From the NCBI RefSeq assembly GCF_025717065.2, contig NZ_JAOVZO020000017.1:372001-436000 (forward strand): 64,000 nt of DNA, in the 5' to 3' direction. Source of the DNA: Tahibacter soli (GTDB lineage: Bacteria; Pseudomonadota; Gammaproteobacteria; Xanthomonadales; Rhodanobacteraceae). The notes under the pieces are model-generated. The model was not told where the DNA came from, did no database searches, and was given only the letters and a program-made list of their open reading frames with translations. Both the position numbers and the translations under genes were made by a program. This document shows positions 1 to 64,000 of this stretch, piece after piece; position 1 is the first letter of the stretch; the number at the start of each line of letters is the position of its first letter.

Positions 1-352
1 CGTCGGCGTCGAGAATCTGAAACGTTTCGGGCAGGCGCGCCTCGCGCCAGTGGCGGCGCAAGAGGCGGTGCGCGATGCCGTGGAACGTGCCGATCGACAG
101 GCCGCGCGTGCCGTGCTCGATCAGGTGTTCGCAGCGCCCGCGCATTTCGCCGGCGGCCTTGTTCGTGAACGTCACCGCGAGTATCGAGTACGGCGACACG
201 CGCTCGACTTCGAGCAGCCACGCGATGCGGTGGATCAGTACGCGCGTCTTGCCGGAGCCGGCGCCGGCGAGTACGAGGTAGTGGCCGCTCGGCGCGCTGA
301 CCGCTTCGCGCTGAGCCGGGTTCAAGTGATCGAGCAGGTGGGAGACGTCCAT
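1..352 (-). CDS. uvrD: DNA helicase II, UvrD (N-terminal part, runs off the window)
   Basis: This is the first ~117 residues of a superfamily 1A DNA helicase, the ATP-driven 3'-5' helicase of nucleotide excision repair and mismatch repair. The protein begins MDVSHLLDHLNPAQREAVSA. It carries the Q-motif region (LNPAQREAV), a perfect Walker A (GAGSGKT at about residues 36-42), motif Ia (TFTNKAAGEM) and the following GTFHGIAHRLLR segment, in the order seen in UvrD/Rep/PcrA. The ATG at 352 matches the usual UvrD N-terminus. The C-terminal ~600 residues lie beyond position 1. Rep is an alternative, but the DVSHLLDxLNPAQREAV opening is typical of UvrD. It is divergent from the dioxygenase gene at 459. 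Confidence 0.93.
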   Translation of the reverse strand, partial: MDVSHLLDHLNPAQREAVSAPSGHYLVLAGAGSGKTRVLIHRIAWLLEVERVSPYSILAVTFTNKAAGEMRGRCEHLIEHGTRGLSIGTFHGIAHRLLRRHWREARLPETFQILDAD

Positions 353-458
353 CGAGCGATTTTATCCGAGTGCGCCGACCGCATGCGGACGCGCGCGCGT
401 TGCGGGTGCGCGGAACGCGGCGTACGCTCGGTCGTCATCGCGAACGCGGACGCAATCG

Positions 459-1232
459 ATGCCCGGGCAACCTGTGCTGTTCGTCGGCCACGGCACGCCG
501 ATGAACGCGATCGACGACAATCGCTGGAGCCGCGGCTTTCGCGCGCTCGGCCGGTCGCTCGCGAAACCGCGCGCGGTGCTCGCGATCTCGGCGCACTGGT
601 ATCTGCCGGCGAGCGCCGTCACGGCGCAGGAGCATCCGAAGACGATTCACGACTTCGGCGGATTTCCCGAACCGCTGTACGAGGTGCAGTATCCGGCGCC
701 GGGCGATCCCGCCTTGGCCGCCGACGTCGTCGCGCTGTCGCAGGGGCAGGTGCTCGCCACGCGCGACTGGGGCCTCGATCACGGCACGTGGAGCGTACTG
801 CGGCATCTGTTTCCCGACGCTGACGTGCCGGTCGTGCAGCTGTCGATGGACACGCGCCTGACGATGCGCGAACACGTCGAACTCGGCGCGCGAATGATGC
901 CGCTGCGCGAGCGCGGCGTGCTGATCGTCGCGAGCGGCAATCTCGTGCACAACCTCGCGCACGCGTTTCGCGCGTGGCGCGCGGGCGACCGCGCGACGCC
1001 CGACTGGGCGATCGCGTTCGACGCCGACGTCGCGCAAGCGCTCGAACGCGGCGATCGCGACTTTCTGGAAAATGCGCTCGACAGCGAAACCGGACGCGAC
1101 GCGCATCCGACGCCCGAGCACTATCTGCCGCTGATGTACGCGATCGGCGCGGGCGGCGGCGACGCGGTCGCGTTTCCGATCGACGGTTTCGACATGGCGT
1201 CGCTGTCGATGCGCTGCGTGCGGTTCGGATGA
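459..1232 (+). CDS. ygiD: Extradiol ring-cleavage dioxygenase, LigB/YgiD (DODA) family
   Basis: A 257-residue class III extradiol dioxygenase. Family members cleave catechol-type rings such as 4,5-DOPA with a single non-haem metal. Visible ligand and active-site positions are H11 in VGHGTP, H46 in ISAHWY, H108 in LDHGTW, H164 in SGNLVHNL and H221 in TPEHYLPLMYA, the pattern of YgiD/plant DODA proteins. The length is normal for the family. The ATG at 459 gives the expected N-terminus with GHGTPMNA near residue 10. It ends 4 bp before the convergent regulator gene. The in vivo substrate cannot be told from sequence. Confidence 0.9.
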   Translation: MPGQPVLFVGHGTPMNAIDDNRWSRGFRALGRSLAKPRAVLAISAHWYLPASAVTAQEHPKTIHDFGGFPEPLYEVQYPAPGDPALAADVVALSQGQVLATRDWGLDHGTWSVLRHLFPDADVPVVQLSMDTRLTMREHVELGARMMPLRERGVLIVASGNLVHNLAHAFRAWRAGDRATPDWAIAFDADVAQALERGDRDFLENALDSETGRDAHPTPEHYLPLMYAIGAGGGDAVAFPIDGFDMASLSMRCVRFG

Positions 1233-1236
1233 ACGC

Positions 1237-3462
1237 TCACCGCGCATCGCCGCGCAGCCGCGCGGCGACGGCGCGGTAGCGCGGATCGCGTTCGACCAGC
1301 GGCATCGACACGACGCGTCCGGCCGGCAGCGCGAGCAGTTCGCGCACGATCGCCGCGCCTTCGTCGACGTCGCCGAGCCGCAGATGGATCTCCGCGAGCG
1401 TCGCCGGATAGTACGGCCCGTCGACCGCGTCCTGGCTCACGGGCAGCAGATCCACGGCGCGCTTGCCCGAGCGGATCGCGGCATCTTTTTCGCGCAGTCC
1501 GGCCTGGGCGAGGCCGAGGAGGCTCACGACGGCGGGATTGTCCGGCTGCGCATCGAACATCGATTGCAGCAGGCCGCGCGCGACGCCGTACTCGCGTTGC
1601 GCGCCGGCTTCGTCGCCGCGCGCCTGCAGCGCCTGCGCGCGCAACAGGCTCGACGGGACGTAGCCGGGCGTCCACGGCGCTTCGATCAGGGCCGGCGCGC
1701 CGTCGAGGATGGCGATCGCCGCGTCGAAGTCGCTCGCCGCCCACGCGGCGGCGAAGCGCAGGGCCGACGCGAGGCCTTCGGGATCGACGCCGGGCGGTAT
1801 CGCGTCGAGCGCGCGCCGCGCGCGCTCGACGTCGCCGCGCAGAAGGATGCAAAGCCCTTGCGACAGCGATGCGGCGTAGCTGTTCGGATTGACCGCGCGC
1901 GCGCGGTCGTAGGCCGCTTCGGCTTCGTCGTAGCGGCGCAGCATCGTCAGGCTGTCGCCGAGCAGCGCCGGAAACTGCGGGTTGCGCGGATCGAGCACCG
2001 ACGCGCGCTCGTAGCCGACGAGCGCCGCCTCCCAGCGGCCGAGCCGGCGATCGACGTTCGCGATCGACGCGTTGACGTCGGCGTTGTTGGGCAGGTCGCG
2101 CCGCGCGCGTTCGAACTCGGCCAGCGCCGCGGCGTAGTCGCGCCGCCCGTAGTAGTGCGCGTAGCCCATCGCGACGTGCGCGAGCGCCAGGTCGGGTTCG
2201 AGTTCGAGCGCGCGTTCGGCGGCGACGCGGCCGGCCGCCGCGCGTTCCGGCGTGTGATCGATGTCGAGCCAGTACGCGTGGCTTTCCAGATACGACAGCC
2301 GCGCATAGGCGAGCGCGAACTTCGGATCGCGCGCGATCGCCTTCGCATAGAACTCGCGCGCGATCGCGGTCGATCCGGCCGGGCTCGTCGCGTTGCCCGA
2401 CTCGATCTGCAGCGCCGCGTATTCGGCCTGGAGGAACAGGTCGTACGCGATCGCGTCGCGCGTGGGCAGGCTCGCCACGCGCGTGGCCTCGCTCGGCAGG
2501 AGCTGCGCCTCGAGCGCCGCGGCCACCTGTTCGGCGACGTCGCGCTGCACTTCGAATGCCTGATCGAGCGTGCGCGTATACGACTGCGCCCACAGATGGT
2601 CGCCGTTGCGGCCGTCGATCAGCTGCACGTTGATGAGCACCTGGTCGCCGGAACGCTGCACGCTGCCTTCGAGCACGGTCGCGACGCCGAGCTGCGCGAC
2701 GATCGCCGGCAGGTCGTCCGGATGGCTCTGGTAGTGCTCGGTCGAGGCGCGCGATACGACGCGCAGCGCGCCGATGCCGGCGAGCTTCGTCAAGATCGTT
2801 TCCTGGATGCCGCTCGCGAAGTACGCGTTGCCGGGATCGGCGCTGAGGTTTTCGAACGGCAGCACGGCGACCGATCGCGGCGACGGCCCCGTCGCGGTCG
2901 CCGGCGGCTTCGGCGCTTGCAGGCGTATCGCGTCGCGCCACACGACGATGCTCGCGATCGCAATCGCGAGCGCCACGAGGCCGGCCGCGACGAATCCGAT
3001 CGAGCGCGGCGGCGGCGCGTTCGGCGTCATGCTTGCCCGATCCGCCGCGGACGTCGCGCGCGGACCGGGTTCGGGCGTCGCGACGGGTTCGGCCGGCACG
3101 ACCGCTTCGGGCGCGGCCGGCGCGGGTTCGTGCAGCGGCGCGATGAAGCGATAGCCGTGGCCGCGCACCGTCTCGATGTACTGCGGCGCGTCGCCGGTAT
3201 CGCCGAGCGCCTTGCGCAGCGCGGAGAGGTTCCACGTCAGGCTGTGCTCCTCGACGATCGTGTCGGGCCACAGCGCCGCGATCAGCGCGTCGCGCGAGCG
3301 CAGGTGCCCGGCGTTTTCGATCAGCGCGAGCAGCAGGTCGAAGGTCTTGCGGGTCAGCGCCACGTCGGCGCCGTCGCGGCGCAGCCGGCGCTCGGCGACG
3401 TCCAGCTCGAACGGGCCGAAGACGTAGCGCGTGCCGCTCTCGGGCTCGGGTTTGCGGGTCAT
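1237..3462 (-). CDS. Winged-helix DNA-binding, membrane-anchored TPR regulator (CadC-like)
   Basis: A 741-residue one-component regulator. The N-terminus (about residues 15-110) is an OmpR/PhoB-type winged helix (FGPFELDVAERRLRRDG, ending in the wing RGHGYRFIAPL). A Pro/Ala-rich linker and one transmembrane helix (SIGFVAAGLVALAIAIASIV) follow. Then comes a periplasmic part with a TolB-amino-terminal-like segment (SVAVLPFENLSADPGNAYFA) and many TPR-like repeats. There is no receiver domain, so signalling is presumably through the sensor half, as in CadC. The ATG at 3462 was chosen over an in-frame TTG at 3492 because the latter precedes only a short basic stretch. Three phased repeats upstream may be its own operator. 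Targets are unknown; the divergent FG-GAP gene is the obvious candidate. Confidence 0.85.
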   Translation of the reverse strand: MTRKPEPESGTRYVFGPFELDVAERRLRRDGADVALTRKTFDLLLALIENAGHLRSRDALIAALWPDTIVEEHSLTWNLSALRKALGDTGDAPQYIETVRGHGYRFIAPLHEPAPAAPEAVVPAEPVATPEPGPRATSAADRASMTPNAPPPRSIGFVAAGLVALAIAIASIVVWRDAIRLQAPKPPATATGPSPRSVAVLPFENLSADPGNAYFASGIQETILTKLAGIGALRVVSRASTEHYQSHPDDLPAIVAQLGVATVLEGSVQRSGDQVLINVQLIDGRNGDHLWAQSYTRTLDQAFEVQRDVAEQVAAALEAQLLPSEATRVASLPTRDAIAYDLFLQAEYAALQIESGNATSPAGSTAIAREFYAKAIARDPKFALAYARLSYLESHAYWLDIDHTPERAAAGRVAAERALELEPDLALAHVAMGYAHYYGRRDYAAALAEFERARRDLPNNADVNASIANVDRRLGRWEAALVGYERASVLDPRNPQFPALLGDSLTMLRRYDEAEAAYDRARAVNPNSYAASLSQGLCILLRGDVERARRALDAIPPGVDPEGLASALRFAAAWAASDFDAAIAILDGAPALIEAPWTPGYVPSSLLRAQALQARGDEAGAQREYGVARGLLQSMFDAQPDNPAVVSLLGLAQAGLREKDAAIRSGKRAVDLLPVSQDAVDGPYYPATLAEIHLRLGDVDEGAAIVRELLALPAGRVVSMPLVERDPRYRAVAARLRGDAR

Positions 3463-3482
3463 CTTCAGGCGGTACCGCGGTC

Positions 3483-3510
3483 TCACACTCAAATCACACG
3501 CAATTTACAC
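3483..3510. promoter_or_regulatory. Three direct repeats T(C/T)ACAC at exact 11-bp spacing
   Basis: TCACAC at 3483-3488, TCACAC at 3494-3499 and TTACAC at 3505-3510, each starting 11 bp after the previous one. They lie in the divergent spacer 21 bp upstream of the regulator start at 3462. OmpR/PhoB-type winged-helix proteins are known to bind direct repeats phased by 10-11 bp, so this is a plausible operator for the adjacent regulator. The repeats are seen; the binding is inferred. Confidence 0.5.
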
Positions 3511-3606
3511 GCCCCTGGGAGGCGAGAGTAGGAGGGCCGTCCCGATACTCGCCGCCGCCTCGCCTCGACGCGAGAGCGACGAGAAACACCATCGGGAGGG
3601 TTGCGC

Positions 3607-4944
3607 TTGAACGTTCAGAAGTTTTCCGCTTGCCTGATTCTCTGCGCCGCGAGCATCGGTGCATTCGCAGCGCCCCGCGGCGCCTGCACGTCTATCCGTC
3701 CATCCGTCTGTACGTCGAGCGTCATGTCGACGCTCGGGGTCGACGAATGGTGGGAGCAGAAGGTCGGTGCCGACGACGGCGCGGCCGGCGACGTGTTCGG
3801 CTTTTCCGCCGCGATCGACGGCGACGTCGCGCTGATCGGCGCGGCGCAGGGCACCGCCGCGCCGACCGGCACTTCCAACGGCGGCCCCGGCGCGGCCTAC
3901 GTTTACACGCGCACGGCACGGCTGTGGTCGTTCGCGCAGAAACTCGTGCCGAGCGACGGTACGGACGACGACCAGTTCGGCTACGCCGTCGCGCTCGACG
4001 GCGACACCGCGCTCGTCGCGGCAGCCTTCGGCGACGTCGGCAAGAACGTCAACCAGGGCGCCGTCTACGTGTTCACGCGCGGCCCCGGCGGTTGGACGCA
4101 GGTGCAGAAGCTCGTCGCCGACGACGGCGCGGCCGGCGACCAGTTCGGATGGTCGATCGCCGTCGACGGCGATCTGGCGATCGTCGGCTCGCGCGGTTCG
4201 GACATCGGCGCCAACGGTTCGCAGGGCGCGGCCTACGTGTTCGCGCGCGCCGGCGGCACATGGACACAGGCCGCGAAACTCGTCGATTCGGCCGGTGCCG
4301 CGAACGACCAGTTCGGTTACTCGGTGGCCCTCCACGGCACGACGGCGCTCGTCACCATACCCAACGGCGACGCCACGCAGGGTGCGGCGGTGTTCTTCGA
4401 CGGTGCCGGCGGCACGTGGACGCAAGGCCAGCGCATCGCGGCCGACGACGGCGTCGCGGGCGAAAACTACGGCTATTCGGTCGCGTTCGACGGCACGACG
4501 GCGCTCGTCAGCTCGCCGTTCGCGACGGTCGGCAACCCGTTCCAGGGCGCGGTCTACGCGTACGAGAAGACCGGCGGCACGTGGACGCAGACGCAGAAGC
4601 TCGTCGCCGACGACGGCCAGTTCTTCGACGTGTTCGGCATCGCGCTCGCCGTCGACGGCGACGACGCGATCGTCACCGCGCCGTTCTTCGATGCGAGCAA
4701 CGGCACCGCGTACCGGTTCGTGCGCAGCGGCGGCACGTGGACGCAAGCCGACAAGATCGTCCCGGCCGACGCCGTGTCGGGTCAGGGTTCGGCGTTCGGC
4801 TATGCCGTCGCGCTGTCGGGCGGCAGTTTCGTGGTCGGCCAGGCGCTGGCGAACAACGGCAACGCGTACCAGGGCGCGGCCTATTTCTACGAACCGGCGC
4901 CGACCGACGCGATCTTCGCGAACGGGTTCGAAGCGGCGCAGTAA
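3607..4944 (+). CDS. Secreted FG-GAP-like beta-propeller protein with C-terminal GFE tag
   Basis: About 445 residues: a signal peptide (NVQKFSACLILCAASIGAFA), then seven or so repeats of about 55 residues with the pattern DQFGYSVALDGDTALVAA...GAAYVFTRxGGTWTQxQKLxADDGAAG. This is the FG-GAP/integrin-alpha-like propeller blade. It should be exported and extracellular or surface-located. The C-terminus reads DAIFANGFEAAQ, matching four other secreted proteins of this window. I prefer TTG at 3607 because GGGAGGG (3594-3600) sits 6 bp upstream; TTG at 3601 would touch the ribosome site. The gene is divergent from the winged-helix/TPR regulator. Function beyond a possible adhesion or ligand-binding role is unknown. 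Confidence 0.8.
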   Translation: MNVQKFSACLILCAASIGAFAAPRGACTSIRPSVCTSSVMSTLGVDEWWEQKVGADDGAAGDVFGFSAAIDGDVALIGAAQGTAAPTGTSNGGPGAAYVYTRTARLWSFAQKLVPSDGTDDDQFGYAVALDGDTALVAAAFGDVGKNVNQGAVYVFTRGPGGWTQVQKLVADDGAAGDQFGWSIAVDGDLAIVGSRGSDIGANGSQGAAYVFARAGGTWTQAAKLVDSAGAANDQFGYSVALHGTTALVTIPNGDATQGAAVFFDGAGGTWTQGQRIAADDGVAGENYGYSVAFDGTTALVSSPFATVGNPFQGAVYAYEKTGGTWTQTQKLVADDGQFFDVFGIALAVDGDDAIVTAPFFDASNGTAYRFVRSGGTWTQADKIVPADAVSGQGSAFGYAVALSGGSFVVGQALANNGNAYQGAAYFYEPAPTDAIFANGFEAAQ

Positions 4945-4953
4945 GCGGCAAGG

Positions 4954-4976
4954 CCCTGCCGGCCGGGCCGGCAGGG
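4954..4976 (+). terminator. Hairpin terminator candidate after the FG-GAP gene
   Basis: An 11-bp inverted repeat, CCCTGCCGGCC (4954-4964) and GGCCGGCAGGG (4966-4976), lies 10 bp after the stop codon. The centre is a single base, so the real loop must open 1-2 bp. No T tract follows, so it may act as a stabilising or Rho-assisted hairpin. Confidence 0.5.
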
Positions 4977-5021
4977 CGACGCGCGTGATCATGCCGCGCG
5001 TCGAAATACGGGAAGTCAGGC

Positions 5022-5603
5022 ATGAACGCCAGCCACGACTTCCTCAACGCCCGTGGTGCGGCAACCGACGCGCCTTGCGGTATCGCTCGCGAGATCGAGC
5101 ACGAGCAGACCGTTCCGGTGACGATCGCGCGCGAAACGATTCTCGCGTGGTCGGCCGCGCGCGATATCGAGCGGCTCGGCGCACTGTGCCGGCTGATCCA
5201 GGCGCCGAACGTCGCGGTCGAACCGCCGCTGTCGTTCGCCGAATACGCCGGCATCGTGCTGCCGTATCTGCGGCGCTGCATCGACGAAGATCCGCGCGGC
5301 GAATGGGCCGAGTCGCGCGCGTCGGCGGCGACGACCTTCCGCCACTGGTTCGCGTGGCTGTGGCGTCATCGCGCACGCTGGCAGAGCGAGCTGTTGCGGC
5401 TCAAGGCGTGGCTGCACGAAACCGTCGCGGCGGCCGACGAGGCGACGCGCGCCTGCCTCGTCGCCGCCGTGCTCGAACCGCTCCTCGACGATCCGGCGAT
5501 CGCGCGGTATTTCGCCGACTGGCGCGCGATGCCGGCAACGGCGCGGGCCTACGCCGATGCGTTCCGCCGGCGCGAGACGCGACGATTGATCGATGCGGCG
5601 TGA
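5022..5603 (+). CDS. Hypothetical protein, mostly alpha-helical, 193 residues
   Basis: I do not recognise this protein. It begins MNASHDFLNARGAATDAP and has no signal peptide or membrane segment. The body is rich in Ala, Arg, Trp and Leu with helix-like periodicity (ASAATTFRHWFAWLWRHRARW, then a long acidic/basic helix), so an all-helical cytoplasmic fold is likely. The ATG at 5022 is preceded by GGGAAG with suitable spacing. Codon use matches the neighbours. It ends 10 bp from the convergent LOG-family gene. Confidence 0.6.
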   Translation: MNASHDFLNARGAATDAPCGIAREIEHEQTVPVTIARETILAWSAARDIERLGALCRLIQAPNVAVEPPLSFAEYAGIVLPYLRRCIDEDPRGEWAESRASAATTFRHWFAWLWRHRARWQSELLRLKAWLHETVAAADEATRACLVAAVLEPLLDDPAIARYFADWRAMPATARAYADAFRRRETRRLIDAA

Positions 5604-5613
5604 TGCGGGCGTA

Positions 5614-6204
5614 TCAGCCGGCAGTCCCGCGAACCACCGCGAACTCCCGCGCATTCTCATGCCACCGCGGCGTATCGAGAATGCGCGGGATCACGTCTTC
5701 GGTGCGGTCGACGAGCGACCACATCTGCCCGTGTTCCGGATTCATGAACCGCTCGTCGATCACCTGCTGCATGAACGTCTGCAGCGGCGCGTAGAAGTTC
5801 TTCGTGTTCAGCAGAATGATCGGACTGAAGTACAGCGCGAGGCGCTTCAACGTGATCGCTTCGAACAGCTCTTCGAGCGTGCCGCAGCCGCCGGGCAGCG
5901 CCACGACCGCGTCGGAACCGGTCAGCAGCCGATGCTTGCGCTCGCGCATGTCCTCGACGATTTCGAGGTTCGCGATGCCGGGGTGCTGCCATTCCACCTC
6001 GGTCATGAAGCGCGGAATGATGCCGATCACGCGACCGCCCCTGGACAGCGCGCCGTCGGCCACCGCGCCCATCAGGCCCGCGCCGCCGCCGCCGTAGACC
6101 GTCGTGTAGCCCGCGTCGGCGAGGCGCGCGCCGAGATCGAACGCGGCTTCCTTGTAGATCGGGTCGACTTCGTTGCTCGACGCACAATAGACGCAGATGC
6201 GCAT
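5614..6204 (-). CDS. LOG-family nucleotide phosphoribohydrolase (TIGR00730 type)
   Basis: A 196-residue Rossmann-fold protein of the LOG (lonely guy) family. Family members hydrolyse N6-modified AMP to the free base (cytokinin activation) or act as general nucleotide phosphoribohydrolases. Diagnostic motifs are the start MRICVYCASSNEVDPIY, YGGGGAGLMGAVADGAL (residues about 37-53), the M-x-x-RKH segment (DMRERKHRLL) and the catalytic PGGCGTLEE. The length is typical. The ATG at 6204 is the natural N-terminus. Whether it makes cytokinin-like products here cannot be said from sequence. Confidence 0.9.
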   Translation of the reverse strand: MRICVYCASSNEVDPIYKEAAFDLGARLADAGYTTVYGGGGAGLMGAVADGALSRGGRVIGIIPRFMTEVEWQHPGIANLEIVEDMRERKHRLLTGSDAVVALPGGCGTLEELFEAITLKRLALYFSPIILLNTKNFYAPLQTFMQQVIDERFMNPEHGQMWSLVDRTEDVIPRILDTPRWHENAREFAVVRGTAG

Positions 6205-6278
6205 GATCGTTCCGTGCCGAAAAGATCGCGCATTCTACGTCACGCGCCTGTCGCCGCCGCATCGACGCCGGGTGCGCG

Positions 6279-6833
6279 TCAGGCCGTTCTGGCCGGCGCC
6301 GGCAGCACGACCGCGCCCGGAAACTCGCGCGCGGCGGCGGCCGGGTCGGCGATGCCGAGCGCGTGCCGCCCGAACGCGTCGAGTCCGTCCGCGCCGCCAA
6401 TGCGCCGCACCTCGACGAGCACGCGCACCAGCCGCCCGAACGTTGCCGCGAGCCGGCGAAACAGTTCCGCGTAGGCCGCGCGCGCGGCGTCGGCGAGGTC
6501 TGCGTAGGCGCGGCTGCCGAGGTCGAAGAAATAGCGCAGGCTCACGAGCCGCCGCTGCGCCTGTTGCGGATACAGGCCGGCGATCAGCAGGCATCGGTCG
6601 CCGACGTCGCGCAGGTTGTCGCGGCGCGAGACGCCCGCGTCGTCGAGCGCGGCGAAGTAGTCGAGCGCGAGCACGTGGCCGCCAAGGCCGGCATCGCGCA
6701 GGTGGCGCATCAGGAGGAAGACGAGATACGCCTCGATCTCGTCGTCGAGCGCTGCTGCGCCGCGCCGCTGCGCCTCGCGCACGAGGTCGTGCCATAACGC
6801 GGTCGCCGCGGTGTCGGTGAGGATCGTGCTCAT
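6279..6833 (-). CDS. Conserved hypothetical protein, 184 residues
   Basis: Begins MSTILTDTAATALWHDLVREAQRRG at the ATG at 6833, which has CAGGAG upstream. It is soluble and helical, with a central segment (RRDNLRDVGDRCLLIAGLYPQQAQRRLVSLRYFFDLGSRAYADLA) that I associate with an uncharacterised proteobacterial family. No catalytic motif is visible. Its 3' end is 74 bp from the LOG gene start, so the two could share a transcript. Function unknown. Confidence 0.7.
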   Translation of the reverse strand: MSTILTDTAATALWHDLVREAQRRGAAALDDEIEAYLVFLLMRHLRDAGLGGHVLALDYFAALDDAGVSRRDNLRDVGDRCLLIAGLYPQQAQRRLVSLRYFFDLGSRAYADLADAARAAYAELFRRLAATFGRLVRVLVEVRRIGGADGLDAFGRHALGIADPAAAAREFPGAVVLPAPARTA

Positions 6834-6918
6834 GGCGCATCTCCTGCCGTTTGGTGTTTCATACAGCAAGAGACGCGCCACGGGCATGCGACGGTTGTGA
6901 ATATTCGCCAACGCGCGA

Positions 6919-8967
6919 CTACTGGAAACCGTCCGCGAAGATGCGGTCGGTGCAGTCGAACACCTGGCGCGGATCGATCACGACGTGGAAGGTCGTACCG
7001 GCAGGCAGCGCGGAATAGCCGAAGATGCGCCAGGTGCCGTCGCTGCCGTAGTAGACGTCGTGATTGCCGACGACGGTCGACCCTGACCACAGCCGCGTCG
7101 TGTTCACCTGCGCGCACGGCACCCCGTTGAGCAGCGGGTGATCGAGCACGATCGAACTCGAGCCGCCGGCCGCCGACACGCGGAACGCGTTCGGGCTTTC
7201 CGGCTGCGCGTAGACGTTGAAGCCCGCGTTCGCCGGCATCGTCGCGCCGCCGCTGTCGAGATTCGCGATCTGCCAGCGGCTCGTCGCGCCGGAATAGACG
7301 AGGCCGATCGGATGCGCGTTGTAGATGCCGCTGCCGGCGCTCCAGTTCTGCGTCGCGAGCACGATGTAGCCCGGCACGTTGTTGGTCGATCCGCTGTCGA
7401 TTTCCGTGAAGCGCCCGACCGTGTTCGCGGCCGTGGAGACGTGGCGGAACGAGCCGCTGCCCGGTGCCGGCGCGAAGACGTTGAACTTCGCGCCGCCGGG
7501 CATCGGCGTGGCCGCATCCTCGTTGAACACGCGCCAGCGCGCCGACGCGTAGTACACGCCGAACGGCTGATCGTTCGCGACGCCGGGACCGGCGAGGTTG
7601 CCGCCGAAGTTCGGCGTGGCCATGAGGTTCGCCGCGCTCTGCGCGTTCGCGCCCGGGTGATCGAACGTGCTGATGTAGCTCGACGTGTTCGCGGGCGTCG
7701 CCGTGTGCCGGAACGACAGGTCGCCGTATTCGTACGCGCCGATATCCGCGTCGTCGCCGCCGCCGGCCTCCTTGATGCGGCGCAGACCGTCCGCGTCGAC
7801 GACGGGCAGTCCGTTGAAGATCAGGCCGAAGCCGAGCGTCGCCGTGTCGGCCGCGTCGATCGCCGGCGACGTCGCGGTGAGGCGCGGCGCGGTATTGCTC
7901 GCCAGCTGCGCCGCCGCGGTGATCGTGTGCGCGCCGGTCGCGACGCTCGTCGCGCCGTTGAGCAGGTTGTAGTCGTTCGCGAGGTCCGGCGTGAGCGCCG
8001 CGTTGAACGACAGTGTCGTATTTGCAACGACGAGATTGTTCTTCACGAGGCCTGCGATCGCCGCGCTCGCGCTCGTGCCGCCCGACCACTGGCTCGCGAG
8101 AATGCCGTAATTGCAGCGCGAAATCGTGTTGTTCACCGCCTGCGCGTCGAGCGTGCCGTTGTTGACGACGAGGCCGATGCCGGTGCCGCCGTCCGGCGCG
8201 CAGACCAGCACGTTGTTGTACAGCCGTGCCGCGTAGTTGCTCGCCGTCGACGAGAACAGGCCTTCGGACACGTAGATGCCGGCGCGAAAGAAACCGCCGC
8301 GCACCTCGTTCGCGTGCGCCTTGAACGTGCCGGCCGCGTTGCCTGCGGCGTCGAGCAGGATGCCGGCGCCCGATACCGCGGTCGGCGACGTATTCGTCAC
8401 GCGGTTGTACAGCGCGCTCGCATCGAGCGTCGCGCCGCCGCTCGCGGCGAATTCGACGAGACCGTTGTTGAGGCCGAGCGGCCGGCCGCTGACGCGGTTG
8501 TCGTAGACGGTCGCCTCGACCGTGCCGCCGTTCGCGGCGACACGGATGTACGACGCCGCGCCGGCCGGCGTCTGCGTCAGCGTCATGCGGCGCACGTCGT
8601 AGCGCGCGGTGCCGGTCCCCGCGTAGGCGAGCCAGACATAGCCGTCGGTCAGCGTCAGGCCCGAGAGATTGACGGTCAGGTCGCCCGCGATCGCCGACGA
8701 GCTGACGACGATCCAGCGCGTTCGCGCGAGCGACGGGTGATGGCCCGCGCCGGCGCCGAGCGTCAGGCTGCGGTTGTACAGGTTCAGGTTTTCGTCGATC
8801 GGCGTGTCGGTGACGATATCGATCGCGCGGCCGTCCGCGACGCCGTCGATGCACGCCTGCAGCGTGGCGTTGCACGGCGGGGCGCCGGGCCAGTTCACCG
8901 GCGGCGAGCCGGCGTGCGCGGTGCCTGCGAGGACGGCGAGCGCCGCGGCGATGGTGCGAGCTTGCAT
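6919..8967 (-). CDS. Secreted right-handed beta-helix protein with C-terminal repeat modules and GFQ tag
   Basis: A 682-residue exported protein. The signal peptide is MQARTIAAALAVLAGTAHAG, chosen at the ATG at 8967 with GGAGGAAA upstream. Residues about 30-400 look like a parallel beta-helix of the choice-of-anchor or pectate-lyase-like type (DGYVWLAYAGTGTARYDVRRMTL, NNTISRCNYGIL, DADIGAYEYGDL). The last ~270 residues contain three copies of a module with FRHxATxANT...IDHPxxN, a W-containing centre and GVYYxSxxWRxFNxDxAxMPxGAxFNVFA, resembling the DUF7452-type repeats of other secreted proteins. It ends DRIFADGFQ. Probable surface or extracellular role; no enzyme active site could be assigned. 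Confidence 0.8.
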   Translation of the reverse strand: MQARTIAAALAVLAGTAHAGSPPVNWPGAPPCNATLQACIDGVADGRAIDIVTDTPIDENLNLYNRSLTLGAGAGHHPSLARTRWIVVSSSAIAGDLTVNLSGLTLTDGYVWLAYAGTGTARYDVRRMTLTQTPAGAASYIRVAANGGTVEATVYDNRVSGRPLGLNNGLVEFAASGGATLDASALYNRVTNTSPTAVSGAGILLDAAGNAAGTFKAHANEVRGGFFRAGIYVSEGLFSSTASNYAARLYNNVLVCAPDGGTGIGLVVNNGTLDAQAVNNTISRCNYGILASQWSGGTSASAAIAGLVKNNLVVANTTLSFNAALTPDLANDYNLLNGATSVATGAHTITAAAQLASNTAPRLTATSPAIDAADTATLGFGLIFNGLPVVDADGLRRIKEAGGGDDADIGAYEYGDLSFRHTATPANTSSYISTFDHPGANAQSAANLMATPNFGGNLAGPGVANDQPFGVYYASARWRVFNEDAATPMPGGAKFNVFAPAPGSGSFRHVSTAANTVGRFTEIDSGSTNNVPGYIVLATQNWSAGSGIYNAHPIGLVYSGATSRWQIANLDSGGATMPANAGFNVYAQPESPNAFRVSAAGGSSSIVLDHPLLNGVPCAQVNTTRLWSGSTVVGNHDVYYGSDGTWRIFGYSALPAGTTFHVVIDPRQVFDCTDRIFADGFQ

Positions 8968-9028
8968 AGCGTGTTTCCTCCTATTCGTGCCGGTTGAAGC
9001 GCGAAACGGGGGAAACGCAGGACATCGG

Positions 9029-11920
9029 TTATGGCTTGAACGAGGCTCGTTCGTCGCGCAGCGCGCGCGGGCGGTACGCAAGATCGGCGAGGCGTGCGTC
9101 GGCGGCGGCGAGCGCGGCAGTGCGTTCCGCGACGCCGGCGGCGCAGCGCGCGAGCACGAGATGCGCGCCGGCGGCGTCCGGGCGTTGCGTCAGACCGCTG
9201 CGGTCGAGCTGTTCGGCGAGCGTGCGTACGCGGTCGAGGTCGACTTTGCACCGGTCGGCCGCGCGTGCGCGCAGCAGCGCGAGTTCGACGCCGGCGCGAT
9301 TCGGATTCGCGCTCGGCAGGCCCTGGTCCGCCGCGGCGAGCGCCGCGGCCGCTTCGCGCTCGGCAGCGTCGCGCTCGCCGAGCGCGAGCAGCAGGCGCGC
9401 GCACGCGGCATGTGCCTGCGCCGCGTCGCCGCTGTTCGCGCCGAGGCGCGCGTCGACGATCGCGAGCGCGTCGACGCAGGTCGCACGCGCGGCCGGATCG
9501 CCGAGCTCGTACTGCGTCGCGGCGAGGCCGAGCTTGCCGACGCCGATGAGGTAATGGTCGGCACCGAGCGATTCGGCGACGATCGCGAGCGCTTCGCGCT
9601 GGTCGGCGAGCGCCGTGTCGAGATCGCCGGCGAACCGCTCGAACGACGCGAGGTTGTACAGCATCGTCGCGACCGTCGGATGCTTCGCGCCGTACGCCTT
9701 GCGCGAGACGGCGATCGCTTCGCGCGTGCGTGTGATCGCCGTCGCGGCATCGCCCTGCCGCCACGCCAGCGCGCCGAGCGAGTTGAGCGTGTTGGCGACG
9801 TCGGGATGCGCGTCGCCGAACGTCGCGCGCTGAATCGCCAGCGCCCGCGCAAAAAACGAGGCCGCTGTCGCGCGGTCGCCCGCGCGGCTGTGTGCCACGC
9901 CGAGTTCGAACAGCGTCTGCGCGTAGTCCGGATGGGTCTCGCCGAGCAGCTCGTGTCGCGACTTTTCCGCTTTCTGCAATATTTCCATCGCTTCGGCCGC
10001 CGCGCCGCGCTGCAGCAGCACCACCGCGAGATCGTGCTCGATGCGCGCGGTCGCCGTGTGTTCCTCGCCGTGCAACGAACGCGACAGATCGAGCGCGGCG
10101 CGCAGGTTCTCCTCGGCGCCGGGCAGGTCGCCCGCGCGAAAACGCACCGCGCCGAGCGCGGCGAGGTCGCGCAGGCGCGTCGCGTCGTCCGAACCCGCCT
10201 TGATCGCCTGGTCGAGCAGCTTGCGCGCCGCGTCCGGCTGGCCGCGTTCGACCAGCACTTCGGCCAGCCGTACGCGCGCTTCGCCGCGGCTGGCCGGCGC
10301 GTCGTCCTGTGCGAGCGCCGCGCGCAGATCGGCTTCCGCGGCGTCGAGATTGCCGTTCGCGGCCCGCACGCGGCCGAGTTCGATGCGCGCTTGCGCGGCG
10401 ACCTCGCCGCTCGCGCCGGCCGCGACCGCCGCCTGCGCGAGCGCCGCCGCGCGATCGAGCGCGCCGAGCTGCCGGTATGCGGAAGCGAGCGTGGTGGAGA
10501 GTTCGGCTTCGAGTTCCGGATGTGCCGCCAGCGTTTCGGCGAGCCGCGCCTCGCCGCGCTCGACGAGTTCGCGCGCGCCGATCGCGCGGCCCTTGCTCTC
10601 GTCCGGCGTGACGCCGTCGAACAGCGCGAGCACGAAGTTTTTCACCGCGCCGGCGCGTGCCGCTTCGGCCTGCGCCGCGAGCGCCGCCGCCTGCGCGCGT
10701 CGCGATTCGTGCAGCGTCGCGACCGTGCCGGCGACGAGGCTCGCGACGACGAGAACGGCCGCGACCGAGCCGACGCGATGGCGCGCGAAGAACTTGCGCA
10801 GGCGATACGCGACGCTTGCGCGGCGTGCGGCGATCGGGCGCGCGGCGAGATGCGCGCGCACGTCGGCCGCGAGCGCGGCCACGCTCGCGTAGCGGCGCTG
10901 CGGTTCCGGCGCGAGCGCGGTGGCGACGATCGTGTCGAGATCGCCGCGCAGCCTGGCCGCGAGCACGCGCGGCGTCGTGCCTCGCGCCCGTGCGAGCGCC
11001 TCGCGCGCATCGTGGCGCGCGTACGCGCCGGACGGCAGCCGTTCGGTCGCTTCGGTGCCGGGGCGCGGGCGCGTGCCGGCGAGCAATTCGTGCAGAAGTA
11101 CGCCGAGTGCATAAATATCGACGGCGGTGGTCGCGACGCCGCCGGCGAATTGTTCCGGCGCGGCGTAGGCCGGCGTCAGGCGGCGCAGGCCCGTCTGCGT
11201 GTCGCCGTCGCGCTCGGCCTCGTCGAGCAGCCTGGCGATACCGAAATCGAGCAGCTTCGGCCGGCCGGCCGTGTCGACGAGGATGTTCGCGGGCTTCAGG
11301 TCGCGGTGCACGATCAGCGCGCGGTGCGCGGCGTCGACCGCGTCGCACACCGTCAGGAACAGCTCGAGCCGCGCGTCGACGGTCGCGCATCTCGCATCGC
11401 ACCAGTGCGTGATCGCTTCGCCGTCGACGAGTTCGAGCGCGAACCACGGCACGCCTTCGGGCGTGAAGCCGCCGTCGATCAGCCGTGCGATCGACGGGTG
11501 CTCCAGGCGCGCGAGGATGCGCCGCTCGCGGCGAAAACGCGCCTGTTCGGCCGGATCGCGCAGCCCCACGCGCAACAGCTTCACCGCGACGCGCTGCGTG
11601 TAGCCGTCGGCGTCGCGCTCGGCGCGATAGACGCTGCCGCTGCCGCCTTCGCCGATGCGCTCGACGAGGCGATACGGCCCGACCTCACGCGGATCGTGAC
11701 CGTCCGGCACGGCGATCAGCGCTTCGGCGTAGTTCGCGCTGCTGCCGTCGAGAAAGCCCGCTTCGTCGCCGCGCGCGAGCAGTCGTTCGAGCAGCGCGCG
11801 CAACTCGTCGTCGGTCACTTCGCGCGCGAGAAACGCGGCGCGCTCGCCGGGTGCGAGATCGAGCGCGCGGTCGACGAGCGGGGCGAGCTCGCGCCAGCGG
11901 GCCGCGACCGGATCGGTCAC
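9029..11920 (-). CDS. Membrane Ser/Thr protein kinase with TPR sensor region
   Basis: A 963-residue Hanks-type kinase. Kinase domain at about residues 82-340: glycine loop GEGGSGSV (90-97), VAVK lysine K114, catalytic HRDLKPAN (D207, K209) and DFG at 225-227. One transmembrane helix follows (VGSVAAVLVVASLVAGTVATL), then about 500 residues of TPR-like repeats. Start is GTG at 11920, which overlaps the ECF sigma stop codon as GTGA, so the two are translationally coupled. By analogy to other ECF-kinase pairs, the kinase probably modulates the sigma factor or its regulon; that is inference. It ends 61 bp upstream of the secreted beta-helix gene, which may be part of the same transcript. Confidence 0.92.
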   Translation of the reverse strand: MTDPVAARWRELAPLVDRALDLAPGERAAFLAREVTDDELRALLERLLARGDEAGFLDGSSANYAEALIAVPDGHDPREVGPYRLVERIGEGGSGSVYRAERDADGYTQRVAVKLLRVGLRDPAEQARFRRERRILARLEHPSIARLIDGGFTPEGVPWFALELVDGEAITHWCDARCATVDARLELFLTVCDAVDAAHRALIVHRDLKPANILVDTAGRPKLLDFGIARLLDEAERDGDTQTGLRRLTPAYAAPEQFAGGVATTAVDIYALGVLLHELLAGTRPRPGTEATERLPSGAYARHDAREALARARGTTPRVLAARLRGDLDTIVATALAPEPQRRYASVAALAADVRAHLAARPIAARRASVAYRLRKFFARHRVGSVAAVLVVASLVAGTVATLHESRRAQAAALAAQAEAARAGAVKNFVLALFDGVTPDESKGRAIGARELVERGEARLAETLAAHPELEAELSTTLASAYRQLGALDRAAALAQAAVAAGASGEVAAQARIELGRVRAANGNLDAAEADLRAALAQDDAPASRGEARVRLAEVLVERGQPDAARKLLDQAIKAGSDDATRLRDLAALGAVRFRAGDLPGAEENLRAALDLSRSLHGEEHTATARIEHDLAVVLLQRGAAAEAMEILQKAEKSRHELLGETHPDYAQTLFELGVAHSRAGDRATAASFFARALAIQRATFGDAHPDVANTLNSLGALAWRQGDAATAITRTREAIAVSRKAYGAKHPTVATMLYNLASFERFAGDLDTALADQREALAIVAESLGADHYLIGVGKLGLAATQYELGDPAARATCVDALAIVDARLGANSGDAAQAHAACARLLLALGERDAAEREAAAALAAADQGLPSANPNRAGVELALLRARAADRCKVDLDRVRTLAEQLDRSGLTQRPDAAGAHLVLARCAAGVAERTAALAAADARLADLAYRPRALRDERASFKP

Positions 11921-12483
11921 GGCGCGACCGCGAGCGCGTGATGCAGAAACAGCCGCGCCTTGTTCCAGTCGCGCACGACGCTGCGCGAGGCGACGCCGAG
12001 CACCGCGGCGACCTCCTCGACCGACAGTCCGGCGAAGAAGCGCAGCTCCACCACGCGTGCGAGCCGCGCGTCGAGGTCGGCCAGCCGCGTCAGCGCCGCG
12101 TCGAGCGCGACCATTTCGCCGGCGATGCAGTCGACCGGCAGTTCGGCATCGGTCCAGTCGAGCGCCGCCTGGCCGCCGCCGCGCTTCTGCGCGCCGCGCC
12201 GGCGCGCGTGGTCGACGAGGATGTGACGCATCGCGGTGGCCGCGTAGCCGAGAAAATGGGCGCGGTCCTGCCACACGGCGTCGCGCTGGTTGACGAGGCT
12301 CAGGTAGGCCTCGTGCACGAGCGCGGTCGTCGACAGCGTGTGCGCGCCGTCGCCGGCGAGATAGCGGTGCGCGAGCTGGCGCAGGCGGTCGTAGACCTGC
12401 GGCAGCAGTTCGTCGACGGCGCGACGGTCGCCGTGGCGGGCACGGCCCAGAAGTTCGGTGACGCTGGCGGTGGCGACGAGCAT
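11917..12483 (-). CDS. ECF-type RNA polymerase sigma factor (TIGR02999/Sig-70_ECF type)
   Basis: A 188-residue ECF sigma factor starting at the ATG at 12483 (MLVATASVTELLGRARHGDR). Region 2 is seen as AVDELLPQVYDRLRQLAHRYL and FLGYAATAMRHILVDHARRR. The family-specific RGAQKRGGGQAALD linker follows, and region 4 is LARVVELRFFAGLSVEEVAAVLGVASRSVVRDW. This is the class normally paired with Ser/Thr kinases rather than anti-sigma factors, and here the kinase follows with a 4-bp stop/start overlap. The target promoter is unknown. The 273-bp divergent spacer upstream (12484-12756) is less GC-rich than its surroundings and presumably holds the promoters. Confidence 0.9.
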   Translation of the reverse strand: MLVATASVTELLGRARHGDRRAVDELLPQVYDRLRQLAHRYLAGDGAHTLSTTALVHEAYLSLVNQRDAVWQDRAHFLGYAATAMRHILVDHARRRGAQKRGGGQAALDWTDAELPVDCIAGEMVALDAALTRLADLDARLARVVELRFFAGLSVEEVAAVLGVASRSVVRDWNKARLFLHHALAVAP

Positions 12484-12756
12484 GTCCGGATCGTACGCGG
12501 GCCGACGTTCGCGGTTCGCCGGATACGCCACGCTCGTGGCGGAAGCGCCGCACGCGTGAAATGCGAAACGCATCACACTTTCATCGGCGCGGCGGCGTCG
12601 CCGCGGCGGCCTACACATTTCTCCCTGTAAAAAATCCAACGAGTTCGCAAATTAAACGTTCGTTTTGCACCGCCGGACTGAGCCGCGAGCGCGCATCGTT
12701 GCGCGTATTTTCATCGAGCGGGACGCCGCGCCAGCCGCCCCCGCGACGGAAAGGTC

Positions 12757-15168
12757 ATGCCGGAAACGACGACGATCGACATCGCCGCACTGCGCTTCGG
12801 CGCCTTCGTGCTCGACGGCGCCGCGCGCGAACTGCGCCGCGACGGCGCGTCGCTCGTCGTGCCGCGGCGCGTGTACGACTGCATCGAATATCTCGTGGCG
12901 AACCGCCAGCGCGCGGTCGGGCGCGACGAACTCGTCGAGCACGTGTGGGGCCGTGCGAACGTCTCCGACGTGCAGCTCGGCCAGATCGTCGTGCAGGCGC
13001 GCCGCCTGCTCGGCGATGACGGCCGCGCACAGGCGTGCGTGCGCACGGTGCCCGGCTACGGCTATCGCTGGGTTGCGCCCGTCGAGCCGGTCGACGCGCA
13101 GGCCGAATCCGTGCCGGCGACGACCGTGCCGGCGCTCTTCGTGCCGGCGATCGCGCAGCCGGAACCCGTGCCGGCAACGCTGCCGCTCGATGACATCGGC
13201 GACGCGCCCGCCTCCGGCGACGCGTCGCCGCGCGCGCTGCACTGGACGTCGGTCGTCACCGCCGTCGTCGCCGTGCTGCTCGCGCTTCTGGTGATGGTCG
13301 CCGCGCGCTACGTGCCGCCGCCGCGCGAACTGCCGGCCGGCGCCAATCCCGTGCTCGTCACGCCGATCGAGATCGGCGGCGACGTCGGCGCCGACAACCG
13401 CTGGATGCGCCTGGGTCTGATGGACCTCATCGGCGAGCGTCTGCGCGCCGCCGGCGTCGCGGTGGTGCCGAACGAAAGCGCCCTGGCGCTGCTGCGCGGC
13501 ATGTCGGCCGACGCCGACCTCGTCGCACTCAAGCGCCGCGCCCGCGTCGGCATGGTCGTGCGGGCGCGCGCCGAATCCGGCCCCGACGGCTGGCGCCTGT
13601 CGGCCGAGGGTCTCGCCGCCGACGACACGCGTTTCGAATTCGCCGCGACCGACCGCGACGCCGTACGCGCCGCGCAGCATCTGGCGCATCGCCTGCTCGA
13701 CGACTTCGGCCGCGACCACGGCGGCGTCGACGCGCGCGAAAGCCAGGCGCGGCAGGTGCTGCAGCGCGCGCAGGCGGCGATCCTCGGCAACGATCTCGAC
13801 GCCGCGCGCGACATCCTCGCGACGGCGCCGCAGCTTGCGTCGCTCGAACCGCAGCGCCGCTACCGCCTCGCCGAAATCGACTTCCGCGCCGGCCGGCTCG
13901 CCGAGGCCGACACGGCGCTGACGGCGCTCCTGGCTGACGCCGACGCCGCGTTCCGTCCGACCGTGCTGAATCTGCGCGGCGCGGTGCGCGTGCGCAACGA
14001 GCAGTACGCGCTCGCGCGCGTCGACTTTCAGGCCGTCATCGACGCCGCGGGCGACGCGACCGATCCGGTCGATCTCGGCAAGGCGCTGATGGGCCGCGGC
14101 ATCACGATCCTGTTCAGCGAAGCGCCCGAACGCACCGCGGGGGTCGCCGACCTCGGCCGCGCGCGCACGCTGTTCGACAACGCCGGCGACCGGCTCGCCG
14201 TCGCGCGCGTCGACGCGAACCTCGGCGCGGCCGAAGTGCTGCACGGGCGCCACGCGAACGCGCTCGCGCACTACGCGGCGGCGGCGCAGCGGTTCGAGGA
14301 GCTCGGCGCGGTCAACGAGTCGATCACGAACCTGTCGAACATGATCGACTGCCAGCGCAAGCTGCTGCGCTGGCACGACGCGCTCGCCACGAGCGAACGC
14401 GCGCGGGCGCTGCTGCCGCGCGTGGTCGACCCGAAATGGCGGCTCGATCTCGCGCAGCGGCACATCGAAGCGCTGCTCGGCGTCGGCCGCCTCGGCGACG
14501 CGCTCGCGCTGCTGCCCGAACTCGACCTGCCGGTGGAACCCCGGCACGCGTTTCTCGCCAGCCGCGGTCGCGAACTGCGCGCGGAACTCGCCTGGGAACT
14601 CGGCGACGTCGCGGCGGCGCTCGACTTTGCGCGCGCCGCGCTCGCGCAGCGGCCCGCGCACGATTTCTGGCACGACGAAGAACTCGCGCTCGGCATCTAC
14701 GTGCGCGCGGCGATCGCGCGCGGCCTGCGCGACGACGCCGACCCGATCGTCGCCGCGCTCGCCGCGCGCGTGCGCGACCCGGCCGCCGACATCGAGCCGC
14801 GCCTGCGCATCGCCTATGCCGAATGGGCCTATGCGCTCGGCAGGCGCAACGAGGCGCTCGAACAGCTGCGCATCGCGCAGGCGCACGCCGAGGCGCGCGG
14901 CGTGCCGATCGACGTGGTCGCGGTCGCCGCCTCGCTCGGTCCGATGCTGCTGCGCGAAGGGCGCGTCGACGAATCGGCCGCGGTGATCGGTCGCGTCGCG
15001 GTGTGGGCCGACCACGACTTCACCAGCGCGGTGCTGCAGGCGCGCCTCGTCCGGCAGCACGCGGGCGCCGACCGCGGCGACGCGGCGCTCGAGCGCGTGC
15101 GTGCGCTCGCCGGCGAGCGGCGCATACCGGCCGAACTCGTCGCGCGCAGCCTCACGCGCGCCGAGTAA
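12757..15168 (+). CDS. Winged-helix DNA-binding, membrane-anchored TPR regulator (second of three)
   Basis: An 803-residue protein. The N-terminal OmpR-type winged helix (about residues 10-108) runs from FGAFVLDGAARELRRDG to RTVPGYGYRWVAP. A Pro/Ala linker, one transmembrane helix (VVTAVVAVLLALLVMVAARYV at about 166-187) and a long helical C-terminal part follow. The C-terminal part begins LVTPIEIGGDVGADNRWMRLGLMDLIGERL and carries degenerate TPR repeats. It is clearly paralogous to the regulator at 36766-39114 (both have RLGLMDxxGxRLxAAGVxVxP after the membrane helix) and more distantly to the one at 1237. The ATG at 12757 follows GGAAAGG. It is divergent from the ECF sigma gene. Signal and targets unknown. 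Confidence 0.85.
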   Translation: MPETTTIDIAALRFGAFVLDGAARELRRDGASLVVPRRVYDCIEYLVANRQRAVGRDELVEHVWGRANVSDVQLGQIVVQARRLLGDDGRAQACVRTVPGYGYRWVAPVEPVDAQAESVPATTVPALFVPAIAQPEPVPATLPLDDIGDAPASGDASPRALHWTSVVTAVVAVLLALLVMVAARYVPPPRELPAGANPVLVTPIEIGGDVGADNRWMRLGLMDLIGERLRAAGVAVVPNESALALLRGMSADADLVALKRRARVGMVVRARAESGPDGWRLSAEGLAADDTRFEFAATDRDAVRAAQHLAHRLLDDFGRDHGGVDARESQARQVLQRAQAAILGNDLDAARDILATAPQLASLEPQRRYRLAEIDFRAGRLAEADTALTALLADADAAFRPTVLNLRGAVRVRNEQYALARVDFQAVIDAAGDATDPVDLGKALMGRGITILFSEAPERTAGVADLGRARTLFDNAGDRLAVARVDANLGAAEVLHGRHANALAHYAAAAQRFEELGAVNESITNLSNMIDCQRKLLRWHDALATSERARALLPRVVDPKWRLDLAQRHIEALLGVGRLGDALALLPELDLPVEPRHAFLASRGRELRAELAWELGDVAAALDFARAALAQRPAHDFWHDEELALGIYVRAAIARGLRDDADPIVAALAARVRDPAADIEPRLRIAYAEWAYALGRRNEALEQLRIAQAHAEARGVPIDVVAVAASLGPMLLREGRVDESAAVIGRVAVWADHDFTSAVLQARLVRQHAGADRGDAALERVRALAGERRIPAELVARSLTRAE

Positions 15169-15322
15169 TCCGTTCGGAGCGTCGTCGGAGCGCGATCGGA
15201 ATGACCGGAGAAACCGCCGCGGGCACGCTCGCGGCGCGATGCGTTGTCATCGCACAAGTGCATAACGGGAGCTGTGGAACAGGGAAGATCGCAACGACGC
15301 CACCACCTTTCGGGAGAGAAGC

Positions 15323-17134
15323 ATGCAACGTTCATTGCTGTCGATCGGATTGACGCTGACCCTCGCCGCGCTGCTGCCGGCCGCCGCCGGCGCGCAGACC
15401 GACCCCGCGCTCGAGACGCGCATCGCGTCCGAGGCCGCCGCGCTGCGCGCCGAACGCGCCGCGTATCCGGCGTCGTTCAGTGCCGCCTACAAAGCCTATC
15501 CGACGCTCGCGCGCGGCCAGCTCGAAGCGCTCGCGTGGGTGCAGACGCGCTGGAGCACGCCGAGGTACGACAAGGGCGACAACCATCTCGACCTGCCGCG
15601 CGCGTACGGCGTGATGGGCCTGTATCGCGGCGAAGGCTTCGACGACCAGGTCGGCCGCGCGGCACGGCTGCTCGGCGTATCGGCGCAGGCCGTGATCGAC
15701 GATCCGCGCCTGAACATCCTCGGCGCCGCGGCGCTGCTCGACGCGGCGAAGGCGTCGGCCGGCAAGGGCGCGAGCGAAGCGGCCGTGCTCGCCGCGTATG
15801 CCGGCTTCGCGCCGGCGAAGGAAAGCGCGCTGCAGTCGTTCGCGCGCGAAAGCTTCGCGTACGACGTGCTGTTCGCGCTCGACCGCGGCGTCGACGACGA
15901 CGGCGTGCGCGTGCCCGAGCGGGCGATCGAGTGGGAACGCGAATTCGCGCCCGACGCGCTGGTGCGCCAGAAGGCGCCGTTCGTGCGTCTCGACGCCGCG
16001 CGCGACCGCGTCGAGACGAGCGACTACTTCGTCGACCCGCAGACCGAAACGCTCAAGCCGCAGGTGCCGGCCGCGACCGAAAGCACCGACTACGGCCCGG
16101 CGTTGTGGGTGGCGTCGCCGTACCACTCCACGCGGTCGGCCAACGCGAGCGCGGTGACGATCCACACGATGCAGGGCAGCTATTCGGGTTCGATCTCGTG
16201 GTTCCAGAACAACCCGAACTCGGTCAGCGCACACTATCTCGTGCGCAGCTCCGACGGCCAGATCACGCAGATGGTGCGCGAAAACCGCGCCGCGCATCAC
16301 GTGCTGTCGCACAACGGCTATACGCTGGGCATCGAGCACGAAGGATTCGTGAACAATGCGAGCTGGTATACCACCGCGATGTACAACGCGTCGGCGCTGC
16401 TGACGCGGCACTTCTGCTCGGCGTGGTCGATCAACTGCGCGACGGCGTACAACGGCAACGCGTCGAGCGGCGCGAACGTGCTGCCCGACAGCGTGCGCAT
16501 CAAGGGCCACCAGCACTATTCCGGCAATACGCACACCGATCCCGGCATCAACTGGGACTGGCGCCGCTACTACACCCTGCTCAATCCGGGCAGCGGCGGC
16601 ACGACGCGCGTGTTCGACACGTTCGAGGCGAACGAAGGCCACTTCACGAACAGCCCGACGTATTCGGGCAGCACGGTCGGCATCGGCGCGGATTCGGCGT
16701 CCGAGCGCATCTGCACGACCGCGCGCAACGGCAGCTGCTCGGAGCAGGTCAAGCTCGTCGACGACACGGCGACGACGGCCGCGTGGTCGGTGCGGTTCCT
16801 CTCGGGCGGCGGCGCGGCGGGATCGAACACGAGTTTCTCGCGCGACGGGCAGGTCGGCTTCTGGGCGTACACCGGTGCGACGGGCGTGACCGTGGCGGTC
16901 GGCGTCGACGACAGCGACGGCACGGAGCAGTCGACGTACAAGACGCTGCCGGCGAACACGTGGACGTACGTCGAATGGTCGCTGACCGACGCGAACCAGT
17001 GGAACGCGTGGGTCGGCGGCAACGGCGCGATCACGGCGGCGAACGTCACGCTCGATGCGATCTGGATCGATCACGCCAACACGGCGTACACGATCTATGT
17101 CTACATCGACGACGTGCAGTGGCAGTCGAACTGA
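15323..17134 (+). CDS. Secreted N-acetylmuramoyl-L-alanine amidase (Amidase_2) with N-terminal lytic-enzyme-like domain
   Basis: A 603-residue protein with signal peptide MQRSLLSIGLTLTLAALLPA. Residues about 30-185 resemble a transglycosylase-like helical domain (YGVMGLYRGEGFDDQVGRAA, NILGAAALLDAA). Residues about 258-420 are a zinc amidase domain: H281 in TIHTMQGS, SAHYLV, catalytic-region GIEHEG (E338/E340), H404 and D406 in HTDPG. The last ~170 residues form a beta-rich domain with a carbohydrate-binding look (FEANEGHFTNSP...VYIDDVQW). It should cut the lactyl-peptide bond of peptidoglycan outside the cell. GGGAGA precedes the ATG. It has no C-terminal GF tag, unlike other secreted proteins here. 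A strong hairpin follows. Confidence 0.88.
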   Translation: MQRSLLSIGLTLTLAALLPAAAGAQTDPALETRIASEAAALRAERAAYPASFSAAYKAYPTLARGQLEALAWVQTRWSTPRYDKGDNHLDLPRAYGVMGLYRGEGFDDQVGRAARLLGVSAQAVIDDPRLNILGAAALLDAAKASAGKGASEAAVLAAYAGFAPAKESALQSFARESFAYDVLFALDRGVDDDGVRVPERAIEWEREFAPDALVRQKAPFVRLDAARDRVETSDYFVDPQTETLKPQVPAATESTDYGPALWVASPYHSTRSANASAVTIHTMQGSYSGSISWFQNNPNSVSAHYLVRSSDGQITQMVRENRAAHHVLSHNGYTLGIEHEGFVNNASWYTTAMYNASALLTRHFCSAWSINCATAYNGNASSGANVLPDSVRIKGHQHYSGNTHTDPGINWDWRRYYTLLNPGSGGTTRVFDTFEANEGHFTNSPTYSGSTVGIGADSASERICTTARNGSCSEQVKLVDDTATTAAWSVRFLSGGGAAGSNTSFSRDGQVGFWAYTGATGVTVAVGVDDSDGTEQSTYKTLPANTWTYVEWSLTDANQWNAWVGGNGAITAANVTLDAIWIDHANTAYTIYVYIDDVQWQSN

Positions 17135-17140
17135 AGTAAG

Positions 17141-17183
17141 GCGAGCCGGAAGAAAGGACGCGATGTTCTTTCTTCCGGCTCGC
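17141..17183. terminator. Bidirectional hairpin terminator
   Basis: A perfect 16-bp stem, GCGAGCCGGAAGAAAG (17141-17156) with its complement at 17168-17183, and an 11-nt loop. It sits exactly between the convergent amidase and thioredoxin-like genes. Confidence 0.8.
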
Positions 17184-17188
17184 GCTGT

Positions 17189-17566
17189 TCAGGTTTGCAG
17201 TTCGGCGATCTGCTTGTCGATTGCCTCGACGAACGCCTCCGGACCGGGCCACGACGTGATGCGCCCGATCTTGCGCGCGCCGCGAAACACGAAGAACACC
17301 GGAATGCCGTGCAGGCCGAAGCGATGCGCCATCGCCTCGTCGTCGTAGACGTTGTCGTGCAGCCAGCGCACGGCGGGCCAGTGGAAACGGTCGGGCCGCG
17401 CGAGCAATGCGCGCTTGGCGATGTCGCAGTTCGGACAGTCGCGGCCCCACAAAAACAGGATGGTCAGCGGCGGTGCGTCTTCGTCGAGCACGGCGTCGAG
17501 CTGCGCGCTCGTGACGGCGCGCATCGCGAAGCGGTCGAAGAAATCGGGAACGGCGCTGTCGCTCAT
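17189..17566 (-). CDS. Thioredoxin-family protein with CPNC active site
   Basis: 125 residues, cytoplasmic (no signal peptide). The thioredoxin fold is indicated by ILFLWGRDCPNCDIAKRALL (C44-x-x-C47), the conserved cis-proline segment HGIPVFFVFRGARKIGRI and the last helix. The CPNC dipeptide differs from the CGPC of thioredoxin 1 and resembles thioredoxin-like proteins of unknown partners. A disulfide reductase or chaperone-type role is likely. Upstream genes at 17624 and 17961 are on the same strand and may be co-transcribed. Confidence 0.85.
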   Translation of the reverse strand: MSDSAVPDFFDRFAMRAVTSAQLDAVLDEDAPPLTILFLWGRDCPNCDIAKRALLARPDRFHWPAVRWLHDNVYDDEAMAHRFGLHGIPVFFVFRGARKIGRITSWPGPEAFVEAIDKQIAELQT

Positions 17567-17623
17567 CGAACGATCCGCATCGCGGGGAAGACGCGCAACG
17601 AGTGGGTTCGCGCGACGGCGAAT

Positions 17624-17878
17624 TCAAGCGTCCGCATCGCGGGCGGCGCGCTTCTCGCGCGACAGCAGCCACAGCCACGTCGCGACGGCGACGGCGACGC
17701 CGCAGATCGGAACCAGCGCGGCCGTGATTCCGAGTCCGGCGAAGCGGCACAGGATGCCCTCGGCGTTGAATTCCTTCGGGCAGACGAGAAACGACAGCGT
17801 GTCGAAGTGATGGATCGCAACGATGAGCGCGAAGAACGTCGCGACGAGCGTGGCGGCGAGCCCGGCGAGGAGTTTCAT
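17624..17878 (-). CDS. Small inner-membrane protein, two predicted transmembrane helices
   Basis: 84 residues starting MKLLAGLAATLVATFFALIV. A first membrane helix is followed by a short Cys-containing loop (SFLVCPKEFNAEGILCRFAG) and a second helix (ITAALVPICGVAVAVATWLWLL) with a basic tail (SREKRAARDADA). The two loop cysteines could form a periplasmic disulfide, which is notable next to a thioredoxin-like gene. The start at 17878 gives a clean first helix. Family not recognised. Confidence 0.6.
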   Translation of the reverse strand: MKLLAGLAATLVATFFALIVAIHHFDTLSFLVCPKEFNAEGILCRFAGLGITAALVPICGVAVAVATWLWLLSREKRAARDADA

Positions 17879-17960
17879 CGAGCGGCGGCACGCGTATCGG
17901 CTGAGAGGTTCGCGATCATGCCTGATTTTATGCTTCGCGACGCCGACTCTCGTGCCGGCC

Positions 17961-18503
17961 CTATCGCGTATAGACCGCAAGATCGCTCGGCGTGCCGACG
18001 ATGAAGCTCCGGCCGGTGCAGGAAAAACCGCAGGCGCGCAGTTCCGATTCCGTATGCAGCTTGTGCATGGCGGCGGGTTGTTCCCGTGACGAATCGTGCG
18101 GATGGGAATCGGGCTCCTTCAGCAGCACGTCCGTGTCCGGCCAATCGGGCGCGGCGAGTTCAATCGACCAGCCGTCCGAGGTGTACAGCGGCAAGCCGCC
18201 GCCGGTCAGGCCGGCGACGCGCAGCGTCTTGCCGGCGAGCGGGCCGATGCCTTCGGCTTCGAGCAGTTGTTGGTCTTCCCAATAGTCGCTCGGGTCGCGC
18301 GCGATCTTTTCGCCGGTGCGGCAGTCGATGACGCTGCGCCCCGACGCGGAAACGACGAGCAGCAGCTCCGAGTCGCGGTCGAAGCCGGCCGCGCGCAGGC
18401 CGCCGACGGCCATGACGGTCGAGCGGCGCCAGGGCGCCGGCGGAAGCACCTTGGGGAGCGCGCGCAGGCGTGCTCTGAGCAATGCATGCTGATCGGCCGG
18501 CAT
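17961..18503 (-). CDS. Hypothetical protein, 180 residues
   Basis: Begins MPADQHALLRARLRALPKVLPP. It has a central VMAVGGLRAAGFDRDSELLLV segment followed by SGRSVIDCRTGEKIARDPSDYWED, which looks like a small beta-sheet protein seen as an uncharacterised family in several bacteria. No signal peptide and no known catalytic motif. Five or so Cys/His residues near the C-terminus (MHKLHTESELRACGFSCTG) could bind metal, but spacing does not match a named motif. Function unknown. Confidence 0.65.
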   Translation of the reverse strand: MPADQHALLRARLRALPKVLPPAPWRRSTVMAVGGLRAAGFDRDSELLLVVSASGRSVIDCRTGEKIARDPSDYWEDQQLLEAEGIGPLAGKTLRVAGLTGGGLPLYTSDGWSIELAAPDWPDTDVLLKEPDSHPHDSSREQPAAMHKLHTESELRACGFSCTGRSFIVGTPSDLAVYTR

Positions 18504-18567
18504 TTCGCGACTCGCGTGGATGTGTGCGGTGTTCCGACTATGTCGACAACCGCGATGCCGCCGCAAC

Positions 18568-19827
18568 TCACTCGCCGGCGCGCGCCAGCGCCGGAACCTC
18601 GGTAGCGTCGTCGGCGCGTTCGCCCGCCTTCGCACCGCGCCGCTGCGCCCCGCGTACCCGCACCGCGCGCTTCTTCGCCCAGATCACGAGGCCCGTGATC
18701 GACAGCATCGCGACGATGAGCCCCATCGCCGAAATCAGCACGCGCCCCGGGATGCCGAGTATGCGTCCGGAGTGCAGCGGAAACTGCGCCTGCATGAAGA
18801 TGTCGCCCGCGCTGCCGGTGCCCGGCACGAAGCCGCCGGCCGGCGCGCCGTCCTTGCCTTCGAAGTACAGCCACGGGTTGCCGAGGCCGCCGTCGCCGTG
18901 GTCCTGCCCGAGTTCGAAGAAGCCGATGCCGTAGGTGCCGTAGTACGAAGCGTAGTAGATCGCGCCCGCCGACGCGGTCCACCCGCGCTTCGCCGCTTCG
19001 GCACGTCCGATCGCCAGCGCGCTTTCGCGTGCGATGCCCGGCGCGATCGGTTTGTCGAGATCGTTCGGCGTGCGGTCGGCGTAGATGTCCGGCGACAGCG
19101 GCGAGAACCACGACACCACCGGCCGCATCACCTGCGCGCCGAGGTTCATCGACACCGCCGTGACCGCGAGCACGAGTAGCAGCAGCCATACGATCACGCC
19201 GCCGGAGCGGTGCAGGTCGAAGTTCAGCACGTGGCCGCCCTTGCGCCAGCGGAACGCGAACGACCTGCGCCACAGGCTCCACTTCGGAAACGACAGCCAC
19301 AGCGCGACGAAGCAGTCGAACACCCAGACGATCGCGATGATGCCCATGAACCACAGACCGAGCTCGACGCCCCAGCCGTCCGGGATGTGCATCGTGTAGT
19401 GCAATTTGTACAAAAACGGCAAAAGGTTCTCGCGCGTCAGCGAGATGGCGCCCCAGAACCGCTTGCCCTGCACCTCGCCGGTAGCGGGGTCGAGCGCCAC
19501 CTGGTTGAAGTCGAGATCGAACGCCTTGCCGGTGGCCGGATCGATGCGCGGATCGACCGACATCATCAGCGTATGCCCCGGTTCGGTCGCGAGCGGCAGG
19601 TAGCTCACCCGCACGCGCGGGTCCGACGCTTCGTACTGCGCGGCGAGCTCGAGCGCCGGACGCGCCGTCGCTTCGGCGCCGCTGCGCGCGTGAAACAGCT
19701 GCGGATTGAGCCACTCGTCGAGCTCGTGATCCCACGAGATCACCGCGCCGGTCAGGCCCGAGACGATCAGGAACAGCGCCGCGGCGAGGCCGAACCAGCG
19801 ATGCAGCAGGGTGAGGAATGGGCGCAT
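18568..19827 (-). CDS. PepSY-associated transmembrane protein (iron-uptake-linked, PiuB-like)
   Basis: A 419-residue inner-membrane protein starting MRPFLTLLHRWFGLAAALFLIVSG, the hallmark N-terminus of PepSY_TM proteins (HRWFGL, first helix, then SWDHELDEWLNP). Later helices are at WGVELGLWFMGIIAIVWVFDC, the HRSGGVIVWLLLLVLAVTAV region and GRVLISAMGLIVAMLSITGLVIW, ending in a basic cytosolic tail (KKRAVRVRGAQRRG). Family members are often encoded with TonB-dependent siderophore receptors and thought to help reduce or release iron. A Fur-box-like palindrome lies 15 bp upstream of the start, which supports iron control. No receptor gene is adjacent in this window. Confidence 0.88.
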   Translation of the reverse strand: MRPFLTLLHRWFGLAAALFLIVSGLTGAVISWDHELDEWLNPQLFHARSGAEATARPALELAAQYEASDPRVRVSYLPLATEPGHTLMMSVDPRIDPATGKAFDLDFNQVALDPATGEVQGKRFWGAISLTRENLLPFLYKLHYTMHIPDGWGVELGLWFMGIIAIVWVFDCFVALWLSFPKWSLWRRSFAFRWRKGGHVLNFDLHRSGGVIVWLLLLVLAVTAVSMNLGAQVMRPVVSWFSPLSPDIYADRTPNDLDKPIAPGIARESALAIGRAEAAKRGWTASAGAIYYASYYGTYGIGFFELGQDHGDGGLGNPWLYFEGKDGAPAGGFVPGTGSAGDIFMQAQFPLHSGRILGIPGRVLISAMGLIVAMLSITGLVIWAKKRAVRVRGAQRRGAKAGERADDATEVPALARAGE

Positions 19828-19841
19828 GGTTCGTTCAGGGT

Positions 19842-19860
19842 ATTGCGAATCATTCGCATT
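19842..19860 (-). promoter_or_regulatory. Candidate Fur box
   Basis: On the + strand ATTGCGAATCATTCGCATT, built around the inverted repeat TGCGAAT-C-ATTCGCA. It closely matches the 19-bp AATGAGAATCATTCTCATT type of Fur site and lies just upstream of the PepSY gene. The sequence is seen; Fur binding is inferred. Confidence 0.7.
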
Positions 19861-20114
19861 GTAGTCCGCATGCGCCCGTAAGCAAGGTGCTGCGACTTTC
19901 GGCCCAGGCGACTGCGCCCTCGGTCGGTATCCGCCGCACGCGCCTGAACGCCGCGCGCAGCTTCCGCGACGGCGCCGCGGCGCCGCGAGCGAAAGTGTTG
20001 CCGGGCGCGCCGCCGCTGTGTCTAATCGGCCGGCGGGCTCAGCAACGCGGACGCAACGTGCGTGACGCAGCATGCGCGGCTCGCACGGCAACAGCGATAG
20101 GGAAGGTGCGCGCA

Positions 20115-21038
20115 ATGGCTACGGTTGTGATCGGCGAAAGCCGGTTGTCGAGGGCGCTGTCGTACGTCTGGTGGCCCGTGTTGTACGTCGGCGGGCTGTA
20201 CGGCGCGTATCTCGCGCTCGGCAGCGCTCGGCCGCTGTTGTGGTTCAACGTCGTCTACCTGTCGCTGATCGCGATCATCGCGGTGCTCGAGCGATTCTCG
20301 CCGCACGAGCCGCTGTGGCTCGCCGAAGACGGCGAGACCGGCACGAACGTCGCCCATACATTGTTCACCAAGGGATTGGTACAGATTGCCGCCGCGCTCG
20401 TGTCGACGGCGACGATGGCCACCGCGATCGCGGTGCAGCCGCAGACGCATCCGGCCGCCGGGCTGTGGCCGGGCGAATGGCCGCTGTTCGCGCAGGTGGC
20501 GCTCGGCCTCGTCATCGCCGAACTCGGCCTGTACGCCGCGCACCGCATCGCGCACGAATGGCCGAAGTTCTGGCGCTTCCACGCGCTGCACCACAGCGTC
20601 GAGCGGCTGTGGGTGGTCAATACCGGCCGCTTCCATATCGTCGACACCTGCTTCAAGGCCGCGCTCGGGCAGATTCCGCTGTACTTCCTCGGTGCGCCGC
20701 TGCCGGTGTTCCTGTGGATCAGCGCGGTCACCGCGGTGACGGGCATCCTCACGCACTGCAACGTCGTCATGCGCACCGGACCGATCGACTGGTTCCTGTC
20801 CACGCCGCGCCTGCACCGCTGGCACCATTCGAAGCTGCTCGAAGAGGGCAATCGCAACTACGGCGAAAACCTCGTGCTGTGGGACCAGCTGTTCGGCACG
20901 TACTACAACCCGGACCGTCCGCCGCCGGCCGACATCGGCATCCACGGCCGCATCGCGAAAGGGTTTCTGGCCCAGCTCGTGCAGCCGTTCCACCGGCGCG
21001 GCGTGCGCGAAATCATGGGCGACGACGCGGCGCATTGA
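20115..21038 (+). CDS. Fatty acid hydroxylase / sterol desaturase family membrane protein
   Basis: A 307-residue di-iron membrane oxygenase. Several helices (WWPVLYVGGLYGAYLALGS, LLWFNVVYLSLIAIIAVL, LVIAELGLYAAHR) are interleaved with the three histidine clusters of the superfamily: HRIAHE, HALHHS and LHRWHHS. Family members hydroxylate or desaturate lipids using O2 and di-iron. The ATG at 20115 has GGAAGG upstream. The gene is divergent from the Fur-box/PepSY unit across a 287-bp spacer, in which I see only the Fur box as a clear signal. The lipid substrate is unknown. Confidence 0.9.
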   Translation: MATVVIGESRLSRALSYVWWPVLYVGGLYGAYLALGSARPLLWFNVVYLSLIAIIAVLERFSPHEPLWLAEDGETGTNVAHTLFTKGLVQIAAALVSTATMATAIAVQPQTHPAAGLWPGEWPLFAQVALGLVIAELGLYAAHRIAHEWPKFWRFHALHHSVERLWVVNTGRFHIVDTCFKAALGQIPLYFLGAPLPVFLWISAVTAVTGILTHCNVVMRTGPIDWFLSTPRLHRWHHSKLLEEGNRNYGENLVLWDQLFGTYYNPDRPPPADIGIHGRIAKGFLAQLVQPFHRRGVREIMGDDAAH

Positions 21039-21091
21039 GGTTTGGCGCATCGTTTTGCGTTGAGATCGGCAGTCCTTCGTCGGAGCCGGTC

Positions 21092-22129
21092 ATGTCGCGT
21101 CGCCTCGTTTTCCCGTTGCTGCTCGCCGCGTTCGCGTGCGCCTCGCGCGCCGACATCCTCGTCGGCGACTACCGCTCGGGTGCGCCCGGCCCCGTACTGC
21201 GCTTCGGTCCCGAGCAGACCGGCAACCGCGCGCCGCTCGCGAGTTTCTGGACCACCGGCGGCGACGTCGAACTGCAAACGCCGCTGCACCTGACGTACGA
21301 GCCGGTCCTCGACGTCGTCTTCGTGTCGGACTACTACGGCCAGGCGATTCGCGTCTATGCCGCCGACGCATCGGGCAACGCCTTGCCCTTTCGCACGCTG
21401 ACGTCGCCGCGGCTCGGCCAGCCGCGCCAGAGCGCGATCGACCGTGTGCACAACGAGCTTCTCGTCGTCGCGCAGAACTGCTGCGTCTCGACGTTTCCGC
21501 TCGATGCGAGCGGCAGCGTGGAGTTTCCGCTGCGCAATATCGGGTGGGGCGGCGTTCCCGGGAGCGCCACGCGGCTGAACAATCCGGTGCATCTGTACCA
21601 TCTCGCCGCGAGCGACGAGGTCGTCGTCTCCGACGTGCAGTACGCGGCAGGCGTCGCCAGCGGCGTGCTGCTGTTCTTCGCGCGCACGGCCAACGGATAT
21701 CCCGCGCCCGTGCGAACGATCGAAGGCGCAGCAACGAAGCTCGGCGACTACGTCGCGGGGCTCGCATACTCGCCGCAGCACGGCGAACTGCACGCGCTGA
21801 CGGGCGCCGCCGGCACGTATCGCATCGTGACGTTCGCGCAAACCGCGAGCGGAAACGTCGCGCCGCTGCGCACGATCGAGGGACCGGACCTCGGCATCGA
21901 AAATCCCGGCGCGATGACCTACGACGCGAGCACCGACCGGCTGTACGTCGCGTCGGGCGCGTTCAATTCGCCGAACAGGGCGCTGCTCGCGTTTCCCCGC
22001 ACCGCGAGCGGCAATGTCGCGCCGGTGCGCCGCATCGCGGGTTCGAACACGACGATGCAGGGGCCGACCGGCCTCGTCGCCGTGCCGCCCGGCGATCGCG
22101 TCTTCGTCGACGGATTCGACGCGGGCTGA
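21092..22129 (+). CDS. Secreted beta-propeller-like protein with GFD tag (tandem paralog 1)
   Basis: A 345-residue exported protein: signal peptide MSRRLVFPLLLAAFACASRA, then DILVGDYRSGAPGPVLRFGPEQTGNRAPLAS. Repeats of the form NxLLVFARTASGNxAPxRTIEGPxTxLxxPxGLAYD follow, suggesting an NHL/YncE-like propeller. It ends DRVFVDGFDAG, matching the C-terminal tag of other secreted proteins here. About two thirds of residues look identical to the next gene, so this is a recent tandem duplication. A CC pair (QNCCVSTF) is conserved in both copies. Function unknown. Confidence 0.8.
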   Translation: MSRRLVFPLLLAAFACASRADILVGDYRSGAPGPVLRFGPEQTGNRAPLASFWTTGGDVELQTPLHLTYEPVLDVVFVSDYYGQAIRVYAADASGNALPFRTLTSPRLGQPRQSAIDRVHNELLVVAQNCCVSTFPLDASGSVEFPLRNIGWGGVPGSATRLNNPVHLYHLAASDEVVVSDVQYAAGVASGVLLFFARTANGYPAPVRTIEGAATKLGDYVAGLAYSPQHGELHALTGAAGTYRIVTFAQTASGNVAPLRTIEGPDLGIENPGAMTYDASTDRLYVASGAFNSPNRALLAFPRTASGNVAPVRRIAGSNTTMQGPTGLVAVPPGDRVFVDGFDAG

Positions 22130-22130
22130 G

Positions 22131-22175
22131 CGCGCAGGCGCGATCGTTGCGCGTCGGCGATCGCGTCGCTGCGCG
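22131..22175 (+). terminator. Long GC hairpin between the tandem paralogs
   Basis: Arms 22131-22146 (CGCGCAGGCGCGATCG) and 22158-22175 pair almost perfectly with a 2-nt bulge and an 11-nt loop, directly after the first paralog's stop codon. No T tract follows. Confidence 0.5.
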
Positions 22176-22235
22176 CCGTTACAGCTTTGCGTGCGCTTTT
22201 CCGTCCTGGTCGGCATACCCGTCAAGGAGCCGACC

Positions 22236-23276
22236 ATGTTTCGCCGACTGCTTTCCATCGCCGCGCTATGCGCGTATGCGGCCGCGAAGATCGCGAGCGC
22301 CGACGTGCTCGTCGGCGACTACCGCGGCGTCGCGCCGGGCCCGGTGCTGCGCTTCGGACCGGAGCAGAGCGGCAACCGCGCGCCGCTCGCGAGCCTGACG
22401 ACGCAGCAGGACGGCAACGTCCTCGAATCGCCGCTGCATCTTGCGTACGAGCCGGTCGAAAACGTGGTGTACGTGTCGGACTTCTACGGCCGCGCGATCC
22501 GCGTCTATCCGGCGGGCGCGTCGGGCAACGCCACGCCGCTGCGCACGTTGACCGGGCCCCTCGGACAGCCGCGCCAGGTGACCGTCGACGCCGCACACGA
22601 CGAGCTCATCGCGATCGTGTCGGGCTGCTGCCTCTCGACGTTCCCTCGCACGGCCGACGGCAGCGTCAGCGCGCGGCGCCAGATCTTCTGGGGCGGCACG
22701 GGCGGGCCGTCGCGCCTGGACAGTCCGGTCAACGTCCACTATCTCGCCGCGACCGACGAAGTCGTCGTCGCCGACATCGTGCCGGGGCAGGGCGGCGCCA
22801 ACCGCGGCGAACTCCTGTTCTTCGCACGCACCGCGAGCGGCGACGCCGCGCCGACGCGCGCGATCGAAGGCGCGGCGACGCGGCTCGGCGATCACGTCGC
22901 GGGCCTCGCATACGTGCCCGCGCACGGCGAGCTCGTCGCGCTCGTGCGCGACGGCGACGACTGGCGCATCGTCACGTTCGCGCAGGACGCGAGCGGCAAC
23001 GTCGCGCCGACGCGCGTGCTCGAAGGACCGGATCTGGGCATCGTCTACGGCCGCGCGATCACGTACGACGCCCTCACCGATCGTCTGTACGTGGTGTCGG
23101 GCACGTCCGGCTTGCCGAATTCGTCGGTACTCGCGTTCGCGCGCACGGCGACCGGCAACGCCGCGCCGGTGCGCCGCATCGCCGGGTCGCGGACGGGCTT
23201 TGAGGAGCCCGTCGGAATCGTCGCGGTGCCGGGCGCCGACTGGATATTTGCCGATCGCTTCGACGCCGCCGACTGA
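22236..23276 (+). CDS. Secreted beta-propeller-like protein (tandem paralog 2)
   Basis: 346 residues, paralogous to the gene at 21092. Signal peptide MFRRLLSIAALCAYAAAKIA, then DVLVGDYRGVAPGPVLRFGPEQSGNRAPLAS and the same FARTASGxAAPxRxIEGxAT repeats. AAGGAG lies at suitable distance from the ATG at 22236. The C-terminus is DWIFADRFDAAD, a variant of the tag in which the usual glycine is arginine, so either the motif tolerates R or this copy is diverging. A strong hairpin follows the gene. Function unknown. Confidence 0.8.
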   Translation: MFRRLLSIAALCAYAAAKIASADVLVGDYRGVAPGPVLRFGPEQSGNRAPLASLTTQQDGNVLESPLHLAYEPVENVVYVSDFYGRAIRVYPAGASGNATPLRTLTGPLGQPRQVTVDAAHDELIAIVSGCCLSTFPRTADGSVSARRQIFWGGTGGPSRLDSPVNVHYLAATDEVVVADIVPGQGGANRGELLFFARTASGDAAPTRAIEGAATRLGDHVAGLAYVPAHGELVALVRDGDDWRIVTFAQDASGNVAPTRVLEGPDLGIVYGRAITYDALTDRLYVVSGTSGLPNSSVLAFARTATGNAAPVRRIAGSRTGFEEPVGIVAVPGADWIFADRFDAAD

Positions 23277-23289
23277 GCGCCCGCCGGGC

Positions 23290-23323
23290 GCGACGGGGCG
23301 GCGCCGGTGCGCCGTCCCGTCGC
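23290..23323 (+). terminator. Hairpin terminator
   Basis: Arms of 15 nt (23290-23304 and 23309-23323) pair with one G-T mismatch around a CGGT loop, 13 bp after the stop of the second paralog and before the ohrR region. Confidence 0.65.
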
Positions 23324-23381
23324 GAGGCCGGTGCGACGAACGCGCCGGCGAGTTCGACCAATGTCGATAAATAATAGCTTG

Positions 23382-23403
23382 CAATTAAATAGCGCGCTAT
23401 GTA
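23382..23403. promoter_or_regulatory. Candidate OhrR operator upstream of ohrR
   Basis: A 22-bp near-palindrome: left half ATTAAATAGCG, right half CGCTATGTAAT, with one mismatched pair. It ends 12 bp before the ohrR start. A related sequence lies upstream of ohr. The AT-rich patch stands out in this high-GC region and is likely to overlap the ohrR promoter. Confidence 0.65.
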
Positions 23404-23415
23404 ATCTCTCGCCCC

Positions 23416-23883
23416 ATGAAGACGCCAAGCGCCAACCCGAAGAATGCAGCCCCGGCACCGCAGGCCCTCGACAGCCAGCTCTGCTTCGCGCTGTACTCGA
23501 CGAACCTCGCGCTGAACAAGGTCTACCGCAAGCTGCTCAAGCCGTTCGACCTGACGTATCCGCAGTACCTCGTGATGCTGGTGCTGTGGGAGAGCGACGC
23601 GGTGACGGTGTCGGAGATCGGCGAGCGCCTGTTTCTCGATTCGGCCACGCTGACGCCGCTGCTCAAGCGGCTGGAAAGCGCGGGCTTCGTCACCCGCACG
23701 CGCGCCGCCGGCGACGAGCGCCAGGTCATCGTCGCGCTGAGCGAGCGCGGCCGCGCGTTGAAGGCGAAAGCGAAAGTCGTTCCGCAAGGTCTCTTCTGCG
23801 CCACCGGCTGCACGCTTGACGAGTTGTTGTCCATGAAGTCGAGCATCGAGGCGCTGCGGTCGAATCTGATGCGCAGCGAATGA
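23416..23883 (+). CDS. ohrR: Organic hydroperoxide-sensing MarR-family repressor OhrR
   Basis: 155 residues. The MarR winged-helix fold runs through [51 protein letters not shown]. The reactive cysteine is C23 in [11 protein letters not shown]. Two further cysteines, C128 and C132 in LFCATGC, correspond to the resolving cysteines of the Xanthomonas 2-Cys OhrR (C22/C127). Oxidation of C23 by organic peroxide should release DNA and induce ohr downstream. The repeat of its own candidate operator upstream suggests autoregulation. Confidence 0.93.
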
Positions 23884-23909
23884 ACCGTCGACTTCCCGTT
23901 CGTTCGTCG

Positions 23910-23931
23910 TATAAATAGCGCACGATTTAAT
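23910..23931. promoter_or_regulatory. Candidate OhrR operator upstream of ohr
   Basis: Contains AAATAGCGC and ATTTAAT, the same blocks and spacing as the 22-bp element at 23382, but with a less perfect right half. It lies 69 bp upstream of the ohr start in an AT-rich patch. Shared order of blocks at both ohrR and ohr is the evidence; binding is inferred. Confidence 0.55.
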
Positions 23932-23999
23932 AGCTGGCGATTCATTTCGAGCCCAACAGTCCCATTCATCCGTAGTCCCACCACCCAAGGAGTTGCGCC

Positions 24000-24428
24000 A
24001 TGTCCATCGAAAAAGTGCTCTACACCGCCCATGCCACCGCCACCGGCGGCCGTGACGGCAAGGCCGTCTCTTCCGACGGCGTGCTCGACGTGAAGCTGAC
24101 CACGCCGCGCGAGCTCGGCGGTGCCGGCGGCGAAGGCACGAACCCCGAACAGCTGTTCGCGGCCGGCTACTCGGCTTGCTTCATCGGCGCGCTGAAGTTC
24201 GTGGCCGGCAAGGAAAAGGTCGCTCTGCCGGCCGACACGTCGATCGAAGGCAGCGTCGGCATCGGCCCGATCGCCACCGGCTTCGGCATCGAAGCCGAAC
24301 TGCGCATCCGCGCGCCGGGCGTGCCGCGCGAGACGCTCGAAGCGCTCGTGGCGAAGGCGCACGTCGTGTGCCCGTACTCGAACGCGACGCGCGGCAACAT
24401 CGACGTCAAGCTCGTCGTCGTCGAATAA
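24000..24428 (+). CDS. ohr: Organic hydroperoxide reductase Ohr
   Basis: A 142-residue thiol peroxidase of the Ohr/OsmC family, reducing organic and lipid hydroperoxides with lipoylated-protein reductant. Catalytic cysteines are C60 ([10 protein letters not shown]) and C124 ([10 protein letters not shown]), with the supporting R18 (GGRDGK) and E50 (NPEQLF). AAGGAG precedes the ATG at 24000. It is adjacent to ohrR with a shared operator motif, the classical arrangement. Confidence 0.96.
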
Positions 24429-24459
24429 ATCCCGGCCAACTCAACCAGAGACTCAAGCC

Positions 24460-25224
24460 ATGAAAACCCTGTATGCCGTACTCGCCGCCGCCGCGCTCGC
24501 CCTGGGCGGCGCCAACGCCAACGCCGCCGATGCGGCCAAGCCGCCCGTTTCCGTCGTGCTCGTGCACGGCGCGTTCGCCGACGGCTCGTCGTGGAACGAA
24601 GTGATTCCGCTCCTGACCGCCCAGGGCCTCAATGTGATCGCGGTGCAGAATCCGCTGACCTCGCTCGCCGACGACGTCGCGTTCACGAAGCGCGCCATCG
24701 CGAACCAGCCCGGCAAGGTCGTGCTCGTCGGCCATTCGTGGGGCGGCACCGTGATCACGCAGGCCGGCAACGACGACAAGGTCGGCGCGCTCGTCTACGT
24801 CGCGGCGTTCGCGCCGTCGGCCGGGCAGTCGGTCGAAGACACGACCAAGGGTCGCGCGACGCCGCCGGGCCTCGCGAGCCCCGTGGTCGATGCGGCCGGC
24901 TTCGTCAGCCTGTCGAAGGAGACGGTCGCCAAGCATTTCGCGCAGGATCTCTCGCCGAAGCAGACGGCGCTGATCTACGCGACGCAGGGCGCGATCCGCG
25001 GTGCGAACTTCGCCGAGAAAGTGGATGCCGCCGCGTGGCAGGGCAGGCCGAACTGGTACATCGTGGCCGAACAGGACCACATGATCGACCCGGCGCTGCA
25101 GAACGAGTTCGCGGCGAAGATCAAGGCGACGCGCGTCGCGCTGCCGTCGAGCCACGTGCCGATGGTCTCGCATCCGAAGGTCGTGGCCAAAGCCATCATC
25201 GATGCGGCGAACGGCCTGAAATAA
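24460..25224 (+). CDS. Secreted alpha/beta hydrolase
   Basis: 254 residues with signal peptide [20 protein letters not shown]. The alpha/beta hydrolase fold shows [17 protein letters not shown] (oxyanion loop), nucleophile elbow GHSWGG, acid in EQDHMIDP and histidine in [10 protein letters not shown]. It resembles periplasmic esterase or haloperoxidase-like hydrolases that often travel with ohr. It starts 31 bp after ohr, so a shared transcript induced by peroxide is plausible. A T5-tailed hairpin follows. Substrate unknown. Confidence 0.88.
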
Positions 25225-25251
25225 TGTCGGCAATGTAAAGTTCTGGAAAAT

Positions 25252-25274
25252 CCCGCGCCCGTCGCGGGGTTTTT
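25252..25274 (+). terminator. Intrinsic terminator after the ohr unit
   Basis: CCCGCG (25252-25257) pairs with CGCGGG (25263-25268), a 5-nt loop, then G and T5. An A-rich stretch precedes the stem. This is the only textbook Rho-independent terminator in the window. Confidence 0.85.
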
Positions 25275-25351
25275 CGTTGCGACATCGTGCCGCACCGGAG
25301 CGCTTGCGTCGCACGCGATACTCGTGCCCTTTCCCTCGCGACCACGACGCC

Positions 25352-25756
25352 TTGTCCGACAACTACGACGATTTGCAGCAAAGTTACGGCCGCTGCCTGC
25401 GCAACAAGGATTTCATCACGCGCTTCTACGAGATATTTCTCGCGAGCCATCCGTCGATTCCGCCGATGTTCGAGCGCACCGACTTCTCCAAGCAGCGTCT
25501 CGCGCTGCGTCGCGGCATCAGCGTCGCGATCTCGTACGCGGCCGGCAGCGGCATCGTCGCGCGCACGACCGACCACATGGCGCGCGTGCACTCGCGCGAC
25601 GGCCGCACGCCGGTGACGCCCGGCCTTTATCCGTACTGGATCGACAGCCTGATCCAGGCGATCACCGAAAACGATCCCGAAGTCGACGCAGCGCTGCTCG
25701 CGCGCTGGCGCGCGGCGATGCGCCACGTCTGCGACCGCTTCGCCGCCTGCTACTGA
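25352..25756 (+). CDS. Single-domain globin-like protein
   Basis: 134 residues from TTG at 25352 (SDNYDDLQQSYGRCLRNKDF). The layout resembles bacterial single-domain globins and flavohaemoglobin head domains: ITRFYEIFLASHPSIPPMFERTDFSKQ (CD region), the ARTTDHMARVHSRDGRTPV stretch with the likely proximal histidine, and YPYWIDSLIQAITENDPEVDAALLARWRAAM as the last helices. An in-frame TTG at 25277 would add 25 residues unlike a globin; no strong ribosome site marks either start. O2, NO or redox sensing is possible. Its stop overlaps the convergent amidohydrolase gene by 7 bp. Confidence 0.72.
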   Translation: MSDNYDDLQQSYGRCLRNKDFITRFYEIFLASHPSIPPMFERTDFSKQRLALRRGISVAISYAAGSGIVARTTDHMARVHSRDGRTPVTPGLYPYWIDSLIQAITENDPEVDAALLARWRAAMRHVCDRFAACY

Positions 25757-27750
25757 GTCCTGTCGCGCGGCGCCATGCCGAGCGCGGCCTCGATCTGCGC
25801 CGGGTCGTACACTTTTCCGCCTTTGAGCACGAGATCGACGCGGCGCACCTGCGCGATGTCGCGCGTCGGATCGCCGTCGATCAGCACCATGTCGGCGAGC
25901 TTGCCGGCCGCGATCACGCCGAGCCGGTCGTCCGCGCCCATCACCTGCGCCGACGTCAGCGTGGCCATGCGCAGCACTCGCGCGGGTTCGATGCCGGCGC
26001 GCGCGTACAGTTCGAGTTCGTGATGCAGCAGATAGCCGGCCAGCGCGTCGGTGCCGGGCACGATCGTGACGCCGGCGTCGTGCGCGGCCTTGAGCAGCGC
26101 GAGCATCACCGGCAGCGCTTCGCGATAGGCGGCTTCCTGGCCTTTCGGCGCCTCGTACGACGCGCTGCGCAGCGCGCGCCGCATTTCGGGCGGAAAGCGC
26201 GGCGCGACGGTTTCCAGGCCCGGAATCGGCTGTTTCGGATCGCCGGCGAAGCGCATTTCGAACAGGCCGAGCGTCGGGTCGAGCACGGTGCGGTGCTTGA
26301 CGAGAAAAGCGAGAAACGCCCGTACACGCGGATGGTCCGGCGGAAAATCGCGCGCGTGCTCGGCCACCTTGCCGAAGCGCTCGCTCTGCCGGTTCGTTTC
26401 CTTCACGTCGGGCCACAACAGGTCGAGAACGAAATAATTGAAATGTTGCAATTCGTCGGCGCCGGCCTCGACGAACTGTTCGGCCGACATCAGCGACGGT
26501 ACGTGACCCGACACGCGCATGCCGCGCGCGTGCGCGAGATCGGCGATCAACGGCACGAGTTCCGGCTTGATCGACATGTACGTCTTGATCTGCACGTATC
26601 CGCGGTCGGCGAACCAATCGACCGCGTGCCTGGCCTCCTCGGCGGTGTCGACGTGCATCTTCGTCGGACCGGAATACTTGCCGCTGCCGTCGATCATGCC
26701 GGCCTTGAACACGCGCGGACCGATTTCGGTGCCGGCGTCGAAGCGCGCGACGCGCGCGAGGAACGTGTCGGGGTCGTTCGCCAGATCGCGCGCGCTGGTC
26801 ACGCCGCAGGCGATGTCGAGCAGGCCGTCGATGCCGCCGAAATGCTGGTGGTTGTCCCATAGCCCGGGCATCAGAAAGCGCCCGCGCGCGTCGACGACTT
26901 CGGCGCCGGGCGCCGCGATCTGCGCGTCGGGCGCGACGCGCACGATGCGCTCGCCGCGGACGAGCACGCTCGTGCCGGGCGTGACGGCGAGATCGCGCGG
27001 ATCGAACACGCGCGCGTTGCGAATCACGAGATCGCCCGCGGGCTGGCGGGCGATCCGCTGCGCGAGCGACGCATGCCACGCGTTCTCGGCGGCGTCCTGC
27101 TCGGCGACGAGCTTCGCCGCCTGCGCTTCGCGGCCCTTCGGCACGACCGACACCCACTGCGACGCGAGCCACGTATCGCCGTTGCGATCGAGCCAGACCG
27201 ACGACGGCGAAAACCCGAGCCCCGTGATGCGGTAGTGCGTCACCGTCGTCTTCGACGCGCCGTCGCCGACGACGAGTTCGCCGGCCGCCTCGATGCGCGC
27301 CTCGCCGCTCGGCAGCAGCGCCAGACGGCGGTCGGGCGCCTTGAGCAGCGCGCGCGCCAGCACGCCGACGACTTCCGGCGGCGCGTTCGCCGGCAGGAAG
27401 AAAGCCTTCGTGTTCGCGCTGTCGCCGGCCTCGTCGAGCGACTTCCAGCTCGCCTTGCCGTGCGCGATACGGAACTGCTCGTCGACCGGCGCCTTCATGT
27501 AATTGTGGCCCTTGCCGCGATAGGCGACGAGCAGGCCCGCGTCGTCGAGCGTCCACGTCGCGACGATGTGATCGCCATGGTCGCGGTCGTTGTACGAGTA
27601 CTCCGCGCGCACGCTGCCGTCGGCCTGTTCGGCGACGGTCTGCGTGCCGGCGGCGTTGCCGAGCATGAGGTAGGTGTCGGTGCGCGCACGCGGCGCGGCG
27701 GCGGCGATCGAAGACGCAAGAACCAGGGCGAACGCAACGGGCAGGCGCAT
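25750..27750 (-). CDS. Secreted metal-dependent amidohydrolase
   Basis: 666 residues with signal peptide MRLPVAFALVLASSIAAAAP. Residues about 20-215 are a beta-rich extra domain (YLMLGNAAGTQTVAEQADGS). The amidohydrolase TIM barrel follows, with LVIRNARVFDPRDL, the metal-binding NHQHF, SGHVPSL, HFNYF, the D of PGTDALAGY, and GVIAAGKLADMVLIDGDP near the end. It belongs to the imidazolonepropionase/prolidase-like secreted amidohydrolases. The ATG at 27750 gives a clean signal peptide. It is divergent from the aminotransferase gene; a palindromic operator candidate lies between. Substrate unknown, possibly a peptide or N-acyl amino acid. Confidence 0.88.
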   Translation of the reverse strand: MRLPVAFALVLASSIAAAAPRARTDTYLMLGNAAGTQTVAEQADGSVRAEYSYNDRDHGDHIVATWTLDDAGLLVAYRGKGHNYMKAPVDEQFRIAHGKASWKSLDEAGDSANTKAFFLPANAPPEVVGVLARALLKAPDRRLALLPSGEARIEAAGELVVGDGASKTTVTHYRITGLGFSPSSVWLDRNGDTWLASQWVSVVPKGREAQAAKLVAEQDAAENAWHASLAQRIARQPAGDLVIRNARVFDPRDLAVTPGTSVLVRGERIVRVAPDAQIAAPGAEVVDARGRFLMPGLWDNHQHFGGIDGLLDIACGVTSARDLANDPDTFLARVARFDAGTEIGPRVFKAGMIDGSGKYSGPTKMHVDTAEEARHAVDWFADRGYVQIKTYMSIKPELVPLIADLAHARGMRVSGHVPSLMSAEQFVEAGADELQHFNYFVLDLLWPDVKETNRQSERFGKVAEHARDFPPDHPRVRAFLAFLVKHRTVLDPTLGLFEMRFAGDPKQPIPGLETVAPRFPPEMRRALRSASYEAPKGQEAAYREALPVMLALLKAAHDAGVTIVPGTDALAGYLLHHELELYARAGIEPARVLRMATLTSAQVMGADDRLGVIAAGKLADMVLIDGDPTRDIAQVRRVDLVLKGGKVYDPAQIEAALGMAPRDRTQ

Positions 27751-27782
27751 GACGTGCTCCGCGAGAGGGCGATTGACGTTTG

Positions 27783-27797
27783 TTGTACAACGTACAA
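27783..27797. promoter_or_regulatory. Palindrome in the divergent amidohydrolase/aminotransferase promoter region
   Basis: TTGTAC-AAC-GTACAA, a perfect 6-bp inverted repeat with a 3-bp spacer, 32 bp from the amidohydrolase start and 73 bp from the aminotransferase start. It is AT-rich against background. The best candidate to bind it is the TetR regulator encoded directly downstream of the aminotransferase. Confidence 0.55.
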
Positions 27798-27870
27798 TGA
27801 TGGGTGTCAAACGCCGACCGATAAAACGAAGCGGTGTGACCAATTCGATGAACGAAGTACAGGAAACGTC

Positions 27871-29208
27871 ATGACTGCCGTGCTGCAACGTTCGCTGTCC
27901 CAACGCTCGCCGCTCGCGCTGCGCGGCGAAGGGCCGATGCTCGTGCTGGCCGACGGCCGCCGCATCGTCGACGCCAGCGGCGGCGCCGCGGTCGCGTGCA
28001 TCGGCCACGGCGACGCGCGGGTGATCCAGGCGATGACGCATCAGGCGGCCCGCCTGGCCTATGCGCACACCGGCTTCTTCACGTCCGAACCGGCCGAAGC
28101 GCTGGCCGAAAAACTCGTCGGGCATCGGCCCGGCGGCCTGTCGCGCGCGCTGTTCGTCTCGTCCGGCTCCGAGGCGATGGAGGCGGCGTTGAAGCTCGCG
28201 CGGCAATACTTCGTCGAGCGCGGCGAACCCGGGCGCGTGCATGCGATCGCGCGGCGCCAGAGCTATCACGGCGCGACGCTCGCGGCGCTCGGCGTCGGCG
28301 GCCACCGCGCGCGCCGCGCGCTGTACGAGGCGCTGCTGCCGGTGCACGTGAGCCATGTGTCGCCGTGCTTCGCGTTTCATCATCGCCGTGCCGACGAAGA
28401 CGACGCGGCGTACGTCGCCCGGCTCGCGCTGGAACTCGACGCCGAATTTCAACGCGTCGGTCCGCATCGCGTGATGGCGTTCTGCGCCGAAACCGTGGTC
28501 GGCGCGACGACGGGCTGCGTCGCCGCGGTGCCCGGCTATTTCGCCGCGATGCGCGCCGTGTGCGAGCGTTACGGCGCGCTCCTGATTCTCGACGAGGTGA
28601 TGTGCGGCCTCGGACGTACCGGCGTGCCGCACGCATGGGAGGCCGACGGCGTCGCGCCCGATATCCAGACGATCGGCAAGGGCCTGGGCGGCGGCTACCA
28701 GCCGATCGGCGCGGTGCTCGTCGGCGAGCGCGTCGTGCACGCGCTGTGGCGCGGCTCGGCGGCGTTTTCGCACGGCCAGACGTACCAGGCGCATCCGGTC
28801 GCCTGCGCCGCGGCGCTCGCCGTGCAGACGATCGTCGAGGCCGAGGGGCTGATCGCGCGGTCGCGCGATCTCGGCGAGCGGCTGCAGACCAACCTGCGCG
28901 CGGCGCTGTCCGAGCATCCGCACGTCGCCGACGTACGCGGTCGCGGCCTGTTCGTCGGCGTCGAATTTCTCGCCGATCGCGCGGCGCGCTGCCCTTTCGC
29001 GGCGTCGGACGGCGTCGCCGAACGCGTGAAGAACGCCGCGCTCGATGCCGGCGTCGGCGTCTATCCCGGCAGCGGCACGATCGACGGCGTCGTCGGCGAT
29101 CACGTGCTCATCGCACCGCCGTTCAACGTGCCCGAATCGCTCGTTGACGAAATCGCCGACAAATTTGCAAAGGCTGTCGCAAGCGCGTTCGAACGCGTGT
29201 CGGCGTAG
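27871..29208 (+). CDS. PLP-dependent class III aminotransferase
   Basis: A 445-residue fold-type I aminotransferase of the omega-transaminase/aspartate aminotransferase-family group. Visible are GHGDARVIQAMTHQA, FVSSGSEAMEAALKLARQY (phosphate-binding), the aromatic YHGAT, LLILDEVMCGLGRTG and the Schiff-base lysine K270 in IQTIGKGLGGGYQPIGAV. The ATG at 27871 has AGGAAA upstream. Together with the divergent secreted amidohydrolase and the convergent TetR gene it suggests a small catabolic unit in which an amide is hydrolysed outside and the released amine transaminated inside; this is inference. Confidence 0.93.
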   Translation: MTAVLQRSLSQRSPLALRGEGPMLVLADGRRIVDASGGAAVACIGHGDARVIQAMTHQAARLAYAHTGFFTSEPAEALAEKLVGHRPGGLSRALFVSSGSEAMEAALKLARQYFVERGEPGRVHAIARRQSYHGATLAALGVGGHRARRALYEALLPVHVSHVSPCFAFHHRRADEDDAAYVARLALELDAEFQRVGPHRVMAFCAETVVGATTGCVAAVPGYFAAMRAVCERYGALLILDEVMCGLGRTGVPHAWEADGVAPDIQTIGKGLGGGYQPIGAVLVGERVVHALWRGSAAFSHGQTYQAHPVACAAALAVQTIVEAEGLIARSRDLGERLQTNLRAALSEHPHVADVRGRGLFVGVEFLADRAARCPFAASDGVAERVKNAALDAGVGVYPGSGTIDGVVGDHVLIAPPFNVPESLVDEIADKFAKAVASAFERVSA

Positions 29209-29922
29209 TCACGCGTCGCGCAGACTTTCCACGCCGGCGATCACCTGACCGACGAACGCATCGAACGCCGCGTCGAGCGGCGCCTCGCTGCCGTTCTGCC
29301 AGCGCAGCACGAACGCCTTGTTCGCGAGCAGCGGCAGGTTCGCGGCGAGAACCGGATGGCGTTCGGGGTCGACGCCGAGCAGGCGCTGCTGCACGGCCGA
29401 TTGCCATTGCGCCGTGTCGTCTTCCGGCATCGGCGAGAATTCCTGGATCACGAAGCCGATCAGCGACGCGAACACGGCGTTGTAGCCGGCCGAGAGTTTC
29501 GCGCCCGCCAGGCCCGCGTCGACGAGCGCGCCGAGAATGCCTTCGACGAAATCGAAATCGATGCTGACGTTGCCGACGAGCTGCGCGCCCACGAGCGGCG
29601 CGACGTTCGGGTGGCGCCGCGCCGATTCGCGATAGCGGTGAAACACGAGGCGCAGGTAGTCGCGCCACGCGCGGCCGTCGCGCGGCGGCGCCACGTCGCG
29701 GAACACCGCAGCCGCCACTTCGGCGAGGATCGCGGTCTTGTTCGGCACGTGCCAGTAGATCGCGGTGGGATAGACGCCGAGGCGATCGGCGAGCGCGCGC
29801 AGATTGAAGGCGTCGACGCCGTGCGCGTCGATCTGCGCGAGCGCGGCGTCGATGACGATCTGTCGGGTGAGTGCGGGCTTCGTCGCGGCGCGGCGCCTGC
29901 GCGTGTCGGTGGATTTCGCCAT
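29209..29922 (-). CDS. TetR-family transcriptional regulator
   Basis: 237 residues. The N-terminal helix-turn-helix (about residues 18-65) reads LTRQIVIDAALAQIDAHGVDAFNLRALADRLGVYPTAIYWHVPNKTAILAEV, the standard TetR pattern with a YWHVPNK recognition turn. The C-terminal ligand domain contains HRYRESARRHPNVAPLVGAQL. Its stop codon abuts the stop of the convergent aminotransferase gene (29208/29209). A regulator of the amidohydrolase/aminotransferase pair through the palindrome at 27783 is the simplest model. Confidence 0.9.
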   Translation of the reverse strand: MAKSTDTRRRRAATKPALTRQIVIDAALAQIDAHGVDAFNLRALADRLGVYPTAIYWHVPNKTAILAEVAAAVFRDVAPPRDGRAWRDYLRLVFHRYRESARRHPNVAPLVGAQLVGNVSIDFDFVEGILGALVDAGLAGAKLSAGYNAVFASLIGFVIQEFSPMPEDDTAQWQSAVQQRLLGVDPERHPVLAANLPLLANKAFVLRWQNGSEAPLDAAFDAFVGQVIAGVESLRDA

Positions 29923-29954
29923 GCGCGCATCGTGCGGGATGCGCGCGCGGGCGT

Positions 29955-31355
29955 CTAGGCGATGGTCGCCTCGAGCACGCGCATCACCTGCGGATCGACG
30001 CATTGCGCGACGTTGAATCGCATGAAGGCGGCGGCCGACTGCGAGGCGCTGAACACGTTGCCCGGCGCGAGCACCACGTTGCGTTTCAGCGCCGCGCGCG
30101 CGACGTCCGCCGAGTCCGCGCCTTCGGGCAGACGGCACCACAGATAGAAGCCGCCGCGCGGCATCAGCCACGGTTCGACGCCGACGCGCTGCAACGCGCC
30201 GGCCGCGTCGCGCCGCGCACGCGCCAGCCGCCGCCGCACCGTTTCGATGTGTTTGCGGTAGCTGCCGCCGGCCAGCACGTGGGCGATCAGCGCGGTCGCG
30301 AGCGGGCTCGGCCCGCCGAAATTGGTGGCGACCTGCAGGTCGACGAGCTGCTCGATCCGGTCCGCGCGCGCCGCGATGTAGCCGCAGCGCACCGATGCCG
30401 ACAGCGTCTTGGAGAAACTGCCGACGCGAATCACGCGATCGAGGCCGTCGAGCGCCGCGAGGCGCGGCGAAGGTTCCGGTTCGAAGTCCGCGAAGATGTC
30501 GTCTTCGATGACGACGACGTCGTGCGCCGCCGCGAGGTTGAGCACGCGGTGCGCGGTCTGCGCCGACAGCGTGGCGCCGGTCGGATTGTGCAGCGCCGAA
30601 TTCGTGAGGTACAGGCGCGGACGTTCCGCCGCGAGCACGGCTTCGAACTGCGCGACGTCCGGGCCGGTCGGCGTGTATCGGACGCTCGCCACGCGCACCT
30701 GGTGCGTGCGCAGCAGCGCGCGGAAGTTGAAATAACAGGGATCGTCGACGAGCACGGTGTCGCCGGGGCGCAGCAGCAGCCGGCAGATCAGGTCGCTCGC
30801 ATGCGTGCCCGACGCGGTGAGCAAAATCTGGTCGACCGCGACGTCGACGTCGTCTTCCGCGCAGCGCGCCGCGAGCAGCCGGCGCAGGGCGAGCGAGCCG
30901 CGTGTCGCGCCGTACTCGACGAGGCCCGCATCGTCGGCGCGCGCGACCGCACGCATCGCACGGCGCAGCGCGTCGCCCGGCATCCACTCCGGCGGCAGCC
31001 AGCCGCAGCCCGGCTTGAGCGTCGCCGGATCGGCATCGAGCGACTGGCGCGAGACCCAGAAAGGATCGACCGCCTGTTCGTGCCGCCGCGCTTCGTCGTT
31101 CGTGGAAGCCGCCGGCACGATCGTCGCGGCGACGTAGAACCCCGAACCGCGCCGCGCGCGGATCGCGCCTTCCGCCGCGAGCCGGTCGTAAGCCTCCACG
31201 ACGGTGGACGGCGATACGCCCATGCTCGATGCGAAGCTGCGAATCGACGGCAGGCGGTCGCCGGCGGTCAGTGCGCGGCTCGCGAGCCGTGCGCGGATCG
31301 CCTGGACGACGCCGTCGGTCTGCGTGCCTGCGCGTGCGGGTCGACTTCGGTTCAA
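29955..31355 (-). CDS. MocR/PdxR-type regulator (GntR winged helix fused to aminotransferase domain)
   Basis: 466 residues. The N-terminal GntR winged helix (VVQAIRARLASRALTAGDRLPSIRSFASSMGVSPSTVVEAYDRLAAEGAIRARRGSGFYV, residues about 16-75) is fused to a class I aminotransferase-like domain with VLVDDPCYFNF, YLTNSALHNPTGATLS and the PLP-lysine region VGSFSKTLSASVRCGYIAA. Proteins of this group usually bind PLP and control a neighbouring gene. Start is TTG at 31355; no better in-frame start lies nearby. It is divergent from an EamA exporter, a recurrent MocR arrangement. Confidence 0.92.
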   Translation of the reverse strand: MNRSRPARAGTQTDGVVQAIRARLASRALTAGDRLPSIRSFASSMGVSPSTVVEAYDRLAAEGAIRARRGSGFYVAATIVPAASTNDEARRHEQAVDPFWVSRQSLDADPATLKPGCGWLPPEWMPGDALRRAMRAVARADDAGLVEYGATRGSLALRRLLAARCAEDDVDVAVDQILLTASGTHASDLICRLLLRPGDTVLVDDPCYFNFRALLRTHQVRVASVRYTPTGPDVAQFEAVLAAERPRLYLTNSALHNPTGATLSAQTAHRVLNLAAAHDVVVIEDDIFADFEPEPSPRLAALDGLDRVIRVGSFSKTLSASVRCGYIAARADRIEQLVDLQVATNFGGPSPLATALIAHVLAGGSYRKHIETVRRRLARARRDAAGALQRVGVEPWLMPRGGFYLWCRLPEGADSADVARAALKRNVVLAPGNVFSASQSAAAFMRFNVAQCVDPQVMRVLEATIA

Positions 31356-31377
31356 GGTGTGTGGTCGCCGTAACCCG

Positions 31378-31407
31378 TACAGTTCGGTGGTAACGCGCCC
31401 GACTGTA
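31378..31407. promoter_or_regulatory. Inverted repeat TACAGT...ACTGTA in the MocR/EamA divergent spacer
   Basis: TACAGT (31378-31383) and ACTGTA (31402-31407) are separated by 18 bp, so the half-sites lie on the same DNA face at 24-bp centre spacing. MocR proteins bind paired sites in divergent promoters. The repeat is seen; MocR binding is inferred. Confidence 0.5.
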
Positions 31408-31466
31408 TCTCATCCGGAACGCGGCGTTCGGCTTTCATAGGCGCGACGAATCGAGCGGCGGGCGAC

Positions 31467-32327
31467 GTGAAAGGATCGATCGAAGGGTGGGGCAACGGCC
31501 TTCTGGGCGTCGTGATATTCAGCGGCTCGCTGCCGGCGACGCGCGTCGCCGTGGCGGGCTTTTCGCCCGTGTTTCTGACGTCCGCGCGCGCCGTCATCGC
31601 GGCGCTGCTCGGTGCGGCGCTGCTCGCGCTGCTGCGGCAGGCGCGGCCCGAGCGTCGCGACTACTTTCCGCTCGCCATCGTCGCGCTGGGCGTGGTGGTC
31701 GGCTTTCCGCTGCTGACGGCGCTGGCGCTGCGGCACATCACGTCGGCGCATTCCATCGTCTTCGTCGGCCTCTTGCCGCTCGCCACCGCCGTATTCGGCG
31801 TGCTGCGCGGCGGCGAGCGGCCGCGACCGCCGTTCTGGCTGTTTTCGGTGCTCGGTGCCGCGACGATCGTCGCGTTCGCGCTCTCCAACGATGCCGAGGC
31901 GTCGCTCGCCGGCGATCTGCTCATGATCGCCGCGATCGTGGCGTGCGGCCTGGGCTATGCCGAAGGCGCGAAGCTCTCGCGCCGGCTCGGCGGCTGGCAG
32001 GTGATCTCGTGGGCGCTCGTGTTGTCGCTGCCCGTGATGGTGCCGGCGGCGTGCTTCACCGCGCCCGCGTCGTGGCACGACGTCGGCGCGCCGGCGTGGC
32101 TCGGCCTTGCCTACGTCTCGGTCTTCAGCATGCTGGTGGGCTTCGTGTTCTGGTACCGCGGCCTCGCGCTCGGCGGCATCGCGAGCGTCGGCCAGCTGCA
32201 GCTGCTGCAGCCGTTCATGGGCCTCGCGCTCGCCGGCTGGCTGCTGCACGAGCCGGTGGCGTGGACGATGGTTCTCGCGACGGGCTTCGTCGTGGTGTGC
32301 GTGGGCTTTGCGCGGCGCTTTGCCTAG
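31467..32327 (+). CDS. EamA/DMT-superfamily transporter
   Basis: A 286-residue inner-membrane protein with about ten hydrophobic helices in two EamA halves (GLLGVVIFSGSLPATRVAVAG, LLPLATAVFGVLRGGERP at the end of the first half; VSVFSMLVGFVFWYRGLALGGIASVGQLQLLQP in the second). Such proteins export amino acids or metabolites. Start GTG at 31467. The stop codon shares a CTAG with the stop of the convergent cfa gene. Its divergent MocR partner probably controls it. Substrate unknown. Confidence 0.9.
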   Translation: MKGSIEGWGNGLLGVVIFSGSLPATRVAVAGFSPVFLTSARAVIAALLGAALLALLRQARPERRDYFPLAIVALGVVVGFPLLTALALRHITSAHSIVFVGLLPLATAVFGVLRGGERPRPPFWLFSVLGAATIVAFALSNDAEASLAGDLLMIAAIVACGLGYAEGAKLSRRLGGWQVISWALVLSLPVMVPAACFTAPASWHDVGAPAWLGLAYVSVFSMLVGFVFWYRGLALGGIASVGQLQLLQPFMGLALAGWLLHEPVAWTMVLATGFVVVCVGFARRFA

Positions 32328-33466
32328 CCGCTTGCCGGGTACGCGTCACCGCGGCGCGACGTATCCCCCGCCACGCCGTGCGGCGAAAGTACCAATTGCC
32401 ACAACTGCGAGTGACGCGTGCGGAACGTGGCGATCGACGCCGACAGGTAGTAGCGCCACATGCGGCGAAAGCGTTCGTCGTAGCGTTGCGCGTCGAGCCG
32501 CGGCCACGCGCGTTCGACGTTGTCGCGCCAGGCCGTGAGCGTGCGTTCGTAGTCGGCGCCGAAGTTGTGCCAGTCCTCGATCACGAACGCGCCTTCGACC
32601 GCGTGCGCGATCTGCGCGGCCGACGGCAGCATCGAATTCGGAAAGATGTAGCGCTCGATCCACGGGTCGGTGCGGCGCGTCGAGAGGTTCGTGCCGATCG
32701 TATGCAGCAGAAACAGACCGTCCGGCGCGAGGTTGCGCCGCGCGACGTCGAAATAGCGGCGGTAGTTCTTCACGCCGACGTGCTCGAACATGCCGACCGA
32801 CAGGATGCGGTCGTAGCGCTCGTCGATGTCGCGGTAGTCCTGCAGGCGTATCTCGATCGGCAGCCCGGCGCAGAGTTCCGTCGCGTAGTCCGCCTGCTCC
32901 TGCGAGATCGTCACGCCGACGCCGGATACGCCGTAGCGCTCGGCGGCGAACTTCAGCGTTTCGCCCCAGCCGCAGCCGATGTCGAGCACGCGCATGCCGG
33001 GTTCGAGACGCAGCTTGCGGCAGACGAGGTCGAGTTTGGCCTCCTGCGCGGCGTCGAGATCGGCGGCATGGCGCCAGTAGCCGCAGCTGTAGACGAGGCG
33101 GCGGCCGAGCATCGCTTCGTAGAGATCGTTGCCGAGATCGTAGTGGCGCTCGCCGACCGCGAACGCGCGCCGCGCGTTCTGGCGGTTGCCGAGCCAGGCG
33201 CGAGCGGCGTCCCAGTAGTCGGGCAGCGTGCGCACGGCGGTGTCGAGGCCGCCGGCGAGCAGGCGCGAGAGAAAGTCGTCGAGCGCGCGCGCGTCCCACC
33301 AGCCCTCCATGAACGACTCGCCGAGGCCGAGCGAGCCGGATGCGAGCACGCGCGCATAGAACGCGTCGTTGTGGACGTCGAGGTCCCAGGGGCGCGCACC
33401 GTCGAGGCCGATGTCGAGCGGCGCGAGGAGTTGTTGCACGCGGTGTCTGAGGCGTTCGACGAGCAT
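32324..33466 (-). CDS. cfa: Cyclopropane-fatty-acyl-phospholipid synthase
   Basis: 380 residues. SAM-dependent methylene transfer to unsaturated phospholipid acyl chains. Seen: N-terminal LGESFMEGWWDARALDDFLSRLL, GERHYDLGNDLYEAML, SAM-binding VLDIGCGWGETLKFAAERYGVSGVGVTIS, and the later SVGMFEHVGVKNYRRYF and HTIGTN, all CFA synthase signatures. The ATG at 33466 was chosen, with GAGGG upstream. Length matches E. coli Cfa (382). Confidence 0.95.
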   Translation of the reverse strand: MLVERLRHRVQQLLAPLDIGLDGARPWDLDVHNDAFYARVLASGSLGLGESFMEGWWDARALDDFLSRLLAGGLDTAVRTLPDYWDAARAWLGNRQNARRAFAVGERHYDLGNDLYEAMLGRRLVYSCGYWRHAADLDAAQEAKLDLVCRKLRLEPGMRVLDIGCGWGETLKFAAERYGVSGVGVTISQEQADYATELCAGLPIEIRLQDYRDIDERYDRILSVGMFEHVGVKNYRRYFDVARRNLAPDGLFLLHTIGTNLSTRRTDPWIERYIFPNSMLPSAAQIAHAVEGAFVIEDWHNFGADYERTLTAWRDNVERAWPRLDAQRYDERFRRMWRYYLSASIATFRTRHSQLWQLVLSPHGVAGDTSRRGDAYPASG

Positions 33467-33615
33467 GGCCGTGCCCTCGCTGCGGTCGTGGCCGCGGCGC
33501 TCGCGCGCGCAACGTCGGGCATGGCGGCGCCGAAAGTCCGTGCAACGCATCTGGCGCCGTTTCGGCACTTTCCAAGTGCCCGCCGCGGAGGTCGGTCATG
33601 GACCGTATCGATCGC

Positions 33616-33648
33616 GCGCCGGCCGGCACTTCGCATGCCGGCCGGCGC
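33616..33648 (-). terminator. Hairpin terminator of the large secreted protein gene
   Basis: A perfect 13-bp stem, arms 33616-33628 and 33636-33648, with a 7-nt loop. It lies 8 bp beyond the stop codon of the minus-strand gene at 33657. No T tract. Confidence 0.6.
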
Positions 33649-33656
33649 CGCCGCGC

Positions 33657-36563
33657 TCAGTCGTCGAACCCGCTGTCGAAGATCGTATCGTTCGTCGTCA
33701 CGGTGAACTTCACCGGCACGCCGAAGATGCGGTTCGCCAGGTCGTTGCTGCGTACGCAAATATTCGCTTCGTATACGCCGGCCGCGAGATGCGTCGCGTC
33801 GAACGTCGCGGCCAGCGGCGCGAGTTCGTCCGCGGCGGTCGTGCCGCTCGTCGCATCGAACGACAGCCACGGCACGTTCGCAGGCAGGGTGCAGCCCGCG
33901 TACGGCACGGCGAGCGCGAACGCGAACAGGTCGTAGCCGAACACGACAGGGCCGACCACGCTCGCGCGGCCGTTCGCCGGGTTGAGCGTCCAGATCGCCG
34001 GTTCCGGAAACGCGCCGATATGCGGCCGACGCGGGTGGCCCGCGTACCAGATCACGCCGCTGCGCGGATCGAAATCGATGCTGCCGATGTTCGACACAGC
34101 GACGCCGAGCGGGCCGATGCCGCGCCAGTCGCCGTTGCGCTTGTCGATCGCGACGAGCTGGCTGCCGAGGCTGTCGAGGCCGTACAGGTGCCCCGTTTCG
34201 TCGAACGTGCCGCTGACGAGCACGATGCCGTCGATGCGCGCGGCGCGCGTCATCGCACCGGTCGCGAGATCGACCGTGTAGAGATAGCTGACCGTCGTGT
34301 TCGTCGGATCCCACGCCGTCGCGTACATCGTGCGCGTCGCCGCGTCCCAGGCAAGATCGGTGATGCGGATGCCTTGCGTGTCGGTCGCGCCGATCGGCGT
34401 CGTGATGCCGGTGGCGACGTCGATCGACTGGAATCCGCCGTACATCGTCGCGAGATATTCCTTGCTGAAATCGTTGTTCGCGAACGCGCCGCCGACGTAG
34501 CTGAAGAACGGCATCGCGTTGATGCGCAGCATCGTGTCGGGCGCCGCGGCGTCGAGCGCGAACCAGCTCAGCCAGACTGCGCCGATCGGGCCGTTCGGAC
34601 CGTCGCCCGCGAGCGCGTAGGCCGGAATGTCGGCGGCGTCGAGCGCATCGCGCAGCGGCGGCATCGCGTTCGGCGCGGCCGGCTTCGTCTGCGCCGGCCG
34701 GGCGCTTTCGTCGAGCAGCGCGAGCTGCGCCGCGCTCGCCGGCGGCGCGCGGTACGCGACGGCGGGGAAGTGCGCGCGCGCGTCGGCGAGATCGGCGCCG
34801 GCATCGATGTTCCACGAAAGATCGCGATCGCCGGTGTTGGCGACGGTGAGGCGTGCCGTCTTCGTCGAGCCCGCGACGGCGCCGACGTTGAGCGCGCCCG
34901 GCGCGACGGTGATCTGCGGCGCGCCGACGTCGAGCGTGACGGCCGCGCTCGTGGTGAACGCGTTGTCGACCGCGGCCGGACCCCATACGATCGACTTGCC
35001 GTTCGCGACCGACGCCGTCGTGAACGAATACTGCGTCGCCAGCGTTTCGTCCTTCTGCACGCCGATCGTGGCGCACACGCCGCCGTTGCAGCTGTCGGTA
35101 TCGGGATAGCCGCCGAACGCGGTGTAGTCGACGTCGGCGTACTCGAACGAGAAGCCGCCGGTCGCCTCGTCGATGATCACTTCGAACGTCGCGCCGTCGG
35201 TGTTCTGGTCGCTGTTGTAGTGCACGACGTTCGACCACTCCACGACGAAGCGGCGGTTCGGCGCTTCGCCGAGCACCGCGGTGTAGACGCCGCCGCTCGT
35301 CGTTTCGAAGTCGTCCCACAGCGGCAGCATCGCCGGCATCGAGAACGAGGTGGTCGGCAGCTCGCGGTTGAAGAAATCGAGCGGTCGCACCGCGCCGACG
35401 AACAGGCCGCCGTTCGCCGATACGCCGAGGAGGTTCGTCGTCGCGCCGTAGTAGGCGAACGAGAACGGCATGTCGACGTACGTGCTCGAGTCGTTGCCGA
35501 GATCGAGCCGCGTGCCGGTACCCGATATTTCGACGAAGCGCGACGCGCCGTTGTCGGTATGGCCGTAGCCGGGCAGGCGGTCCTGCGCCGACAGCGTCGC
35601 GCGCAGGACGCCGCTGTCGCGCGTTTCCACGACGATCGTGCGGTTGACCTTGAAGCTCGCGCCGGCGGGCAGCGGGCGGTTCTGCATCGCGAACAGGCTG
35701 CCGACCTGCGTGTCGCCGAGCGTCTGATAGTCGAGCGCGACGGCGCTGTCGTTCGTGATCGTGTAGCACAGATTGATCTTGTCGCCGGCGCTCGCGCGGA
35801 TCGACGTCGCGGTACCGCACTGGTTCGGATCGCCGTTGTCCGGCGCGACGGTGAGCGCGAGCGAGACGGTGTCGTCCGCGCCGCCGCCGGCGTAGCCGAG
35901 CACGCCGAAGCCGAGCGTATCGAGCGGCGAGCGGCAGTCGGCCGGCACCGACCACGCGGTGCAGCCCGTGCCGTAGTCGTCGGTCGGGTTCTTCCACATC
36001 GCGCCGTAGCCGGGCCGCGGCTGCGCGGTATAGCCCTGCCAGTACAGCGACGGCGCGAACGGCTGCGACGCGTCGACGTCGAGGTTCGCCTGGAACGCGA
36101 GCCAGTACGTGCCGGGCGGCAGCCGGCATGCCTGCGGCAGCGGCACGGTCACGGTGCCGCTCGCCGCGTCGTAGGCGCCGCCGGCGTGTTCGGCCGCGCA
36201 CAGCGGCGCGAGGCCTTCGTTCGGCGCGCCGGCGACGTCGGCGAAAACGCGGACGTTGTAGGTGGGCGCGAGGTCCGGCGCGTAGTTCGCGAACGCGACG
36301 GCGAAGTCGAACGCGGCGATCGTCCAGCCGTTCGGATTGGCGATCGTGAAATCGTCGGCGGCGAGCGATTCGCTGCCGCTCGTCGTCGTCTGCGTCACGA
36401 GCGCGTTGATGTAGAGGTCGTTGTACGCCTGCCGGTACAGCACCATGGCGTCGCCGGCCGGCAGGGCGCCGTGGCGTTGAATGACGGACGATTGCGTCGC
36501 GCCGGCGCCGACCGTGACGACGGTCGAGAACGCCGCGGCGATGCCGAGGACTATCTTGCGCAT
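33657..36563 (-). CDS. Large secreted multidomain protein with GFD tag
   Basis: 968 residues with signal peptide MRKIVLGIAAAFSTVVTVGAGA. The body is beta-rich: an N-terminal sandwich-like part (ADDFTIANPNGWTIAAFDFAVAF), a nidogen-like stretch (YVDMPFSFAYYGATTNLLGVSANGG...FVVEWSNVVHYNSDQ), an HYDIN/ASH-like segment (VGAVAGSTKTARLTVANTGDRDLSW), a propeller-like stretch near the C-terminus (TMYATAWDPTNTTVSYLYTVDLATG), and DTIFDSGFDD at the end. It is likely surface-exposed or released. No catalytic residues could be assigned. A 202-bp spacer separates it from the upstream regulator gene at 36766. Confidence 0.8.
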   Translation of the reverse strand: MRKIVLGIAAAFSTVVTVGAGATQSSVIQRHGALPAGDAMVLYRQAYNDLYINALVTQTTTSGSESLAADDFTIANPNGWTIAAFDFAVAFANYAPDLAPTYNVRVFADVAGAPNEGLAPLCAAEHAGGAYDAASGTVTVPLPQACRLPPGTYWLAFQANLDVDASQPFAPSLYWQGYTAQPRPGYGAMWKNPTDDYGTGCTAWSVPADCRSPLDTLGFGVLGYAGGGADDTVSLALTVAPDNGDPNQCGTATSIRASAGDKINLCYTITNDSAVALDYQTLGDTQVGSLFAMQNRPLPAGASFKVNRTIVVETRDSGVLRATLSAQDRLPGYGHTDNGASRFVEISGTGTRLDLGNDSSTYVDMPFSFAYYGATTNLLGVSANGGLFVGAVRPLDFFNRELPTTSFSMPAMLPLWDDFETTSGGVYTAVLGEAPNRRFVVEWSNVVHYNSDQNTDGATFEVIIDEATGGFSFEYADVDYTAFGGYPDTDSCNGGVCATIGVQKDETLATQYSFTTASVANGKSIVWGPAAVDNAFTTSAAVTLDVGAPQITVAPGALNVGAVAGSTKTARLTVANTGDRDLSWNIDAGADLADARAHFPAVAYRAPPASAAQLALLDESARPAQTKPAAPNAMPPLRDALDAADIPAYALAGDGPNGPIGAVWLSWFALDAAAPDTMLRINAMPFFSYVGGAFANNDFSKEYLATMYGGFQSIDVATGITTPIGATDTQGIRITDLAWDAATRTMYATAWDPTNTTVSYLYTVDLATGAMTRAARIDGIVLVSGTFDETGHLYGLDSLGSQLVAIDKRNGDWRGIGPLGVAVSNIGSIDFDPRSGVIWYAGHPRRPHIGAFPEPAIWTLNPANGRASVVGPVVFGYDLFAFALAVPYAGCTLPANVPWLSFDATSGTTAADELAPLAATFDATHLAAGVYEANICVRSNDLANRIFGVPVKFTVTTNDTIFDSGFDD

Positions 36564-36765
36564 GAGGAAGATCCGAAGCTTGAGGAGTGGACGAAAACCC
36601 TGCGAGCCGACGGTCGTGCGACCGGTGGCGTCCCCTGCCGGTGCTCGTTGAGGCCGTCGACGAGGTTAGGAGCGGGTTCGGAGCGTCGCCACCGGATCTC
36701 ACGCACAGACGTTCCGTCCGCGTTGCGGGAGCGTTTCCGCGTCGTGACTTTTGTATGACCGGTCG

Positions 36766-39114
36766 TTACGGGGCCGTGGAAAGCGCCGGCACGACGCGTT
36801 CGCCGGCGAGGCGGCGCGCCGCGGCGAGCGCGTTCGCCGCGGCGGGTTCCTGGTTCAGCGCGCGATACAGCTGCGCCTGCAGCAGCGCCGATTCGTAGTC
36901 GACGTCGGCGTGCCGCGCGATGAGCCCGGCGATCGCGCTGGCCTGCGCCGTGTCGCCGCGCGCGAGCAGATAGCGCGCGTAGCTCGCGACGGTTTCGCGC
37001 ACGACGTCCGGCGCGCTCCAGCGCCGGGCCATCGCGAGCGCGTCGTCGAACGCGGCGCGCGCATCGGCGTCGCGACGCTCCGCGGCGGCCTGCTCGGCCT
37101 GTGCGAGGCGCGCGAACAGGCTCACCGACGCGTCGTTCGACGTCGCCGCCCACGCGGCGAAGCGCTGCGTTTCGTCGGCCGCCTCGGCGACGCGCGCGAG
37201 CGCGTCGAGGCTGCGCACGACGGTGATCCACGCGCCGGCGCGATGCGCGTTGTATACCGGCGCGGGCAGTGCGGCCAGCGCCTGCCGCGCGAGCGCGAGC
37301 GCCGACGTCGGCTGGCCGGCGCCGAGTTCGAGTCGCGCCTGGCCGGCGCGCGCGATCGCGCGCTCGGCGGCGTAGGCGTCGTCGTTCGCTTCCTGCACGG
37401 CGCGGTCGAGCACCGCGCGCGCATCGCCGAGGCGGCCGACGAGCTCGAGCGCGTTCGCGCGTTCGAGATAGACGAAGAGGCGCGTCCCGACGTGCTGCAC
37501 GCGCTCGACCAGCGCCATCGCACGGGCGCTCGTTTCCAGCGCTTCGACCGGCCTTAGCAGCGTGATCTGCGCGGTGCTGACGTTGACCAGCGAGCGCGCG
37601 TATTCGTCGGTCATGCCGAAGCGTTCGAAGCGCCGGCCGACGCGTTCCTGGATCGCGGCCACTTCGGCGTAGCGGCCCTGCACGGCCTGCAGGTTCGCCT
37701 CGTTGCCTTCGATCTGCGCGAGCAGCAGCGAATCGACCGCGAGATCGGCGGCGACGCGCGCGCGGGCGAAATCCTGTGCGGCGAGATCGTATTCCTCGCG
37801 CATGAGATGCACGATGCCGCGGTTGTTGTAGGCGCGCGCGACGTCGCCGGGCAGGTCGCGGCCGGCGAGGAGCGCGATCGCGCGGTCGCAGGCGGCGAGC
37901 GCGGGTTCGGGGCGGCCGAGCCGCGACAGCGCGACGGCGAGACTGCGGTTCGCGCGTGCGAGCAGTACGGGATCGGTTTCGGCCGACACCGACGCGATCA
38001 GCGCTTCGAGCTGTTCGCGCGCGGCTTCCGATTCGCCGAGATCGAGGGCGATCTGCGCGCGTCGCAGGCGGATCGCCGGCGTCTGTTGCAGCGCGGCCGG
38101 CGCGGCATCGATCAGCGCGCGCGCATCGAGCGGCGCACGCGCGAGCCGCGCGGCGTCGATGCGCTGCGAGAGCTCGGTCGCGGTCAGCGAGCCGGCGTCG
38201 ACCGGCGCGCGCGGCGGCCGATGCCCCAGGCGCTCGAGCAGCGCGTCGGCGACGTCGCGCGCCGCGGCGACGACGTTGTCGGCGCGCGCTTCGACGGCTT
38301 GCGGCTCGCCGTCGCCGTCGAGGAGTTCGGCGCGCACGATCCACGCCGATCCTTCGCGCCGCGCGACCGGCACGACGAGGCGACCGCGCTCGGTGACGTC
38401 GCGCACGGCCGCGAGCGCGGCGTCGCGCGCGATGCCTGCGGGCGCGAGCCGCACCACGTTGTCGCTCGGCAGCACCGGCACGCCGGCCGCCGCGAGGCGT
38501 GTGCCGAGCATGTCCATGAGGCCGAGGCGCAGCCACGCGTCGTCGGCCGACGCGGCCACGTCGGCGGGCAGCACGACGGCGACGCCGACCGGCCGATCGG
38601 CGGTGGCCGCGGACGGTACCGTCGCCGGCGGCGCGCGCCGCGACGGCAGCCAGGCCAGCAGGGCCAGCGCGACGGCGGCGGCGATCGCCGCGGCCATGCC
38701 GAATCGCCGCTGCCGCGTCAGGCCCGTGCGCGCGAGCGCGTCGGTCGCGGTCACCGCCGGCGCGTAGTCGCCGGCGGGCGCGTCGGCGGTGTTCTCGATC
38801 GCCTGCGTGTCGGCGCTCCAGCGATAGCCGAAGCGCGGCACGGTGCGCAGGTAGCGCTGGGCCTCGCCGTCGTCGCCGATCGCGCGGCGCGCGGTGAGGA
38901 TCGTCTTGCCGAGCGCGGCGTCGCTGACGTCGACCTTGCCCCACACCGCCGCCACGAGTTCGTCGCGGCCGACCGCGCGGTCGCGGTGCTGTATCAGGTA
39001 CACGATGACGTCGAACACGAGCGGCGCGACCGTCACGGCTTCGCCGTCGCGCACGAGCGTGCGCGCGGCGGTGTTGACGACGACGTTGCCGAAGCGGACG
39101 ACGGGTTGTGTCAT
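36766..39114 (-). CDS. Winged-helix DNA-binding, membrane-anchored TPR regulator (third of three)
   Basis: 782 residues starting MTQPVVRFGNVVVNTAARTL. The OmpR-type winged helix spans about residues 5-103 (ends RTVPRFGYRWSAD). A linker, a transmembrane helix (FGMAAAIAAAVALALLAWLPS) and a helical TPR-type C-terminal part follow. Close paralog of the regulator at 12757, including DDAWLRLGLMDMLGTRLAAAGVPVLP after the membrane helix. It lies upstream of and in the same orientation as the large secreted protein gene at 33657, which is a plausible target. Signal unknown. Confidence 0.85.
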   Translation of the reverse strand: MTQPVVRFGNVVVNTAARTLVRDGEAVTVAPLVFDVIVYLIQHRDRAVGRDELVAAVWGKVDVSDAALGKTILTARRAIGDDGEAQRYLRTVPRFGYRWSADTQAIENTADAPAGDYAPAVTATDALARTGLTRQRRFGMAAAIAAAVALALLAWLPSRRAPPATVPSAATADRPVGVAVVLPADVAASADDAWLRLGLMDMLGTRLAAAGVPVLPSDNVVRLAPAGIARDAALAAVRDVTERGRLVVPVARREGSAWIVRAELLDGDGEPQAVEARADNVVAAARDVADALLERLGHRPPRAPVDAGSLTATELSQRIDAARLARAPLDARALIDAAPAALQQTPAIRLRRAQIALDLGESEAAREQLEALIASVSAETDPVLLARANRSLAVALSRLGRPEPALAACDRAIALLAGRDLPGDVARAYNNRGIVHLMREEYDLAAQDFARARVAADLAVDSLLLAQIEGNEANLQAVQGRYAEVAAIQERVGRRFERFGMTDEYARSLVNVSTAQITLLRPVEALETSARAMALVERVQHVGTRLFVYLERANALELVGRLGDARAVLDRAVQEANDDAYAAERAIARAGQARLELGAGQPTSALALARQALAALPAPVYNAHRAGAWITVVRSLDALARVAEAADETQRFAAWAATSNDASVSLFARLAQAEQAAAERRDADARAAFDDALAMARRWSAPDVVRETVASYARYLLARGDTAQASAIAGLIARHADVDYESALLQAQLYRALNQEPAAANALAAARRLAGERVVPALSTAP

Positions 39115-39139
39115 CCGCCTAGAGTACCAGCCGTCCGCG

Positions 39140-40075
39140 CTAGATCGACTTCGGACCGCGCACGAGCTCGGTCGCCTTGTCGAGCGCCTCGGCGGCGGGC
39201 ACCGCGACGTCCGGCGCGACGCCCGTGCCTTCCCAGTTCGTCTTCGTGACCGGGCTGACCGGTGTCCCGTCGGACACGAACACCGCATACCCGTCGCCGA
39301 CCTCGACGAAGCCGCCGGGGTTCGCCGCGCCGCGGCTCGTTTCGCCGACGATCGTCGCGCGCTTCGCGTTCTTTACCGTGTACGAGAACGCTTCGCCGGC
39401 CGACGCGGTGCGGCCGTTGATCAGCACGTACAGCGGCACCGTCAGCATCGGTTGCGCGTACGGCTCGGCCGGCGCCTCGCTCGTCGTGCCGCCGTTGCGG
39501 GCGTGGAACGTGTTGTAGATGTCGGCGCCGCGCGGCGTGAATGCGCTGACGAGATAGCCGACCATGTTGGGCGATCCGCCGCGGTTGTCGCGCAGGTCGA
39601 CGACGATCGCGTCGCTGCCGGCGACGCGCGCGAGCGCCGCGTCGATCGCGCGGCGCACCGGCGCGTCGCGGTCGCCGAACTCGAAGTTCGCGAAATGCGT
39701 CAGCTTCAGGTAGCCGATATTGCCGGGCAGCACGTCGACGCGTTCGATGCCGTCGCCGGACGGCGGTCGCGGCGCCGACGGGCCGGACCTGCCGGCGCCG
39801 TCCGACCACGTCACGCGAAAATGCCGGTCGAGCGGCTTGAGTCGTTCGGTCAGCGCTTCGGCGAGTTTCGCCGGCTCCGTCAGCGCGTCGAACGCACCGT
39901 CGGCGGACGCCTGGCGCAGGTCGTCGGCGATCGTCTTGCCGCGCGCCGCGTCGAAGTAGTTGTCTTCGATCGCGGAGGCGACCGCGGCGACGGGCTTGCG
40001 CGCGGTCTGCGCGCCGGCGCCGGACGCGAACAGCAGCGCCAGCGCGATCGTGGGGATACTTGCAATACGCGACAT
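39140..40075 (-). CDS. Secreted S41-family serine peptidase
   Basis: 311 residues with signal peptide MSRIASIPTIALALLFASGAGA. An N-terminal helical domain (VASAIEDNYFDAARGKTIADDLR) is followed by the S41 core: IGYLKLTHF, DAIVVDLRDNRGGSPNM (typical LRxNxGG) and LINGRTASAGEAFSY with the catalytic serine, then VGETSRGAANPGG. This is the interphotoreceptor-retinoid-binding-protein-like subfamily, without a PDZ domain that I can see. GGAG lies upstream of the ATG at 40075. Confidence 0.88.
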   Translation of the reverse strand: MSRIASIPTIALALLFASGAGAQTARKPVAAVASAIEDNYFDAARGKTIADDLRQASADGAFDALTEPAKLAEALTERLKPLDRHFRVTWSDGAGRSGPSAPRPPSGDGIERVDVLPGNIGYLKLTHFANFEFGDRDAPVRRAIDAALARVAGSDAIVVDLRDNRGGSPNMVGYLVSAFTPRGADIYNTFHARNGGTTSEAPAEPYAQPMLTVPLYVLINGRTASAGEAFSYTVKNAKRATIVGETSRGAANPGGFVEVGDGYAVFVSDGTPVSPVTKTNWEGTGVAPDVAVPAAEALDKATELVRGPKSI

Positions 40076-40258
40076 GGTGTACTCCGTGAGGATGGCATTC
40101 CCGCAAGATGCCGCGGACGCCGCCGAAGTTGCATCGCGACGGCGAATTCGCAACGAACGTCTCGCCAGATGCGGCGCGGGCGCGGCGAGCGCGTGTTCGT
40201 TTCGCGTACGTTGCCGCGTTGGCATGACGATGCGCTTCGGCGGAAACCGGCAACACGC

Positions 40259-41017
40259 ATGAGCGAGCATTTCTATTTTCGGGCGATGCGCCGCGCGGTG
40301 CACTTCTCGAACGGCGAGTACGTCGATCTCGCCGCGGCGTTCGCCGCGCTCGCGCAAGGCGAGCCGGCGTCGGCCGCGCGCGACGCCGTCGCCGCGTATT
40401 TCAGCGACGAGCGTCACCCCGGATTCGATCTCGAAACGCCGCCGGAAGCCCTGGCGTCGCCCGACGGCCTGCGTGTGCTCGTTGCGGTCGTCACGGCGCT
40501 CGCGGTCGAACTGGCGCTGCCGGTCGACGCGTCGCGGGCACGGTTCGATCCGTGGGACGAAGAGCGGCAGGTCCGCTGGCTCGCGCGGCTGTCGCAGATG
40601 CACGAGGTCTTGCTCGCGACCGCCGCCGCCCGCGGCATCGTGCTCGATGCGCTCTCGCTCGACCTGCCGTCCGCGCTCGCGCAGGAGGTGCATGCTTGCC
40701 GCCTCGGCATGACGCTCGACGATCTCGAGCGCTCGTATCGGCGTGCGCCGTGGGACGGCATGTGGCTCCAGGCGCATCGCGTCGCGACAGAACTGATCGC
40801 CGTCGCGCTCGCGCCGCCGGGGCTCGCCCGGCAGCGCGAAGTGCTGCTGCACGCATACCAGCGGCTGGCCGAAAGCTGCGAAGGGCTGGGCGACGACGCG
40901 ACCGCGTCCGTCGCGTGGAGCGCCGCCGCCGCGCACGCGCCGGAGGGACCGTATCGCACGTCGCTGATCGACTGCGCGGACGAAGCGGCGCAAGCCGCGG
41001 CACCCGCCAATTCCTGA
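40259..41017 (+). CDS. Hypothetical protein, 252 residues, helical
   Basis: Begins MSEHFYFRAMRRAVHFSNGEYVDLAAAF at the ATG at 40259. No signal peptide or membrane helix. Ala/Leu-rich helices with conserved-looking tryptophans (WDEERQVRWLARLSQMHEVLL, RAPWDGMWLQAHRVATELIAVAL). I do not recognise the family. It is divergent from the S41 peptidase across 183 bp. Confidence 0.6.
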   Translation: MSEHFYFRAMRRAVHFSNGEYVDLAAAFAALAQGEPASAARDAVAAYFSDERHPGFDLETPPEALASPDGLRVLVAVVTALAVELALPVDASRARFDPWDEERQVRWLARLSQMHEVLLATAAARGIVLDALSLDLPSALAQEVHACRLGMTLDDLERSYRRAPWDGMWLQAHRVATELIAVALAPPGLARQREVLLHAYQRLAESCEGLGDDATASVAWSAAAAHAPEGPYRTSLIDCADEAAQAAAPANS

Positions 41018-41143
41018 GCGCTCGCGGCGAGCCGTTGCCGATTGCGGCGAGCGGTTGTCGAACGTGACGAACGGCGGTCGACGCATCGGCGGACCCGCCA
41101 TAGCCTCGACCATTGCCCCTACCGATCGACAGGAATCGCACCG

Positions 41144-42946
41144 ATGAGTCCGCGTCCGCTTGCTCTTTGTCTCGCCCTCGCGCTCGCCGCCGGCGCGGCG
41201 CCTTCGTTCGCCGCCGACGCGCCGGCCGTCGCGCAAGCGCAGTCCGACAAGGCGGCGCGGCTCAACACGCTGTACGACGAATACTGGGAAGAAAACCTGA
41301 AGCTCAACCCGCTGCAGGCGACGCAGCAGGGCGATACGCGCTACAACGATCAGCTGCCGGACATTCTCTCGGCGCAGTACCGCGCCCAGTCGCTCGAATT
41401 CACGCAGCGGTGGCTCAAGACGGTCAAGGCGGTCGGCACCGACGGTCTTTCCGGCCAGGATCTCCTCAGCTACGAAATCTTCGTGCGCGACGCCGAACAG
41501 GACATCGACGGCGAGCGCTTTCCCGACTGGCAGCAGCCGATCAACCAGTTCCGCAACCTCGCGAACTTCGCGGTGCAGTTCGGCTCCGGCGCCGGCGCGC
41601 AGCCGTTCAAGACGGTCAAGGACTACGACAACTGGCTCGCGCGCGCCAAGAAGCTCCCGACGCTGTTCGACACGGCCGCGGCGAATATGCGGCAAGGTAT
41701 AAAAGAAGGCGTCGTACAGCCGCGCGTGCTGATGACCAAGGTGCTCGTGCAGCTCGACAACGTGATCAAGGAAAAACCCGAAGACACGCTGTTCTGGGGG
41801 CCGATCCAGCGCATGCCCGAATCGTTTTCGGCCGACGAAAAGGCGCGCCTGACGAGCGCCTATCGCGAACTGATCGCCAAAGACCTGATGCCGTCGTACC
41901 GCAAGCTGCGCGCGTTCGTCGCCGACGAATACCTGCCCAAGACGCGCAGCACGGTCGGCCTCGACGCGCTGCCGAACGGCAAGGCGTGGTACGCGTACAA
42001 CGTCGCGCGGTCGACGACGACCGACATGACGCCCGAGCAGATCCACAAGCTCGGTCTTGCCGAAGTCGATCGCATTCACGGCGAAATGCGCAAGGTGATC
42101 GAAAAGGTCGGCTTCAAGGGATCGCTGCAGGATTTCTTCAAGTTCATGCAGAACGAACCGCGCTTCAGCTTCGAGAGCGAAGAAGCGCTGCTCAAGTACT
42201 ACCGCGGGCTCGAAGCGAAGATCAACGAGAAGGTGCCGCAGTTGTTCTCGCTGATCCCGAAATCGAAGTTCGAGATCCGGCCGGTCGAGGCGTTTCGCGC
42301 GCAGTCGGCGTCGGGCGGACAGTACCAGCGGCCGAGCGAGGACGGCAGCCGTCCCGGCGTGTTCTACGTCAACACCTACGACCTGCCGACGCGCAAGACG
42401 TGGGACGCCGAAGACCTGTACCTGCACGAAGCGATTCCCGGCCATCATTTCCAGCTCGCGCTGCAGCAGGAGCTGACGAACCTGCCGAAGTTCCGCCGCT
42501 TCGGCAGCGAAACGGCGTTCTCGGAAGGCTGGGGTCTGTATGCCGAATCGCTCGGTACCGACCTCGGCGTCTACACCGATCCGTACAATTACTTCGGTTA
42601 TCTACAAAACGAATTGTGGCGGGCGATCCGCCTCGTCGTCGACACCGGCCTGCACAGCAAGGGTTGGACGCGCGAGCAGGTGATCAAGTACATGCTCGAC
42701 AACTCGGCCGAATCGGAAACGCAGTCGATCGCCGAGGCCGAGCGCTACATGGCGATCCCGGCGCAGGCGCTCGCGTACAAGATCGGCGAGCTGAAGATCC
42801 AGGAAGTGCGCAAGCGCGCCGAGAAGGCGCTCGGCAAGCGCTTCGACATCCGCGAGTTCCACGCCGAAGTGCTCAAGGACGGTTCGATTCCGCTGTCGGT
42901 GCTCGACGCGAAGATCGACCGGTGGATCGCGGCGAAGAAGAAGTAG
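41144..42946 (+). CDS. Secreted DUF885-family metallopeptidase
   Basis: 600 residues with signal peptide MSPRPLALCLALALAAGAAPSFA. The DUF885 body carries YWEENLKLNPLQATQQGDTRY, the motif HEAIPGHH (H428, E429, H434, H435), YVNTYDLPTRKTWDAEDLYL and FSEGWGLYAESLG, consistent with a zinc peptidase active site. Length is typical of the family. The ATG at 41144 gives a clean signal sequence. Probably a periplasmic or extracellular peptidase or carboxypeptidase; substrates of the family are poorly known. Confidence 0.9.
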   Translation: MSPRPLALCLALALAAGAAPSFAADAPAVAQAQSDKAARLNTLYDEYWEENLKLNPLQATQQGDTRYNDQLPDILSAQYRAQSLEFTQRWLKTVKAVGTDGLSGQDLLSYEIFVRDAEQDIDGERFPDWQQPINQFRNLANFAVQFGSGAGAQPFKTVKDYDNWLARAKKLPTLFDTAAANMRQGIKEGVVQPRVLMTKVLVQLDNVIKEKPEDTLFWGPIQRMPESFSADEKARLTSAYRELIAKDLMPSYRKLRAFVADEYLPKTRSTVGLDALPNGKAWYAYNVARSTTTDMTPEQIHKLGLAEVDRIHGEMRKVIEKVGFKGSLQDFFKFMQNEPRFSFESEEALLKYYRGLEAKINEKVPQLFSLIPKSKFEIRPVEAFRAQSASGGQYQRPSEDGSRPGVFYVNTYDLPTRKTWDAEDLYLHEAIPGHHFQLALQQELTNLPKFRRFGSETAFSEGWGLYAESLGTDLGVYTDPYNYFGYLQNELWRAIRLVVDTGLHSKGWTREQVIKYMLDNSAESETQSIAEAERYMAIPAQALAYKIGELKIQEVRKRAEKALGKRFDIREFHAEVLKDGSIPLSVLDAKIDRWIAAKKK

Positions 42947-42956
42947 TTCGACGGCG

Positions 42957-43508
42957 CTAGTGACCTAAGGGGCTGCCGTCGGCGTAGTCGAAGCGATGGA
43001 TCCGGCCGTCGAAGTCCGTGGCTTCGACGGCATCGGACGCAAGGCGAAACGCGCCGGTGAAAATGTCGGCGCCGGATGCCGACCAGACGATGCGACCGGT
43101 GTCGTCCAGACGCGCGATCTGCAGTTCGCCGTGCGAGATCAGCGCGTCTTGCGCGGCGTCGTAGTGCACGCCGAAACACGTTGCGGGGTCGGCGACGACG
43201 GTCCAGCGCCGTTCGTAAGGTTTCGGGCGCACGCACACGACACGGTCGCAGACGGCGACGTACAACAACCCGCGTACGTGGACGGCCGAATGCGGATGCA
43301 CCGCGGTCGCGCCGCCGCTACCGACGAACAGCGCGATCGGCTCGCCGTCGAGGGTCAGCAGGTGCGCCGAACTCGGCCGGTATCCGGCGGTGAAGTCTTC
43401 GACATGCCGACCGTCGGGCGCGGCACCCTCGTACTCGAGGACGTCGACGAGTTCGATCGCGCCGACGTCGGTTTCCAGCCGCCACGCGGGCCGGTCGTTC
43501 GCGGACAT
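42957..43508 (-). CDS. Hypothetical protein downstream of glmS
   Basis: 183 residues from the ATG at 43508, 8 bp after the glmS stop, so probably translated from the glmU-glmS transcript. No signal peptide. A beta-rich protein with paired strands (HLLTLDGEPIALFVGSGGA, GLLYVAVCDRVVCVRP, LQIARLDDTGRIVWSASG) resembling a few blades of a WD40-like propeller. Family not recognised, function unknown. Confidence 0.6.
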   Translation of the reverse strand: MSANDRPAWRLETDVGAIELVDVLEYEGAAPDGRHVEDFTAGYRPSSAHLLTLDGEPIALFVGSGGATAVHPHSAVHVRGLLYVAVCDRVVCVRPKPYERRWTVVADPATCFGVHYDAAQDALISHGELQIARLDDTGRIVWSASGADIFTGAFRLASDAVEATDFDGRIHRFDYADGSPLGH

Positions 43509-43516
43509 CGGTGCGA

Positions 43517-45349
43517 CTACTCCACCGTCACGCTCTTGGCCAGATTGCGCGGCTGGTCGACGTCGGTGCCGCGCAGCACCGCGACGTGGTACGCGAGCAG
43601 TTGCAGCGGCACCGTGAACACGATCGGCGCGACGAGCTCGCCGCACGGCGGCAGCACGATCAGGCGGCCGTCGGCGTGCGGCACCTGCTGCGCGACGTCG
43701 GCGTCGGCCAGCACGTAGAGTTCGCCGCCGCGCGCGCGCACTTCCTCGATGTTCGACTTGAGCTTTTCGAGCAGGTGGTCGTTCGGCGCGACCGCGATCA
43801 CCGGCATTTCCTCGTCGACGAGCGCGAGCGGCCCGTGTTTGAGTTCGCCCGCCGCGTACGCTTCGGCGTGGATGTACGAGATTTCCTTGAGCTTGAGCGC
43901 GCCTTCCATCGCGATCGGGAACTGCGTGCCGCGGCCCAGGAACAGCGCGTGCTGCTTCGTCACGAAGCGTTCGGCGAGCGCGCGGATCTGTCCGTCGAGC
44001 GCGAGCGCGCCGTTGATCGCGCCGGGCAGGCCTTCGAGCTGGCGCACGAGGTCGGCGTAGCGCGCCTCGTCGAGGCCGTGATGGCGGCCGAGTTCGAACG
44101 CGAGCAGCGCGAGCGCCGTCAGTTGCGTCGTGAACGCCTTGGTCGACGCGACGCCGATTTCCGGGCCCGCGCGAGTCATCAGCGACAGGTCGGATTCGCG
44201 CACGATCGACGATTCGGGCACGTTGCAGATCGCGAGCGTCGCCAGGTACCCGCGCGCCTTCGCGGACTTCAGCGCCGCGAGCGTGTCGGCGGTTTCGCCG
44301 GACTGGCTCACCGACACGAACAGCGTGTCGGGCATGACCACGCTTTCGCGATAACGGTACTCCGACGCTATTTCCACATTGCACGGAATCTTCGCGAGCG
44401 ATTCGATCCAGTAGCGCGCGACGAGACCGGCGTGATAGCTCGTGCCGCACGCGATGATCTGCACGGCGCGCGTGCGCGTGAGCATGTCCTTCGCGCCGAC
44501 GCCGAAGATTTCGGTCAGCACGCGCCCGCCGGCGATGCGGCCTTCGAGCGTATCGGTCACCGCCTGCGGCTGCTCGTGGATCTCCTTGAGCATGTAGTGG
44601 CGGTACTCGCCGCGCTCGACCGCGTCGGCGGAGAAGTGCGCCTGCTTGACCTCGCGTTCGGCGGGCTTGCCGTGCTCGTCGTAGATGCGCACGCCGTCGA
44701 TGCCGACGTCGACGACGTCGCCCTCGGCGAGATAGACGAAGCGGCGCGTGACCGGCAGCAGCGCGTGGATGTCGGACGCGAGAAACTGTTCGCCTTCGGC
44801 GAGGCCGACCACCATCGGGCTGCCGCGGCGCGTGCCGACGACGCGGCCGGGCTCGCGCTTGGAGATCACGGCGATCGCGTAGGCGCCGTGCAGGCGCGGA
44901 ATCACCTGCTGCACCGCGCTGAGCAGATCGACGCCGGCGCTGTGCAGATGTTCGATCAGGTGCGCGATGACTTCGGTGTCGGTCTGCGTCGCGAACGTGT
45001 AGCCGAGCGCGAGGAGTTCGGCGCGCAGCGTTTCGTGATTTTCGATGATGCCGTTGTGCACGACCGCGACGGTGTCGCGTGAGGCGACCGGATGCGCGTT
45101 GCCGGTCGTCGGCGCGCCGTGCGTCGCCCAGCGCGTGTGCGCGATGCCGGTGAAACCTTCCAGCGGGTGCTCGGCGAGGAGCGATTCGAGTTCGCGCACC
45201 TTGCCCTTCATGCGCTGGCGCTCGAGACCCTTGTCGGTCAGCAGGGCGACGCCGGCCGAGTCGTAGCCGCGGTATTCGAGCGCCTTGAGCCCCGAAATCA
45301 GCGTATCGACCACGTTGCGCCGTGCCGCGGCGCCGACAATTCCGCACAT
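43517..45349 (-). CDS. glmS: Glutamine-fructose-6-phosphate aminotransferase (isomerising)
   Basis: 610 residues; makes glucosamine-6-phosphate from fructose-6-phosphate and glutamine, the first step to UDP-GlcNAc. The N-terminus is processed to the catalytic C2 (CGIVGAAARRNVV). The glutaminase domain shows EYRGYDSAGVAL, HTRWATHGAP and HNGIIENHETLR. The two SIS domains follow, with ACGTSYHAG, SQSGETADTL, the STKAFTTQ lid region and the C-terminal AKSVTVE. GGGAGA precedes the ATG at 45349. Length matches E. coli GlmS (609). Confidence 0.98.
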   Translation of the reverse strand: MCGIVGAAARRNVVDTLISGLKALEYRGYDSAGVALLTDKGLERQRMKGKVRELESLLAEHPLEGFTGIAHTRWATHGAPTTGNAHPVASRDTVAVVHNGIIENHETLRAELLALGYTFATQTDTEVIAHLIEHLHSAGVDLLSAVQQVIPRLHGAYAIAVISKREPGRVVGTRRGSPMVVGLAEGEQFLASDIHALLPVTRRFVYLAEGDVVDVGIDGVRIYDEHGKPAEREVKQAHFSADAVERGEYRHYMLKEIHEQPQAVTDTLEGRIAGGRVLTEIFGVGAKDMLTRTRAVQIIACGTSYHAGLVARYWIESLAKIPCNVEIASEYRYRESVVMPDTLFVSVSQSGETADTLAALKSAKARGYLATLAICNVPESSIVRESDLSLMTRAGPEIGVASTKAFTTQLTALALLAFELGRHHGLDEARYADLVRQLEGLPGAINGALALDGQIRALAERFVTKQHALFLGRGTQFPIAMEGALKLKEISYIHAEAYAAGELKHGPLALVDEEMPVIAVAPNDHLLEKLKSNIEEVRARGGELYVLADADVAQQVPHADGRLIVLPPCGELVAPIVFTVPLQLLAYHVAVLRGTDVDQPRNLAKSVTVE

Positions 45350-45457
45350 GCCTTTCTCCCGCATTCGTTCGAATCAGACGCCGATTTTAACCGGTCGCAT
45401 GGCGCGTGCCGGCGTCGCGGATGGCGAAATGCGGGCAATGGCGGCCCGGCGGCACGT

Positions 45458-46828
45458 TCAGGTGCGCTTTTTTGGCCGTTTCCAGCCCGGAATCGTGTGC
45501 TGACGGCCGCGCGCGACGGTCAATTCACCCGGCGGGGCGTCGCGCGTGATGACCGAACCGGCGCCGATCGTCGCGCCGGCGCCGATCTCGACCGGCGCCA
45601 CCAGCGCGCTGTTGGAGCCGATGAACGCGTCGTCGCCGATCGTCGTGGTCGATTTGTTCACGCCGTCGTAGTTGCAGGTGATCGTGCCGGCGCCGACGTT
45701 GACGCGCGCGCCGACCACCGCGTCGCCGAGGTAGGCGAGGTGATTCGCCTTCGCGCCTTCGGCCAATAGCGCTTTCTTGGTTTCTACAAAATTTCCGACG
45801 TGGACGCCGGCGGCGAGCTCGGTGCCGGGCCGCAGCCGCGCGTACGGGCCGATCGTGCAGGCGCCGTGCGTCTTCGTGCCGTCGATGTCGCAGTGCGCCT
45901 GCACGATCGTACCCGGCGCGAGCGTCGTATCCTTGATGCGGCAGAACGGTCCGATGCGCACGCCGTCGCCGATCTGCACGCTGCCTTCGAGCACGACGTC
46001 GACGTCGATGTCGATGTCGTGTCCGACCGTGACGCTGCCGCGCGCGTCGAAGCGCGCCGGATCGGCGAAGCGCACGCCGGCCAGGGCGAGCGCGCGGGCC
46101 TGTCGGCGCTGGTAGTGGCGCTCGAGTTCGGCGAGCTGCCACGGATCGTTCGCGCCGAACGCTTCGAGCGCGTCGGCGCAGACGGCGCACAGCGCCGGAT
46201 CGCCGTCCTGAGCGGCCAGCGCGAACACGTCGGTGAGGTAGTACTCGCGCTGCGCGTTGTCGTTGCGCACGCGCGAAAGCCATGCGCGCAGGCGCGCCGC
46301 GTTCGCGGCGACGATGCCGGTGTTGACGAGACGGATGGCGCGCTGCTCGAGGCTCGCATCCTTTTCCTCGACGATCGCGCGCACCTGCCCGAGGCCGTCG
46401 CGCACGATGCGGCCGTAGCCGGTCGGATCGACCACGTCGGCCGCGAGCACGACGAGGTCGGCCGGCGATTCGGCGAGCGGCCGCAGCGTCTGCGCCGCGA
46501 GCAGCGGCACGTCGCCGTACAGCACGAGCACGCGCGCGTCGTCGGGCACCGACGGCAGCGCGAGCTGCACCGCGTGGCCGGTGCCGTGCTGCTGCGCCTG
46601 ATGCACCCACGCGAGATCGCCGTCGGCGGCGAACGCGGCCCGCAGCGCCTCGCCGCGGTGGCCGTACACGACATGGATCGCCGCGGGGCGCAGCGCGCGC
46701 GCCGCCGCCAGCACATGCGCGAGCATCGGCTGTCCGGCGAGCGGCAGCAGCACTTTCGGCAGCGACGATTTCATGCGCTTGCCCTCGCCGGCGGCGAGAA
46801 CGATGACGTGGAGCGGCGATGCGGACAT
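45458..46828 (-). CDS. glmU: Bifunctional UDP-N-acetylglucosamine pyrophosphorylase / glucosamine-1-phosphate acetyltransferase
   Basis: 456 residues; the last two steps of UDP-GlcNAc synthesis. The N-terminal nucleotidyltransferase shows [17 protein letters not shown] and YGDVPLL. The C-terminal left-handed beta-helix has hexapeptide repeats ([69 protein letters not shown]). It lies 28 bp downstream of the glycosyltransferase stop and 108 bp upstream of glmS, so these genes may share a transcript. Confidence 0.97.
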
Positions 46829-46856
46829 GGATTGGCCCGGTCGGAAACTATGCCGA

Positions 46857-49511
46857 TTATGGCAGGCCGGGCGGGACCGATGGCTGGCCCGGATCGGGCG
46901 CGTCGGCGACGACGGCGGGCCGTTCGCGGCGTTCGCGGATGCTCGCCAGCCGCGCCGAGATCGCCGCGAGGCTCGCCTCGACCGACAGGCGCTGCCGCAC
47001 GCTGCGGCGGGCGTTGTCGCCGATGCGGCGCGCGTAGGCGGGATCGTCGACGAGGCGGCGCAGATACGTTGCCGCCTGATCGACGTCGGGCTCGGCCCAG
47101 CGCTGGCCCTGCCACGCGGGGTATTGTCCTTCGCGCACCGGCACCAGCGCGTAGTCGACGAGACAGCTGTTGTCGGCGTCCATGAACGCGAGATTGCCCG
47201 AGTAGGCGGTCGCGACCACCGGTTTGCCGAGCAGCATGCATTCGGCGAGCCCGAGGCCGAAGCCCTCGGAGCGGTGCAGCGACACGTAGCCGTCGCAGCA
47301 CGCCTGCAGCGCCCACATGCCGGCGCGGTCGAGAAAGCCGTCGCGCACTTCGATGCGGTCGTCGTCGGCGACCGCGTCGACGAGCGCACGCAGTTCGCGC
47401 GGCATGCGCTGGCCGTTGATCGTCTTGATCACGAGCCGCACGTCGCGGCGGCCGTCGGCGAACGCGCGGCGGAACGCGGCGATCGCGCCGTCGGCGTTCT
47501 TGCGCGTGGCGTACGAGTTGAAATCGAAACTAAACAAATATACGAAATTATTTTCGTCGAGGCCGAAGTCGCCGCGCGAATAGCGTGCCGGCAGTTCGAC
47601 GTCGAGCGCGGCCGGCACGATGTGCACCGGCTTGCGCGTGCACGCGGCGACGGCGTCGCGGACGAACGGCGACATCACCCACACCTCGTCGACGAGATCG
47701 AACGCGCCCTGCCAGCGCTGCGGAAAGCGTTCGAGCTCCCAGAACCAGCAGCCGATGTTGTAGCGGCCGGCGAACGCGCCGGCGCCGAGGTGTTCGCGCG
47801 CGACCGGCATCTGGTCGGCGTTGATGCAGAACAGGTTGATATCGTGGATCAGCGTGTCGGACAGGAACCGCTGCATGCGCCGGTCGTGCTGGCGGCTGGC
47901 GACGCCGATGTCGTAGTTGCGCACCACGAACGGCACGCCGCCGCGTTCGAGCGTGTGCGCGTAGCTGCGCAGGATTTCGGCGACGCCGAACTCGCCGTGC
48001 GCGTAGCCGACGAGATTGATGCCGGGACGATCGGGCTGCGGCGCAAAGACGGGTTGCGACGCGGCGGCTTCCGGCGGCGGCGCGAACGCGAGCCGTTCGA
48101 GCGTGCGCCGGATGCGATGCCGCAGCGCCGCCGGAATCAGCCGGTACAGCGCGAGCGCGACGCGGTGGCGGCAGGTCCAGTCGATCGCCGAAAGACACGT
48201 CGCGCCGACGCGGCGCACGAGGCCCGGCGCCGGATGCCGGCCGGCCCGTGTGTCGAATGCGAACGCGCCGCCACCGTCGCGGCCGTTCGCGGCGGCGAAG
48301 GCGCGGTGCACGGGATCGATATGGCGCGCCGCGACACCCATCTCGCGGCCGGCGGCGCGCACGAACCAGCGGATGAATCCTTCGCGGCCTTCGCGTTCGC
48401 CGAGGTCGAACGCGCTGTGCAGGTCGGCGCGCTGGCGCCAGGCCGCGTACATCAGGCGCGTGACCGGCGCGTCGGCGCGCGCGGGCAGCTCGTCGCAGGG
48501 CAGGTCGTACGGCGTGCGGTCCATCGCGAACGGGTGGAGCTGCGGCTGCGCGGTGCCCTTGTCGAAATAGCGCCGGTACACGGCGCGCAGCGGCGCGCCG
48601 ATCGTCTCGCCGTCGGCGAATGTCGCGAACGCGTACGGCTTGCGCCGCTGCTCGGCATGGCCGTTGGCCGCCAGGCGCGCGAGCCAGTCTTCGTACAGCG
48701 GTCGCAGCGCGCCGATCGTCGCGATCGTGTGGCGGTTCTGATGGCGCGAGAACACGGCCGGCCGGTCGACGTCGACGCCGCTGAAGTGCGCGAACACGAG
48801 CGGCCGTTCGCCCGCATACCAGCGCTCGCCGTGCTGCGACACGGGTCGCTGCGACAAATTCCAGTACGCGACGTTGTAGCCTTCGTCGCGCAGAATGCGC
48901 ACGTCCGGAAACAGGCCCGGCACGAGGTCGATCCATTTCTGGTCGGTGAACAGGCCCGCCGCCGGATCGTTGACGCAGCCGAACTCCAGGCGGTCGGCCC
49001 ACCACGCGATCAGTCGGTCGGCGTCGGCGTGCGCGCCGATCGCGACGAAGCCGCAGTTGTACGTGCCGCTGGCGAGGATCGCGCGTTCGCCGGGATGCCG
49101 GTCGTCGTCGACCGGCGCGACGAGATGCGGCGTCAGCACCGCCAGCGCGCCGTCGGCGAACGCGGCTTCGACCGCGGCGAGCGGTTCGAGCACGAGCACG
49201 TCGGGATCGAGATAGACGATGCCGGCGTCCGGATGCAGCCGGCGCAGATGCGCGAACGCGTACGGCTTGATCGCCGTGTTGAATTCGACGATGTCGTAGC
49301 GGAACGCGAACGCGTCGAAGTCGGGCAGCGCCAGCGCCTCGACCGGAACGAGGTCGAACGGCGCGTCGGCGAGCGCGGGATCGTCTTCGCCGCGATCGGC
49401 GAGCGCGAGGTAGCGCGGCGCGTCGGGATAGCGCGCGGCGACCGACTGCATCAGCGTCCTGGCGTACGCCAGATAGTTGCGCGAAGCGATGGTGAAGAAA
49501 ACCGGACTCAC
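46857..49511 (-). CDS. Two-domain glycosyltransferase (GT8-like plus GT4-like)
   Basis: About 884 residues from a GTG at 49511 ([22 protein letters not shown]). The N-terminal ~300 residues are GT-A-like, with [12 protein letters not shown] as the metal-binding D-x-D region and [30 protein letters not shown]. The C-terminal ~400 residues are a GT-B (GT4) enzyme, with [22 protein letters not shown] and [21 protein letters not shown]. In-frame upstream codons (an ATG at 49610) would overlap the wzm start, so I prefer 49511, though no clear ribosome site exists for either. Two transferase activities on one chain suggest stepwise polysaccharide assembly for the adjacent Wzm/Wzt exporter. Confidence 0.85.
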
Positions 49512-49608
49512 AGGCGCCGCATGTGTTGCGAAGACCGGCGCGCAGCATAGCAAGACCGCCGCGCGCGATCCGTCATGTCGTGCGTCATCCGGTATATGCT
49601 CGCGCGCC

Positions 49609-50361
49609 ATGCGCCACCACCTGACCGAACTCGTGCTGTTCAGCACCTACGCCGAGCTGCGCGCCGAGCGCGCGCGCAGCTACCTCGGCTTCGTCTGGTG
49701 GCTGGCGGAACCGGCGATGATGATGGCCGCGTTCTGGATCGTGTTCGACGTGATCCTCGATACCGGCGGTCGCGACTACCTGCCGTTCCTCCTGATCGGC
49801 CTCGTCGTGTGGCAGTGGATGAAGTCGTGCATCACACATGCGGGCCACGCGATCTGGACCAACCTCGGCCTGATCCGGCAGGTGCGCGTGCCGGTACTGA
49901 TTTTTCCGTTCGTGCAGATGTTCGCCGACACGGTGAAATTCGGCTGCGTTTTCGTGCTGCTGCTCGCGATCCTGTGGCTGCTCGGCTTTCCGCCGAACCG
50001 CGCCTACGCCGCGCTGCCGCTGCTCCTGCTGTCGATCTTCGTCTGCGCCGCCGGCGCGGGGCTCGTCGTCGCGGCGCTGATGCCGCTCGTGCCGGACCTG
50101 CGCTTCGTGATCGAGCAGGTGCTCACGGTCGTGATGTTCCTGTCCGGTGTCGCGTTCGCGCTGCGCAACGTGCCCGACTGGCTGATGACGGCCAATCCCG
50201 TGCTCGTGCTGCTCGATGCGGTCCGCGGCGTGCTGATGTACGGCACGTGGCCGGACTGGCCGGCGCTCGCGCGGGCGACGGCGGCGTCGTTCGCGGCGGG
50301 CGCGATCGGCGTCGGGCTCGTGCTGCGCTTCGCGCCGCGTTATCCGAAGATGGCGGTCTGA
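49609..50361 (+). CDS. wzm: Polysaccharide ABC exporter, membrane subunit (Wzm-type)
   Basis: 250 residues, ABC-2 permease. The N-terminus has the amphipathic helix and RSYLGFVWWLAEPAMMM of O-antigen/teichoic acid exporters. Six membrane helices follow, for example FWIVFDVILDTGGRDYLPFLLIGLVVWQW, FGCVFVLLLAILWLLGF and MPLVPDLRFVIEQVLTVVMFLSGVAFAL. It forms the channel with the ATPase encoded next; stop and start codons overlap (TGATG). Start ATG at 49609. Probably exports a lipid-linked glycan made by the divergent glycosyltransferase. Confidence 0.9.
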   Translation: MRHHLTELVLFSTYAELRAERARSYLGFVWWLAEPAMMMAAFWIVFDVILDTGGRDYLPFLLIGLVVWQWMKSCITHAGHAIWTNLGLIRQVRVPVLIFPFVQMFADTVKFGCVFVLLLAILWLLGFPPNRAYAALPLLLLSIFVCAAGAGLVVAALMPLVPDLRFVIEQVLTVVMFLSGVAFALRNVPDWLMTANPVLVLLDAVRGVLMYGTWPDWPALARATAASFAAGAIGVGLVLRFAPRYPKMAV

Positions 50362-51062
50362 TGGCGGCGCTCGTCGAACTCGATCGCGTCGGCGTCGCGT
50401 TTCGCGCGCAGCGGCGCCTCGGCAGCGAGCGTTACTGGGCGCTCGAGGACGTGAGCGTGTCGCTCGAACGCGGCCACCGGCTCGGCGTGGTCGGCCGCAA
50501 CGGCGCCGGCAAGAGCACGCTGCTGCGGCTCGTCGCGGGCATCCTCGAACCCGACCGCGGCACGGTGCGGCGCGCGCCGGTCACGTGCCAGCTGCTGTCG
50601 CTCACGCTCGGATTCGTGGGGCATCTGTCGGGACGCGACAACGCGATCCTGTCGGGCCTCCTGCTCGGCCTGTCGCGCCGGCAGATCGAAGCGCGCATCG
50701 AAGCGATCCGCGAATTTTCGGAACTCGGCGATTTCTTCGAGCAGCCGATCGCGAGCTATTCGTCGGGCATGGTCATGCGGCTGGGTTTTTCCGTGGCCAT
50801 CCAGGTCGAGCCCGACGTACTGCTGATCGACGAAGTGCTCGCCGTGGGCGACGCGCACTTCCAGGAAAAATCGGGCCGCGCGCTGCACGAGCGCCTGCGC
50901 GAAGGCTGCACGGTGGTGATCGTGAGCCACGAGGAAAGCAAGCTCGCGGACCTGTGCGACCGGCTGCTATGGATCGAGCACGGCCGCAGCGTGATGGAAG
51001 GACCGTTCGACGAGGTGATCGCGGCGTATCACCGCGAATTGCACGTGGGAGAGGGAGGCTAG
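50361..51062 (+). CDS. wzt: Polysaccharide ABC exporter, ATP-binding subunit (short Wzt)
   Basis: 233 residues. Walker A GRNGAGKST, the Wzt-type HRLGVVGRNGAGKSTLLRLVAGILEPD and LGFVGHLSGRDNAILSGLLLG, signature YSSGMVMRLGF, Walker B VLLIDEVLAVGD, and H-loop VSHEE. It lacks the C-terminal carbohydrate-binding extension that Wzt of O9a-type systems uses to recognise a capped glycan, so the substrate is probably not end-modified. Its stop codon shares CTAG with the stop of the convergent first array gene. Confidence 0.93.
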   Translation: MAALVELDRVGVAFRAQRRLGSERYWALEDVSVSLERGHRLGVVGRNGAGKSTLLRLVAGILEPDRGTVRRAPVTCQLLSLTLGFVGHLSGRDNAILSGLLLGLSRRQIEARIEAIREFSELGDFFEQPIASYSSGMVMRLGFSVAIQVEPDVLLIDEVLAVGDAHFQEKSGRALHERLREGCTVVIVSHEESKLADLCDRLLWIEHGRSVMEGPFDEVIAAYHRELHVGEGG

Positions 51063-52153
51063 TCGACGTTCCCGCCGGCGTATCGCTGCTCGGCGACGTA
51101 GTCTTCGACCTCGAAGCCGGGGCCGTGCAGCACGCACACGGCGACGTGCACCGGATCGACCGGCTTTGGTCGCAACGCGAGCGGCAGCGACGCGGCGACC
51201 GCCTCGATGGCGTCGACGCCGTTGCCGTCGCGCAGCAGCCGGTGGAACTCGCGCGCCGCCAGCGACCCGGTGCCGTCGAGCACCATCGCATCGATGGCCT
51301 CGTCGACGGCGATTCCGCGTAGCGCGAGGCGGCAGTAGCGATCGCGATCAGCCGCATCGGTCGCGGCCTTCGCACCGAGCTGCGCGCCGTACTGCGCCGC
51401 GTACGGGGAGTTCTTCACGGCGATCAGCATCTGCGCCAGCCGCAGACGTTCGACGTCGGACGTTGCGTAGTCGTCGCGAATTTCCTCGAGCGCGCCGCGC
51501 AACACGGTATCGGGCTGGAAGAAGTCGGCCGACCGCGCGTAAAAGGTCTCGCTGGTCTGCGCATCGAAATCCGCGGGCGCGGTGGGCGGCACGAACCCGT
51601 AGCGTTCGACGACGCTCGCCGCGAGTGCGCGCGTTGGCGCGTAGTGATCGTCGTAGCGCGTGGCGCCGGAGAATTCGCCGACCTCCCGTCCGCATGTCTG
51701 CTCATCGTCGCCGTCGTCGGAATCCGTGCCGGATGTGCGCGCCTCGGCGGACAGCCCGAGAACGAACAGATTGCCCGGTTCGGCGGCACGCCAACGCACG
51801 AGCGTTCCTTCGCAACGCTGCGTCCGCGCGCAGTACTCATGCCACATCAGACGGCCGGCGCCCGTCGCCGGCTCGGGCAGCCGCGCGGGCGGCGCATGCT
51901 CGTCGCGGCAGGTTTCCTGCGCGGCGATGACGGCGCCGGCCCAGGCGATATCGGGATCCGCATCGGCGGCGACGCGCGCGCCGAGCGCGCGTCGCCATGC
52001 GCAGACCGCGGCGTCGTACTCGACCGTCGCCGCGTTGCGGCGGTCGGGCGGCAGTTCGTACGGTATCGGTTCCTCGACCCAGATCTCGCGCGGCGGATCG
52101 GCTTGCGCGACGGGCGTCGCAGCCAGCAACAAGGCGATGATCGATATGCGCAT
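51059..52153 (-). CDS. Secreted array paralog 1 (family with DPDPxxAWAG, EPDN and TRYDD motifs)
   Basis: 364 residues with signal peptide MRISIIALLLAATPVAQA. Family motifs: NAATVEYDAAVCAWRRALG, DADPDIAWAGAV, GAGRLMWHEYC-x5-C, AEPGNLFVLGL, ATRYDDHYA, TSDVERLRLAQMLIAVKNSPYAAQYGAQLG, RYCRL, NGVDAIEAVAASLPLALRPKPVD. GGAGGT lies upstream of the ATG at 52153. This is the last gene of the same-strand array and has an extra acidic insert after the second motif (TSGTDSDDGDDEQT). No enzymatic signature; the secreted location and conserved Cys pairs suggest a stable extracytoplasmic protein. Family and function not recognised. Confidence 0.8.
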   Translation of the reverse strand: MRISIIALLLAATPVAQADPPREIWVEEPIPYELPPDRRNAATVEYDAAVCAWRRALGARVAADADPDIAWAGAVIAAQETCRDEHAPPARLPEPATGAGRLMWHEYCARTQRCEGTLVRWRAAEPGNLFVLGLSAEARTSGTDSDDGDDEQTCGREVGEFSGATRYDDHYAPTRALAASVVERYGFVPPTAPADFDAQTSETFYARSADFFQPDTVLRGALEEIRDDYATSDVERLRLAQMLIAVKNSPYAAQYGAQLGAKAATDAADRDRYCRLALRGIAVDEAIDAMVLDGTGSLAAREFHRLLRDGNGVDAIEAVAASLPLALRPKPVDPVHVAVCVLHGPGFEVEDYVAEQRYAGGNVD

Positions 52154-52237
52154 TCGTGCACCTCCGAGACGACGGACGTTGCGCGCGCAACGAAACGTCG
52201 CAGCGACGCGCGCGCAATCGGAGGAGTCGCCGGCCGG

Positions 52238-53278
52238 CTACGGTATCGTCGTGACGTCTGCTATCGCCTCGATCGGTTCGACGTCATCTTCGTCCTCTTC
52301 GCCGTCGACTTCATCGACGCAGGCATCGATGTCGTTCTCGTTGACCGGCGCCGGCCGTTGCGCGAGCGGGAGACTCGCCGCGAAGGCGTCGATCGCATCG
52401 AGCGCGTTGCCGTCGCGCAGCAGGTCGGCGAACCGTTGCGCGGCGGGGGAGTCCGGCTTTTCGATCGTCAGTTCCCACAGCAGCTGGGCGTTTTCGTTGG
52501 CGCGCGCGTCGGCCGTGCAGTACCGGCGGCGTTCGACGGGATCGGTGACGGCGTCGTCGATGCCGTGCCGCGCGCCGTACTCGGCGGCGAACGGCGTGTC
52601 GCGTGCGGCGAGCAGGATCCGCGCGAACTGCGCATGCAGCGCGGGCGCGAACGGCTCGCGGTTGTCCAGAGCATCGAGCGTGCGGCGCATCGCCTGCATC
52701 GGAAAAACGAGGTCGGCCGGCTTCTCGTCGATCGTGCGCCACATCGGGCCGGGCAGGTAGTCGCTCGGCTTGCGCGGCGGCGCGACGTCGTAGCGCGCGA
52801 GTACCGTCGCGACGATGCGGCGCACGTCGCGCCAGCCGTCGGCATAGTGCGTGGTGCGGTCGAAGTCGGCGTCGGAAACGGGTTCGTCGTTCTCGATCGC
52901 GAGCGCCAGCACGTAGAGATTGTCCGGCTCGGCCTTGCGCCACCGCGCGAGCGCGTCGTCGCAGGTGCCCGAGCGCTGGCAGTAGTGCAGCTGCATCAGC
53001 CGGCCGCCGGCGGTCGTCGGCGGCGACGGCACGAGCGCCGGCGGTTCGGTCGCCTCGCAGTTGTCGCGCACCGCGAGTGCGGCGCCGGCCCACGCGACGT
53101 CGGGATCGGGATCGGTCGCGATGCGCTCGCCGAGCGCGCGCTGCCACGCGCAATACTGGCGGTCGTACTCGATCGACGCCGCGTTGCGCGGCCCCTGCGG
53201 AATGAAGATCGGACACGCGCTCGCCGCGGTTGCGAGTGTGACGGCGAATCCGGCAAACAGGAGCGGCAGCAGTCGCAT
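52238..53278 (-). CDS. Secreted array paralog 2
   Basis: 346 residues; signal peptide MRLLPLLFAGFAVTLATAASA at the ATG at 53278, preceded by GAGGAGAAG. An in-frame start further upstream would lack a signal peptide. Motifs: NAASIEYDRQYCAWQRALG, TDPDPDVAWAGAA, TAGGRLMQLHYC-x5-C, AEPDNLYVLALA, and a degenerate TTHYADGW in place of TRYDD, then PVERRRYCTADARA and NALDAIDAFAASLPLAQRPAPV. The C-terminus is a long acidic tail (EVDGEEDEDDVEPIEA) absent from the other members. Secreted; function unknown. Confidence 0.8.
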   Translation of the reverse strand: MRLLPLLFAGFAVTLATAASACPIFIPQGPRNAASIEYDRQYCAWQRALGERIATDPDPDVAWAGAALAVRDNCEATEPPALVPSPPTTAGGRLMQLHYCQRSGTCDDALARWRKAEPDNLYVLALAIENDEPVSDADFDRTTHYADGWRDVRRIVATVLARYDVAPPRKPSDYLPGPMWRTIDEKPADLVFPMQAMRRTLDALDNREPFAPALHAQFARILLAARDTPFAAEYGARHGIDDAVTDPVERRRYCTADARANENAQLLWELTIEKPDSPAAQRFADLLRDGNALDAIDAFAASLPLAQRPAPVNENDIDACVDEVDGEEDEDDVEPIEAIADVTTIP

Positions 53279-53339
53279 GGGCTTCTCCTCGGCAAACGCA
53301 ACGGGGAAAAGCTGCAACGGCACGCGCGGCGCCGCGGGG

Positions 53340-54353
53340 TCAGGTCGGTTCGTCGTCGTCGAGTGCGTCGAGGCTGATCTCGGTGGTGGTGGTGACGTCG
53401 CGATCGTCGCCCGCGGCGCAGCGTGCCATCCGTGCCGCGTCGACAGGGGCCGGGCGCAATTGCGGCGGCAGGTGCGCGACGATGGCGTCGACCGCGTCGA
53501 TGCCGTTGCGGGTGCGCAGCGCCTTGCGGAATTCGCGCGCGGCCGGCACGCCGTCATTCTCGATCGACAGTTGCGCGATGGTGGCGTCCGCGGCGCTGGC
53601 GCGCAGCACGAGGCGGCAGTAGCGCTCGCGCTCGACCGGGTCTGTCGCGGCGAGGGCGCCGAGGTGCGCGCCGAACACCGCGGCTTCCGGCGTTCCGGTG
53701 GCGGCGACCAGCAGTGCGGCGAGTCGGGCTCGCACCGTGCGATCGAGCGTCCGGTTTTGCACCAGCGCACGCAACGACAGCGAGTACGCGATCATCAACG
53801 GAACCAACGAGATCGGCTCGTCGTCGACGATGGTGACGGGCAGGCCCGAGTCGTAGTCTTCCGGTTTGTGCGGCGGCGTGAGGTCGTAGCGCGCGGCGAC
53901 CGCTGCGAGCAGCGCATGCGTGTCGAGGTAGTAGTCGTCGTACCGTGCGGCGCGCGCAAGGTCGACGGCGCCGTCCGAGCGCGCCCTCAGCAGCACGAAC
54001 AGGTTGTCGGGTTCGGCCGCGAGCCATTGCGAGAGCGCTTCGGGGCAGCGTTTGATGCTGCAGAACTTGTAGCGCATCAGTCGCCCCGCGCCGGTTCTCG
54101 GCATCGGCGGCAGCGCTCCCGTGTAGTCGCCGACCGCGCCGTGCGCTTGCGTCGTGATGGCCAGGCCGGCCCAGGCGATGTCGGGATCGGGATCGGCGCC
54201 GATGCGATCGGCGAGCGATCGCAGCCACTCGCCGCGCAACCGGTCGTATTCGACGGATGCGTCATTGCGCGATCGCCGCTCGACGAACGAATCGGCGCGC
54301 GCGTCGAGCGTGGCGAACGTCATCAGCAGCAGCCAGCCGAGTGCGAATCGCAT
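53340..54353 (-). CDS. Secreted array paralog 3
   Basis: 337 residues; signal peptide MRFALGWLLLMTFATLDARA, with AGAGGTGA upstream of the ATG at 54353. Motifs: NDASVEYDRLRGEWLRSLA, DPDPDIAWAGLA, GAGRLMRYKFC-x5-C, AEPDNLFVLL, RYDDYYLDTHALLAAVAARYDLTPPHKPEDYD, DPVERERYCRLVLRA, NGIDAVDAIVAHLPPQLRPAPVD. Acidic C-terminus with DVTTTTEISLDALDDDEPT. All family cysteines of the central GRLM-x-x-x-[YF]C...C block are kept. Function unknown. Confidence 0.8.
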   Translation of the reverse strand: MRFALGWLLLMTFATLDARADSFVERRSRNDASVEYDRLRGEWLRSLADRIGADPDPDIAWAGLAITTQAHGAVGDYTGALPPMPRTGAGRLMRYKFCSIKRCPEALSQWLAAEPDNLFVLLRARSDGAVDLARAARYDDYYLDTHALLAAVAARYDLTPPHKPEDYDSGLPVTIVDDEPISLVPLMIAYSLSLRALVQNRTLDRTVRARLAALLVAATGTPEAAVFGAHLGALAATDPVERERYCRLVLRASAADATIAQLSIENDGVPAAREFRKALRTRNGIDAVDAIVAHLPPQLRPAPVDAARMARCAAGDDRDVTTTTEISLDALDDDEPT

Positions 54354-54420
54354 GGGTCACCTCTGCGTCGGAACAGGCCGAGTATCGCATTCGCGATCCC
54401 GGCGGCGAGGACGGTTCGAT

Positions 54421-54606
54421 CTATTCCTCGGCATCGCTGCGTGCGACGCACGCGGCGATGGCCGCTTCGTCGGGCGGCTCGGCGCGCCGGTTGTCGGGCA
54501 GTTGCGCCTCGATCGCGGCGTACGCATCGATCTCGGGCATCTTCGCGTCGGCGGCGAAGGCGGCGATGCCGATCGTCAGCAACAGCGCGGTCGGTGCCTA
54601 TCGCAT
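54421..54606 (-). pseudogene. Collapsed array paralog: signal peptide joined to family C-terminus, with a stop at codon 3
   Basis: A 62-codon remnant between paralogs 3 and 4. It reads MR-stop-APTALLLTIGIAAFAADAKM, a signal-peptide-like start with TAG as the third codon, then directly DAYAAIEAQLPDNRRAEP and DEAAIAACVA. That second part aligns with the C-terminal end of the neighbours (DAVDAVAAQLPASRRPDP, ERVAACVA). About 270 internal codons are missing, so this is a deletion remnant fusing the two gene ends. The stop and the deletion argue against a functional protein, though a short peptide from a downstream start cannot be excluded. Confidence 0.75.
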
Positions 54607-54641
54607 GGTGCGAAATCCTGTGGACTGTGGCAGGAGCGGCG

Positions 54642-55691
54642 TCAGCGGCCGACCGATGAGCTGCTCGCTGCGATGCATGCCGCGACGGCCGCGTCGTCGA
54701 TGTCGCGCAGCGGCTCGTTTTCCTCGCGCGCGACGGCTTCGGCCGCATCGATCGCGTTGCGCGTCGTCAACGCCGCATAGAAGCGACGGCGGCGTTCGTC
54801 GGCGGCGTCGTCCCCGAAAAGGTAGCGGCTCGCGAGCGTCCTCGATACCGCCTCGAGCCTCGCCTTTTCGCGGCACCAGCGCTGGCGGTCGGCCGGCGCG
54901 ACGGCGACCGCGTCGCCGATCGCCACTGCGCGGTCGGCCGCATACGGCGTGTCGGTCGCGGCGAGCATGAGTTCGGCGACGTGCAGTTTCGTCGAGGCGG
55001 AGATCGACGCGTCGCGCCGGATCGCCGAGGCCGTGAGATCGGAAATCGTCGAGACGCGATACGCGAACACTTCGGCGAAGCCGACGCCGTAGTGCGTCTC
55101 GCACGGCGGCATCTCGTAGTCCGCCGGCGGCACCGGCGGCGCGACGTCGTAGCGTGCCGCGATCTTCGCCGGCAGCGCGCGGAACGCCGCGTCATGATCG
55201 TCGTAGCGCGTCGCCAGCCGGAGGCGGCGATCGACGTCGCCGAGGCCGGCACGACGTTCTCGCGTCAGCGCGCGCTCGAAGACGAACGCGTTGTCGGGCT
55301 CCGATGCGATCCAGTCGGCGAGGCCGTCTTCGCAGCGCGACGGGCGGTCGCAGTAGAGAAAGCGCAGCCAATGCGCGAGCACGGTAGCCGGCTGCGGCAG
55401 GTCGCGTGCGGCCGGTTCGGGCGCTTCAGGAGGCGGTCGCGCACCCGGCGGCGGGGGAGGCCGTGGCGGCGCGTGGCTCGGAGTCCGGAGACCGAAGAGC
55501 CGCCCCGCGTACGAGATTTCGGGATCGGGGTCGTTGCGCAACCGTGCGCCGAGTTCGGCGATCCAGGCGTCGTACGCGTCGTCGTATCGCGCGAATGTCT
55601 CGTTACGCTGGTAGCCGAGCTGCAGGGAGCACGCGCCCGCGGCGCCGGCGGCGGCGAGCGTCAGGACCAGCGCGGCGGCGATGCGTCGCAT
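54642..55691 (-). CDS. Secreted array paralog 4
   Basis: 349 residues; signal peptide MRRIAAALVLTLAAAGAAGA. Motifs: RNETFARYDDAYDAWIAELG, NDPDPEISYAGRL (YAG instead of WAG), a proline-rich insert (PSHAPPRPPPPPGARPPPEA), HWLRFLYC-x6-C, SEPDNAFVFERAL, ATRYDDHDAAFRALPAKIAARYDVAPPVPPADYEMPPC, ADRQRWCREKARL, RNAIDAAEAVA, DDAAVAACIA. Its ribosome site AAGGAG is formed by the last codons of the upstream paralog 5 (stop only 4 bp before this ATG), so translation is probably coupled. Secreted; function unknown. Confidence 0.82.
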   Translation of the reverse strand: MRRIAAALVLTLAAAGAAGACSLQLGYQRNETFARYDDAYDAWIAELGARLRNDPDPEISYAGRLFGLRTPSHAPPRPPPPPGARPPPEAPEPAARDLPQPATVLAHWLRFLYCDRPSRCEDGLADWIASEPDNAFVFERALTRERRAGLGDVDRRLRLATRYDDHDAAFRALPAKIAARYDVAPPVPPADYEMPPCETHYGVGFAEVFAYRVSTISDLTASAIRRDASISASTKLHVAELMLAATDTPYAADRAVAIGDAVAVAPADRQRWCREKARLEAVSRTLASRYLFGDDAADERRRRFYAALTTRNAIDAAEAVAREENEPLRDIDDAAVAACIAASSSSVGR

Positions 55692-55695
55692 GGCG

Positions 55696-56688
55696 TCACT
55701 CCTTCTTCGCGAGCCGCGCGTTGCATTTGGCGAGCGCCGCCTCGTCGATCGGCTTGGGCTTGAGCGCCTGCGGCAGTCTTGCCGCGATATCGGTCAGCGC
55801 GTCGATGCCGTTGCGCGTCGCGAGCGTCGCGAAGTAGTCGGCACGTACCGCCGGATCGACGCCGTGTCCGCCCTTGACGATCCATTCGTAGACGTCGCCG
55901 TCGAACGACCGTCCGCGCGCTTCGAGCGCGCAGTAGTGCGCGAGTTCGTCGGTGTCGACCGCGGCCCACGTGCCGAGGCGCGCGCCGGCGACCGCGGCGA
56001 GCGGGCTGCGGTTCGGCGTGGTCAGCAGCTGCGCGATTTTCAGCCGCAGGGGCGTTGCGAGCTTGCCGTCGTCGAGAAACACCGCCGCCGCAGCCAGCAC
56101 GGCCGGCTGGTTGCCGAGGTTGGGACGCGGCGCAACCGCGTCGAACGCCAGCACGCTGCACGCCGGCAGCACATAGCCGGCCGGCACGGGCGGCGGCGCC
56201 GGCACGCGCGCGAGCAGCGTTTCCTCGAGCGTGCGCGTCGCGACCGTGTAGTCGTCGTAGCGCGTCGCCCCGTCGAGCTTGCGCCGCGCCTTCGACGCGT
56301 AGCTGTCGTTCTCGTGCAGCGCGACCGCGAGCACAAACAGGTTGTCGGGTTCGCTTTCGACCCACTCGGTGATGCCGGTCGGGCAGCGCTCGGTTTCGCC
56401 GCAGTACGCGTAGCGCATCAGGCGGCCGACGCCGCTCGTCGGATCGCGCGGCAAGTCGAGCGTGGCCGCGTGATCGCCTTCGCCGACCTGCAGCAGCATG
56501 ACCAGCGATGCCCAGGCGACGTTCGGGTCGGGATCTTTCACGAGCGCGTCGGCGGCATCGTGCGTCCACTGCGCGTAATGCGCGTCGTAGGCACGCTGTG
56601 CGGGTTCGCGCCGATAGTCGCGCGGGGGCTTGCACGCGTCCGCGGTCGATGCGGCGAGCAGGCAGAGCAGGGCAAAAGCCAGGCGCAT
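55696..56688 (-). CDS. Secreted array paralog 5
   Basis: 330 residues from the ATG at 56688, preceded by AAGGAGG; signal peptide MRLAFALLCLLAASTADA. Motifs: QRAYDAHYAQWTHDAADAL, KDPDPNVAWASLV, SGVGRLMRYAYC-x5-C, SEPDNLFVLAVAL, ATRYDDYTVATRTLEETLL, then [65 protein letters not shown] and a short basic tail (KCNARLAKKE). It lacks the acidic tails of paralogs 2 and 3. Secreted; function unknown. Confidence 0.82.
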   Translation of the reverse strand: MRLAFALLCLLAASTADACKPPRDYRREPAQRAYDAHYAQWTHDAADALVKDPDPNVAWASLVMLLQVGEGDHAATLDLPRDPTSGVGRLMRYAYCGETERCPTGITEWVESEPDNLFVLAVALHENDSYASKARRKLDGATRYDDYTVATRTLEETLLARVPAPPPVPAGYVLPACSVLAFDAVAPRPNLGNQPAVLAAAAVFLDDGKLATPLRLKIAQLLTTPNRSPLAAVAGARLGTWAAVDTDELAHYCALEARGRSFDGDVYEWIVKGGHGVDPAVRADYFATLATRNGIDALTDIAARLPQALKPKPIDEAALAKCNARLAKKE

Positions 56689-56729
56689 GGAAACCTCCTT
56701 GTTCGGCGAATGACGCACCGGCGCGCCGT

Positions 56730-57721
56730 TCAGTCGCTCCCGGCGACACAGGCGGCGACACGTTCGGGATCGACCGGATCGGGCCGGCGGCTCGCCGGCA
56801 GCTGCGCGGCGACGGCGTCGACGGCGTCGACGGCGTTGCGCGTGCGCAGGGCGTCGAAAAAAGGCGGCGCACGCCGAGACGTTCAGCGTCGGGTTCGTCC
56901 ATGATCCATTCGAGCATGCCGACGTCGGCTTGAAGAACGGCGCGTTCGTTCAATTGGCAGTAGCGTTTGCGCTCGGCCGGCGATCGGGCCGCCGCGACAC
57001 CGAGTGCCGCGCCGACCTGCGCCGCGACCGGGCTGCCTTTTGCCGCGACCATCAGTTTTGCCAGATGCAGGCGTGCCGTGTCGTCGAGCGTGTCATCGTA
57101 CTTGAGGTCTTCGGCGCCGAGCGACGCCATCGCCACGAGTGCGTCGATACGTCCGGCGATGCCGTTCCCGTGCATGAAGCTGCATGGTGGCGAGACGTAT
57201 CGTTCGGGCTCCGGCGGCGGCTCGCCGGCGAGCCGCGTGATCTTGTCGCTCAGCGCTCGCGACGCGAGAAAGTAGTCGTCATAGCGGGTCGTTGCATCGA
57301 TGCCGCCGTGCGAGCGCCAGGCCGCTGCGTCGCCGAGATCGTCGCGAGCGAGCGAGCGCACGAACGCGTTGTCCGGCTCGGCGGCGATCCATGCGTCGAG
57401 CGCGGCCGGACAATGGCCGGAACCTTTGCAGTAGGTCGCGCGCAGCAGCCGGCCGAGACCGGTCGTCGGCGGCATCGGCAGTGCCGGTTTCGCGTCGTCG
57501 CCAGACGTTTGTGCCGACACGATAATCGCGCCGGCCCAGGCGACTTCGGTATCGGCGTCCGTCGCGAGCCGCCGGCCGACCGACTCGCGCCATTGCGCGT
57601 GCCGTTGGTCGTAGTCTTCGAACTCGGCTTCGCGTATGTAGCCCGGCGCGACGGAGCACGCATCCGCGTCGAACGCCGTCGCGCACGAAGCCAGCACGAG
57701 CCATGGCAGCACGAATCGCAT
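56730..57721 (-). pseudogene. Secreted array paralog 6, one-base frameshift near the C-terminus
   Basis: First gene of the array: signal peptide MRFVLPWLVLASCATAFDADA, then FEDYDQRHAQWRESVG, TDADTEVAWAGAI, GLGRLLRATYC-x5-C, AEPDNAFVRSLA, TTRYDDYFLASRALSDKI, LDDTARLHLAKLMVAAKGSPVAAQVGAALG and AERKRYCQLNERA, normal up to about residue 288. At a run of six A (+ strand 56857-56862) the frame shifts by one base. Beyond it the other frame gives the expected FDALRTRNAVDAVDAVAAQL, then PASRRPDPVD and RVAACVAGSD with a stop at 56730. Without a correction the original frame runs past the family end. Real mutation, homopolymer sequencing error or slippage are all possible. Confidence 0.75.
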
Positions 57722-57805
57722 CGGAATCCCCCGTCGGCAACGCGCCGATGATGCCGCAGCGCGCCGCCGCGCTGAACGCGGCGGCGGTTCGCGGTTGGCG
57801 CCGAT

Positions 57806-58936
57806 TCAGGCGTTTTCGTGCGCCGGGGCGTCGAGGAAGTCGGTTTGCGTTTCCGGCGCCGGCAGGCAGCCGTAGGTCTTGATCAGGAGGTTGTCGGCGG
57901 AGTCGGCTTTCGTGATGAAGCGGCCCACGCGCTCGACGAGATCGTCATGCTCGGCCGGCGTGAACACGTCGCTCATGTGGATGACGAGATTCATGCGGAT
58001 CGTGCTGCCGGCGAGGTCGAAGAAGAACGGCGCGTGTTCGGCCGACAGTAGAAATCGGAACAGATCGTTCAACCCGCGCTTGCCCGGCTGCGCCAGGCGC
58101 GACGAGAAGTTCAGGTGGTCCGAGCAGCAGCACCACACCTTGATCGGCGCGCTGCCGTTGTAGAACGACCAGTTGAGATCGCCGTGCCGCGCGAGCACCG
58201 GGTCGACGTTCGCTTTGGCGAGCGCGCGCTCGACGAAGTCGGCGACCGGATGCGCATCGGGCGTGTGGAAAAATTCCTTGAAGTCGTCGCGCGTGTCGAG
58301 GTTCGAGCCGCAGCTCGGGCAGTAGCGCGTCGCTTTGGCGATCAGCTCGTCGCACGCCGGACACTGCACCCCGAACGGCACGGACTGCGCGCGGAACTCT
58401 TCGACGAAGCGGCGCACGTCGGCGACCGGTATGCCGAAGCCGACCGCGTCGGCTTCGTTGAGCTTGCACGTCGTCACCGCGATGATGCGCTGCTCGTCGT
58501 CGAGCATCGGGCCGCCGGAATTGCCGGGGTTGATCGCCGCGTCGGTCTGCAGGAAATACTGCTCGTCGAGCAGCTGGCGCGGATGCGAGATGACGCCTTC
58601 GGTCAGCGACAGCGGCAGCCCGACCGGAAAGCCGAGAATGTGCACCGGCTGCTTCGGCCGGTACTGTTCGATGTCGGAGAGCGGCAGCACCGCGCCGTCG
58701 ACGGGGCGGGAGAGTTCCACCACGGCGAGGTCGCGCTGCGGGTGCACGCGGCGCACGGTGCCGAGGATGCGCGTGCGATCGCGCATTTCGACCGCGACCG
58801 TGCGATACGGCGAAACGACGTGGCTGTTCGTGACGAGGTGCGTCGCGTCGATCAGAAATCCGGTGCCGGTGCCGCCGCCGGTGTACACCTGATAGACGCC
58901 GAGGTGATCGATCGCGTCGAGTATCTGCGCGCTCAT
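57806..58936 (-). CDS. Trypsin-like serine protease with zinc ribbon and YbjN-like C-terminal domain
   Basis: 376 residues. Protease domain (1-185): TGTGFLIDATHLVTNSHVV with H39, RDLAVVEL with D69, PGNSGGPM with S140. A zinc ribbon follows, with CPAC and CPSC (C192, C195, C206, C209). The C-terminal ~150 residues (DLNWSFYNGSAPIKVWCCCSDHLNFSSRL...FFFDLAGSTIRMNLVIHM) resemble a YbjN/type III secretion chaperone-like fold. No signal peptide, so the protease is probably cytoplasmic. The start ATG overlaps the upstream gene's stop as ATGA. Partner or substrate unknown. Confidence 0.85.
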   Translation of the reverse strand: MSAQILDAIDHLGVYQVYTGGGTGTGFLIDATHLVTNSHVVSPYRTVAVEMRDRTRILGTVRRVHPQRDLAVVELSRPVDGAVLPLSDIEQYRPKQPVHILGFPVGLPLSLTEGVISHPRQLLDEQYFLQTDAAINPGNSGGPMLDDEQRIIAVTTCKLNEADAVGFGIPVADVRRFVEEFRAQSVPFGVQCPACDELIAKATRYCPSCGSNLDTRDDFKEFFHTPDAHPVADFVERALAKANVDPVLARHGDLNWSFYNGSAPIKVWCCCSDHLNFSSRLAQPGKRGLNDLFRFLLSAEHAPFFFDLAGSTIRMNLVIHMSDVFTPAEHDDLVERVGRFITKADSADNLLIKTYGCLPAPETQTDFLDAPAHENA

Positions 58937-60114
58937 CGCGTGGCTCCTGCCGTATCGGCGTCTGCGGGTTCGTCGCGCTCGTCGTCGTCTTCGCCGCCGT
59001 GGGCGCGCACGAGATTCGTCGCGTGCGCGCGCATGACGTCGGCCGCTTCGCGCAGCGGCCGGCCGGAGGCGAGGTCGAGCGGTTCGCGCAGCGCGGCGGC
59101 GATCGCCGCCGGCCATGCGAAGTACGCGAGCAGATAAAGATAGTCGACGGCCTGGTACAGCGCCGATTCGAGCGTGCGGCCGGCGGCGTTCAGATCGCCG
59201 ATCGTCTGGTCGCGCTGGGCGCCGGAGAGCACCTTGGTCAACAGCGACGGCGAGCCGTCGTGCAGCGGGTTGATCGCGTAGCGCGCGTGGCCCAGGCAGC
59301 GCGCGAGTTCGTCGCGCGAGCGCTGCCGCATTTCCTTGACGCACTGCGCGAGCGCGGCCTGGCGCTTGGTCGGATGTTCTTCGCGGTCGGCGTAGACGTC
59401 GTCGGCGTCGGAGAGATCTTCGCGCAGCGAGCCGTACAGCGGCAGTGCGTATTCGATCTGGCTGTTCGCGTACGCGGCGATCGTATTGAGCAGCGCGGTC
59501 GAGCGGCGGCGGCGCAGTTCGTCGAGCATGTCTTCGGTCGCGGCCCAGTGCGCGTCCCAGATCGCGCAGGCGGCGTCGAACTCGTCGGCGGCGAGCGGCG
59601 CGATCGGCTCGCGGTCGCTCGCTTCGACGCCGAAACTGTCGACGAGCCACGCGTCGTGACCGCTGGCTTCCTTCGCCGTGGTTTGCAGAAGTTCGATCAG
59701 TTTCAACGGATGCATCAGCGCGACGCGATCGGAGTATTCGAGCGCGACGACGTCGTCGCGCAGACGCGGCTGGTACAGCTGGCCGGTGGCCGCGACGCTC
59801 GACACGAAATGGCGCAGCGCGGCGGTCGCGTTGCTGTCGGGCGTCAGCGTCGCGAGCACGGCGCTGAGATAGAACCGGTCGCCGTCGACGTGCAGGCGCA
59901 CGCGCGCCGAACCCTGCACGAGACACAGCGGTTCGCGCACGAGGTCGGGCGTCGCCATGCCGGGAATGAGATAGGCGATCGACTCGCCGATCGCGGCGAG
60001 GCGTTCGCCGCTCTCGAACATCTCGACGGCGCGGTCGCGGCGCGCGTGATCGCGCGGGGTATGCGCGAACTGGCGGCGAACGGGCGCGGGCAGATACAGC
60101 GAAGTGATCGACAT
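58933..60114 (-). CDS. Hypothetical protein coupled to the protease gene
   Basis: 393 residues from the ATG at 60114 (MSITSLYLPAPVRRQFAHTPRD). No signal peptide. The N-terminal half contains LVREPLCLVQGSARVRLHVDGDRFYLSAVLATL, reminiscent of a chaperone-like alpha/beta domain also seen in the protease's C-terminus. The C-terminal half is helical and has a region suited to coiled-coil pairing (DELRRRRSTALLNTIAAYANSQIEYAL), ending in a very acidic tail (GGEDDDERDEPADADTAGATR). Stop and protease start overlap by 4 bp, implying 1:1 synthesis. Probably a partner or regulator of the protease. Confidence 0.65.
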   Translation of the reverse strand: MSITSLYLPAPVRRQFAHTPRDHARRDRAVEMFESGERLAAIGESIAYLIPGMATPDLVREPLCLVQGSARVRLHVDGDRFYLSAVLATLTPDSNATAALRHFVSSVAATGQLYQPRLRDDVVALEYSDRVALMHPLKLIELLQTTAKEASGHDAWLVDSFGVEASDREPIAPLAADEFDAACAIWDAHWAATEDMLDELRRRRSTALLNTIAAYANSQIEYALPLYGSLREDLSDADDVYADREEHPTKRQAALAQCVKEMRQRSRDELARCLGHARYAINPLHDGSPSLLTKVLSGAQRDQTIGDLNAAGRTLESALYQAVDYLYLLAYFAWPAAIAAALREPLDLASGRPLREAADVMRAHATNLVRAHGGEDDDERDEPADADTAGATR

Positions 60115-60184
60115 GTCGGTCTTCCTTGGCGAGCGCGCAGTCTTGCAGCCGTGGCCGGTGCGCGCAAGCGAGCGCGGAAACGAA

Positions 60185-60207
60185 AACGCCGGCGCGAGGC
60201 CGGCGTT
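60185..60207 (-). terminator. Hairpin after atpC
   Basis: AACGCCGGC (60185-60193) and its complement GCCGGCGTT (60199-60207) form a 9-bp stem with a 5-nt loop, 26 bp beyond the atpC stop. On the minus strand it is followed by TTCG. It probably ends or attenuates the atp operon before the protease-pair genes. Confidence 0.65.
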
Positions 60208-60233
60208 CCGTGGGTCGTGCGTGATGCCCGCGA

Positions 60234-60656
60234 TCAGTGCTTGAGGTTCTTGCGCAGTCGTTCGAGCGCCTGCAGCTGCGCGAGCGCCTGGGCGAGTTCG
60301 GCCTGCGCCTGCGCGACTTCGATCGCGTCGGTGCGGTTGGCGAGCGCGCGCTCGGCTTCTTCCTTGGCCTTGCGGGCCGCGGCTTCGTCGAGGTCCTTCG
60401 CGCGGATCGCGGTATCGGCGAGCACGGTCACGACCTGCGGCTGCACTTCGAGAATGCCGCCCGAGACGTAGAAGAACTGCTCGTCGCCGTTCTCGAGGAT
60501 CACGCGCACCTGGCCCGGCTTCAGACGGGTGATGAGCGGCGCGTGACGCGGCGCGATGCCGAGTTCGCCGAGTTCGCCGGCGGCGACGACCATCTGCACG
60601 TTGCCGTGGAAGATTTCTTCTTCGGCGCTGACGATGTCGCAACGGATGGTAGACAT
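60234..60656 (-). CDS. atpC: ATP synthase F1 epsilon subunit
   Basis: 140 residues from the ATG at 60656 ([21 protein letters not shown]), with the typical [20 protein letters not shown] beta domain and C-terminal helix-turn-helix (AEEE-, [24 protein letters not shown]). Central-stalk subunit that regulates rotation. Last of the atp genes on this strand. Confidence 0.96.
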
Positions 60657-60722
60657 GGTTTCGTTCCTATCCAACGAGGCCAAGCCGCGCTCCGGCGACA
60701 ACCGGAGCGTCGGTGCGAATCA

Positions 60723-62219
<1,497 letters not shown>

Positions 62220-63083
62220 TCAGACCGCCGCCGCGCCGCCGACGATTTCGGAGATTTCCTGCGTGATCGCCGCCTGGCGCGCCTTGTTGTAGATCAGCGA
62301 CAGCGTTTCGATCGCCTTGGTGGCGTTGTCGCTGGCCGACTTCATGGCGACCATGCGCGCCGCGTGCTCGCTCGCGAGGTTTTCGAGCGTGGCCTGGTAG
62401 ACCAGCGACTCGATGTAGCGCGTCAGCACGTGGTCGAGCACCGTTTCGGGGCTCGGCTCGTAGATGTAGTCCCAGTCGTGCGTCGTCGACAGATCCTGCG
62501 ACGGCGGCAGCGGCAGCAGCACGTCGATCGTCGGCTTCTGCGTCATCGTGTTGACGAAGTCGCTGTAGCCGAGCTTGAGCTGGTCGATGCGGCCTTCGGT
62601 GTACGCGTCGAGCATCACCTTGATCACGCCGACGAGCGCGGCGACCTGCGGCTTTTCGCCGAGGTGCGTCGCGGTGCCGACGAGGTTGACCTTCAGGCGC
62701 TTGAAGAACGCCGAGGCCTTGCTGCCGATCGCGACGACGTCGATTTCGACGCCCCGTTCCTGCCATTCGCGGATTTCGCCGAGCAGGCGGCGGAACAGGT
62801 TCGAGTTGAGGCCGCCGCACAGGCCGCGGTCGGTCGACACGACGATGTAGCCGACGCGCTTGACGTCCTTGCGCGCGACGAGGAACGGATGCTTGTACTC
62901 GGTGTTGGCCTTGGCGATATGGCCGATCACCTGGCGCATCAGACGCGCGTACGGACGCGACGCCTTCATCAGATCCTGCGCTTTGCGGATCTTCGAAGCC
63001 GAGACCATTTCGAGCGCGCGCGTCACCTTGCGGGTGTTCTGCACGCTCTTGATCTTGGTTTTGATTTCTCTGCCGCCAGCCAT
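62220..63083 (-). CDS. atpG: ATP synthase F1 gamma subunit
   Basis: 287 residues from the ATG at 63083 ([36 protein letters not shown]), the standard gamma opening, with [16 protein letters not shown] and the C-terminal [38 protein letters not shown]. Rotor shaft of F1. The spacer to atpA (63084-63254) is unusually long and holds a chain of hairpins. Confidence 0.98.
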
Positions 63084-63102
63084 GTCTTCGTTCTCTCTGT
63101 AG

Positions 63103-63224
63103 TTGAAAAAAGGACTTCGTGTCCTTTTTTCAATCGAGCGACGCAAGCGGAGCTTGCGTACCCCCTCCGAAACGCATCCGCGTTTCGTGCGATCCATCCC
63201 TGGATCGCAAGCGATCTTCGATCG
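63103..63224. repeat. Chain of five consecutive hairpins in the atpA-atpG spacer
   Basis: Perfect inverted repeats follow each other: TTGAAAAAAGGAC with its complement (63103-63115/63121-63133, loop TTCGT); ACGCAAGC (63141-63148/63152-63159, loop GGA); CGAAACGC (63168-63175/63180-63187, loop ATCC); GCGATCCA (63189-63196/63201-63208, loop TCCC); CGATC (63212-63216/63220-63224, loop TTC). There is no gene in this 171-bp spacer. Such structures may protect or process the mRNA, or be assembled from repeats. Confidence 0.75.
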
Positions 63225-63254
63225 ACCGCCGGGGCGTCTCAATTGAGCCGGGTG

Positions 63255-64000
63255 TTACCAACTGCCGGTCTTCTTGAACTCGGCGATGCCGCTCTTGAAC
63301 ACGGCTTCGATGTCGTTGTTCCAGTCGCCCGTGTCGACGATCTTCTTCATCAGATCGCCGTGGTTCTGGTGGAAGAACGCATGCAGGCCGCGCTCGAACG
63401 GCAGCACCTTGGCGACCGGCAGGTCGTCGAGGAAGCTCTTTTCGGCCGCGTAGACCGACAGCGCGAGTTCGGCGATCGACAGCGGCGCGTACTGGTTCTG
63501 CTTCATCAGTTCGGTGACGCGCTGGCCGCGTTCGAGCTGCGCACGCGTCGCGGCGTCGAGGTCGGACGCGAACTGCGCGAACGCCGCGAGTTCGCGGAAC
63601 TGCGCGAGCGCGAGCTTCACGCCGCCCGAGAGCTTCTTGACGATCTTCGTCTGCGCGGCGCCGCCGACGCGGGACACCGAGATACCGGCGTTCACGGCCG
63701 GACGGATACCGGCGTTGAACAGGTCGGTTTCAAGGAAGATCTGGCCGTCGGTGATCGAGATCACGTTGGTCGGCACGAACGCCGAGACGTCGCCGGCCTG
63801 CGTTTCGATGATCGGCAGCGCGGTGAGCGAGCCGGTCTTGCCCTTGACGGCGCCGTTGGTGAACTTTTCCACGTACTCTTCCGAAACGCGCGAGGCGCGT
63901 TCGAGCAGGCGCGAGTGCAGATAGAACACGTCGCCCGGATACGCTTCGCGGCCCGGCGGACGGCGCAGCAGCAGCGAGATCTGGCGGTACGCGACGGCCT
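63255..64000 (-). CDS. atpA: ATP synthase F1 alpha subunit (C-terminal part, runs off the window)
   Basis: About 248 residues: [99 protein letters not shown] and the C-terminal domain ending [13 protein letters not shown]. Regulatory nucleotide-binding subunit of F1. Everything upstream lies beyond 64000. Confidence 0.98.

Follow-up and report, generated by a model that had tools for sequence, protein, structure and literature searches.

The 64,000-nucleotide Tahibacter soli window, the whole stretch of DNA analyzed here, was found to carry a minus-strand run of six related genes at 51059-57721. Five of these are intact and encode proteins of 330-364 aa, including: p2 (55696..56688, 330 aa), p3 (54642..55691, 349 aa), p4 (53340..54353, 337 aa), p5 (52238..53278, 346 aa, with the start placed at the ATG at 53278), and p6 (51059..52153, 364 aa), whose 3′ end overlaps the 3′ end of a convergent ABC ATPase gene. 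The exception was p1 (56730..57721, with the 3′ limit read by hand), which remains open for about 283 codons until the frame is lost at a run of six T near 56857; homology to the family C-terminus resumes in another frame at 56727-56927, such that p1 was detected as two separate profile matches (E-values 2.7e-113 and 6.4e-14, the latter for the resumed segment). Six same-strand genes encoding proteins of 330-364 residues had been described in a first-pass annotation of this DNA; the number, strand, and extent held, whereas the intact state and the length range apply to p2 to p6 and not to the frame-broken p1. The spacers, described there as short with a longer one at a remnant, were measured at 84 bp (protease stop codon to p1) and then 4, 288, 61, and 84 bp, with about 41 bp between the apparent out-of-frame stop of p1 and p2 as read by hand on the sequence. 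Within the 288-bp spacer, between p3 and p4, lies the remnant (approximately 54421..54606, minus strand), an internally deleted copy which retains a signal-peptide-like start, with TAG as codon 3, and approximately the last 40 family residues. The C-terminus of this remnant was matched by profile at 54424-54534 with an E-value of 0.0038, and of 9.5e-4 in a second profile search.

The array is more than chance. When the copies were used to query their own genome (6.65 Mb searched), all matches were at the array locus, and the codon-position G+C was coding-like in all six copies (for p1, over the 283 codons before the break). A purine-rich stretch 5′ of the start codon was visible by eye in each copy, less pronounced in p1 and p4 but clear in the remaining four (p2, p3, p5, and p6). 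Signal-peptide-like starts were also seen by eye in all six copies and in the remnant, in keeping with their earlier description as secreted-looking paralogs. Pairwise identity among the six copies was 30-43%, and the ordered motifs reported to be shared by them are visible in the alignment, although individual copies miss some of these motifs.

The genes surrounding the array were examined, as were the corresponding regions of sibling genomes. Between atpC and the array lie two minus-strand genes, encoding a 393-aa protein with no Pfam family (58933..60114) and a trypsin-like protease with a zinc ribbon (57806..58936), the latter outside the family and 84 bp upstream of p1. At the other end, the exporter genes for an ABC-2 permease and an ABC ATPase (49606..51062, plus strand) are convergent with the array; thus, adjacency does not mean co-transcription. 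In the sibling genome G005, a homologue (L081) occupies the equivalent position, with atpC and glmU on either side. This homologue matched the array profile at an E-value of 5.7e-8 when the ORFs of six sibling gaps were searched and is 22-29% identical to the array copies, with glmU of the same two genomes being 78.5% identical. L081 escaped the genome-wide search with the array profile (A1) and came to light only when the syntenic gap was read; therefore, claims of absence from such a search alone are unsafe. In five of seven siblings, the exporter gene or genes are separated from atpC by 0.2-2.4 kb in place of the array, and the ORFs of four of these five array-less gaps had no family match. 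The exporter was rejected as a partner of the array, as it is convergent and is kept by the array-less siblings. An origin in a mobile element was likewise rejected, since p4 (the one copy tried) had no match by tblastn in plasmids and phages and a syntenic homologue exists.

Comparison with named families supported the earlier statement that none could be recognized. No Pfam family scored above cut-off for the six copies (p5 was searched minus its first 16 codons and p1 to codon 274), the matches, Clathrin_H_link (0.075, p6) and Patatin (2.7, p3) among them, being only sub-threshold. NCBIfam gave none above cut-off for the copies, galF at 0.19 for p2 being far below it. The TPR models of Pfam gave no match above the gathering score for the six copies, and TPR_16 matched one relative at an E-value of 0.0029, which is below cut-off; the kinase domain was also searched for, with no Pfam or NCBIfam match in the six copies. 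PDB sequences yielded no match to the array alignment A1 and only matches of E 0.2-0.7 to A4, designed TPRs among them. The AlphaFold model of p2 was helical, with a mean pLDDT of 80.6, a pTM of 0.79, and no strand of at least 3 residues. Foldseek, one of the checks proposed in the first-pass annotation (there for paralog 5), found no significant PDB match to this model, nor did VIA; chains of NlpI, LbcA, and PilW were among the listed, non-significant structural rows. The five intact copies (p1 left out) gave no match to PADLOC anti-phage models at an E-value of 0.1, and the four copies given to PHROGs produced a single short, weak hit (p3, E-value 0.0014). With these PADLOC and PHROGs results, and with the exporter being convergent, the surface, defense, or nutrient role first linked to the exporter found no support.

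Profile comparisons were then used to examine how the array relates to other genes of the order. The six copies p1 to p6 form a single clade (support 99/99), consistent with the repeated duplication and strong divergence proposed earlier. An hhalign comparison of the array profile with a profile of ten rows from the wider family scored 74.2 over 259 columns, compared with a maximum of 34.4 among 60 block-shuffled controls and 14.0 for the reversed control. Against single sequences, the array profile scored 34.5-41.4 for six of ten family members and 34.0 for L081, while the maximum among 150 non-family ORFs was 22.4. Once L081 was added, the array profile matched in 89 of 233 genomes, and this extended profile and the wider family pointed to the same gene in all 78 of the 78 checkable genomes, that is, those with a listed hit of the wider family itself. 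In the reverse direction, the A4 profile (which includes L081 and no window copy) found p2 at 3.9e-7 and p1 at 2.2e-5 and did not find p3 to p6. The match between array and superfamily was thus found in both directions, well above controls. A pattern of C-x4-7-C, PDN, and a DD[HY]-like turn, defined in order and spacing and written after seeing the family, was present in (i) four of the six window copies, with p4 and p5 missing it; (ii) 6 of 13 A4 rows; (iii) 29 of 30 orthologues of A2, the widespread secreted-looking relative; (iv) 78 of 1,127 locus ORFs of at least 250 aa, family members included; and (v) none of 3,800 shuffles. The idea of an orphan family was rejected based on the hhalign score, the L081-extended profile and its agreement on the same gene in every checkable genome, and the recovery of p1 and p2 by A4. 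Membership of the array in an unnamed superfamily is therefore well supported, and the novelty first assigned to the family, in the sense of isolation, did not hold, as 212 of the 398 genomes sampled from the order to which Tahibacter belongs carry this superfamily. As to whether the homologs are single-copy housekeeping proteins elsewhere, the nearest widespread relative is indeed a single match in most of 207 genomes, yet no sign of housekeeping was found. In the window genome, a second family gene, located beside a ParA-like gene, likewise seems to have a broken frame. As far as examined, the profile matches in G095, G223, G205, and G004 fell outside the family gene, and the scan of named genome contigs with A1 returned 82 pattern matches and no relatives. 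A match in G022 (E-value 2.6e-5, internal stop), the one extra found outside the own genome by single-protein search of relatives, was dropped; the ORFs of this region (L072) had no A1 or A2 profile match.

The informative context of the relatives, where present, was found to be kinase and sigma-factor signaling. In Tahibacter, the superfamily also constitutes the C-terminal part of Hanks-type kinases whose genes adjoin that of an ECF sigma factor; just upstream of the sigma and kinase genes, a secreted-looking superfamily copy is encoded as a free protein. This combination was observed at five of nine loci, as well as at L090 and L156. The window genome holds such a kinase module (L088), unlinked to the array. 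The secreted copies of the modules and the kinase ectodomains group in one clade (100/100) apart from the array, and three of four kinase ectodomains, taken singly, were not recognizable from the array profile. Because the superfamily also forms the outer part of signaling kinases, the array copies are probably binding or sensing proteins.

Taken together, we consider it reasonably probable that a binding protein of an order-wide superfamily, TPR-like, helical, and probably exported, has undergone lineage-specific tandem expansion to form the array, its likeliest role being sensory or that of an adaptor. The expansion itself is best read as a fast-diverging one in a single Tahibacter species. 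The proteins would be exported and act as binding modules. A scaffold of helical hairpins would be held together by the conserved PDN turn and perhaps by a disulfide at C-x5-C, leaving each copy to bind its own protein or peptide partners through the faces in which the six diverge. Rather than being enzymes, the copies would most likely serve in sensing or as adaptors, in soluble form, like the soluble companion copy of the kinase.

Several other explanations were weighed against this tandem-expansion reading. The copies could be co-receptors that adjust the ECF-sigma output by binding either the ectodomain of the Hanks-type kinase encoded in the same genome or the ligands of that kinase, with the array as a dispersed arm of the module. 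That in Tahibacter the kinase C-terminal part and the free copy upstream of the ECF gene both come from one superfamily, and that the window genome has a module at L088, is consistent with this; however, the array and the kinase gene are not linked, the module copies and ectodomains keep to their own clade, and most ectodomains taken singly escape the array profile, leaving this account unlikely. A role as periplasmic adaptors which, like NlpI and LbcA, deliver substrates to peptidases of the periplasm or to hydrolases of the cell wall would fit the secreted-looking, helical architecture and the presence of NlpI, LbcA, and PilW chains among the listed structural rows, and is rated as rather unlikely. 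More speculatively, the array may be an expanded receptor or decoy family, in which soluble ectodomain-like proteins freed from kinase-ECF sensing were diversified by tandem duplication so that every copy detects its own periplasmic or extracellular cue, whether a competitor, a predator, or a peptide signal; this we regard as improbable.

The array might instead be a dispensable duplication in decay, its copies drifting and being lost with no selected role. The broken frame of p1, the reduction of another copy to a remnant, the similar appearance of the second family gene, and the lack of copies in seven sibling genomes by single-protein search (which missed the distant L081) point in this direction. 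At 30-43% pairwise identity, however, drift would be expected to break more copies, while five are intact, with coding-like G+C and upstream bases that are mostly ribosome-site-like; decay is thus quite improbable. Least probable by far is a surface or polysaccharide role with the neighboring ABC exporter, which lies immediately downstream of the array but on the other strand and convergent, and which five of seven siblings have without the array, the four of these gaps scanned being devoid of family matches. The tandem expansion of a binding protein remains our preferred reading. With it, an orphan-looking tandem array is now tied to a superfamily carried by more than half of the genomes sampled from its order, which also includes plant pathogens and predatory soil bacteria. 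This superfamily has no Pfam or NCBIfam model above cut-off for the window copies, and no Pfam model above cut-off for the free-standing relatives scanned. It provides a concrete candidate ectodomain for Hanks-kinase/ECF-sigma modules, with the six-copy array offering a natural experiment in the diversification of such a domain.

The closest widespread counterpart of the array is the A2 secreted-looking protein, found in 207 of 233 genomes of the same bacterial family. The two share colinear homology over approximately 200-260 columns and a signal-peptide-like start, and A2 carries C-x6-C, the PDN turn, and YDDY, as in the array family. By contrast, A2 is a single match in most genomes and is conserved from genus to genus (58-79% identity to the first row), whereas the array copies are in tandem and diverge fast; at the one locus read (L016), A2 lies between ParA-like and spermidine-synthase-like ORFs. 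Beyond the cytoplasm, NlpI, LbcA, and PilW are helical repeat proteins that bind other proteins, and two of them, the TPR proteins NlpI and LbcA, supply periplasmic peptidases or cell-wall hydrolases with substrates; the array has neither a sequence match nor a significant structural match to these three. The C-terminal parts of the Tahibacter kinases belong to the same superfamily through A2 (profile E-values down to 5e-12 in a small ORF set), with the C, PDN, DDH pattern in four of four, and differ in being fused to a kinase and probably membrane-anchored, while the array copies are kinase-free and unlinked. PknS-EcfK of Xanthomonas citri is reported to pair a Hanks-type receptor kinase, its periplasmic region containing TPRs, with an ECF sigma factor that the kinase activates; how the periplasmic region of such a kinase becomes activated is assigned there to future work (PMC13147305). 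The array copies differ from this system in having no kinase.

The tandem array is real and well placed, and represents an expansion, specific to this lineage, of a superfamily that has no name and is connected to kinases. Six related genes were found in the window sequence on the minus strand from 57721 to 51059, in the transcription order p1 (57721 to about 56730), p2 (56688-55696), p3 (55691-54642), p4 (54353-53340), p5 (53278-52238), and p6 (52153-51059), with a short, internally deleted remnant (54606-54421) on the same strand between p3 and p4. Spacers were computed as 84 bp (protease stop to p1), 4 bp (p2-p3), 288 bp (p3-p4, with the remnant inside), 61 bp (p4-p5), and 84 bp (p5-p6), and about 41 bp were counted by hand between the apparent end of p1 and p2. 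The copies share 30-43% pairwise identity; codon-position G+C was coding-like for every copy, and a purine-rich stretch was seen by eye ahead of the start codon of most. The motifs listed in the first-pass annotation were recognizable in the alignment, and its description of six genes held for the array, the exception being p1, whose frame is lost near its 3′ end. The break falls on a run of six T near 56857 (the window has six A/T runs of at least 6 nt, this one included), and a profile match revealed that C-terminal homology picks up again beyond it in another frame. The remnant preserves only the two ends of the family sequence, and a stop stands at codon 3 of its start. In this genome (6.65 Mb, 23 contigs), the array is preceded on its own strand by atpD and atpC (identified by reading), then by a 393-aa gene that has no name and a zinc-ribbon, trypsin-like protease; an ABC exporter is positioned downstream in convergent orientation. 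The protease and 393-aa protein genes (57806-60114) lie in the atpC-to-array interval; tblastn against the stretches read from the seven siblings matched neither, and the trypsin part of the protease matches PADLOC RT-Protease_XI models (2.5e-19).

The atpC flank was compared across seven sibling genomes of the genus. The exporter gene or genes were kept beside atpC in five of these, at a distance of about 0.2 kb (G003 and G004) or 2.1-2.4 kb (G002, G006, and G007); none was near atpC in the stretch read for G005 and G001. An ORF scan of six sibling gaps (G003's left out) identified a single family relative, in G005 (L081:15186-16127, 314 aa), which was matched by a profile of p1-p6 at E 5.7e-8 versus only 0.011 by the wider-family profile. 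This relative shares 22-29% identity with the window copies by pairwise alignment versus 78.5% for glmU of the same two genomes; therefore, on sequence comparison, the gene at the atpC-glmU site seems to be fast-evolving. The array itself was found in one of the eight genomes of the genus, that of the window. The atpC to wzt/glmU interval is variable among siblings: by reading of translations, three loci (L082, L083, and L086) encode there instead a protein that looks secreted and is similar to carboxypeptidase-regulatory-like repeats, and G005 has two atpC-like genes (L081:16246-16701 and L081:19204-19653) about 2.5 kb apart with Sel1-like ORFs read between them.

Of the 233 genomes of the bacterial family, 11 gave matches when the six copies alone served as query; outside the own genome these were weak. 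One gene, encoding a secreted-looking protein and flanked at one locus (L016) by ParA-like and spermidine-synthase-like ORFs as read, accounted for the matches of five of these genomes, and its profile matched 207 of the 233 genomes and all 26 genera. By hhalign, the array profile aligned to the profile of this gene at E 3.4e-6 over 204 colinear columns, and to a broader ten-relative profile with a score of 74.2 over 259 columns (controls: at most 34.4 in 60 block-shuffled versions and 14.0 reversed). Scored singly against the array profile, six of the ten relatives reached 34.5-41.4 and a seventh 24.7; the scores of three kinase ectodomains (13.8, 18.1, and 22.1) were not above the background of at most 22.4, set by 150 non-family ORFs, many of which are not real genes and from which profile hits had been removed beforehand. 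Addition of the L081 relative to the copies raised the matches to 89 of 233 genomes; among the matches listed for the 87 besides G000 (the window genome) and G005, the gene was the same as the wider-family match in all 78 checkable genomes. A profile of 13 relatives, with L081 included and all window copies left out, matched p2 (3.9e-7) and p1 (2.2e-5) in the window genome, p3-p6 giving no match at E 0.001. Across the order, it matched 212 of the 398 genomes sampled, representing 61 of 98 genera. An orphan family was thus rejected, the array belonging to the unnamed superfamily. A second family gene of the window genome (L069:7107-8272, contig C18) adjoins a ParA-like gene and appears to have lost its frame as well, at a point where no run of six or more occurs; its counterpart in G005 (L070:7076-8281) is open.

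A 30-sequence tree united the window copies in a single clade (99/99), with the L081 relative as sister on a long branch (81/93, flagged with a warning), and kinase ectodomains grouped with module copies in a separate clade (100/100). Within the genus, the wider profile also matched Hanks-type kinases (Pkinase 1.1e-34) in the portion after a membrane-helix-like stretch read by eye. Just upstream of the kinase are an ECF sigma factor gene (TIGR02937 E 1.3e-6, below that model's cut-off) and a free secreted-looking family copy. All three genes were present in five of nine loci examined, L142-L145 and that of the window genome (L088:8651-12697, contig C8), where the kinase carries the superfamily part at its C-terminus, and likewise in L090 of G005; besides the window genome, siblings have the module, as does a gammaproteobacterial MAG (L142). 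A further set of nine loci picked for long open frames, plus three repeated from the nine-locus set, had the kinase part in six loci, an ECF gene as well in five of the six, and all three genes in one (L156), together with two double-domain proteins without a kinase match. Open frames of 711 and 717 aa (L155:2651-4783 and L157:1610-3760) are matched twice per chain by the superfamily profile.

Overall, the tandem copies are one strongly diverged clade with a same-site homologue in a sibling, and are kin to an order-wide family and, via that family, to kinase C-terminal parts. The signal-peptide-like starts seen by eye suggest that the array proteins are exported; they may serve as a helical binding scaffold, with copies that would have diversified each for its own partner. 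A literature search, at the level of search listings, found nothing on this superfamily, which is no proof of absence. An experimental parallel to its kinase modules may be provided by PknS-EcfK of Xanthomonas citri: as reported in PMC13147305, PknS activates the ECF factor EcfK in resistance to amoebae, and a pknS deletion was not complemented by truncated forms that lacked the periplasmic TPR region.
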